Shown here: piece after piece, positions 1 to 28,601 of the stretch
Layout of the letters: every line of letters begins with the position of its first letter
How positions within the stretch are numbered: the first letter of the stretch is position 1
IMG/VR virus record: IMGVR_UViG_3300006793_000195
Span: 1 to 28,601 of that record
Length of the DNA stretch: 28,601 nucleotides
DNA from: a virus
Direction: 5' to 3' (one strand)
The notes under the pieces: generated by a model
Databases searched by the model: none
The model's input: only the letters and a program-made list of their open reading frames with translations
What the model was told of the DNA's origin: nothing
Position numbers and translations under genes: made by a program

Positions 1-2143
1 CGCCAGCTACATTAACGTAACGAGCATCTGCCTGTGTCTTAGTATAGGTATCAGCAACTACGAATGTACCGTAAGCTACGATGTCTATAGTATCACCTAC
101 GGCTGCACCTGATGCTAATACAATAGATGTACCTGATGTAGCAGTGAAGTCTGTACCACTAATGAGCTTCACGCCATTGAGGTACGCATCTACATAGCCG
201 GGGTCATACGTTGCAGCAAAGGCAGTCTGACCAGCGGTAGCAGTGTAAGTGTTACGATTAGATGTACCATTAACGGATGAACCAGCGGCTTGCCATCCAG
301 AACCACCATAGACGTACATGATGTCAGTGGTAGTATTGAAATACAAAGCACCAGCTATAAGTGCGTCACCATCGTTGTCTGTACCGGGAGCGGAAGACTT
401 AGCACCAAGGTATCTGTCATCGAAGTCATCATAAGATGCAGCGGCAGATGTAGCCGAACTAGCAGCGGAAGTAGCAGAGTTACCTGCATTGGTTTCACTG
501 GTAGCAGCGGCTGTAGCAGAAGCAGCGGCGGCAGTAGCGTTGGTTTGTGCGGAACTAAGACTACCAGTAATCGTATCAACGTAACTTTTACTCACAGCAT
601 CATTTGCAGAGCTGGGTGCGCCCAGACCAGTAATCTTCTGATTACCCATAGCAATCGCACCAGACATCGTGCCACCAGCTTTGCCTAAGTAAGTAGTGTC
701 AGAGAATGACTTCGTGACTGCATCTTGGTTAGCAGTCGGATCACCCAGACCAGTAATCTTAGACGTACCCATAGCAATCGGGCCAGACATTGTGCCGCCA
801 GCCAGTGGTAACTTAGTCGCTATGCTTGTTGTGATTGTATTAGCAAAGTCTGCATCATCGCCCAGCGCAGCCGCTAACTCATTCAACGTGTCCAGTGTAC
901 CGGGTGCGCTATCTACAAGAGCAGCTACTTCATCGTCAACGTATTTTTTCGTGGCTGCATCAAGGTCATTTGAGGGTGCAGTCAAGTTAGTGATGGTAGC
1001 AGTCGTACCCGCATTCATATTCAGTGTACCATTGATGGTCACATCTGTGAATGAGGATGTGCCGCTAGAGGCTGTCACATTACCCGCTACGTTGCCTGTT
1101 AGATTACCTACTACGTTACCCGTGACATTGCCCGCCACGGTTCCTGTAAGTGGCCCTACAAGGCTTGTACCTGTAATTGTAGTACCTGTTACGGCTGCGG
1201 GAGTTGTTGCGCCAACAATTGTACCGTCAATGTTACCACCGTTAATATCTACCGTAGCAAGAGTGGCCTGACCTGATGTACCCACTGTAGTAAAACTACC
1301 CGCCGCCGCAGTCGATGCGCCAATGACTGTAGCATCAATATTGCCGCCGTTTACGTCTACAGTAGCTAAAGTAGCTAATCCCGTAGATGTAATAGTCGTG
1401 CCTGTGATAGCCGCAGGAGTAGAAGCGCCGATTGTAGTGCCATCGATAGCACCGCCATTAATATCAACTGTGGCTAGTGTTGTGGTTCCAGTAGCTGAAA
1501 GAGTGGTGAAGCTACCTGCAACAGCGGTGGTATTACCAATTACAGTATTATCTATCACACCAGAATTAAGGTCTACGGATGTAATAGTCGTAGTTCCAGT
1601 AGCAGCTAAATTAGCGAACCCTGCATCGCCAGTTACGTTAAGCGTACCACCAACAGCTACGTTAGTAGCCGCCGCAATCCCGCCGCTAAGGAATAAGTCT
1701 TGAAAACGAGTAGATGTGTTACCCAAATCTATAGTGTCGTTAGCAACAGGCAGTATTGCATTACCATTTGATACTTTTACTAACTCTTCCCAGACCGCTG
1801 CATTAGCAGAATTAACGATACAGATGTATGTACGTCCTGTTGAAGTATTCTGCCACATCGAGCCTACGACATAGCCCTGAGAGATATCGTTGGTAGCTAT
1901 AGGGGCGGCGGTGGCATCCATTTTATTAAGGCCACCTACACCACCATTTACGGCGGGCAAAAACCCAGAAACAGATGTCGCCAGAGGTATTTTAGGGGCA
2001 TCACCTGTAGCGCCAGTATGTCCATGACCAGTTGTGCCGTGAAATGCGTCAGCTACCTGATTAAACTCAGAATTAAGGGGAGGTGCAGTAATAGGCGACC
2101 CATTGATTATAGTGCCTGTAGACTGCCGTGTGTAACCTGCCAT
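1..2143 (-). CDS. Tail fiber / receptor-binding protein, C-terminally incomplete
   Basis: The frame is open from an ATG at 2143 to the left window edge (714 codons, no stop), preceded by a good GGGAGAAG ribosome site. After an N-terminal segment likely to attach to the virion come four 36-residue repeats (VDxNGGxIDGTxIG core), a run of GNV tetrapeptides, two copies of a fiber motif (GGTMSGxIAMGxxKITGLG followed by DAVxKS), an Ala/Ser/Thr-rich stretch, and a segment with YLNGVKL and DTIDIVAYG typical of marine phage fibers. The low-complexity, Thr/Gly/Ala-rich composition suits a trimeric beta-helical shaft. The host-binding tip probably lies outside the window. The plus-strand open frames here are shadows of this composition. 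The fiber role is known for proteins with these repeats; the receptor is unknown. Confidence 0.9.
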   Translation of the reverse strand, partial: MAGYTRQSTGTIINGSPITAPPLNSEFNQVADAFHGTTGHGHTGATGDAPKIPLATSVSGFLPAVNGGVGGLNKMDATAAPIATNDISQGYVVGSMWQNTSTGRTYICIVNSANAAVWEELVKVSNGNAILPVANDTIDLGNTSTRFQDLFLSGGIAAATNVAVGGTLNVTGDAGFANLAATGTTTITSVDLNSGVIDNTVIGNTTAVAGSFTTLSATGTTTLATVDINGGAIDGTTIGASTPAAITGTTITSTGLATLATVDVNGGNIDATVIGASTAAAGSFTTVGTSGQATLATVDINGGNIDGTIVGATTPAAVTGTTITGTSLVGPLTGTVAGNVTGNVVGNLTGNVAGNVTASSGTSSFTDVTINGTLNMNAGTTATITNLTAPSNDLDAATKKYVDDEVAALVDSAPGTLDTLNELAAALGDDADFANTITTSIATKLPLAGGTMSGPIAMGTSKITGLGDPTANQDAVTKSFSDTTYLGKAGGTMSGAIAMGNQKITGLGAPSSANDAVSKSYVDTITGSLSSAQTNATAAAASATAAATSETNAGNSATSAASSATSAAASYDDFDDRYLGAKSSAPGTDNDGDALIAGALYFNTTTDIMYVYGGSGWQAAGSSVNGTSNRNTYTATAGQTAFAATYDPGYVDAYLNGVKLISGTDFTATSGTSIVLASGAAVGDTIDIVAYGTFVVADTYTKTQADARYVNVAG
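1145..1576 (-). repeat. Four 108-bp (36-aa) coding repeats in the fiber shaft
   Basis: Starting at codon GTA (1574-1576), the units VDLNSG, VDINGG, VDVNGG and VDINGG recur at exactly 36-residue spacing, at 1576, 1468, 1360 and 1252. The first three are full length and the fourth degrades towards a GNV tetrapeptide array. They are diverged at DNA level, so they are old protein repeats rather than a fresh tandem duplication. Confidence 0.85.
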
Positions 2144-2146
2144 AGT

Positions 2147-3811
2147 TTATCTTCTCCCTGCCGCCGTAAATTCAAAGACCATACCTTGAATAGAAAATGA
2201 TTCCGTCTGCCCTACGGTCACAAAAGTGGCTTGTGCAGAGAAACCTGATCCTTGAATGTCGCTGGTCATAATTGGCTTAGATGAGCCGCCATACAGTACG
2301 TTTGTGGCAGCATAATTAATGTTCCTACCATCGTATTGGGTAGGCGCTCCTGAAGATGTCTGTGAGTATGTGGATGGCGTTGAAACAGCCCCGTCACCCC
2401 AATCGTAGGTCATGGAAAGCAACATTTCTAACGGGCCTTCTGCCCGAATGAATGTATTTATCTTTCGCATTATTTTGCGTTGTTCTGTCTCGCCAAAATC
2501 TAAATAAGGTGTAGCGTAAATACTTACGATATCTTCACCATTAAAGCTTATGCCGTCTTCTTGCTTGTATACTTTGCCGTCATAATCACCGTGTAATATG
2601 AACTCTGTGGTTCCAATGTATCCACTAGTGCAGCAAGAAGCTCGAATACCTAAAAGTTCCCCAAACTCCCAACCAATAGAACCAGAGCTATTAGTTAATC
2701 CACCGATAATACCAAGACTATCCCCCGCCAAAACCCCACCGTCCCCGATAAAATACCTGACTTGAGACTTAGACCTAATCACAACGCCATTCAGCGTAGT
2801 CATGTCTTCGTTCTTAATAATATCAACTAGAGTGGCTTGTATGGGCTTACTTAATGTTTCAAGCTCCACATCCCCAATGCGAGAAGTTGAAGCGCACGGT
2901 CTGAAGCCATCAGGTGCGAGGAACATCAGATCCCCGCCGATTTCCAGTACACTGTCCCGTGCCACGCAGCCTACGTTTGCGGTGACCTGTGCGAGAGTAA
3001 AGTTACCAGAGCCATCTACCCCAATCTTCTTGATTGAGTTGCCGCCGAAAACGAATAAGTCATCACGGAACGGTTTAATCTGTACTACATCAAAGCCAGA
3101 AGCCAGTTGTCCACCACCCGCCGCAGTAGTCCAAGTATACGGATCATTAGGTGCGCTATGTGCTACTGCCGCTGCGGTAGCTTCGTGACCTGATAAGAAA
3201 ACATGGTTCTCAAATACATCTACCAAAGCAGGGGCGTTCAGCGCCTGTGGGCCACCCGCAGTATTATTTGCAGCATCGTATCCACCAGAGTGAGAAGACT
3301 TGATTTCTTTCCAGTTTGCCCCGTTAAATACGATAGCAGGGTTTACCCCGTCTACGAAGACGATGTGGTTACCTGTGCCAAAGTTAAAAGTAGCGTGACG
3401 CAGCTTATCTACGGTTAATCCGTTCAGGGTCATCGGACGAGATACTGAGTGGTCTAGTGTATACTTACGCCAGCCAATTGATTTAGTGTAGAAGTAGAAG
3501 CTGTAAGTATTAGCCCCTGCATCCTGACGGGCGGCAATAATCTTAGTGGTATTCGTTACGTCTTCTTTAAAGATAGCCAGACCTAAGACCTTGCCCTGTC
3601 CTGTAGTCTGTCCATCAACCGTCACTTCGCCGTAGTCGCTATCAAATTGTGAGTAGCCTTCAATACGACGATAGCCCCCGAAGAGGCCTGGTTCGTAGTT
3701 AACAAGTCGTGTGGCTGATCCTGGTCTATTGTCCGAAAGATCTAGATGATTTTCGTTACTGTTCAGACCACCGCTACTGACTAGCTTGAAGGATTGAATT
3801 TGATCGGGCAT
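2147..3811 (-). CDS. Tail protein, tail-tube B / stabilization-protein-like
   Basis: A 554-aa protein with a distinctive N-terminus (SSGGLNSNENHLDLSDNRPG, then ATRLVNYEPG and GGYRRIEGY) that I recognise from tail or nozzle proteins encoded next to the connector in marine podoviruses. Such proteins (T7 gp12 or P22 gp10 type) form the distal tail tube. The body is beta-rich and has no membrane segment. It starts directly after the stop of the next upstream gene (3812) and ends 4 bp before the fiber start, as expected for a connector-nozzle-fiber order. Assignment to the T7 or P22 type is inference; the structural role is fairly secure from position and N-terminus. Confidence 0.75.
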   Translation of the reverse strand: MPDQIQSFKLVSSGGLNSNENHLDLSDNRPGSATRLVNYEPGLFGGYRRIEGYSQFDSDYGEVTVDGQTTGQGKVLGLAIFKEDVTNTTKIIAARQDAGANTYSFYFYTKSIGWRKYTLDHSVSRPMTLNGLTVDKLRHATFNFGTGNHIVFVDGVNPAIVFNGANWKEIKSSHSGGYDAANNTAGGPQALNAPALVDVFENHVFLSGHEATAAAVAHSAPNDPYTWTTAAGGGQLASGFDVVQIKPFRDDLFVFGGNSIKKIGVDGSGNFTLAQVTANVGCVARDSVLEIGGDLMFLAPDGFRPCASTSRIGDVELETLSKPIQATLVDIIKNEDMTTLNGVVIRSKSQVRYFIGDGGVLAGDSLGIIGGLTNSSGSIGWEFGELLGIRASCCTSGYIGTTEFILHGDYDGKVYKQEDGISFNGEDIVSIYATPYLDFGETEQRKIMRKINTFIRAEGPLEMLLSMTYDWGDGAVSTPSTYSQTSSGAPTQYDGRNINYAATNVLYGGSSKPIMTSDIQGSGFSAQATFVTVGQTESFSIQGMVFEFTAAGRR

Positions 3812-4501
3812 CTAGAATTTAATCCTAGTGTCTCTTATGGAGACATTGTTGTTTATAAATAGTGTTTGCAGATCCTTAACGCCCTTCTCAAAGGCTATAA
3901 AAGCGACCTGGGCGGATTCCACGTTGTCTTTAAACATATATAAATGGTACAGCGCCCCATCTATTAGGACGGTATCATAGCTCTCTGGAATACGGGTGAC
4001 ATCTGTTGCATTAGTGATGTCTGTGTAATTCATAAAATAACGAAACTTTAATGTGTACGCTTTGTTTGGGGAAGGACTCACGCCATATCCATTACCGTGG
4101 CTTGGAAATACAAACTCTGGGATATCCCTACCTTCTGAACCAGCGGTGTAGTCGGCGTCACGATATGTAGAATACCATTCATCCTGTTCTATAAATTTAA
4201 GAGTTTTAAAACCTGCACCTAGATTATCGTCTGATTGGATTTGAAAACTATTCCAATCCGCTATTTTAAAATATTGAGGCCAGGCGTATTCTGTCTGACC
4301 TGCTACTAATGTGTCAGTCTCTTCTGCGGCGTTAAAAGGCCACCCAAACTCCGCTTGGTTGATCTTAGCTACAGCCGCCTTCACGGCATCCTTAACGAGT
4401 GCTTGAACACCACGAACCGACCCAAAGTCGGCTTCCGCAATCTCCACCTCATTCAGGCGTCGAAGGGTTTGGTTACACAGATCGATATAAGTAGATGGCA
4501 T
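3812..4501 (-). CDS. Head-tail connector / tail tubular protein A-like
   Basis: A 229-aa protein opening with DLCNQTLRRLNEVEI, followed by GVQALVKDAVKAAVAKI, a W-P-F turn, and TLVAGQTEYAWP. This layout is shared by tail tubular protein A (T7 gp11-like) and P22 gp4-like adaptors, which form a ring beneath the portal. The length fits that family (about 200-230 aa). It sits between the capsid gene and the nozzle-like gene and abuts the latter with no spacer, implying translational coupling. The family call rests on remembered motif pattern and synteny, without an alignment. Confidence 0.7.
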   Translation of the reverse strand: MPSTYIDLCNQTLRRLNEVEIAEADFGSVRGVQALVKDAVKAAVAKINQAEFGWPFNAAEETDTLVAGQTEYAWPQYFKIADWNSFQIQSDDNLGAGFKTLKFIEQDEWYSTYRDADYTAGSEGRDIPEFVFPSHGNGYGVSPSPNKAYTLKFRYFMNYTDITNATDVTRIPESYDTVLIDGALYHLYMFKDNVESAQVAFIAFEKGVKDLQTLFINNNVSIRDTRIKF

Positions 4502-4523
4502 AATTTAACCTTAATTAAGTGAA

Positions 4524-4544
4524 GGGCGGGTACTTGACCCGCCC
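4524..4544 (-). terminator. GC-rich hairpin between capsid and connector genes
   Basis: A perfect 8-bp stem (GGGCGGGT / ACCCGCCC) with a 5-nt loop follows the capsid stop. The downstream tract on the minus strand is TTCACTTAATT, only weakly U-rich. It is therefore probably a partial terminator or mRNA 3'-end stabiliser that lets capsid message exceed the downstream tail message. Confidence 0.6.
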
Positions 4545-4556
4545 CCCAAGTAAGTG

Positions 4557-5603
4557 TTATGCGAGGTTATAGTTCGCCGTGAACAACGCCTCTGGGCGAA
4601 GGATCTTGCGTCCGTATAATTGCATGCCCCGGACAACATCGCTGAAGGTATCTGGAGAACGGAATGTCTCCACCTTGGCGATCTGATCAGCTACTGCTAC
4701 AGCACTATCGTGACCAGCTACCATCACTCCGAAGTTAGTTTCGGAACCCGCAGCCGCTGTGGTGTCGAGGTTGCCAACGTAAGGCAGATTGTTCGACACA
4801 TAGACAGTAAAGTTACGGATTTTAGCTGGGAGCTTGCCGTTACGGATTTCATCCGAACCACCGAAATCAGCATTTATTAACTTGCTCGATTCATCGAGAA
4901 GGATTTCTGCTACTAGGGGTGAGATTACGATATAACGCCCGTCTGTAGCTACATTGGCCTCATCCATCTTACGATTGATGCGGTTCATAACAGCTAATGG
5001 TGAAGTAATACCACCTGCTCCACCGCCAGCGGCGAGTGGGATAGATGTTACTTCGCCATCAGCACCCAAGTCAGAACCACCAAAGTCAGTGATATCCAGC
5101 TTGTTAGCCGCAAGCAATTCATCCGTACCTGCGGCAGTATTAGCTACAGAACCAGATGTGGTTGTGTTCCGTGCCCATGCACCTGGTGTTTTCCAACCAG
5201 ACATATAGCCAAGAACTTCCGCATCGAATGCGTCACGAAGATCATAGCCAGCACGATCACTTGCTAAGTCCATGAAATTTAAGTGAGAATGCGCAACTTC
5301 AATATCCGCCAGTGTGAACTGCCAGTAGTTAGCTTTGTCTACAACCATCGTGAACGAAGTATCTGTCAGATCTTGCGTTGCGAGTGTTGTACCACGTTCC
5401 AGATTGTTGATAGTGATTGTTGGCTCACGGACGATGGTCACTGAATCTCCGTGTTGAGCGATCTCACCAGCGTAATCTGTGTTAGTCACAGCTTCGACTA
5501 CAGAACTTTTCCTGAAAGCAAGCTGGGCTTTTTTACTGTAGATGACGGGCGAGAAGCCGCCTGAGTTTAGGTTGGTATAACCTGATGCTTTTGCGAATGC
5601 CAT
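4557..5603 (-). CDS. Major capsid protein
   Basis: A 348-aa protein that begins MAFAKASGYTNLNSGGFSP and continues with VIYSKKAQLAFRKSSVVEAV, TITINNLERG and FQFT-like beta strands, as in capsid proteins of marine podoviruses. It should adopt the HK97 fold and form the icosahedral shell. It lies directly downstream of the scaffold gene, as usual. A strong AAGGAG ribosome site lies 8-9 nt before the ATG. It has its own promoter (5993-6021) and an unusually long structured leader, consistent with very high expression. No protease or delta domain is visible, which agrees with a separate scaffold protein. The fold is family knowledge; the identity is inferred from position and composition. Confidence 0.88.
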   Translation of the reverse strand: MAFAKASGYTNLNSGGFSPVIYSKKAQLAFRKSSVVEAVTNTDYAGEIAQHGDSVTIVREPTITINNLERGTTLATQDLTDTSFTMVVDKANYWQFTLADIEVAHSHLNFMDLASDRAGYDLRDAFDAEVLGYMSGWKTPGAWARNTTTSGSVANTAAGTDELLAANKLDITDFGGSDLGADGEVTSIPLAAGGGAGGITSPLAVMNRINRKMDEANVATDGRYIVISPLVAEILLDESSKLINADFGGSDEIRNGKLPAKIRNFTVYVSNNLPYVGNLDTTAAAGSETNFGVMVAGHDSAVAVADQIAKVETFRSPDTFSDVVRGMQLYGRKILRPEALFTANYNLA

Positions 5604-5986
5604 TTTATGTACTCCTTTGGAATGGCGGGGCGAAATGCCCGAACAGACCCCGAAGAGGACAATTGAGTGGCAGTGATATATGAGGGTGCGAGTGCCTAAT
5701 TAGTTGCAGCTAACAAGCAAACGGGCCTCACCACACTGGTGGACTAAACGTCTAAATTCTTGGGAATAAGCAGAAACAGAGGTAGACCTTGCGGTGGCTC
5801 TATTCTGTGTTTTAAGAGGTAAGCCTCTTAGAAAATATGTCTCATGGAAACGTATCTTCAAAGAGTAAAGAGCAGTTGATACGTCACATACTCAGGTGAC
5901 TCCTTGATCCTCTTTAATAAATACAGACCAAGACATAATCCAACTAGAAGAACACCCAACTGCCTCAGAACAGCCTCTAGCTGAAT
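5604..5986 (-). promoter_or_regulatory. Long structured 5' leader of the capsid gene
   Basis: This is the gene-free stretch between scaffold and capsid genes. The minus-strand transcript would contain several hairpins: GTCAC/GTGAC (5883-5900), TAAGAGG/CCTCTTA with a 4-nt loop (5813-5830), and GGGC/GCCC (5628-5640) just upstream of the ribosome site. ACGTATC and GATACGT segments could also pair over a longer distance. A 14-codon ORF, MSWSVFIKEDQGVT, lies at 5892-5936 with only a weak ribosome site. No known riboswitch or tRNA is recognisable. It may be an mRNA stabiliser, a translational control element, or a non-coding RNA. Confidence 0.5.
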
Positions 5987-5992
5987 ACCTTT

Positions 5993-6021
5993 ATTATAGC
6001 ACTTAACTATTTACTTTGCAA
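5993..6021 (-). promoter_or_regulatory. Sigma70-type promoter for the capsid gene
   Basis: On the minus strand: TTGCAA, a 17-bp spacer, and a perfect TATAAT preceded by TGC (extended -10). The -35 box abuts the scaffold stop codon. The 13-mer AAGTGCTATAATA around the -10 is repeated exactly in the promoter-like sequence at 16906-16918. Confidence 0.75.
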
Positions 6022-6022
6022 G

Positions 6023-6802
6023 CTACCTTGCTGCGCCAGTTTGGTCATAAACAAAACTTCCATTACGGACAGCCTCTTTTATGGCCTCTTCGTTCTTAAT
6101 GAAATCTGCGTCTGACATAGATGCGATCTGACTTTCAGAAAATGCGCCACGTTGGTTTGTACTAGGGGCAGAACTAGATGTACGCCCTACTGCCTGTGCG
6201 GCTGACCTACTCTTACTCTTACGCTTGCCTGTATCCGCTTTATAAAGATCAATGGCACGGGAAGCTTCAACAGCGTTAGTGTTGTTTTTATACAAAGCAT
6301 CTTGAATGTACTGTGGCTGCATAGCTACCCATTCGTGAAAGGAAGAATCCTGCCGAATGTCATGGAAATCAGGATGCATCTTAACAAGTTGTTGTTCAGC
6401 TTCTTTGCGGGTGAGCTTGTGTTCAAGCTGCTTTAGCCCTGCCATCCGCTTCTCGCCCTCTTCCAGAGCCTCGTTTGCACGTTTTCGAGCAATTGAATCA
6501 ACAATTTTAGCAACGTCAGGGTATTTCTTTGACCACTGGTCAATCTCTTCATCAGTTTTAGGGAATTTAATTTGCCCCTTTGCGGCCTGTTCAAGTTGCG
6601 CCTTCATTTGAGCGACTTCTTGATCCTTTTGCTGCATCAATTGGTGAGAGTGCCGACGAAGATCTCCGTACCGTTTTTTGTACGTTGCATCTTCCGCATC
6701 AACTGGCTCGGGGCCACCTGACTGAACCTCTTGTTCTTTTGCTAACTCCTCGGAGTAAGAAAGACCATTATCGTCTTCATCTAAACGTCTATATTTTGCC
6801 AT
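6023..6802 (-). CDS. Capsid assembly scaffolding protein
   Basis: A 259-aa, highly charged, mostly helical protein with coiled-coil regions (around residues 40-75 and 95-145), a Ser/Ala-rich basic linker (SKSRSAAQAVGRTSSSAP, around 195-212) and a short C-terminal helix (SMSDADFIKNEEAIKEAVRNG). Scaffolding proteins of podoviruses show this organisation; the C-terminal helix binds the capsid protein and the protein leaves the mature head. It lies immediately upstream of the capsid gene, as in T7-like and related phages. The start is ATG with an AGAGG ribosome site. There is no sequence motif for catalysis. Confidence 0.8.
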   Translation of the reverse strand: MAKYRRLDEDDNGLSYSEELAKEQEVQSGGPEPVDAEDATYKKRYGDLRRHSHQLMQQKDQEVAQMKAQLEQAAKGQIKFPKTDEEIDQWSKKYPDVAKIVDSIARKRANEALEEGEKRMAGLKQLEHKLTRKEAEQQLVKMHPDFHDIRQDSSFHEWVAMQPQYIQDALYKNNTNAVEASRAIDLYKADTGKRKSKSRSAAQAVGRTSSSAPSTNQRGAFSESQIASMSDADFIKNEEAIKEAVRNGSFVYDQTGAAR

Positions 6803-6845
6803 TGTATTTTGCCTCTTTGGGGGCCGCTCTTAGGCGGGTAGCCCG

Positions 6846-7985
6846 TTAGGACATGAACACCATTTTTGGTGTGTTCATCATGCCTGGTAGTTTGGATGTT
6901 TTGGGGTAGACCTCCTCGACTTCCTCATCTTCATCCAGCATGTCATCCACCTCTACGGCGGCGACTTCGATATCGATTTCCTCGGAAGGAACATCGTCTT
7001 CTGCCTCAGTAACCTCTTCAGGTTCTTCAGCTTCCTCTTCACCTGCGTATTGTATTAGGCCCATATCAAACATGCCCATGAGGCCCATTTCAGCCTCTGA
7101 CTGCATATCCATGATATGTTTAAGTCCATGCCATTTAACCACGTTAGCGGGTAAAACGTATTCACCTTCGCTAATCATTGCTTCGATATCGTCCCGTACA
7201 TTCTCTGCACTGGAACCCACGGGAATAGGATTTCCTGATACAGGGTCTGACATCATACCGCCCCCACAAGAACCATCGCAATCACCACCGCATCCACAAG
7301 ACATGCCGCCGTGGTACATCTTCATCTTTTCATCATTCTCTGGATCGTCAGCTTTAGCTTTCTGGATGGCCTCTCCACGGGCCTCTTCGTAATCACTAAG
7401 TTTACCGTCTTTATCTAAGTCGGCTTTCTTCTGATCTAGTTGAAATCTGTTATTAGCCATGTCCAAACCTTCCTGTGTGGTGATGCCTTTTTGAGAGGTG
7501 GCAAGACCACCAAGTGCGTACTCTGGGGCATCGCCACCAAAAAAACCTACTACGTCATCTCTAATTTCCCCGGCATGAAACATTGCGTCTTTAATGCGTT
7601 CTTTTATTGAGACATCTGAGCCGTCTTGTGGTGAGTACATATCGCTCTCGCCAGTGTAGAACTGTTGCTCTGTCAGATCGGTGTTAAAGAGATTTTGAGA
7701 ACGCCACTTAGAATACTCAGTAGCCATATCCTCATCTTCAAACATGGGCAGCTTCTCGCCCGTGTACTTATCGTAGGGGCCATTCTCCGCATAGTAATCA
7801 AAGAGTTGTTTTAAGTCGTACGGCTTGCCGTTAGTGGGATCGATTGTTGGCGTAACCAATATTGCGTCACCATATTCAAAAGATGATGATTTCTCAGAGT
7901 ACGGTTCTTTGTTCTCTGCATTCGTCCAGACAGGCTTACCGTTACGGGTGGTTACCCCAGCTACTTTTTTTGGCTCTAAGTCCAT
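6846..7985 (-). CDS. Virion-associated protein with EF-hand loop and Cys cluster
   Basis: A 379-aa acidic protein of a type I recognise from marine podovirus structural modules but cannot name. The middle holds a canonical EF-hand loop (D189-x-D191-x-D193-G-x-L-S-x-x-E200). It is followed by a glycine-rich cysteine cluster (C230, C232, C236, C240), then the conserved block DPVSGNPIPVGS with IEAMISEGEYVLPANVVKWHG. The C-terminus is an Asp/Glu-rich tail (around residues 315-360) ending in a short basic-hydrophobic segment. Calcium and metal binding are inferred from the motifs. It is encoded between portal-proximal genes and the scaffold, suggesting an internal head or portal-associated protein. 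The function is unknown. Confidence 0.65.
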   Translation of the reverse strand: MDLEPKKVAGVTTRNGKPVWTNAENKEPYSEKSSSFEYGDAILVTPTIDPTNGKPYDLKQLFDYYAENGPYDKYTGEKLPMFEDEDMATEYSKWRSQNLFNTDLTEQQFYTGESDMYSPQDGSDVSIKERIKDAMFHAGEIRDDVVGFFGGDAPEYALGGLATSQKGITTQEGLDMANNRFQLDQKKADLDKDGKLSDYEEARGEAIQKAKADDPENDEKMKMYHGGMSCGCGGDCDGSCGGGMMSDPVSGNPIPVGSSAENVRDDIEAMISEGEYVLPANVVKWHGLKHIMDMQSEAEMGLMGMFDMGLIQYAGEEEAEEPEEVTEAEDDVPSEEIDIEVAAVEVDDMLDEDEEVEEVYPKTSKLPGMMNTPKMVFMS

Positions 7986-8200
7986 TATTCTGCACCCTTA
8001 ATCACTTCGTCACGAAGCGTTTTAAATCTACGAAGTTCTTTTATTGCCCCCTGAACTTCTAAAATTCTCTGGGGGTCTTTTTGTTTTTCTAGAAGGTCAC
8101 GAAGACCTTCAATTCTAGCCGCAACGTAATAGTGCAGTAGGTTCATTTGCTCTTTGTTATTCACCAAAGGAAGCAATAGACGATAAAAGCTCTTATCCAT
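7985..8200 (-). CDS. Small helical protein, unknown function
   Basis: A 71-aa protein, largely alpha-helical (LLHYYVAARIEGLRDLLEKQ and ILEVQGAIKELRRFKTLRDEV), with no membrane segment. Its ATG overlaps the stop of the upstream gene by one base (8200), and its own stop overlaps the next start (7985), so it is translationally coupled on both sides. The position between portal and scaffold genes suggests an assembly or virion accessory role, which is inference only. I do not recognise the family. Confidence 0.7.
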   Translation of the reverse strand: MDKSFYRLLLPLVNNKEQMNLLHYYVAARIEGLRDLLEKQKDPQRILEVQGAIKELRRFKTLRDEVIKGAE

Positions 8201-8478
8201 TATTTACCTGTATTTTTAGGGACAGCTTTTGTGCCAAATTGGCGTATATAAGTCATGTCCTCTGCGTAAGCTTCCGCCCAGCGATTTTCCGTAAATGTTG
8301 CGAACAGGATAAGTTGGTTTACGTCTAAGCCTAGAACTTCTGTAATTTCCTGTAATTCAGACACTTCTTCACGCAAGCTTTCGATAATATATGCTTGCTG
8401 GGATACCCACCAAATTGCACCACCGAACTGAATAGCCATAGCTAAAACCAAAGCTATAGGTAATTTTACGTTATTCAT
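8200..8478 (-). CDS. Small inner-membrane protein with periplasmic coiled coil
   Basis: A 92-aa protein with one N-terminal transmembrane helix (around residues 6-27, rich in Ala, Leu, Ile and Trp). It continues into a coiled-coil-like segment (IIESLREEVSELQEITEVLG) and a soluble C-terminus, giving an N-in, C-out signal-anchor topology. This architecture resembles inner-membrane spanins or membrane-anchored virion accessory proteins. No lysis enzyme lies next to it, so a spanin role is only a possibility. It overlaps the small upstream ORF by 8 nt and the next gene by one base. Confidence 0.7.
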   Translation of the reverse strand: MNNVKLPIALVLAMAIQFGGAIWWVSQQAYIIESLREEVSELQEITEVLGLDVNQLILFATFTENRWAEAYAEDMTYIRQFGTKAVPKNTGK

Positions 8479-8635
8479 TGATCACCTCGAAACAGTACAA
8501 CGCAATGTTGTTGGTAGTGACTAGAACACTCGCCTTAGTCATTTCTTCCATGCAGATTTTCTCGCTAGGATACTGGCCTAGCTGGTAATGCGTTACGTTG
8601 CTATTCAATATCTGAAAAAACAGAAGTACCCACAT
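8471..8635 (-). CDS. 54-aa exported or membrane-anchored Cys protein
   Basis: A short ORF (MWVLLFFQILNSNVTHYQLG start) with a hydrophobic, signal-like N-terminus and two cysteines in the remainder (residues 28 and 48). The ATG overlaps the portal stop codon (TAATG) and the 3' end overlaps the next gene by 8 nt, exactly as expected for a coupled phage gene. Its length is below the usual gene-calling cutoff. A periplasmic location is inferred. It may work with the membrane protein encoded just downstream. Confidence 0.6.
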   Translation of the reverse strand: MWVLLFFQILNSNVTHYQLGQYPSEKICMEEMTKASVLVTTNNIALYCFEVINE

Positions 8636-10788
8636 TACTGAGGCTGTCCTTGTGGTGCGGCATTAGGGGGTGCGGGTTGCTGCCCCCCATTGTCTCCACC
8701 ACCTGCGCCTGTGAAGCCTTCTGCTCCTGGTACGGGAGCCTCTCCTGGTGCTATGTTTCCGCCGCCTGTTCCTGTCGGATCACTAGGATTAGGTGGGCCA
8801 CCTTCTGGGGGCGCTGGAGGGCCTTCAGGCTGGGGCATCATCGCTTGGATCTCTGCCATCATCTTAGCTTGTATAATCGCCTCACGTTGATCGTTAAGGA
8901 TCTTGTCTTCATCCAAGTCCATCGACGCCGCCAACTCACGCAAAACATAATCGTATTTAACAAACGGAGCCATCTGTTGGTTCTGGGTCATCTGCATGAA
9001 CTGGAGCAGACGCTGGCTGCGGATCTCATTACGCATTAGGCTTTCCGTGCCTTTAGCAATAACTTCCAAATCCCCAACAAATTCCTTGTCAAAGTTAAAT
9101 TGCATGTTGAAACTGAATAACGCCTTACCCAGCGGAGCCAATAAGTAGTCATCGATGTTTCGCACCACCGCTTTGATGTTAGCCTGTGCAGCACCCATCA
9201 ACATCGACATACCACTAGCGGTACGACCTACCCCCATAACTCCTGTAGTGCCGTGAGAGTAGCTAGGAATGCCTGTAGCCTCATCAGCAAGCTGGCGGGA
9301 CTTATCAAACATCATCATTAATTCTTGCGATACGTTAGGGAATTTGGTTCCAAATATGGCCTGTCCTGGCGCACCCGCCTGACGCCGAAACACCTTGCCT
9401 GGGTACACACTTAGATCCTGACCAGGTACTAGATTAGTTTCATCAATCTCAATCAGAAGGTTACCTGATAGCGCCCCGTTATCAATTGCCATACGGTAAA
9501 AACCGTTCATTAGAAGTTGGGTATCTTCCATGTTCTCTGCAACACCAATACCAAAAAAGCTATACGGGTTAAGCTCATATGGAACTGCATGGTAGGGAAT
9601 ACGGCTAGGAGTGAACGGATTTAGCACTAAACGCAGGATTTGACCGTTACAGACCCATATATTGACCTGTATTTCGTCCTGATCCTCATATTCGTCTGGG
9701 ATGTCCAGATCGGCTTCTTCAGCCAATTCGGCATCAATAACGCCCCAATACTCCAGTACTTCGTAGCGATCTATTTGATCTGAACTGGCATTGTCCTCTA
9801 AAGCGTCTTCCCAATAGGCTCTGGTGTAGCTAGGGCCATACTCAATCGCCAATTCAATGCTTTCATCACGGAAATGGGGGCGTTTCTTTAGTCCCCGCAT
9901 CTGAGAGCGGTTTAAACGATGCCGTTGTACCGTATACTCAGCTTCCGCCATATTTCTGGCGTCTGGATCGGGATAGAAGTCCCAAATGCTGACGAATTCT
10001 ACTTTAGGAATAGTTTCAAAGAGAGGATCGTACTCACCTTCGTCAGTCCAGCGAGGATATTCCTTATCGTGGGCAAATGGCCCTTTGATTAGGCCATGCC
10101 CCAGCAATGCACACTCAAATGCCATTGAACGTAGGTGCTTAGACGCTTGAGACTCCTCAAGCTGGTCATGCATACGCTTTTCCATCTTCTGAGCGGCAGC
10201 TTTAGCAGGTTCAAACGTAATAGAACCAGGATTTGTACCTGCACCAACCTCAAGCTCGCCCTCAATCGGCTTTAACTTCTCTGAGTACACACCTAACTCT
10301 TTGGCGATCTCAGGACGCACGATATTACGAGGTACTTTGTAGTCTACGCCTACTTTATCTTTAACTTTTTCCGTTGTCAGGGAGTTAGGATCAAAATGTA
10401 CAGCGTCAGCCACGTTATTTGGGAATTTACGCTGCTCAATACCAAGTGGATACTTGCCACCAGCAAAAAGTACGTCCACAACCTGTGCGTATGCGGCTAA
10501 TACCTTAGTTTTTGTAATTTTAATAAATGCTTGGGACTTCTCAGTGTCAGTGAACTGTACATCTGCCCCGTATATACCACGGTAATTGCGGTATGCGGTC
10601 AGCCATCGGTCTTCGTCAGTGCGTCGATGGTCTTTTGACCTACGAAACTGCCCGTCAATAAACGAAACAACCCCAGAATACTCTGTATTCTCCTGCTCTA
10701 CGTCACCATCTTCTTCCAAAGCCACTACACGATCCGTTTCGGTAGCGTCTTCCATGTTAGAATTTTCTGGTCTGTCCATTAAAGCCAT
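8635..10788 (-). CDS. Portal protein
   Basis: A 717-aa protein directly downstream of the large terminase gene. It contains the helix-rich portal core (KITKTKVLAAYAQVVDVLF, ADEATGIPSYSHG, GVGRTASGMSMLMGAAQANI), and the block WGVIDAELAE followed by NPFTPSRIPYHAVPYE is typical of portals in this phage type. It should form the dodecameric ring at the head vertex that docks terminase and connector. The last 90 residues or so are Pro/Gly/Gln-rich low complexity (PEGPPAPPEGGPPNPSDPTG), an extension of unknown role. Size fits large podovirus portals. Confidence 0.9.
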   Translation of the reverse strand: MALMDRPENSNMEDATETDRVVALEEDGDVEQENTEYSGVVSFIDGQFRRSKDHRRTDEDRWLTAYRNYRGIYGADVQFTDTEKSQAFIKITKTKVLAAYAQVVDVLFAGGKYPLGIEQRKFPNNVADAVHFDPNSLTTEKVKDKVGVDYKVPRNIVRPEIAKELGVYSEKLKPIEGELEVGAGTNPGSITFEPAKAAAQKMEKRMHDQLEESQASKHLRSMAFECALLGHGLIKGPFAHDKEYPRWTDEGEYDPLFETIPKVEFVSIWDFYPDPDARNMAEAEYTVQRHRLNRSQMRGLKKRPHFRDESIELAIEYGPSYTRAYWEDALEDNASSDQIDRYEVLEYWGVIDAELAEEADLDIPDEYEDQDEIQVNIWVCNGQILRLVLNPFTPSRIPYHAVPYELNPYSFFGIGVAENMEDTQLLMNGFYRMAIDNGALSGNLLIEIDETNLVPGQDLSVYPGKVFRRQAGAPGQAIFGTKFPNVSQELMMMFDKSRQLADEATGIPSYSHGTTGVMGVGRTASGMSMLMGAAQANIKAVVRNIDDYLLAPLGKALFSFNMQFNFDKEFVGDLEVIAKGTESLMRNEIRSQRLLQFMQMTQNQQMAPFVKYDYVLRELAASMDLDEDKILNDQREAIIQAKMMAEIQAMMPQPEGPPAPPEGGPPNPSDPTGTGGGNIAPGEAPVPGAEGFTGAGGGDNGGQQPAPPNAAPQGQPQ

Positions 10789-10791
10789 ATT

Positions 10792-12648
10792 TTAGTATCC
10801 AAATGCTGAATCTGATGGTCTGTAAGTGCGTTCAGGTACGCCTCTACCCATATCGAAAGGTGAAAATGCCCTAGGTCGGCTCATTATTCCGTAGCGAACA
10901 CTGTCGTAGGCATGGTCGGTGGCGTATCTAGGATCGATGTCATCGCTACCCTTGGGATCAGATGGTATCGAAGGAAGATCCGCTATAATCTGGCGGCAAG
11001 TATCAAAGAAAACTATACCCGGTTGCTCTGTAGCTTCGTCTACCTTCAAGCGTTGATGAAATTGGTTCTTACCAGCTACCCTTGCTCCAGAGGATCTATC
11101 ACTAGGACGCCATCTGCATCCCATGTTTATCATTTCCTCTGCAATGGAAGGGCCTATTTGTCCTCGGTTGTGCCAACATGAGCTATCCAAGACGCCGTAG
11201 TTAATCCTGTCTCCCACTTCAGCTTCCATAACAGCGGCTGCTAAGTCTTTGCCTGTATGCTTACTGAGATATAGCTCCCTATAAACGATCAGAGTTTCGT
11301 AGGCAGGGTCTATTGCGAACCAGTGTACTGCACTCCACGAACTATATCCGTAATCCGCTGATCTAAATCGTACCCATTCAGATGGTATGTCGAAAGGTTC
11401 TACCACATGAACCGATTGTTTAAACTCTGGGAACGCAGCGCCATCCGCTACCGCCCAATCCCCTTCTAGTAATTGCCGTCTTTGGTTCTCTGGCAAAGAC
11501 AAAAGATTTGCCTCATACGCCCCATCGTCAGCTAGGTAAGGGTTATCGTATAAACTCGCAGGAATGAACCTGCGGTAGAATAAAGGATCACCTGCCTTTT
11601 CATGCGTTTCGGGGTAAACAAGGGGTTTACCTGTTTCGAGGTCTTGCGCCACAAACTTTTTGTTTGGTGGAGCGGGATCTATAAACATCTTCTTGACCCA
11701 TTGATGCCCAGGGCCACCTGGGTTCGTCGTTGCCCGCATGTAGGTAGGCAAATCAGGGTCTGTTGTACGCAATCGAGATCGTAAATAATTGAAACTGTAG
11801 GGACTACTATACTGAGTTAGTTCATCTACCCCAATGTAGGAGAAGGACTGACCTTGGTAACGCATGACATCTTCGTCACGCTCAAGATATGTCATCCATA
11901 GTCTTGCTCCAGAAGGGAACGTCCATTGGCTTTTCTTTTCCTGCCATTTCGCTCCTGGGTACGCTTTCGGATAGAGTTCTTGTGACTTGAAAACCAACTC
12001 ACGCAATTCGTCGTTTGTGCGGCGAAGGATGAGTCCACTGAATGCAGGATTTGAAAAATAGCGCATGGGATCTGCGAGTAGACTGTAGCTTTTTCCGCCT
12101 CCCGCTGCGCCCCCGAACAGGACTTCTCTCTCTGGCGCTGCGAGAAAATCGGTTTGCGGCCCTGGATTTGGGGCGAATACGACTTCTTGGGTTTGCTTTT
12201 GTGTGGCGATAGAGCCAAAGTCGAGTGTGTCCGAAACCGTGGTGTCTTCATCAGAGCTTTCAAGTTGTGCCAGCTTCTTTTCGGTCATGGTCAGAACACG
12301 TTTGGCATCTGACTTCTTACGCTTGACCGCAGCTAACTTCTTTTCTTCGTGCGTCTTAGGGCGGGTTTTCTTACGCTGCTTGGCTAACTTCTTTAAGCGT
12401 TTGGAGTTTGGCCTACGCTCTTTCCAGATGTTAATGATGCCTTGATGGCTTATCTTAACCCCGGTCTTATCGGTCAGCCAATCTGATACTCTGCGACTTG
12501 AGTGGCCTTCCTCTAATCCATCTAAGGCTTCTTCTACCAACTTCACCATTTCTGGGTCAGGGACAGCTACTAGTGGATCGTCGGGGCTTTCAACGTATGC
12601 ATAAGGTAGCTTGGCGGTAGAATTTACACGTTTCTTATTCTGCCACAT
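10792..12648 (-). CDS. terL: Terminase large subunit with N-terminal HTH-like extension
   Basis: A 618-aa DNA-packaging motor. ATPase: Walker A GGAAGGGKS (179-187), Walker B YIGVDE (271-276), coupling motif ATTNPGG (306-312). The nuclease has the first catalytic Asp at D432 (RSADYG) and late acidic residues near DHAYDSVRY. The first 155 residues or so are unusual: a helix-turn-helix-like segment (SSRRVSDWLTDKTGV then SHQGIINIWKERRP, 50-80) and a strongly basic linker (81-115). This suggests an extra DNA-binding module, perhaps aiding packaging-site recognition. The gene overlaps the small-subunit gene by 14 nt and ends 4 bp before the portal start. Confidence 0.93.
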   Translation of the reverse strand: MWQNKKRVNSTAKLPYAYVESPDDPLVAVPDPEMVKLVEEALDGLEEGHSSRRVSDWLTDKTGVKISHQGIINIWKERRPNSKRLKKLAKQRKKTRPKTHEEKKLAAVKRKKSDAKRVLTMTEKKLAQLESSDEDTTVSDTLDFGSIATQKQTQEVVFAPNPGPQTDFLAAPEREVLFGGAAGGGKSYSLLADPMRYFSNPAFSGLILRRTNDELRELVFKSQELYPKAYPGAKWQEKKSQWTFPSGARLWMTYLERDEDVMRYQGQSFSYIGVDELTQYSSPYSFNYLRSRLRTTDPDLPTYMRATTNPGGPGHQWVKKMFIDPAPPNKKFVAQDLETGKPLVYPETHEKAGDPLFYRRFIPASLYDNPYLADDGAYEANLLSLPENQRRQLLEGDWAVADGAAFPEFKQSVHVVEPFDIPSEWVRFRSADYGYSSWSAVHWFAIDPAYETLIVYRELYLSKHTGKDLAAAVMEAEVGDRINYGVLDSSCWHNRGQIGPSIAEEMINMGCRWRPSDRSSGARVAGKNQFHQRLKVDEATEQPGIVFFDTCRQIIADLPSIPSDPKGSDDIDPRYATDHAYDSVRYGIMSRPRAFSPFDMGRGVPERTYRPSDSAFGY

Positions 12649-13015
12649 CCTGTTTCGGTGGTAGGATGAACATACCGCCGCCTGTATTGCTTACTTCTAT
12701 CTGCTCTTTTTTGACCAGACCAGATCGATCTAAAACTTCCCGTGCCGCTGAAATGGCGTTCCGTGCGCCCAGGGAACTAGGGTCTTCTAGTACGTTAATA
12801 ATTCCATACGCCGCTTTAGGGGCATTCATAGCCAACATTAGAGAGGCACGTTCTACAATCTCATCTTTTAGGGGGTTAACCACGTCAGATAGCCTTGTAG
12901 TAGAAGCGTATCCTGCAATGTTCATGGCAGTACGAATATTGCCCTGGGCTTCACCCATAAGACAATCTAGGAAAGCTTGTTGCTTTTCTGAATATTCTTT
13001 CTCTATGCGGCTCAT
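12635..13015 (-). CDS. Terminase small subunit-like protein
   Basis: A 126-aa protein starting at the ATG at 13015 (MSRIEKEYSEKQQAFLDCL). That start overlaps the preceding stop as ATGA and is preferred over an upstream in-frame start at 13075, which would lie inside the previous gene. The N-terminus (QQAFLDCLMGEAQGNIRTAM, IAGYAS) resembles the helix-turn-helix of small terminase subunits. It is followed by an oligomerisation-type helix (NAPKAAYGIINVL) and ARNAISAAREVLDRSGLVKKE, a pattern common in TerS proteins. It should recognise viral DNA and regulate TerL, whose gene it overlaps. Confidence 0.75.
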   Translation of the reverse strand: MSRIEKEYSEKQQAFLDCLMGEAQGNIRTAMNIAGYASTTRLSDVVNPLKDEIVERASLMLAMNAPKAAYGIINVLEDPSSLGARNAISAAREVLDRSGLVKKEQIEVSNTGGGMFILPPKQDVAE

Positions 13016-13287
13016 CCCATTGTCCTCATATATACGAACCCAGCACCTATGGACGCTGTAAATACGATCCACCAAATGCGCTCAAAGAACTGAAGCTTAT
13101 GGCCTCTGGACGCAGTAAGCTGGTCTAGCTTAACGATACGATCCCAAAGAGCTTTCTGTTGGTCATCAATATTATCCATACGCTTAAAAACAGTAATCAT
13201 ACGCTCTTCCATGCGGGCGAGGGTGATAACTGCGTTTGAGAGTGCGTCCAACTTATCCTCAATTCGGGTAAGGCGATCTTCGCTCAT
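13012..13287 (-). CDS. Coiled-coil protein with C-terminal membrane anchor
   Basis: A 91-aa protein: a long amphipathic coiled coil (around residues 1-65, MSEDRLTRIEDKLDAL, MITVFKRMDNIDDQQ), then one hydrophobic segment near the C-terminus (IWWIVFTASIGAGFVYM). Short phage proteins of this plan next to terminase genes are often annotated as holin-like or as uncharacterised membrane proteins. The single C-terminal anchor would place the coil in the cytoplasm. It overlaps its neighbours by 4 bases on both sides. A lysis role is speculative. Confidence 0.7.
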   Translation of the reverse strand: MSEDRLTRIEDKLDALSNAVITLARMEERMITVFKRMDNIDDQQKALWDRIVKLDQLTASRGHKLQFFERIWWIVFTASIGAGFVYMRTMG

Positions 13288-13529
13288 TTTTTCTTCCTCT
13301 TAGGTTTCCAATTTACCTTCTTGGAAGAAGTTTTCTTTGCCGTGGCTGCTTTACCTGCCTTAGTTTTACACTGAGCCATAGTGGGCCTACAGGCAGGGTA
13401 TGACCCACCACTCTTTTTAGATTTACGCCCACAGGGGCCACCTGTCTTGCAGTTAACCCAGCCCTTGCCGCCGTTCTGACCGAACCACTTTTTTAGGCCG
13501 CTACCTGTGCTACTTTTTTTTGCTGCCAC
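13284..13529 (-). CDS. Lys-rich Cys/Gly mini-protein, DUF5872-like
   Basis: An 81-aa, very basic protein. A GLKKWFGQNGGKGWVNCKTG block is followed by GPCGRK, YPACRPTMAQC and a C-terminal Lys-rich tail. The W-F, W-V-N, C-G-R, C spacing is what I recall for the DUF5872 family, seen in phages and large eukaryotic viruses; this is from memory. The start is GTG at 13529, inside the end of the upstream gene. The four cysteines could bind zinc. The charge suggests nucleic-acid binding. Confidence 0.65.
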   Translation of the reverse strand: MAAKKSSTGSGLKKWFGQNGGKGWVNCKTGGPCGRKSKKSGGSYPACRPTMAQCKTKAGKAATAKKTSSKKVNWKPKRKKK

Positions 13530-13677
13530 TTTTCTTACCGCCTATGTTGTAATTTTTAGCACCAACTTTGCGGCAACGAACCATGTGACCGCTGCGGTAT
13601 GCAGAGTTCTTTGGCATTGCTCTGGTTACTTTTTCGTAACAGGCATCCTTCTTGGTTTTCTTTTTCTTAGCCGCCAT
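13510..13677 (-). CDS. 55-aa Lys-rich mini-protein
   Basis: A short ORF (MAAKKKKTKKDACYEKVTRA start, ending in a GGKKSGSKKK tail) with cysteines in DACYEKV and VRCRKVG. Its ATG directly follows the stop of the upstream mini-gene (TAAATG), and its end overlaps the next gene by 20 nt. The tight packing supports its being real. It is strongly basic and probably binds nucleic acid, but no family is recognised. Confidence 0.7.
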   Translation of the reverse strand: MAAKKKKTKKDACYEKVTRAMPKNSAYRSGHMVRCRKVGAKNYNIGGKKSGSKKK

Positions 13678-13845
13678 TTATTTACCCACTTCTTTTTGTG
13701 CTTTTTTATGGGAAGCGGTAAAACTCATTCCATCCTTCATAAGCTTACGCATCATAGCCATATGCTTTGGGGTGTGATGCGAGGAATGACGTTTCAGAGT
13801 TTCTTTCTGGCGATCAGTTAATTCTTTTTTCTTTTTAGTAGCCAT
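13678..13845 (-). CDS. 55-aa Lys/His/Met-rich mini-protein
   Basis: A short ORF (MATKKKKELTDRQKETLKRH start, then HHTPKHMAMMRKLMKDGMSF). The pattern of a basic start, HSxHHT, and a helix with MxxMRKLMxxGxSFxxAH resembles a small conserved phage protein I have seen near packaging genes but cannot name. Its stop abuts the next ATG. The start lies 5 nt after the upstream stop. It has no cysteine, unlike the neighbouring basic proteins. Confidence 0.7.
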   Translation of the reverse strand: MATKKKKELTDRQKETLKRHSSHHTPKHMAMMRKLMKDGMSFTASHKKAQKEVGK

Positions 13846-13849
13846 CAAA

Positions 13850-14092
13850 TCACCAATTCTTACATGACCAATAGCGGGCCGTTAGTTTAGATTTAGCCGT
13901 GTCGCACTTATGTCTGGCACGGAATGATTTACGGCGTTTAGGGTTGCTCTTCTTAATTTTCATATCAGGGTCGCCATACCTGACGATCTTTTCCTTGCCG
14001 CCCTCACATGCCTTAACAACAAACTTCTTAGGCCCGTCAGGTGTGCGGCGGGGCTTGTTGCACTTCATCTTAGATTTATCGATCTTTGCCAT
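13850..14092 (-). CDS. 80-aa basic protein with RHKC...YWSCKxW signature
   Basis: A compact basic protein with KFVVKACEGGKEKIVRYGDP, MKIKKSNPKRRKSFRARHKC and a C-terminal YWSCKNW. I recognise this YGDPxM, RRKSFRARHxC and YWSCKxW pattern as widespread in marine phages and some cyanophages, where it is uncharacterised. The conserved Cys/His residues suggest a small zinc-binding fold. It sits in the row of basic mini-genes, 5 bp from the next one. Confidence 0.75.
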   Translation of the reverse strand: MAKIDKSKMKCNKPRRTPDGPKKFVVKACEGGKEKIVRYGDPDMKIKKSNPKRRKSFRARHKCDTAKSKLTARYWSCKNW

Positions 14093-14099
14093 GCTGACT

Positions 14100-14555
14100 T
14101 CACATCTTATAAATATAAAAAAGGTAAGCGCCGCCTACCGCCATGCCGAAAATAAGAATAACCCCGGCGAAAATAGAGATAGCTTCTATAAGCTCTTCTC
14201 TTTCCTTCTGGCGCTGCTTCTCAGCCGCTTTGCGTGCTTTACGAGCCTGTCCCTGGTATTCTACCCAGCTATCGTACAATCCAGGGCGTCCGTAGAGCCG
14301 CATATGACTTTCAAGCTGGCGGCGTTGTTCTTTGATCTGATCTAGGGCTAGGAAGCTCTCAAAGTCGGCTGTATCTTTGCCCATGACCTTTTTAAATATC
14401 GACTTCTTATCGCTCTCAGCTTTGTCTTTAAGACTGTCTTCTGCGCTTAAAAAGTCACTGATCGATTTACCGCATTGAGCTAATTCTCTACCATTCTGTA
14501 CAGCGGATTTAATTACCCCGAAGGCAGCATTTGCCATCGCAATTTCTGCAAGCAT
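14100..14555 (-). CDS. Helical protein with C-terminal transmembrane segment
   Basis: A 151-aa protein. The N-terminal region (AAFGVIKSAVQNGRELAQCG, SISDFLSAEDSL) is followed by a long charged helix (around residues 95-125, KARKAAEKQRQKEREELIE) and one C-terminal membrane helix (IFAGVILIFGMAVGGAYLF). The N-terminal ISDFLSAEDSLKDKAE block recurs in structural or membrane-linked proteins of marine phages, from memory. It could be a virion membrane-interaction or holin-like protein. The function is unknown. Confidence 0.7.
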   Translation of the reverse strand: MLAEIAMANAAFGVIKSAVQNGRELAQCGKSISDFLSAEDSLKDKAESDKKSIFKKVMGKDTADFESFLALDQIKEQRRQLESHMRLYGRPGLYDSWVEYQGQARKARKAAEKQRQKEREELIEAISIFAGVILIFGMAVGGAYLFYIYKM

Positions 14556-14575
14556 TACCCCCTCCCCGAAGTATG

Positions 14576-14773
14576 CTAGATGTTTTGCCCCTCTAATTTA
14601 AAACAGTAGGGCTTGGTCACCAGTTGCAGTCTATTCGCTGCGTATTTAGCAATTTTTAACATTTCTCCTGCACACTCGTTTCGAGTGGAGTAGAAAGTAT
14701 TGGGCTTCATCTGTACGTCGCAACTCGAAACATCGACTACGGACATACAGAGAAGTAATACCCCAACAAACAT
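14576..14773 (-). CDS. Small exported Cys protein, possible lipoprotein
   Basis: A 65-aa protein with a hydrophobic N-terminus (MFVGVLLLCMSVVDVSSCDV). VSSC fits a lipobox (V-S-S-C, Cys18), and further cysteines follow at C34 and C57. It would be a short periplasmic or outer-membrane-attached protein after cleavage. Outer-membrane spanins are small lipoproteins of this kind, but there is no adjacent nested inner-membrane spanin, so the role is open. Its start shares one base with the upstream stop (14773). Confidence 0.6.
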   Translation of the reverse strand: MFVGVLLLCMSVVDVSSCDVQMKPNTFYSTRNECAGEMLKIAKYAANRLQLVTKPYCFKLEGQNI

Positions 14774-14916
14774 TATTTCTTCTTTTTAGAAGCCATACCG
14801 CCGTAGCTGTATCCAGGCTTCTTTTTCATCGCCATACCACCGCCCATCATCTTAACCTTCGCAGGTTTACCCACAGGAGGATTAGACGCACCGCACTTCG
14901 CTTTAGTCATCTTCAT
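14773..14916 (-). CDS. 47-aa Met/Lys/Gly-rich mini-protein
   Basis: The ATG at 14916 (MKMTKAKCGASNPPVGKPAK) overlaps the end of the upstream gene by 14 nt and is preferred to an upstream in-frame start at 15018, which would lie deep inside that gene. The rest is MMGGGMAMKKKPGYSYGGMA followed by a KKKK end. Gly/Met/Lys-rich mini-proteins of this sort are common in marine phage late operons, and their function is not known. Confidence 0.6.
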   Translation of the reverse strand: MKMTKAKCGASNPPVGKPAKVKMMGGGMAMKKKPGYSYGGMASKKKK

Positions 14917-15139
14917 GTTTCTTTTCCCTATCAACGTAATGATCTGCTTGCTCAACTGTTGTTGAAGCTTCATCAAAACCAAAGAATTCGTCGTAACCAC
15001 GAAATATAAGGTTTTCATCCTGGGCCTGGCGGGTAGAGATTAATCCCTCAGATAGGAGATAATCTCTGACCTGCTCTAGACTAAGCTTCTTGCCTGTGGC
15101 TTGAAGAATGGCGGCACGGATGTATATGAGGTTTACCAA
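14903..15139 (-). CDS. 78-aa protein, first gene of the late operon
   Basis: This begins at TTG (15139) with an AAGGA ribosome site 6-7 nt upstream and lies about 28 nt downstream of the probable transcription start. It encodes a helical N-terminus (LIYIRAAILQATGKKLSLEQ, VRDYLLSEGLIS) and an acidic C-terminus (FRGYDEFFGFDEAS). The family is not recognised. The use of TTG is inferred; the next in-frame ATG would remove most of the protein. Confidence 0.65.
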   Translation of the reverse strand: MVNLIYIRAAILQATGKKLSLEQVRDYLLSEGLISTRQAQDENLIFRGYDEFFGFDEASTTVEQADHYVDREKKHEDD

Positions 15140-15173
15140 GGGTTTCCTTACTAGGAACTAACCCAATGCTTGT

Positions 15174-15203
15174 ATTGTAACATTAGTTAGAACCTATAGT
15201 CAA
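15174..15203 (-). promoter_or_regulatory. Sigma70-type promoter of the late gene cluster
   Basis: On the minus strand: TTGACT, an 18-bp spacer and TACAAT, about 30 nt before the first gene. A half-site of the recurring operator (ACCATAAC, 15205-15212) abuts the -35 box. Confidence 0.7.
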
Positions 15204-15242
15204 GACCATAACAAATAAATTAGCTATGGTATGTTTTTAGGG

Positions 15243-15270
15243 TAGACAAGTCTGAAAATCTTGGTATACT
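15243..15270 (+). promoter_or_regulatory. Rightward promoter antisense to the DUF1127 gene
   Basis: On the plus strand: TAGACA, a 16-bp spacer and TATACT with an extended -10 (TGG before TATACT). No plus-strand gene follows, so any transcript would be antisense to 15307-16280. The spacer is one base short of optimal, so activity is uncertain. Confidence 0.4.
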
Positions 15271-15306
15271 AAAGTAGTTACGCCCCCCGGTATATATATA
15301 ACATAC

Positions 15307-15468
15307 CTATGGTTTAAATACTTTATGGTGAATCTCACCACGACATATACCCATATCCTTTAATTGCCTGTCGGACATATTCTGTAACAGCCAATAGTTA
15401 GCTCGTTGCTGTTGTGATTTCTGGATAGATTTAAAGATACCATTAAGGCTGGCAAACACATAATTCAT
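15307..15468 (-). CDS. DUF1127 (YjiS-like) mini-protein
   Basis: A 53-aa protein from the ATG at 15468, which has a GGAG ribosome site 6 nt upstream. A second ATG at 15480 would add four residues but lacks such a site. The C-terminal half (LLQNMSDRQLKDMGICRGEI) matches the DUF1127 consensus of L-S-D-R-x-L-x-D-I/M-G-x-x-R-G-E/D-I. In alphaproteobacteria, short DUF1127 proteins such as CcaF1 of Rhodobacter bind RNA and affect small-RNA maturation. A phage copy could alter host RNA turnover, which is inference. It has a strong promoter containing the recurring operator. Confidence 0.75.
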   Translation of the reverse strand: MNYVFASLNGIFKSIQKSQQQRANYWLLQNMSDRQLKDMGICRGEIHHKVFKP

Positions 15469-15502
15469 AATATTCTCCATAGTTAAGTGTTTTAGTAACT
15501 AT

Positions 15503-15527
15503 ATTATACCAAACCATAACTATGGTT
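15503..15527 (-). promoter_or_regulatory. Promoter and palindromic operator of the DUF1127 gene
   Basis: On the minus strand there is a perfect TATAAT (15503-15508) with an extended -10 (TGG) but no clear -35 box. A 16-bp inverted repeat, AACCATA-AC-TATGGTT (15512-15527), occupies the -15 to -30 region. The same 14-bp core recurs at 20691 and 24451. Occupancy should block RNA polymerase or, if an activator binds, replace the missing -35 contact. Confidence 0.65.
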
Positions 15528-15531
15528 ACCT

Positions 15532-15966
15532 CTATGTATTACGAATACCCGCTATGCAGTCCGTAGCCTTCTCAACAGATACCTTAAACCATTCACCTCT
15601 ACGATCAGAGGATATTACATCTAAAAGCTTATGAGCCATAGATTCATCCTTACGCCTATCCTCAGACGATACCGCACAATGCAGGACATAATCCCTAAGA
15701 GGGCTAGAAGTCTGATAGCTACTGCACCTATCATTAGCATCAATAGCCATACCTACCTTAACCCATTCGGGCCAAGCAGGATTAGAGATTACATAAACGT
15801 AACCTTCTTTCGTAGAAGGTAAGTTTTCAAAACTAGAGAATGCAGCGTCATTAAAACTCTTATAACGACCAGGTTTATGAAGTGGATGAGAGAATGATAT
15901 ATACTTACCGTCCACCCACATACGACTGCGGTTATGTGCGTCTTTTAAAGCACCCTTAAACGGCAT
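15532..15966 (-). CDS. GIY-YIG family (T5orf172-like) nuclease
   Basis: A 144-aa protein with a C-terminal GIY-YIG-type domain: GYVYVISNP (55-63), WVKVGMA (69-74), R80, E108, H112 and GEWFKV (124-129). The Y-V-Y, K-V-G, Arg, H-x-L and GEWF order is characteristic of the T5orf172 branch of GIY-YIG nucleases, often stand-alone phage endonucleases or fused to DNA-binding domains. The first 50 residues carry MWVDGKYISFSHPLHKPGRY, which may contact DNA. It could be a homing-type or host-DNA-degrading enzyme. Its ATG overlaps the stop of the upstream gene by one base, so the two are co-translated. Confidence 0.75.
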   Translation of the reverse strand: MPFKGALKDAHNRSRMWVDGKYISFSHPLHKPGRYKSFNDAAFSSFENLPSTKEGYVYVISNPAWPEWVKVGMAIDANDRCSSYQTSSPLRDYVLHCAVSSEDRRKDESMAHKLLDVISSDRRGEWFKVSVEKATDCIAGIRNT

Positions 15967-16280
15967 CAGTTCACATCAAATAGATCTTCTACAGCCGCTA
16001 CGCTGTCTTCCATATTACGGGCTACTTCCCGTAGCTTCTCCCCTTGCCGAACAAGCTCATGGGCAACGACATAAAGCTGAGTATAATCGCCACTATCAAC
16101 TAAGAAATCTTTAACCGTATCTGTAACGCCAGATAGCTCAATCCTAGCCTCATTAGGCTCCTCTTCATCACCTACATAAATCAAAGCTACTAGGTAACAT
16201 ATTCCGTGGTCATCTACTTCAATATCGATGTCCACATTGGCACTAACCTCTAGGGCTAGATCCGCACTGTATTCACTCAT
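15966..16280 (-). CDS. Acidic protein of unknown function
   Basis: A 104-aa protein with strong negative charge: a beta-rich N-terminal half (VDIDIEVDDHGICYLVALIY) and a helical C-terminal half (LYVVAHELVRQGEKLREVAR). There is no membrane segment or known motif. It is the first gene of a two-gene operon with the GIY-YIG nuclease, driven by the promoter at 16322-16350. Acidic partners of phage nucleases can act as inhibitors or DNA mimics, but here that is only a suggestion. Confidence 0.65.
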   Translation of the reverse strand: MSEYSADLALEVSANVDIDIEVDDHGICYLVALIYVGDEEEPNEARIELSGVTDTVKDFLVDSGDYTQLYVVAHELVRQGEKLREVARNMEDSVAAVEDLFDVN

Positions 16281-16321
16281 AAGAGATCCACATATTAATA
16301 ACAGGTTTCCCTGTATTATGG

Positions 16322-16350
16322 ATATTAGCTAAGTACCATAACTGAGTCAA
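16322..16350 (-). promoter_or_regulatory. Sigma70-type promoter of the acidic-protein/nuclease operon
   Basis: On the minus strand: TTGACT, a 17-bp spacer and TAATAT. The spacer carries ACCATAACT (16335-16343), nine bases identical to the recurring operator, but the second half-site is missing. Confidence 0.75.
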
Positions 16351-16354
16351 TAGT

Positions 16355-16397
16355 AACTTTGCAAAGTTTACATTTACAGTTGCTAAGTTTGCAAACT
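16355..16397. promoter_or_regulatory. Two perfect palindromes sharing TTTGCAAA
   Basis: AACTTTGCAAAGTT (16355-16368) and AGTTTGCAAACT (16386-16397) are perfect palindromes with centres 30 bp apart, about three helical turns, immediately upstream of the promoter at 16322-16350. This geometry is typical of paired binding sites for a dimeric regulator. Confidence 0.55.
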
Positions 16398-16855
16398 ATT
16401 GTACGATGTTGACGGTTTTAAATCCTGACCCGCAATACTGGGCCTGTTTACGGTTATGATTTCCTGAAAATAGGTAGGGTTTGTATACGGTACGGGTACA
16501 CCCCCCCCTGGCACTCGCCCCCCTCAAAGAAAATAAAACCTAACAAATAAAATATATAGATAACAATAAATTGCCCTGGTATTTAGTAGGGATTTATCAT
16601 GCTGCAACCTTTTAGGTCATAGTTTCAAAGGGAAAAAATAAGCAATAATAAGGGGATAAACTTTCAATTGATTGCGGGAATTGGTCGAAGGTTTAAAGCC
16701 CTGGGAAAATGCACCAGAAAAACGCCCCGGAATTCTGTTGATAATTTTTAAAGGGCGGCGGGAAGGGCTTGGCGGTGTACAATATCCCGTACCTTTCCCC
16801 CTATCAGATCCCATCAAACCTCATCCCCTGGACATAATACCCACATAAGCCCCCA
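16398..16855. other. Gene-poor spacer at the edge of the accessory island
   Basis: I see no convincing gene here. It is a mix of AT-rich and C/G-run sequence, including an 8-C run (16501-16508) and a further C6 tract nearby. A 65-codon minus-strand ORF (16617-16814) has a GAGG only 4 nt before its ATG and no protein-like composition, so I do not call it. A leftward transcript from the promoter-like site at 16907 would cross this spacer and could be non-coding. Confidence 0.5.
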
Positions 16856-16953
16856 GGGATAACGCCCCAGGGGAAGCAATATCGTTAAGGGGACGGGTTC
16901 CTATATATTATAGCACTTTGTCCCCTTAAGGGATAACGCCCCAGGGGAAGCAA
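16856..16953. repeat. 24-bp direct repeats enclosing a 10-bp inverted repeat
   Basis: A 24-bp sequence starting GGGATAACGCC and ending GGGGAAGCAA is exactly repeated at 16856-16879 and 16930-16953. Each copy contains a CCCCAGGGG palindrome. Between them are TTAAGGGGAC (16885-16894) and its inverse GTCCCCTTAA (16920-16929), enclosing an AT-rich core with the promoter-like TATAAT. The symmetry suggests a multi-site control region, a recombination scar or a replication-related element. Confidence 0.75.
16907..16915 (-). promoter_or_regulatory. Extended -10 promoter-like site inside the repeat structure
   Basis: On the minus strand there is TGC followed by TATAAT; the 13-mer AAGTGCTATAATA is identical to that of the capsid promoter. 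There is no good -35 box 17 bp upstream. It lies downstream of the island terminator and points left into the gene-poor spacer. Confidence 0.45.
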
Positions 16954-16966
16954 CCCCAGGACATAG

Positions 16967-16990
16967 AAAAGCCCCCTTCAATGGGGGGGC
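16967..16990 (-). terminator. Rho-independent terminator of the island operon
   Basis: On the minus strand, GCCCCC and GGGGGC form the stem with a short loop, followed by TTTT. It lies 28 bp after the stop of the last island gene. Confidence 0.75.
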
Positions 16991-17018
16991 AATTCCTGGG
17001 GCTTTGAGGGGTTTGGTT

Positions 17019-17207
17019 TTATACCTTAAAAACCCCGCCAATAGTTTCCCCCTGGTCTATCATTTGGGTTGCACCAGTTTGCAGCAATTCGGTTAAATTA
17101 AAATCGTATCTTTCCGCAAAGCTTGGCAACTCTTGCGGGTCGATATAATTTAAACCGCCTGAAGTATCTGCAACCTTTGAACCATCCCGAAACCATATTT
17201 TAAACAT
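17019..17207 (-). CDS. 62-aa protein, last gene of the island
   Basis: A small soluble protein (MFKIWFRDGSKVADTSGGLN start) with a possible short DNA- or ligand-binding helix (FAERYDFNLTELLQ). It is not recognised. It overlaps the preceding gene by 8 nt and is followed by a terminator, so it closes the operon. Confidence 0.6.
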   Translation of the reverse strand: MFKIWFRDGSKVADTSGGLNYIDPQELPSFAERYDFNLTELLQTGATQMIDQGETIGGVFKV

Positions 17208-17421
17208 CGGCTGACTCCCCTTGCTCTAAATTATGGTCTAAATGCGGGGCCTGATTATATAGAGTCCCTGCAATTATATTGATAGCATCCGGGGCCTCGT
17301 AAACCCCATAGCGTTCAAAAAACCCGGCCCCTAACTTAAAACAGGTTTTCGCTATTAGGTCGGTGTTGTCGATAGAGTTAACCCTAGTTTCCTCTAATAC
17401 GTTTTTTATTTGTTCAAACAT
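17200..17421 (-). CDS. 73-aa protein of unknown function
   Basis: A mainly helical protein (MFEQIKNVLEETRVNSIDNT, LIAKTCFKLGAGFFERYG, APDAINIIAGTLYNQAP). Its ATG overlaps the stop of the upstream gene (TAATG), and its end overlaps the next start by 8 nt. No family is recognised. Coupled translation suggests that the three small proteins at 17019-17618 work together or are made in equal amounts. Confidence 0.6.
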   Translation of the reverse strand: MFEQIKNVLEETRVNSIDNTDLIAKTCFKLGAGFFERYGVYEAPDAINIIAGTLYNQAPHLDHNLEQGESADV

Positions 17422-17618
17422 TACACCCGCCCCCGCAATGCTTTTGGTTTTTTGTTTAACCGTTTAGTTTTTGGCTTGCTGGTATTAACTACGGTTAAAT
17501 CGTGGGTGATGATCCGGGGGGCTTTCTTTCCCATTGCCCCGAATTTTTTGGATTTAGCTTGACCGCTTGTGTTCGTGGTTTTCATTATGCCGTTTGGTTT
17601 TAGGGTTACGCTTTTCAT
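17421..17618 (-). CDS. 65-aa strongly basic protein
   Basis: A Lys/Arg-rich protein without hydrophobic core segments (SGQAKSKKFGAMGKKAPRII, PKTKRLNKKPKALRGRV), probably disordered and nucleic-acid binding. It starts at an ATG preceded by the island leader cassette with an AAAGGA ribosome site. An internal Met (residue 12) is an alternative start, but the leader distance favours the first. It resembles the basic mini-proteins of the late cluster in composition only. Confidence 0.6.
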   Translation of the reverse strand: MKSVTLKPNGIMKTTNTSGQAKSKKFGAMGKKAPRIITHDLTVVNTSKPKTKRLNKKPKALRGRV

Positions 17619-17670
17619 TTTGTTTGGTCCTTTTGTTTAGCTAGTAAGCCCCCCAGGCAATCCAGGGGGC
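17619..17670 (-). promoter_or_regulatory. Island leader cassette, copy 4
   Basis: On the minus strand a GC-rich hairpin (17648-17670, GCCCCC/GGGGGC stem) is followed by CTTACTAGCTAAACAAAAGG, then ACCAAACAAA and the ATG at 17618. The block CTAGCTAAACAAAGGACCA is shared with copies before 18622, 19124 and 20006. The remaining 17671-17761 holds only AT-rich sequence and a dubious 20-codon hydrophobic ORF starting at GTG. Confidence 0.75.
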
Positions 17671-17761
17671 GCATTGTTTCAGAATAGAAAGGGGGCGAAT
17701 TGTATTAGGTATAAAATACCAAATAAGGATAAAGCCCCCACCAGGTCGCCTATAAAACCTT

Positions 17762-18622
17762 TCACGCTGCAAAGCTTTCCGCCATGCCAAACAACCCCGC
17801 ATTCAGGCGCACGTTTTCGGTTAGGCTTGTGATTGCTTTTGCTTTGCGTTTAGTCCAAATCGGTTTTGCTTTGGTTTTAGAATAGACCTGAACACCCCCC
17901 CGCAGCACCGACTCTTGCAACCTATTGAATACAGTGTAGCAGTCATTTCCCCCATCCCCTAGGCGGCGAACCTTTAGGGCTTGCTGCATTGTTTCCCACG
18001 TTGTGGCTCTTATCCCGTTTTCGGTCCCTTCCAATTCCTGGGGGGTTGCTACCATATCCCAGCGCATTTTGAGGGCGTCATATGCAAAGTCTAAGCAATC
18101 GTTTGATGATAGGTTACGACTCCGCATTGTCTCAATAGACTCCATCATGGAGTCCAGGTTCTGGACCTGGTGAGTCAAAAGGTTTTCAAATTCCCTTGCG
18201 GTCACTTTGGAATGGCGCAACTTAGCGTCAAACCCTTCCCCTTCTTTGATCAATTGATTGCTACAAACCGCCCTAAAATTGCCCGTCATCAATCGCAGAC
18301 TCGAGCGTTTATTATGGCTGTTAAACAGTACCAGGTTTTTTTGATCCTTTTTCCCGAATTCGGCAGGACGTGCAAAGCTTATCATATGCTCTTGATAGGG
18401 AGTCATTGCCGGGGTTCTGCTAGGTTTTTGAATTGCCTTAGTAGGAACAAACCCATAGTCAGCAAGAATATTGATTGCGGATTCCGTATCAACAAAACCA
18501 TATCGACTCGAGGTATTAGGGCTTGCCGTTTTAGTAAATGCCGCCGGGCATGTTTTGGCTATGTCCTCAAATGTGAGGGCGGTTTGGTCGTTTTGTATTG
18601 TGTGAATTAAATCAAATGGCAT
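17762..18622 (-). CDS. DUF932-like phage/plasmid protein
   Basis: A 286-aa protein resembling DUF932 (phage/plasmid-like) proteins. It has YGFVDTESAINILADYGFVP near the N-terminus, then TPYQEHMISFARP, a core of LVLFNSHNKRSSLRLMTGNF and RAVCSNQLIKEGEGF, and later DCYTVFNRLQESVLRGG. The HDGxxAxxxxxGxFRxVCxNG-like core is the family hallmark, seen here as NSHNKRSSLRLMTGNFRAVC and SNQLI. The biochemical role is unknown; members often sit near replication, recombination or anti-defence genes on mobile elements. It is led by the island cassette. Codon and run composition (frequent GGG/CCC) differs from the flanking phage genes, suggesting transfer. Confidence 0.75.
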   Translation of the reverse strand: MPFDLIHTIQNDQTALTFEDIAKTCPAAFTKTASPNTSSRYGFVDTESAINILADYGFVPTKAIQKPSRTPAMTPYQEHMISFARPAEFGKKDQKNLVLFNSHNKRSSLRLMTGNFRAVCSNQLIKEGEGFDAKLRHSKVTAREFENLLTHQVQNLDSMMESIETMRSRNLSSNDCLDFAYDALKMRWDMVATPQELEGTENGIRATTWETMQQALKVRRLGDGGNDCYTVFNRLQESVLRGGVQVYSKTKAKPIWTKRKAKAITSLTENVRLNAGLFGMAESFAA

Positions 18623-18697
18623 TTTGTGGTCCTTTGTTTAGCTAGGTTTTTGTTGCAATAAGCTGCAACCCAATGCCCCCCAGGAATTGAGGGGGGC
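18623..18697 (-). promoter_or_regulatory. Island leader cassette, copy 3, with two hairpins
   Basis: On the minus strand: a GCCCCCC/GGGGGGC hairpin (18675-18697), a GTTGCA/TGCAAC hairpin (18651-18668) followed by AAAAA, then CCTAGCTAAACAAAGGACCA and the ATG at 18622. The first hairpin may terminate or protect the message of the upstream gene. Confidence 0.75.
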
Positions 18698-18710
18698 TAA
18701 GGGTTAGAGC

Positions 18711-19124
18711 CTAGGCAGGTACAAAGTGATGTGAATCCCGAATGCGTTCTGCTAATGGCATATCAATTTTATTGATCCGGGCGAATTGCTCTGTTAGCCG
18801 ATCCATTTTATTGCAGAGTCTTTCACTATCTTCGCCATATTTTGCGTTAAGGGCTAGGCGGTATGCTTTGGTTGCATCTGTTAGCAAGTCCAGGCGATTC
18901 CAATCGCAATTTTCAATCTTATGAATACGGTCCATAAAATCGGAATGTTTCTTTTTATCGGCGGCAATGCATGCGGCGGATTCTTCAGATATTTGATCAA
19001 GCTTTTTTTGCGTGTGGCGGTCCTGCAAATAGATCGTGACATATGCAAGCAATGCTGCAGTTGCGATGATAACAAAAAGATAAGCTGCAACGAAAAACGG
19101 GTTAGTTAATGTTTCATGTGTCAT
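18711..19124 (-). CDS. Membrane-anchored coiled-coil protein
   Basis: A 137-aa protein with one N-terminal transmembrane helix (around residues 10-33, FFVAAYLFVIIATAALLAYV). A long charged helical region follows (LQDRHTQKKLDQISEES, DRIHKIENCDWNRLD, NKMDRLTEQFARINKID), ending in RIRDSHHFVPA. An N-out or N-in single-pass anchor is likely, with the helical part probably in the cytoplasm. No family is recognised. It is preceded by the island cassette. An alternating Lys/Glu pattern suggests oligomerisation. Confidence 0.65.
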   Translation of the reverse strand: MTHETLTNPFFVAAYLFVIIATAALLAYVTIYLQDRHTQKKLDQISEESAACIAADKKKHSDFMDRIHKIENCDWNRLDLLTDATKAYRLALNAKYGEDSERLCNKMDRLTEQFARINKIDMPLAERIRDSHHFVPA

Positions 19125-19170
19125 TTGTTTGGTCCTTTGTTTAGCTAGTTAGGGGCAAGGTGTAAGCCCC
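19125..19170 (-). promoter_or_regulatory. Island leader cassette, copy 2
   Basis: On the minus strand a GGGGC/GCCCC hairpin (19152-19170) is followed by TAACTAGCTAAACAAAGGAC and CAAACAA before the ATG at 19124. Confidence 0.7.
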
Positions 19171-19224
19171 GCCCCTTAATTGATAACCATGATTCGTAAC
19201 TTAGTAAAGGGTTTTTATTAGGTG

Positions 19225-19299
19225 CTACCCAAAAACAATTGAACCCACCCAAAACCAAACCACCGCAAAACCGACGATATAATAGAGGGCGCTAGGCAT
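19225..19299 (-). CDS. Possible 24-aa transmembrane peptide
   Basis: The ATG overlaps the stop of the Gp88-like gene (TAATG), and the ORF encodes MPSALYYIVGFAVVWFWVGS plus IVFG, essentially one membrane helix. Stop-start overlap favours reinitiation. At this length chance cannot be excluded, so this is a tentative call. Confidence 0.3.
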   Translation of the reverse strand: MPSALYYIVGFAVVWFWVGSIVFG

Positions 19300-20006
19300 T
19301 ATGCCGCCCCCTGAAATTCTAAGGTTTCGGGGTTGTCTATAATAAAGGGACTCTTACTTGCCTGGATTGCTTTCCCCCCCTTTAATTTCAGCCCCACAAT
19401 AACGGGGCCAGAATTTAAATTGATTAAATCTGATTTGTCCCCATCAATCACAATTCTATTTAAAAAGGTTTTTGGCATGCCCCCCCTAAATACCGCCGAT
19501 ATCGGGGCGCTAGTTTTTAGGGCTTTGTTTACCTGGTTTTGATATGCCGGGGCGGCACTATATGAAAACATCAATTTATAGTTTTCGGGGGTTCTGCCTA
19601 ATCGGGCGGCAAGTTTTGTGTAGTCGTAAAATAAAGCCTGGGGAAACATTTGCGGAATCCCGTACTTTTCCCAGGCGATATCCGAAATTGTATTGAGTCG
19701 GAATGCCGCCCGTTTTTGTTGCTTTTCACATTTACGAATGAATGCGGCAATTTCCTTTTTGAGGGTTTCCAGGAATTGCGCTTGATCATCCCTCCATAAA
19801 TCCGATTTTGATTGTCTGGCCCTAGCAACAGAATTCATTTGACCCCGTCCCGCCGATACCAGGCAATCAACAGAACACTGCGCAATATCCCTTGCGGGGC
19901 ATATTATAGCGTTTGGCATTAGGGATAGGCTAGCAATCAAGTAATCTGTACCCGTTTGGGTTTTCAGAATTTTGGTATTACTGGCATTTGTGTTGAGTAG
20001 TTTCAT
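19299..20006 (-). CDS. Gp88-like phage protein with three-Cys motif
   Basis: A 235-aa protein resembling phage 'gene product 88'-type proteins, from memory. A cysteine motif, CPARDIAQCSVDCLVSAGRG (C-x7-C-x3-C), is followed by ARQSKSDLWRDDQAQFLETL, KEIAAFIRKCEKQ, RLNTISDIAWEKYGIPQMFP, FYDYTKLAARLGR and NYKLMFSYSA. The clustered cysteines could hold an iron-sulfur cluster or zinc; the R-x-N and FYDYTK blocks look catalytic. The biochemical activity is not known to me. It is the first gene of the island operon, preceded by cassette copy 1 and a terminator-like hairpin. Confidence 0.65.
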   Translation of the reverse strand: MKLLNTNASNTKILKTQTGTDYLIASLSLMPNAIICPARDIAQCSVDCLVSAGRGQMNSVARARQSKSDLWRDDQAQFLETLKKEIAAFIRKCEKQQKRAAFRLNTISDIAWEKYGIPQMFPQALFYDYTKLAARLGRTPENYKLMFSYSAAPAYQNQVNKALKTSAPISAVFRGGMPKTFLNRIVIDGDKSDLINLNSGPVIVGLKLKGGKAIQASKSPFIIDNPETLEFQGAA

Positions 20007-20059
20007 TTTCTTTGGTCCTTTTGTTTAGCTAGTAAAAAAATCGGGTGGTTAAATCCCGA
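20007..20059 (-). promoter_or_regulatory. Island leader cassette, copy 1, with attenuator-like hairpin
   Basis: On the minus strand a TCGGG/CCCGA stem (20041-20059) is followed by seven U residues, a classic intrinsic terminator. It is immediately followed by ACTAGCTAAACAAAAGGACC and AAAGAAA before the ATG at 20006. There is no room for a promoter between terminator and gene, so expression must come from read-through (attenuation) or from the cassette itself. Confidence 0.7.
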
Positions 20060-20209
20060 CTCTTAATGACCATAACAAAGGTAAATTGATTCGCAATTAT
20101 AAAAACCAAATTTATAATTTTAAAAAATGCTAAGAAAAATTGTCAGAATTTTGTCATAACTGACCATCTAATAAGCAGAAAAATGCTATCGCTATCATAT
20201 CACCTAAGT
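20060..20209. other. AT-rich divergent spacer
   Basis: No gene is present. It contains an operator half-site ACCATAAC (20069-20076), very AT-rich sequence (20095-20130) with a TATAAT-like box on the minus strand near 20097-20102, and TTGTCA repeats near 20140-20157. This is the likely promoter region for the leftward island and the rightward 63-aa gene, and a plausible DNA-unwinding site. Confidence 0.45.
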
Positions 20210-20496
20210 AGCCCTTTAATAATGATTGACGTGCGAGTATTTTTTAAATTAAACCTAATTCCATTAGAGCAGGAGACTATTAATATGATACTAGGACCAG
20301 GACAGGCTAAAGAGATTGGAGAGGCGTTGGTGGATGCATCTGAACGATCCATTGAAGACGATAAGGACCACTATGTTATTTACTTAGATGAAGCTGGGAA
20401 GGCTGTATGCATGGCTGTTGACCCTGATGCCAACAGTTACGGTTACAAGATAGTAGCTCATGTAACAGCCCTTTAAATACATCTGACGTGCGAGTA
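20210..20496 (+). repeat. 30-bp direct repeats flanking a small gene
   Basis: AGCCCTTTAA, 7 variable bases and TGACGTGCGAGTA occur at 20210-20239 and again at 20467-20496. The copies bracket the 63-aa gene, and the second overlaps its final codons. They may be regulator sites, integrase arm sites or remnants of a small insertion. Confidence 0.7.
20285..20476 (+). CDS. 63-aa protein of unknown function
   Basis: The ATG at 20285 has an AGGAG ribosome site; the longer frame from 20183 lacks one and has an unlikely N-terminus. The product (MILGPGQAKEIGEALVDASE, VIYLDEAGKAVC, YGYKIVAHVTAL) looks like a small alpha/beta protein. It is an independent transcription unit ending in a terminator at 20501 and lies just ahead of the integrase between direct repeats. 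It could be a small regulator or directionality-type factor, but it has no visible helix-turn-helix. Confidence 0.65.
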   Translation: MILGPGQAKEIGEALVDASERSIEDDKDHYVIYLDEAGKAVCMAVDPDANSYGYKIVAHVTAL

Positions 20497-20500
20497 AATT

Positions 20501-20522
20501 AGCCCCCTTTGTGGGGCTTTTT
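20501..20522 (+). terminator. Rho-independent terminator after the 63-aa gene
   Basis: AGCCCC and GGGGCT form a stem with a 6-nt loop, followed by TTTT on the plus strand. Confidence 0.8.
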
Positions 20523-20550
20523 ACATTTATACTGATACTTGATTCGCAAC

Positions 20551-20580
20551 AAAAAACCCCCCGACTATAAAACCGGGGGG
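20551..20580 (-). terminator. Strong terminator for leftward transcription
   Basis: CCCCCCG (20557-20563) and CGGGGGG (20574-20580) form a 7-bp stem. Six A residues precede it on the plus strand, giving a U-tract for leftward transcripts. It insulates the integrase region from the leftward genes. Confidence 0.75.
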
Positions 20581-20674
20581 CTGTTCTTACACAGTGAACA
20601 GTGTGAACAGGGAGGATGTTCACGAGCTAAGATTAGCACAATCACTTAACAAAGTGCAAGTAATTATTTTCTTA

Positions 20675-20704
20675 TTGACTCCGACTCGATACCACAACTA
20701 TGGT
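20675..20704 (+). promoter_or_regulatory. Integrase promoter overlapped by the recurring operator
   Basis: TTGACT (20675-20680), an 18-bp spacer, and TATGGT (20699-20704) as a weak -10. The 14-bp near-palindrome ACCACAACTATGGT (20691-20704) covers the -10 box, so a bound protein would be expected to repress. Confidence 0.6.
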
Positions 20705-20737
20705 CATCCTATCCGCATAACCACGGGAGGTTGTAGA

Positions 20738-21844
20738 ATGGGATCGATTAAATACTTAGAACGGCATGTGCTGTCCACAGGTCAAATATCTTGGGGTGCA
20801 AACCCATCTAAGGCGGTGCGAGAAGCACTCCTGGTAAAATATGAAAGCTACCAAGAGAAAAAAGACGCCGTTGACCGCTGCATGGAATGGGAGAAGGCAT
20901 TTCTAGATTACAAACGAGGGATTGATAGGCAAAAGCACATCAGTGAGAACTCTGTTAATGGATTAATAGCTGCGTATAAAAATACATCCAATTGGGACCG
21001 TCTTTCGGTCAATAGTAAGAATACATACCAGCAACTTATAGATTCTGTGATCAATACTCGCATAGGACGCTCAAATATCGTCTTTGGTCAGACCCTGCAC
21101 CACAATATCACCGTAAAAGTAGTGGAAAGCTTACACAAACAACTGTGTAACGATGTGAGTGAGCATCGTGCAAACCATGTGTGTAAAGTTTTACGCCGTG
21201 TGTGGTTCGTAGGTTTCCGTTTAGGTCTTACACGTTCCAACCCCTTTTCTAAGATGGGTCTAGCCACTCTACCCTCACGGGATGTTCGCTGGGAGAAGGA
21301 ACACATAGATATATTTGTAGCTAAAGCTGACGAAATGGATCTGTGGTCGATAGGTACGTTAGCCTTGATGTGCTACGATCTATGCCAGCGTATTGGAGAC
21401 ATGCGACAGATCCGTTGGGGCAATTATGATCTCCAAGATGATGGCTTCTTCGACTTTGTGCAGGAGAAGAGCCGCACGGTTCGTAAACCGCAAGGCAACC
21501 TAGTGTCTGTCCCTGTTGTGAATGAGCAACTGAAGGAACGGCTCGACAGCCTAACCCGTGGCGGCAAAAATGACTTCATTATTCTTAATGAGCGTACAGG
21601 TCGGCCTTACACTCGGTGGGCTTATAAGACGGTAGCAGAGGTGCGCAAAGCCGCTGGGCTACCCGAAGAACTCAAGATCTCAGACTTACGCCGTACTGGC
21701 GCTACAGAGGCTGGAGAAGCTGGTCTTACAGAAGACGAAATCATGGCGCTTACAGGCCATACTTCACGGGAAGTGGTGAGTGTCTACGTCAAGAAAACCC
21801 GCCGCATGGCAGCAACCGCAGCAAGAAAAAGGCACGGAAGATGA
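20738..21844 (+). CDS. int: Tyrosine recombinase (phage integrase)
   Basis: A 368-aa integrase starting at the ATG at 20738, which has GGGAGG 8 nt upstream; an in-frame start at 20594 lies upstream of the promoter. N-terminal arm/core-binding region (residues 1-175), then the catalytic domain: R218 (CQRIGDMRQ), K244, L317-R318 (SDLRRTGAT), H341 (LTGHTS) and Y350 (SVYVKK). The first histidine of the H-x-x-R motif is replaced by S315, a variation tolerated in several phage integrases. It should recombine attP with a host attB; the tRNA fragment at 22943-22980 is the likely attP core. It is followed by two coupled mini-ORFs. Confidence 0.93.
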   Translation: MGSIKYLERHVLSTGQISWGANPSKAVREALLVKYESYQEKKDAVDRCMEWEKAFLDYKRGIDRQKHISENSVNGLIAAYKNTSNWDRLSVNSKNTYQQLIDSVINTRIGRSNIVFGQTLHHNITVKVVESLHKQLCNDVSEHRANHVCKVLRRVWFVGFRLGLTRSNPFSKMGLATLPSRDVRWEKEHIDIFVAKADEMDLWSIGTLALMCYDLCQRIGDMRQIRWGNYDLQDDGFFDFVQEKSRTVRKPQGNLVSVPVVNEQLKERLDSLTRGGKNDFIILNERTGRPYTRWAYKTVAEVRKAAGLPEELKISDLRRTGATEAGEAGLTEDEIMALTGHTSREVVSVYVKKTRRMAATAARKRHGR

Positions 21845-22002
21845 GAAATGTAAATGAGGCAAGAGCAGCCTTTGAAGATGAACTGAGGAAGGTATTTAAG
21901 TCAGCGGATATTCCTACATATCATATTTACCCGCTCACTGAACGGTTTATCGATTTAGTTACTGCCATCCGCTGGGAGCTAAGAAAAACAGATGGACGTT
22001 AG
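21841..22002 (+). CDS. 53-aa protein coupled to the integrase
   Basis: The ATG overlaps the integrase stop (ATGA). The product (MRNVNEARAAFEDELRKVFK, then IYPLTERFIDLVTAIRWELR) is helical. Not recognised. Stop-start overlap on both sides supports translation. Confidence 0.6.
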   Translation: MRNVNEARAAFEDELRKVFKSADIPTYHIYPLTERFIDLVTAIRWELRKTDGR

Positions 22003-22147
22003 GATACCTCCAGAACTGGAGCGTCACTTGGAATCTATTGGGGTGCTTACTAACAACCCATTAGACGAACATGAAGACCTTCCCCACCCAAATGTATTTG
22101 AATTTAACAAAGTAGAACTAGACGATAATGGAGAACCGCCTTGGTAA
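21992..22147 (+). CDS. 51-aa acidic protein upstream of thyX
   Basis: The ORF (MDVRIPPELERHLESIGVLT, NNPLDEHEDLPHP, KVELDDNGEPPW) overlaps the previous gene by 11 nt and thyX by 7 nt. The LExxGVLxNNPLDEHED block resembles small proteins found next to thyX or ribonucleotide-metabolism genes in marine phages, from memory. The function is unknown. Confidence 0.6.
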   Translation: MDVRIPPELERHLESIGVLTNNPLDEHEDLPHPNVFEFNKVELDDNGEPPW

Positions 22148-22872
22148 AAATATTAGCTAAACTTGTTGGACTAACTCAACCTACCATAAATATGGATGCC
22201 AGTTCGCCCGAAGAACTGATCTCTTATGCTGCCAGGGTTTCCAACCCATCTAACCAGGCCAACCATAAGACAGCCGAGGCGCTTCTTAAATACTGCATGA
22301 AGAATAAGCATTGGTCCGTGTTTGAGATGGCTAACGCTGTTGTAGAGGTCAAGGCTCCTAGGGATATAACCCGTCAGTTATTGCGTCACCGCAGCTTCAG
22401 CTTTCAGGAATTCAGCCAGCGATACTCAGATGAAATAGAATTCACAAATCGTGAGTATCGTAGGCAAGATACAAAGAACCGTCAGAACAGTGTAGATGAC
22501 CTGACCGACGAAGTTAAAACCCGAAACGGTTTCCTTACTCTTGATGTTAAAACAGCGGCGAAAGAAGCCTATGAAGAAATGAGGTCTATGAACGTAGCCA
22601 AAGAAACAGCCCGTGCGCTGCTTCCAGAGGGGCTTACGATGTCCACGCTCTATGTGAACGGCACACTACGGTCCTGGCTCCATTACCTGGATGTACGGGA
22701 CGATGAAGGGGTCACGCAATGGGAGCATGTCCTATTAGCCCGTGAAATTAAAAAGGTTATGACCCCAGCGTTCCCCATTATTATGGGTGATAACAAACCG
22801 CAGATCAGACCAATGACTGATGAAGAAAGACAAAGAGCAACCTATAAGTCTATACAGAATCAATACAGGTAA
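22141..22872 (+). CDS. thyX: Flavin-dependent thymidylate synthase ThyX
   Basis: A 243-aa enzyme making dTMP from dUMP with methylene-tetrahydrofolate and FAD/NADPH, supplying phage DNA synthesis. The ThyX signature RHRxxSxxxxSxR is intact (R82-H83-R84, S87, S92, R94), and the substrate-binding block LLPEGLTMSTLYVNGTLRSW is present. The start is TTG at 22141 with GGAG 7-8 nt upstream; it overlaps the preceding ORF by 7 nt. The length fits the family. It is the last gene of the integrase operon and is followed by a terminator-like hairpin. Confidence 0.95.
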   Translation: MVKILAKLVGLTQPTINMDASSPEELISYAARVSNPSNQANHKTAEALLKYCMKNKHWSVFEMANAVVEVKAPRDITRQLLRHRSFSFQEFSQRYSDEIEFTNREYRRQDTKNRQNSVDDLTDEVKTRNGFLTLDVKTAAKEAYEEMRSMNVAKETARALLPEGLTMSTLYVNGTLRSWLHYLDVRDDEGVTQWEHVLLAREIKKVMTPAFPIIMGDNKPQIRPMTDEERQRATYKSIQNQYR

Positions 22873-22901
22873 GGGGTGACCCGACCAATTTTAACCAATC
22901 C

Positions 22902-22941
22902 AATCCAATGATACTAGTTAAGTTACTGATATCATTGGATT
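22902..22941 (+). terminator. 12-bp inverted repeat after thyX
   Basis: AATCCAATGATA (22902-22913) and TATCATTGGATT (22930-22941) form a perfect 12-bp stem with a 16-nt loop, followed by a short T-rich stretch. It is either a terminator for the integrase-thyX operon or a structural part of attP, since it abuts the tRNA fragment. Confidence 0.55.
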
Positions 22942-22942
22942 T

Positions 22943-22980
22943 TGGTTGCGGGAGTAGGATTTGAACCTACGACCTTCAGG
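22943..22980 (-). other. Probable attP core: 3' part of an initiator-type tRNA gene
   Basis: On the minus strand the sequence reads CCTGA (anticodon stem 3' arm), AGGTC (variable loop), GTAGGTTCAAATCCTAC (T-arm), TCCCGCA (acceptor), A73 and CCA. The 5' half of a tRNA is absent. The combination with A72-A73 and CCTGAAGGTCGTAGG matches alphaproteobacterial tRNA-fMet as I remember it. Homology stops at the anticodon loop, a typical crossover place for tyrosine integrases. Integration here would restore the host tRNA 3' end. Confidence 0.75.
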
Positions 22981-23122
22981 GTCTGCGAAACTTATTAAAT
23001 ATCAATAAGATACAGAGATATCAATTAGTTAGGCTAAAAACCTATCACCTTACTAAATACCACAATTAACTGTTGACTAGTTGACCATTGACTGTATCCT
23101 ACGGACACCCCGTCCAGGGGTG
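22981..23122 (+). promoter_or_regulatory. attP arm region and primase promoter/leader
   Basis: TATCAAT boxes at 23000-23006 and 23019-23025, plus TATCATT at 22930-22936, could be integrase arm sites. Three TTGAC units at 9-bp spacing (23073-23095) follow. TTGACT (23073-23078), a 16-bp spacer and TATCCT (23095-23100) form a moderate promoter. A CACCCC/GGGGTG hairpin (23106-23122) lies in the leader before the AGGGAGGG ribosome site of the primase. Confidence 0.5.
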
Positions 23123-23144
23123 GAATACCTAGGGAGGGTATACA

Positions 23145-23927
23145 ATGAACTTTAGTTATCGTGACCAGTGGGACATATTACAATCTATAAATCTTACGGA
23201 TGGTGAGCATAAGTCTATAGATTGCCCGTTCTGTGGTGGACGTAAGAAATTCAGTATATCCAAGATGGACGGTAAAACTCTTTGGAACTGCTATAAAGCA
23301 AGCTGTACAGCTAAAGGTGTATACTCTGGTCCCAGGACTATTGAAGAAGCTAAAGCGTATATGGCAGGAAAGAATAAAACAAAGTTTGAGAAAAAGACTA
23401 CCCCTCTACCCACAATGGTTACGTCGATAGATAATCACCCCGCCGCAGTGGAATATATTAAATCAGTTAATAGTTATGAAGCTTACCAAGATGGGTCAGT
23501 TACTTTGAAGTATTGCCCTAATGAGGACAGAGTCCTTTTCTATACACATACTAGTGAAGGTGCTGTTGGTAGAAGCCTCTCTAGTAGAGGCCCTAAGTGG
23601 TGGTCATATGGAAATACACAGGCTGGAGTTCACGTTGGTAAGGGATCTACAGCGGTACTAGTTGAAGATGCAGCTTCTGCCTGTGCTGTATCCAGATGTA
23701 ATAATACAGTAGGTGTCGCACTATTAGGTACGAACCTAACTAAAGACCTCGAAAAATCACTTAATAGTTACAATAAAATAATTATTGTCCTTGACAATGA
23801 CGCTAAACAAAAGGCAGTGTTTATGTGTCGGGCTTTATCTAAGTCCACAACAATGAGGATAACTAAGTTAGATCTAAAGGTTCTAAACTTACAAGATACA
23901 GAGAGACTGCTAAATGATTATTATTGA
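23145..23927 (+). CDS. DNA primase with zinc-binding and TOPRIM domains
   Basis: A 260-aa primase. The N-terminal zinc ribbon is CPFC (C27, C30) with C49 and C54, followed by a linker and a TOPRIM domain with acidic residues E174 (VLVEDAASA) and D217/D219 (VLDNDAK). It resembles the primase half of T7 gp4, but here the helicase is a separate protein encoded at 24518. It should lay RNA primers for lagging-strand synthesis with the helicase and family A polymerase. The start is ATG with a strong AGGGAGGG ribosome site. Third-position AT preference is higher than in the integrase. Confidence 0.88.
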   Translation: MNFSYRDQWDILQSINLTDGEHKSIDCPFCGGRKKFSISKMDGKTLWNCYKASCTAKGVYSGPRTIEEAKAYMAGKNKTKFEKKTTPLPTMVTSIDNHPAAVEYIKSVNSYEAYQDGSVTLKYCPNEDRVLFYTHTSEGAVGRSLSSRGPKWWSYGNTQAGVHVGKGSTAVLVEDAASACAVSRCNNTVGVALLGTNLTKDLEKSLNSYNKIIIVLDNDAKQKAVFMCRALSKSTTMRITKLDLKVLNLQDTERLLNDYY

Positions 23928-24108
23928 CACTAAGAATACTACACTTAAATCTAAATATAAGTGGTCTTATTTGATATCGTCCACCGCAGGTAAGTCATGT
24001 AGGACTGCCTCAAAGATGTCTGCTAAGTGCGATAGATACGGGCCTAGTACTTTTACCGCTATTTGTACATATTCACTTCATCCACACCTTGGCCCCCCTG
24101 CTCTTTAA
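23914..24108 (+). CDS. Possible 64-aa basic protein overlapping the primase end
   Basis: This ORF (MIIIDTKNTTLKSKYKWSYL start, several Cys and Lys) overlaps the primase by 14 nt with GAGAG 8 nt before its ATG. The composition does not clearly look like a folded protein, and the C-terminal part runs into a hairpin-rich spacer. It fills a gap that would otherwise be gene-free. Tentative. Confidence 0.35.
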   Translation: MIIIDTKNTTLKSKYKWSYLISSTAGKSCRTASKMSAKCDRYGPSTFTAICTYSLHPHLGPPAL

Positions 24109-24171
24109 GTTTATGGGGGCTGTGCAGGTAACAACTGCACTATGGATAATCTATCATTTTAAAGGTGTACT

Positions 24172-24378
24172 ATGAAATTACGAGCGTTGGTCCTACTGGA
24201 CTACGATCTGCCAGATGCAGGATTAATTGAAGCTGCTGATCAACAGAAAGCACTCCAGAGCAAGGTAGACGAAATAACTAAAGGTAATTCAAACATTGTG
24301 TATAGCACAGTGGATATGCGTGAGCGCAGAGGGGATACCCAACCTGACTTAAAGAAGATGAAATTTCGTCAGACATAA
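24172..24378 (+). CDS. 68-aa protein of unknown function
   Basis: A small protein starting with MKLRALVLLDYDLPDAGLIE, a beta strand followed by AADQQKALQSKVDEITKG, suggesting a ferredoxin-like fold, and ending MRERRGDTQPDLKKMKFRQT. The ribosome site AAAGGTG lies 7 nt upstream. It sits between primase and helicase with a terminator after it, so it may be an independently controlled replication accessory protein. The spacer before it (24109-24171) contains a GTGCAG/CTGCAC hairpin (24122-24140). Confidence 0.65.
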   Translation: MKLRALVLLDYDLPDAGLIEAADQQKALQSKVDEITKGNSNIVYSTVDMRERRGDTQPDLKKMKFRQT

Positions 24379-24410
24379 ATAACTGTAACAAAACAGTTTA
24401 ATCTACATTA

Positions 24411-24441
24411 AGGCCCTGGGTTTTACCTGGGGTCTTTTTTT
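24411..24441 (+). terminator. Rho-independent terminator before the helicase unit
   Basis: An 11-bp stem, including three G-U pairs, with a T-rich loop (AGGCCCTGGGT / ACCTGGGGTCT) is followed by a run of seven T residues. Confidence 0.8.
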
Positions 24442-24444
24442 ATC

Positions 24445-24474
24445 TTGATTACCATTACTATGGTCCTCTATACA
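24445..24474 (+). promoter_or_regulatory. Helicase promoter with operator in the spacer
   Basis: TTGATT (24445-24450), an 18-bp spacer and TATACA (24469-24474). The near-palindrome ACCATTACTATGGT (24451-24464) fills the spacer. Downstream, CTAGCTAGAAAGGGCCAAAC just before the ATG resembles the island leader cassette. Confidence 0.65.
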
Positions 24475-24517
24475 GTGATTGTGGCATCACGCTACAGCTA
24501 GCTAGAAAGGGCCAAAC

Positions 24518-25735
24518 ATGGATAAAGCATTGTTGAAGACGCTACTGTCTTCAGAATTCTATCAAGCAAATAAAACAAAAATGAGGCAGTCACTATTCAC
24601 AGGTAACAATGCAGAGGTTTATAAAACCATTGCCCAGGCACAGGATAAATATGATCAGGATGTTAATACTAACGACATCCTAGCAATCTGGGCCACCAAC
24701 AACCCCGTAGCTACAGTTTCTGAGAAAGAAGACTTTGCTGATACGTTAGCGGAAGTGCGGCAGCAAACACCCCTGACACAAGAGATAGCACGGGATGTTA
24801 TTGGGGATCTCTGGCGCAAAGAGACAGGCCGGGATGTAACCAACTTAGGTATTCAAATGGCTGAAGGCCATGTGGATGCAATGGCTAAACTGAAGAGCCT
24901 GATTGAGCGCACCTCAGAAGACTACCTTCCAGACGATTTTGGTGAGCCGACAACAGATGATCTGCATGAATTACTCGCACAAGCAAGTGATGAGTCACGA
25001 TGGAAATTTAACATCAATCAGCTTTCTAGGAATGTATACGGACTAGGCCCTAGTGAGTTTATGATTATCTTCGCCAGACCTGAAACAGGTAAGAGCGCCC
25101 TAGCTGTTAGCCTATGTTCTGCTCCAGATGGTTTCTGTCAGCAAGGTGCGAAGGTACTATACATTGGTAACGAGGAAGCAACCCGGCGCACGAAGCTACG
25201 GGCGATACAATCATTCACAGGAATGACCACAACAGATATACAAGCTAACCCTGATTTAGCTTCAAGCCGTTACCTCGCAATTCGTGATCGTTTAATTATG
25301 AAAGACGCCCAGGAATGGGATATGACTATGTTGGATGGGTATGTCGCCCGTATCAAGCCTGATATCCTGGTGGTGGATCAACTTGATAAAGTCAACATAT
25401 CGGGTCAGTTTGGTGGTACACATGAAAAGCTTCGTGAAATATACCGACAAGCTAGAGAATTAGCTAAACGGCATGAATGCGGTATCATCGCTGTATCCCA
25501 GGCAAGTGCGGAAGCAGAGGGACGTGTACGCCTAGACTTCTCTATGATGGAGAACAGCCGCACTGGTAAGGCAGCGGAAGCAGATCTTATTTGTGGTGTG
25601 GGTAAATCCTCTGGGGAGGATGATGATGGCCCTGATCCCACTAGGTTCCTACAAATCTCCAAGAACAAATTATCAGGTTGGCATGGTCAAATCATCTGCA
25701 ATCTACAGGCCGAAATAACAAGGTATGTAGACTGA
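24518..25735 (+). CDS. Replicative DNA helicase, DnaB/RecA fold
   Basis: A 405-aa helicase. The N-terminal helical part (1-160) probably contacts the primase. The ATPase domain has Walker A ARPETGKS (186-193, DnaB-like ARPxxGKS), catalytic Glu in GNEE (217-220), Walker B ILVVDQLD (283-290), and later VSQASAEAEGR and ENSRTGKAAEADLI with arginine-finger candidates. It should unwind DNA at the fork with the primase and polymerase. It starts a new transcription unit with its own terminator-insulated promoter. The stop overlaps the methyltransferase start by one base. Confidence 0.9.
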   Translation: MDKALLKTLLSSEFYQANKTKMRQSLFTGNNAEVYKTIAQAQDKYDQDVNTNDILAIWATNNPVATVSEKEDFADTLAEVRQQTPLTQEIARDVIGDLWRKETGRDVTNLGIQMAEGHVDAMAKLKSLIERTSEDYLPDDFGEPTTDDLHELLAQASDESRWKFNINQLSRNVYGLGPSEFMIIFARPETGKSALAVSLCSAPDGFCQQGAKVLYIGNEEATRRTKLRAIQSFTGMTTTDIQANPDLASSRYLAIRDRLIMKDAQEWDMTMLDGYVARIKPDILVVDQLDKVNISGQFGGTHEKLREIYRQARELAKRHECGIIAVSQASAEAEGRVRLDFSMMENSRTGKAAEADLICGVGKSSGEDDDGPDPTRFLQISKNKLSGWHGQIICNLQAEITRYVD

Positions 25736-26262
25736 TGGGGAAACGATCTAACTTTGAACGTAAGCCCCGTGATTACTATAGGACGCCTATAGAAGCGGCT
25801 GAACCTATCAGACCATTCATGCAGGATATCCAGACGTTTTGTGAACCCTGTGCGGGGGATGGGGCATTGATCCGTTGCCTACTGGCTATGGATATGAACT
25901 GCGTAAGTGCCTATGATCTGGAGCCTCAGAGGCTTGGGATAATTACTCTGGATGCCCTTAATATTGAGGAGCATCACCTAAAGAATGCGGATGTTATAGT
26001 GACCAACCCGCCCTGGGAAAGATCTATTCTACACCCCATGATAGAAACCTTTTCCAACCTTAGACCTACCTGGCTGCTATTCGATGCGGATTGGATTCAC
26101 ACAAAGCAATCCATACCGTTCCTGCCTAGGTTACGCAAAATAGTGAGTATTGGTCGGGTAAAGTGGTTCGATAACACCACAGGAAAAGACAACGCATGTT
26201 GGTATTTATTTGACCGCCATGACGAAAGCTACCGCACTAAATTTTACGGGAGAACATTATGA
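25735..26262 (+). CDS. Class I SAM-dependent DNA adenine-methyltransferase-like protein
   Basis: A 175-aa protein starting at the ATG that overlaps the helicase stop (25735). Motifs: DYYRTP near the N-terminus, SAM-binding EPCAGDGAL (37-45), and the catalytic NPPW (91-94) of N6-adenine/N4-cytosine methyltransferases. The short length leaves little room for a target-recognition domain, so specificity is unclear. It could protect phage DNA from restriction or modify a nucleotide. A C-terminal segment, WFDNTTGKDNACWYLFDR, is typical of phage members. Confidence 0.8.
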   Translation: MGKRSNFERKPRDYYRTPIEAAEPIRPFMQDIQTFCEPCAGDGALIRCLLAMDMNCVSAYDLEPQRLGIITLDALNIEEHHLKNADVIVTNPPWERSILHPMIETFSNLRPTWLLFDADWIHTKQSIPFLPRLRKIVSIGRVKWFDNTTGKDNACWYLFDRHDESYRTKFYGRTL

Positions 26263-26570
26263 TAAATCCTGGCTGCACTCTTCAAGATGTAAAAGACGCC
26301 ATACATGAAGCACACAGGCTTAAATTAAGTGACACTAGTTACAATCAGACAGCTAGTAAAAATCTACACAAACTAAAAACCCTGCATAAGTTTATGGAGC
26401 TTGGCGGGGAAGGAGTGGATTATTGGGGAGGAAAAATACGGATAGATGAAAAATACCTTGTCAGCTTAGTAGTTAAAAAATGGTCGGTTATAGGGGGAAA
26501 TGGTTGGTGGTATCCCTACGGTAACACTATGGACCTACTTCACAGATTGCGGGGGTCAGCGGATGCTTAA
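26259..26570 (+). CDS. 103-aa protein of unknown function
   Basis: The ATG overlaps the methyltransferase stop (ATGA). The N-terminus is helical (LQDVKDAIHEAHRLKLSDTS), and a beta-rich C-terminal part includes IRIDEKYLVSLVVKKWSVIG and NGWWYPYGNTMDLL. Not recognised. Position in the replication operon suggests a DNA-metabolism accessory role. Confidence 0.65.
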   Translation: MINPGCTLQDVKDAIHEAHRLKLSDTSYNQTASKNLHKLKTLHKFMELGGEGVDYWGGKIRIDEKYLVSLVVKKWSVIGGNGWWYPYGNTMDLLHRLRGSADA

Positions 26571-26742
26571 TGAAACAGACCTAAAAGAATTCTATGAAAT
26601 GCTTGAGAAGAACAAAGCAGAGTATCAGAAAACAAAAGCCCCTGAGATTAAAATTCTATTGGACGAACAGTTTTCTTTAATCCAGCGTTTGATCTCCGTT
26701 CAATCAAAGATTGTATCTAAGTTATCGGGGTTCAACATATGA
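26563..26742 (+). CDS. 59-aa helical protein
   Basis: A start at the ATG at 26563 (MLNETDLKEFYEMLEKNKAE) with a G-rich ribosome site is chosen over the earlier frame start at 26500, which lies inside the preceding gene. The product is two amphipathic helices with no motif. It overlaps the upstream gene by 8 nt and the polymerase exonuclease ORF by 4 nt. Confidence 0.6.
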   Translation: MLNETDLKEFYEMLEKNKAEYQKTKAPEIKILLDEQFSLIQRLISVQSKIVSKLSGFNI

Positions 26743-27131
26743 ATAAAACCCTCGTATTAGATCTGGAAACCACCGTCCAACGGTTCGATGGCAAGATAGA
26801 TAACAGTCCCTTCAACCCGCTGAACAAATGCGTGTCTGCGCACTTTGGATGGATAGGGTGGGACACCGTTGATGAAGTAACTAATCTTGTCTTTCATCAT
26901 AATGAACAGGATGTGCCTGACAGCCCTGAACCTTTGCGTAAAGCTCTGCAAGAAGCTGACGTGCTAGTGGCGCATAATGCTAAGTTCGATGTCTTGTGGC
27001 TAAAGGCTATGGGTATGCCTATCCCTCCTACAATACGTTGCACAATGATCAACGAATATATCCTGTCTAAAGGCCAGAGAACTAAGCTTTCTTTGAAAGA
27101 AACTGCCCAGCGCAGAGGTGGCTGGGGATGA
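26739..27131 (+). CDS. DNA polymerase, 3'-5' exonuclease N-terminal part (split gene)
   Basis: A 130-aa ORF holding the first two of the three proofreading exonuclease motifs of family A polymerases: Exo I LDLET (D8, E10) and Exo II NAKFD (N80, D84). It then runs through KGQRTKLSLKETAQRRGGWG and stops at a TGA. The third motif lies in the next ORF, in the -1 frame. Either the two parts are made as separate polypeptides and assemble, or ribosomes shift -1 near GGGGATGA, or the stop is a recent one-base deletion or a sequencing error. It shares an ATGA overlap with its partner. Confidence 0.85.
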   Translation: MNKTLVLDLETTVQRFDGKIDNSPFNPLNKCVSAHFGWIGWDTVDEVTNLVFHHNEQDVPDSPEPLRKALQEADVLVAHNAKFDVLWLKAMGMPIPPTIRCTMINEYILSKGQRTKLSLKETAQRRGGWG

Positions 27132-28601
27132 TTGAGCAAAAGAAAAGTGAACTAGTCGATGATCTGTTTAAGTCAGGCATCGGATTTGAAGCTATGCCTC
27201 TGGATGATGTTGTAATTCCATATGCAGAGGCGGATGTTAGATCATGTGCTGGGGTGTACCTATCACAGATGGATGCTTTCGAGGCAGAGGAAAATAAATC
27301 CTTAAAACCTATTGTTGTCCTAATGAATGAGATGCTTGAGTTTCTGGTTGAGTGTGAGACTAATGGGGTAAAGATAGATTTAGAAGAACTTTCATCTATC
27401 GGTGAGCAGTTCCAGAAAGAGCATGATGAACTAAGTAAACGCCTGGAAGAGATCGTAGAAATTGTTATGGGGGATACCCCAATCAATTTAAATTCAGGAG
27501 CAGATGTATCTAAACTTATATATAGCAGAGAGGTAGTTAACAGGGACTACCATATACAGACTTTCCGCATCGGCACAAACGCTGAAGGTAAACCTCTTCC
27601 ACCCCCTCGTATGAGCATAGCAGAGTTTAATACTGCGGTGCGTTCAAACACTAAAGTAATCCAGAAAACTTCTGTTGTTTGCTGCCCAGAGTGTGATGGT
27701 CGGGGTCTGGTACAGAAGTATAAACAGAAAACCCGGACAAAGAATAAGGTCACCTACAAAGTTCCTGGTGACCCATATAAAAATTTGTCTAAGTGTCCCT
27801 CATGTGTGGGGGTCGGTGCTTTCTATAATCCTACTGGCAAGGTGGCGGGGCTGAAGATAAGTCCTCTTGGTCCTCAGTATGCTTCCGTGAATGGTTTTAA
27901 AACTGACAAAGGCACAATAAAGCTTTTGATCTCTCATGCTAGAAGTAAGAACAATGACCTAGCGGTAGAGTTCCTTACGAAGATTAGTAGGCTTTCGGCA
28001 GTGTCTACCTACCTAACTAGCTTCGTTAAAGGCATCGAAACATGGACCCGTCCTAACGGATTAATACACACGAACTTTAACCAGTGCATAACCGCAACCG
28101 GGCGTCTTAGTTCTTCTAATATTAACCTGCAAAATATGCCGAAAAGAGGCTTCCCTGTTCGTAAAGCTATGGTGTCTAGATTTGACTACAAAATAGTTGA
28201 ATTTGATTACTCAGGTTTGGAATTTCGTGTTGCTGGAGAAGTATCTAGAGATCCCCAGATTATTGAGGATATTCTAAATGGTAAGGACATTCACAAGCAG
28301 ACAGCTTCTATCATTCACAGGATACCTGCCGGAGAAGTAACCAAAGAAACTCGTGCCCAAGTAAAATTTCATACGTTTGCTCCCCTATATGGTTCGCAAG
28401 GGTCAGGTCTAGCGGAACATGAGAAGAAATATTACGACGAATTCTTTGTGATCTACAAAGGTCTAAAATCTTACCAGCAACGTCTTATGGATGGGGTAGT
28501 TAAGAACGGCATAGTCCAGACGCCTAGTGGTAGACAGTACTACTGGCCTAATGCCCGTAGACTGAAGAATGGTCGTGTTACGAATGCTACTCAAGTAGTC
28601 A
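27128..28601 (+). CDS. DNA polymerase family A, main part, 3' end beyond window
   Basis: 491 codons are visible, with no stop before the window edge. It starts at an ATG overlapping the previous TGA. It begins with the remainder of the exonuclease domain, Exo III YAEAD (Y32, D36). Then come thumb helices, a zinc-finger-like insert with CPECDGRG (186-193) and CPSCVGVG (223-230), and the palm/fingers: TATGRLSS (322-329), motif A DYSGLEFR (360-367, D360), and motif B R409, K413, F417, Y421-G422. Motif C lies outside the window. F417 corresponds to Phe762 of E. coli Pol I. The CxxCxGxG pairs match the DnaJ central domain reported, as I recall, for the HMO-2011 polymerase. Confidence 0.92.
   Translation, partial: MIEQKKSELVDDLFKSGIGFEAMPLDDVVIPYAEADVRSCAGVYLSQMDAFEAEENKSLKPIVVLMNEMLEFLVECETNGVKIDLEELSSIGEQFQKEHDELSKRLEEIVEIVMGDTPINLNSGADVSKLIYSREVVNRDYHIQTFRIGTNAEGKPLPPPRMSIAEFNTAVRSNTKVIQKTSVVCCPECDGRGLVQKYKQKTRTKNKVTYKVPGDPYKNLSKCPSCVGVGAFYNPTGKVAGLKISPLGPQYASVNGFKTDKGTIKLLISHARSKNNDLAVEFLTKISRLSAVSTYLTSFVKGIETWTRPNGLIHTNFNQCITATGRLSSSNINLQNMPKRGFPVRKAMVSRFDYKIVEFDYSGLEFRVAGEVSRDPQIIEDILNGKDIHKQTASIIHRIPAGEVTKETRAQVKFHTFAPLYGSQGSGLAEHEKKYYDEFFVIYKGLKSYQQRLMDGVVKNGIVQTPSGRQYYWPNARRLKNGRVTNATQVV

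Follow-up and report, generated by a model that had tools for sequence, protein, structure and literature searches.

A near-palindromic 14-mer, a putative operator, at three predicted promoters of an HMO-2011-type phage fragment

Lambda-type CI/Cro operators are near-palindromes lying over core promoters, phage-specific in sequence and arranged in tandem triplets. The sites described here share with them the near-palindromic form, a similar length, the position over core promoters, and phage-specific sequence, but they are scattered rather than in tandem triplets, and no CI/Cro-type protein was found. The stoperators of mycobacteriophage L5 are asymmetric and dispersed, many of them outside promoters; here too one short site is dispersed over a phage genome, although it is near-palindromic and its exact copies are all in promoters. 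In mycobacteriophage BPs, a short palindrome (12 bp) with variable half-sites is found in several promoters, those promoters are controlled by one phage repressor, gp33, and attP lies inside the known repressor gene (PMC4557955). The present sites have a similar arrangement of short palindromes in several promoters with variable half-sites, but here there is no recognised repressor and the probable attP is intergenic.

The DNA analysed (the window, 28,601 nt; IMG/VR record IMGVR_UViG_3300006793_000195) is, as judged from its gene order, helicase, terminase, and a tRNA-derived 44-bp segment identical to CRP-235, a fragment of an HMO-2011-type (CRP-3-like) Roseobacter-type phage. Its helicase is 35-57% identical to those of CRP/HMO-2011 phages and 100% identical to that of a 52,969-bp contig (G001), which was used as a sister genome and is taken to be near-complete from a size near that of the CRP isolates. 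Phages of the HMO-2011 type are reported to be dominant in the ocean (PMC9038755). The lysogeny-related features of the window are an integrase gene and the probable attP; integration itself is reported for CRP-3, at a host tRNA-Met (PMC6918029). The word “repressor” is absent from the main text of both papers.

Sites and predicted promoters

The initial annotation had picked out three near-identical 14-mers, each inside a promoter (of a DUF1127 gene, the integrase, and the helicase). They are located exactly where it put them: ACCATAACTATGGT (15513-15526), ACCACAACTATGGT (20691-20704), and ACCATTACTATGGT (24451-24464) each have 0 mismatches to ACCAYWACTATGGT, and all are noncoding and lie over or beside predicted -35/-10 elements. 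These and the other features of the window are as follows.

4508-4521, minus: CACTTA-type site CACTTAATTAAGGT between the coat gene and the gene that follows on the minus strand (sequence, profile scan)
15205-15212, minus: half-site GTTATGGT, immediately upstream of the predicted promoter of the 78-aa gene (TTGACT-18-TACAAT, 15203-15174) (sequence, promoter scan)
15307-15480, minus: DUF1127 protein, 57 aa (PF06568; ATG 15480, alternative ATG 15468)
15476-15489, minus: site of hybrid type, CACTTAACTATGGA, that overlaps the likely ribosome-binding site within the DUF1127 leader (sequence)
15503-15508, minus: predicted DUF1127 promoter -10, TATAAT, with extended -10 TG (TGGTATAAT) (sequence, orthologues)
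15513-15526, minus: putative operator ACCATAGTTATGGT, separated by 4 bp from the downstream DUF1127 -10 (exact match, conservation in relatives)
16335-16342, minus: half-site GTTATGGT, within the 17-bp spacer of the predicted promoter of the 104-aa gene (TTGACT-17-TAATAT, 16350-16322) (sequence, promoter scan)
20069-20082, minus: weaker site ACCTTTGTTATGGT upstream of a gp88-like gene on the minus strand (sequence)
20643-20656, plus: second operator type CACTTAACAAAGTG, one mismatch away from the consensus of the CRP-3 type and starting 48 bp upstream of the start of the 20691 site
20691-20704, plus: putative operator ACCACAACTATGGT, its right half forming the integrase -10 (TATGGT) (exact match, promoter scan, conservation)
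20738-21844, plus: tyrosine integrase (PF00589)
22945-22990, minus: probable attP core, consisting of a tRNA gene's 3′ end (identical to CRP-235 over 44 bp and to CRP-3 over 41 bp)
24451-24464, plus: putative operator ACCATTACTATGGT in the helicase promoter spacer (sequence, 11 aligned sequences)
24518-25735, plus: DnaB-like helicase (PF03796)

All window promoters are predictions, and promoter-like matches in the region were no commoner than in shuffled sequence. The helicase promoter is read as TTGATT (24445-24450) and TATACA (24469-24474), the 18-bp gap between them being filled by the site, and a strong terminator precedes it. For the integrase, the promoter scan gives TTGACT-18-TATGGT at 20675-20704, overlapped by the 14-mer; ATG 20738 replaced GTG 20594 as the likely start of this gene. 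No -35 was seen in the DUF1127 promoter of the window, while its TATAAT recurs at the same place in the orthologues of CRP-3, CRP-212, CRP-235, CRP-738, and a further relative, G010. This overlap with core promoter elements, at all three predicted promoters, suggests a repressor. It seems probable that a transcription regulator encoded by the phage, most likely acting as a repressor, has the three 14-mers as its operators.

It is rather unlikely that they are instead promoter-type elements, -10/spacer sequences read by RNA polymerase or an activator. The right half of the integrase site coincides with its -10, the lack of a -35 at the DUF1127 gene is possible for activator-dependent promoters, and TATAACTATG strings occur at or near the DUF1127 promoters of the distant phages CRP-2, CRP-13, CRP-207, CRP-345, and CRP-603. 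One argument against such a role is the variable distance to the -10: the site is 4 bp upstream of it for DUF1127 and helicase, overlaps it for integrase, and precedes even the -35 in the case of the 78-aa gene. Another is that the sites are near-palindromic and differ between phages, neither of which RNA polymerase would need.

Half-sites ACCATAAC, claimed earlier in or beside promoters at 15205, 16335, and 20069, are present, in minus-strand promoter regions; the sister genome has six copies against 1.9 expected, counting both strands, and four of the six fall in the promoter regions of genes on the minus strand. The ACCATAAC half of the 20069 site is kept at the same place in the relative L022, and CATAACAAAGTGGC is found at a comparable place in CRP-3. 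The second site type (20643-20656 and others) had been overlooked; at this position CACTTAACTAAGTG or a recognisable variant is present in 10 of 10 aligned sequences, L022 being the most diverged. Sites joining both half types (CACTTAACTATGGA at 15476, and CACTTAGTTATGGT upstream of the G010 orthologue of the 104-aa gene) suggest a single operator family. The expectation that hits would be confined to promoters held for the exact copies, all in promoters, and failed for looser ones: at up to 3 mismatches to ACCATAACTATGGT, 5 of 9 window positions were not noncoding.

Several other repeats were seen. A leader, TTTGTTTAGCTAGT (reverse complement ACTAGCTAAACAAA), precedes several minus-strand genes (e.g., at 17619-17761 and 20007-20040), and is the strongest recurring noncoding 14-mer. 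The direct repeat GACGTGCGAGTA has exactly two copies (20228-20241, 20485-20497), one on each side of a 63-aa ORF (20285-20476); the second copy comes after the stop codon of this gene and before its terminator. Such a pair is also present in CRP-235 and G010, in CRP-3, where both copies have changed together to GACGTGCCAGTC, and in degenerate form in CRP-212. GCATAGCGGGTAT (around 15545-15557, minus), some 36 bp ahead of the DUF1127 -10, is exact in the sister genome, CRP-3, and CRP-738 and varied in other phages; the adjoining upstream reading frames differ. A 740-bp noncoding region (16281-17018) with palindromes AACTTTGCAAAGTT and AGTTTGCAAACT is a possible replication origin or second control region, and CRP-3-type records have a similar-sized gap at this place.

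Relatives and candidate regulators

Conservation at the same promoters, posed beforehand as a test, was found in relatives sharing 87% or more helicase identity, with the changes falling mostly at central positions of the site. The DUF1127 site is conserved in L040, L041, and L043 and degenerate in L042; the helicase site is present in 11 aligned sequences with at most a few changes. Outside this clade the sites take a phage-specific form: de novo recurrence in CRP-3 and CRP-212 gave a different near-palindrome, of the CACTTAACTAAGTG type, at the integrase and DUF1127 promoters, and in CRP-3 at the helicase promoter as well. The 14-mer match between promoters was 11.8 within a phage vs 10.7 between phages (label permutation, p = 1.5e-4). 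Several within-phage best matches (CRP-235 DUF1127, CRP-738, G010) were not the operator, so that these three phages add little to this result.

With the CRP-3/CRP-212 profile, noncoding sites made up 6 of the top 10 in G001, 6 in G010, 5 in CRP-738, and 4 in CRP-235, against a background of ~6-7% (p = 1.9e-5, 9.8e-6, 1.1e-4, and 3e-3, respectively). The reverse test, with the ACCAT profile in the other phages, gave no clear prediction of noncoding sites (p 0.02 to 1); this poor transfer points to a clade-specific form, its support coming from one clade. Loose matches to CACTTAATTAAGTG in six genomes, including the motif-defining CRP-3 and CRP-212, were noncoding in 20 of 34 cases; letter-permuted palindromes had a mean of 1.6 noncoding matches, and 1 of 300 was as high. 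Palindromes at DUF1127 promoters were individually significant in 3 of 10 phages (sum p = 0.008, mononucleotide shuffles). As judged from these sequence comparisons, the window motif is a clade-specific form of a more general putative operator.

The initial annotation recognised no classical repressor in the window, and this is borne out for the families tested: HTH_3, HTH_17, and RHH_1 have no match there or in the near-complete G001. Pfam/PHROG scans of the small ORFs of both gave no convincing regulator, and Rfam gave no match. It had placed the regulator either outside the window or in a new type; the former is now less likely, since the 53-kb sister genome is also without a recognisable repressor. 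The 78-aa protein (14903-15139) has a model that is weak past residue 40 and no significant fold match, the 63-aa and 104-aa proteins look by eye too acidic for a typical repressor, and an HTH match inside a large CRP-3 ORF is sub-threshold. An Xre-like HTH ORF in L022 (45-401, minus), below the HTH_3 cut-off, has no homologue among the relatives' loci compared; it belongs to an accessory block that in the window holds a DUF932 gene.

The DUF1127 protein is present in all six phages compared, and matches PF06568 at 32.2 bits (cut-off 23.3), as do 10 of 10 aligned phage homologues. Its suggested role as a host-takeover-type gene is unsupported; the gene lies upstream of the packaging and structural genes on the minus strand. 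The AlphaFold model (pLDDT 92) has a long helix followed by two short ones. No HTH profile matches the protein, and its best PDB fold matches (E 7.9 and 9.7) are not significant; a by-eye likeness to the Cro/Fis recognition helix is unsupported by either search. For DUF1127 proteins elsewhere, binding to RNA or to proteins is described (PMC12501420). Small, and with a putative operator in its own promoter, it is one unproven candidate rather than an identification. A doubtful further reading is that temperate HMO-2011-type phages are under the control of a DNA-binding regulator whose family is not yet recognised as regulatory, perhaps DUF1127 itself as an autoregulated Cro-like repressor, with specificity and operators shifting together between clades.

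Phages often borrow host regulators, and the sites might be those of a host transcription factor, used by the phage as a sensor. CRP-3 and CRP-212, both on host strain FZCC0040, do have similar sites; this weakened the argument against a host factor from site differences among phages of a single host, and host genomes were then scanned directly. Among 121 host-family genomes, the exact consensus (the only form searched) was found in none as CACTTARYTAAGTG and in two as ACCATARYTATGGT, so that it does not point to a host regulon with sites in host promoters. Site sequences also vary with phage clade. A host factor is improbable on these grounds, and the near-absence of the exact consensus argues that the regulator is probably phage-encoded.

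Comparison with chance

Allowing up to 3 mismatches, ACCAYWACTATGGT matches the window 20 times, a count inflated by palindromic double counting (shuffle mean 8.25, maximum 15). Because the motif was picked after the data had been seen, less biased tests were run. Among recurring noncoding 14-mers of the sister genome it is the second family, behind the leader repeat; the leader repeat also topped an unbiased triple-14-mer test, which by itself therefore gives the operator no ranking. Upstream of the integrase, the motif is the best-conserved 14 nt (rank 1 of 97 in 10 sequences). Its conservation at the helicase promoter is 94% vs 80% for the rest, but it ranks 14 of 107 there, other parts of the promoter being equally conserved.

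Chance similarity, in which promoter hexamers and close kinship alone would account for the conservation, could draw on that choice after reading, on the closeness of the relatives, and on the loose matches in coding DNA. It has a slim probability, since within-phage matching, conservation at the promoters, the noncoding share of loose matches, and profile transfer each exceed what it would give, with controls. Integrase arm-type or other recombination sites are highly improbable: two sites do lie just upstream of the integrase gene, but the three 14-mers are in unrelated promoters 9 kb apart, at distances of about 1.5 to 7.5 kb from the probable attP core.

A possible mode of regulation

If the 14-mers are operators of a phage repressor, a dimer bound to the near-palindrome, whose half-site is ACCATA, would lie over the -35/-10 region and shut off three genes: the integrase, the helicase (for replication), and DUF1127, which precedes the packaging and structural genes. 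This would have a role in lysogeny or in lytic timing. Other phages of the subgroup would use the related half-site CACTTA likewise; in the clade of the window, the main promoter sites would have shifted to ACCATA, with some CACTTA sites kept. The two kinds of site may be read by one regulator or by two related ones. The original proposal of a single regulator linking lysogeny, replication, and a host-takeover gene keeps its core, an operator-like site common to three promoters, with two regulators as an alternative and the takeover element unsupported.

The sites could serve as bait for a regulator of abundant marine phages, giving a handle on a control protein that has escaped recognition, and phages that share a host strain but differ in their sites could be used to test for immunity groups.

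Follow-up and report, generated by a model that had tools for sequence, protein, structure and literature searches.

Genes and leaders of the leftward island

The window, by which we mean the whole 28.6-kb stretch of DNA that was analysed (an IMG/VR virus record), comes from an HMO-2011-type podovirus whose terminase shares 74% identity with its counterparts in CRP-235 and CRP-738, two Roseobacter phages. A leftward island (17.0-20.0 kb) is flanked by the integrase and the structural genes; in it, genes coding for a GP88-family protein, a membrane protein, a DUF932 protein and a small basic protein are each preceded by a near-identical leader (Table 1), as a first-pass annotation made from the sequence had indicated. 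This leader, CTAGCTAAACAAA(A)GGACC, occurs in four copies in the window against 0.03 expected from dinucleotide shuffles, and the genes behind it are unrelated. In L066 and L102, relatives of the 65-aa basic protein begin at the equivalent of an ATG internal to the window gene (17585), right behind their own leader.

Tiny conserved ORFs coding for membrane proteins of 24 aa and 28 aa follow the GP88 and DUF932 genes, respectively (19299-19225 and 17765-17679, minus strand). Alignment of the GP88 proteins (A2) revealed four invariant cysteines, C36, C44, C48 and C93, whose conservation suggests a metal or iron-sulphur site.

A related leader had also been proposed upstream of the helicase gene, where it follows a short hairpin. 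Its score (13.5) exceeds the control maximum of 11.0 but is on par with that of one site internal to the primase gene (13.0), and the match taken alone is weak. It is nevertheless kept in four relatives as TAGCTA(n)AAAGG(A/G)CCA, a conservation that supports the proposal.

Several other features surround the island. A 40-bp block identical in many relatives (22941-22980, minus strand) looks like a tRNA gene 3' end (CCTGAAGGTCGTAGGTTCAAATCCTACTCCCGCAACCA) and is a probable attP core. The sequence ACTCGCACGTCA is found exactly twice between the integrase and GP88 genes (20238 and 20495, minus strand) in nearly all related phages, the pair being candidate integrase arm sites or operators. Positions 20549-20625 (minus strand) give a sub-threshold match to the anti-hemB sRNA (28.5 bits, E 0.0009) with a strong terminator at its end, and possibly encode a phage small RNA. 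On the other side, a T5orf172 gene of the GIY-YIG type (15532-15966, minus strand) adjoins the island, and CRP-738 carries a putative endonuclease VII in this region.

Table 1. Positions of leaders, genes, hairpins and promoter-like sites in the window, and of the hammerhead sequences in two related isolates.
Feature	Position	Strand	Remarks
Leader copy 1	20014..20032	-	before ATG 20006
Leader copy 2	19130..19148	-	before ATG 19124
Leader copy 3	18627..18645	-	before ATG 18622
Leader copy 4	17626..17644	-	before ATG 17618
GP88-family gene (PF17338)	19299..20006	-	copy 1 cassette
137-aa membrane-protein gene	18711..19124	-	copy 2 cassette; cassette absent at the equivalent place in L075
DUF932 gene (PF06067)	17762..18622	-	copy 3 cassette
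65-aa basic protein gene	17421..17618	-	copy 4 cassette
Copy 1 promoter-like site	20069..20096	-	TTGCGA-N16-TATGGT (extended -10 TGnTATGGT), upstream of GP88; promoter-like by sequence
Copy 1 hairpin	20036..20064	-	TCGGG[ATTTAACCA]CCCGA
Copy 2 promoter-like site	19180..19208	-	TTTACT-N17-TATCAA, inside conserved CTTTACTAA...CGAATC element
Copy 2 hairpin	19151..19176	-	10 bp, without U-tract
Copy 3 RNA element	18660..18712	-	irregular hairpin of 53 nt; internal loops 1x1 and 3x3
Copy 4 hairpin	17648..17670	-	9 bp, without U-tract; no clear promoter
Helicase hairpin	24475-24490	+	GTGAT..ATCAC, upstream of helicase leader
Helicase-gene related leader	24498-24517	+	CTAGCTAGAAAGGGCCAAAC
Hammerhead_II sequences in CRP-3 and CRP-212	L169 7692-7621, 7045-6970; L170 7461-7396, 6711-6636	-	

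Hairpins, promoter-like sites and the copy 3 RNA

Each of the four leaders follows an RNA hairpin, in agreement with the first-pass annotation. The z values for copies 1 to 4 are -2.3 (p 0.02), -3.3 (p 0.005), -1.7 (p 0.065) and -2.8 (p 0.01), the figure for copy 3 being obtained from a 50-nt segment that truncates the element. Extended to the 63 leader sites of the related phages described below, the analysis detected a significant hairpin at 52% of them, as compared with 4-5% at controls; about half of the leader sites are without one, for example the copy 4 position in L082 and L102. The four hairpins of the window differ among themselves in sequence, size and kind, which had been overlooked.

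Judging from their sequences, copies 1 and 2 would each have a hairpin near the +1 of a sigma-70-like promoter, and copies 3 and 4 appear to have structured RNA upstream of the leader without a clear promoter. The promoter layout of copy 1 is shared by close relatives, its version in L093 being TTGCGC-N16-TAAGGT, and the hairpin at this site has stems that change completely among 13 phages around an invariant T-RACCA loop. The promoter element of site 2 could be aligned at 20 sites among 18 phages and, where readable, combines an element similar to CTTTACTAATGCAGCGAATC with a hexamer of the TATNAA type and a G+C hairpin, the latter being absent from a second copy of the site (L088b). All 14 matches to this element in 187 kb (up to five mismatches) stand before a leader-like start, when by our own estimate about 1-2 would be expected by chance. 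The MAFFT alignment of site 2 is out of register and was left out of the pair counts. The hairpin of site 2 may be shortened, should the predicted +1 lie within its 5' arm, and the predicted fold of copy 2 partly masks the ribosome site (SD unpaired 0.13).

Copy 1 does possess the terminator-like U-tract that had been reported, seven T residues (20040-20034) after a G+C core stem, and true terminators are present nearby at 20582-20555 and 16990-16971. The first-pass annotation had suggested that the hairpins may terminate the preceding gene and are then followed by a ribosome site. As a general function this is not supported, and we now consider it very unlikely: copies 2-4 have no U-tract, that of copy 1 is limited to close relatives and is missing at the same position in L082, L087, L093, L102 and CRP-235, copy 1 is already preceded by a strong terminator, and hammerhead ribozymes, which are found before leaders in other phages (see below), are not terminators.

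The structure preceding leader copy 3 is a new covarying RNA element of about 53 nt. The whole fold has a predicted energy of -31 kcal/mol and ends about 15 nt upstream of the leader. Nine distinct copies were found among eight phages, with 97.2% of cells paired and both sides changed in seven of the 16 pairs; covariation reaches 0.403 against 0.154 in shuffled alignments, none of the 500 shuffles scoring as high. The corresponding model gave 13 forward matches in 825 kb, every one of them followed by a leader and an ATG, ten of the 13 being training sequences or their copies; they precede DUF932 and other genes. An Rfam search of the window returned nothing at the gathering score, leaving the element without an Rfam match. 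Only at copy 3 is there a long irregular intercistronic duplex of the kind seen in RNase III sites, and by analogy it is probably cut by RNase III; the small number of conserved unpaired bases would favour a processing site over a ribozyme. Because an alternative pairing, hpB, is conserved as well, a switch between hpB and the main fold is possible.

Type II hammerheads (RF02276) lie directly upstream of leaders in the Roseobacter phage isolates CRP-3 and CRP-212. Two Hammerhead_II matches exceed the cut-off of 37 (38.4 bits in CRP-212 and 37.2 bits in CRP-3) and two more in these phages fall below it (32.9 and 32.1 bits); the Rfam search of the window gave none at the gathering score. These putative ribozymes lie at a position equivalent to that of the window hairpins and of the copy 3 element. 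The processing site suggested by the first-pass annotation receives indirect support from these hammerheads and from the covarying element.

Leader variants and gene exchange in related phages

A search of IMG/VR for the exact leader retrieved five contigs only, all of them close relatives of the window. As the exact leader is confined to one lineage, leaders were sought through their flanking proteins instead. Queries with GP88 and DUF932, together with profile alignments, yielded a set of 18 phages with comparable islands, window included, so that the pattern that the first-pass annotation had proposed to look for in other phages does exist there; DUF932 and the 137-aa protein used as sole queries gave few loci, and the GP88 search of genome contigs gave no relative. 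In these 18 phages, 63 genes belonging to 26 protein families carry a leader.

Most phages possess a variant particular to the phage or its lineage, such as CTAAACACAAAGGAATTGACCAA in L080 and L066, CTAAACTTGAAAAGGAAATGACCAA in CRP-235 and L068, and GCTAAACCTAGAAAAGG in L090 and L083. Leader similarity is 0.725 for unrelated genes within a genome and 0.624 between genomes, with none of 5000 permutations as extreme; this test ignores the relatedness of the phages, and the safer part is the comparison of orthologues, whose leaders reach a similarity between genomes of 0.624 for GP88 and 0.631 for DUF932. This homogenisation of the leader within each phage had escaped the first reading of the locus. 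CRP-235, CRP-3 and CRP-212 are recorded on one host strain (FZCC0040) and have three different leaders, and the host therefore does not dictate the leader. The complete CRP-235 genome carries it before four island genes only, with scores of 16-24 (controls reach at most 11.5); one additional weak match (14.0) is located upstream of gp07. Genes internal to a cassette overlap the preceding gene with their start and are devoid of a leader. Inspection by eye of HMO-2011 and HTVC115P did not make a uniform leader apparent. The annotated starts of CRP-235 (L055) gp61 and gp57 (52514 and 49946) are probably too early, the leader-based starts being 52451 and 49883, respectively.

Leader similarity could in principle be a by-product of selection on translation, the leaders being plain strong ribosome sites in the start-codon context of the host. 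Their AAGGA is well spaced and GACCA stands ahead of the ATG in most lineages. This explanation is nonetheless largely refuted already, and we rate it as quite improbable, since the leaders still resemble each other over about 10 nt on the upstream side of the ribosome site, those of three phages on a single host strain differ, and so few genes of the complete CRP-235 genome carry one.

Eleven protein families were found immediately downstream of hairpin 2 and its conserved promoter-like site among the 18 phages, which agrees with the modular element proposed earlier. In two comparisons the leader marks the point where homology changes, from which we infer that genes move as cassettes, as had also been proposed. 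In L075, hairpin 2 and its leader are fused to DUF932, where the window carries the 137-aa gene. L076 is window-like up to the end of GP88 and then L102-like at 91.7% identity (6126-6494) over a stretch that runs from the promoter through the hairpin, leader and gene into the next leader; the crossover lies inside the leader, the match to L102 ending at 6494 and the window-type match starting at 6468. Genes of marine HMO-2011-type phages thus appear to have been swapped exactly at leaders, the comparison being neutral as to the direction of events.

Cassette-style exchange, imperfect palindromes and the tyrosine integrase adjoining the island recall the attC sites of integrons. That the units are DNA sites for site-specific cassette recombination is nevertheless extremely improbable: the integrase scores 26 bits against the 220 cut-off of the XerA/integron-type model, hairpin sequences are unlike between sites of one genome, and the units are bound to start codons.

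By analogy with RegA of T4, which targets numerous early mRNAs, a phage-encoded translational regulator that co-evolves with the leaders as its binding sites may also be envisaged, the loop of hairpin 1 serving as a decoy or further site. Such a regulator would fit a uniform, phage-specific leader that overlaps the start region, a loop kept on varying stems before GP88 that resembles the GACCA of the leader, and a fourth cassette encoding a small basic protein. It is however an unlikely explanation, as L076 has a window-type leader at GP88 and L102-type leaders at the next two leader genes, so that mixed leaders are tolerated, and a candidate factor was not found.

Proposed cassette socket and closest known systems

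We regard as fairly probable that the leader units act as a start-associated cassette socket, by which every cassette would obtain an mRNA 5' end to itself. In the early leftward island, such a two-part unit would open any gene or short block that is expressed independently. The downstream half would be a leader of 20-28 nt that includes the ribosome site AAGGA; its sequence is particular to the phage and uniform across the phage's unrelated genes. The upstream half would make the 5' end, either through the putative sigma-70-like promoter with its hairpin (copies 1 and 2) or, at sites without a promoter, through structured RNA, copy 3 probably being cut by RNase III and copy 4 being a simple hairpin; in CRP-3 and CRP-212 the hammerhead ribozymes would supply it. 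The result would be a separate mRNA for each cassette, with a 5' hairpin that may protect and stabilise it, followed by the standard leader. Since the leader is repeated within and between genomes, it would provide short homology for gene swaps by homologous recombination, which in turn would homogenise it. From the first-pass annotation, this keeps the modular, exchanged element, drops the terminator and adds the promoter-like sites of copies 1 and 2, which had been overlooked.

More tentatively, and with some doubt on our part, interchangeable makers of 5' ends joined to one phage-specific leader might form a general socket in which the copy 3 RNA is a new family doing the job of the hammerhead. 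The candidate devices would then be a hammerhead ribozyme, a promoter with a hairpin, and an undescribed RNA that is either RNase III-like or cuts itself, and through the socket early genes would be gained, lost and made into separate mRNAs.

Among known systems, SAS/ESAS of the cluster K mycobacteriophages comes closest, followed by the PeSLs of T4-like phages. SAS is a short ribosome-site sequence just upstream of the starts of many unrelated non-structural genes, ESAS is the subset with an upstream inverted repeat enclosing a SigA-like promoter, the consensus of the repeat varies by subcluster, and their role is still open (PMC3203893, PMC11373665, PMC12699233). The DUF3310 protein of Adephagia has been speculated to act on SAS genes (PMC11373665); gp16 of CRP-235 (L168 4858-5094) is a DUF3310 protein.

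A promoter (putative here), an inverted repeat and a ribosome-site sequence before several unrelated genes are common to SAS/ESAS and to the phages studied here, whereas the sequences, hosts and phage families are all unrelated. Subclusters share a single SAS sequence and the leader varies between phages; ESAS repeats are alike within a genome and the hairpins here are not. Some sites here have a covarying RNA or a hammerhead and no promoter, and breakpoints fall in the leader. The SAS consensus GGGATAGGAGCCC is matched twice at two mismatches, against 0.53 matches expected, and neither match is at a leader. The hairpins of copies 1-4, differing in sequence and size, do not form 17-bp inverted repeats with a common consensus, an ESAS trait.

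PeSLs (promoter early stem-loops), reportedly described by Arbiol in 2010 and Comeau in 2014 (cited in PMC4503421), are small cassettes of a promoter and a stem-loop through which, by recombination between copies, genes of variable regions are shuffled, comparable to the switches of homology seen at leaders in L075 and L076. A terminator function is ascribed to their stem-loops, whereas most hairpins here are without a U-tract. As to the sigma-70-like early promoter of PeSLs, copies 1 and 2 have conserved promoter-like sequences and copies 3 and 4 none that is clear, so that two of the four copies would differ from PeSLs in this respect; each unit here also closes with a uniform leader that contains the ribosome site.

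Intercistronic hammerheads of prophages flank single genes or short blocks of varying identity (PMC3088659, 2011) and were proposed to cut phage transcripts to gene-length mRNAs (PMC3088659). CRP-3 and CRP-212 resemble them in having such ribozymes directly before leaders, unlike the window, which has hairpins or the copy 3 element in that place, then the uniform leader. In T7, RNase III sites are irregular intercistronic hairpins that make mRNA 5' ends, and the gene 10 leader has a 5' hairpin, an A/U-rich stretch and a strong ribosome site; both are alike in layout to the units here without sequence relation, cleavage here being putative. The open-access papers searched contained no precedent for the copy 3 RNA or for such devices combined with a leader specific to the phage.

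The copy 3 element adds a testable RNA that is missing from Rfam, and the leader marks true start codons, as for gp61 and gp57 of CRP-235. These units constitute an independent parallel to SAS/ESAS, and the proposed socket would explain how a small early region takes in unrelated genes and expresses them at once.
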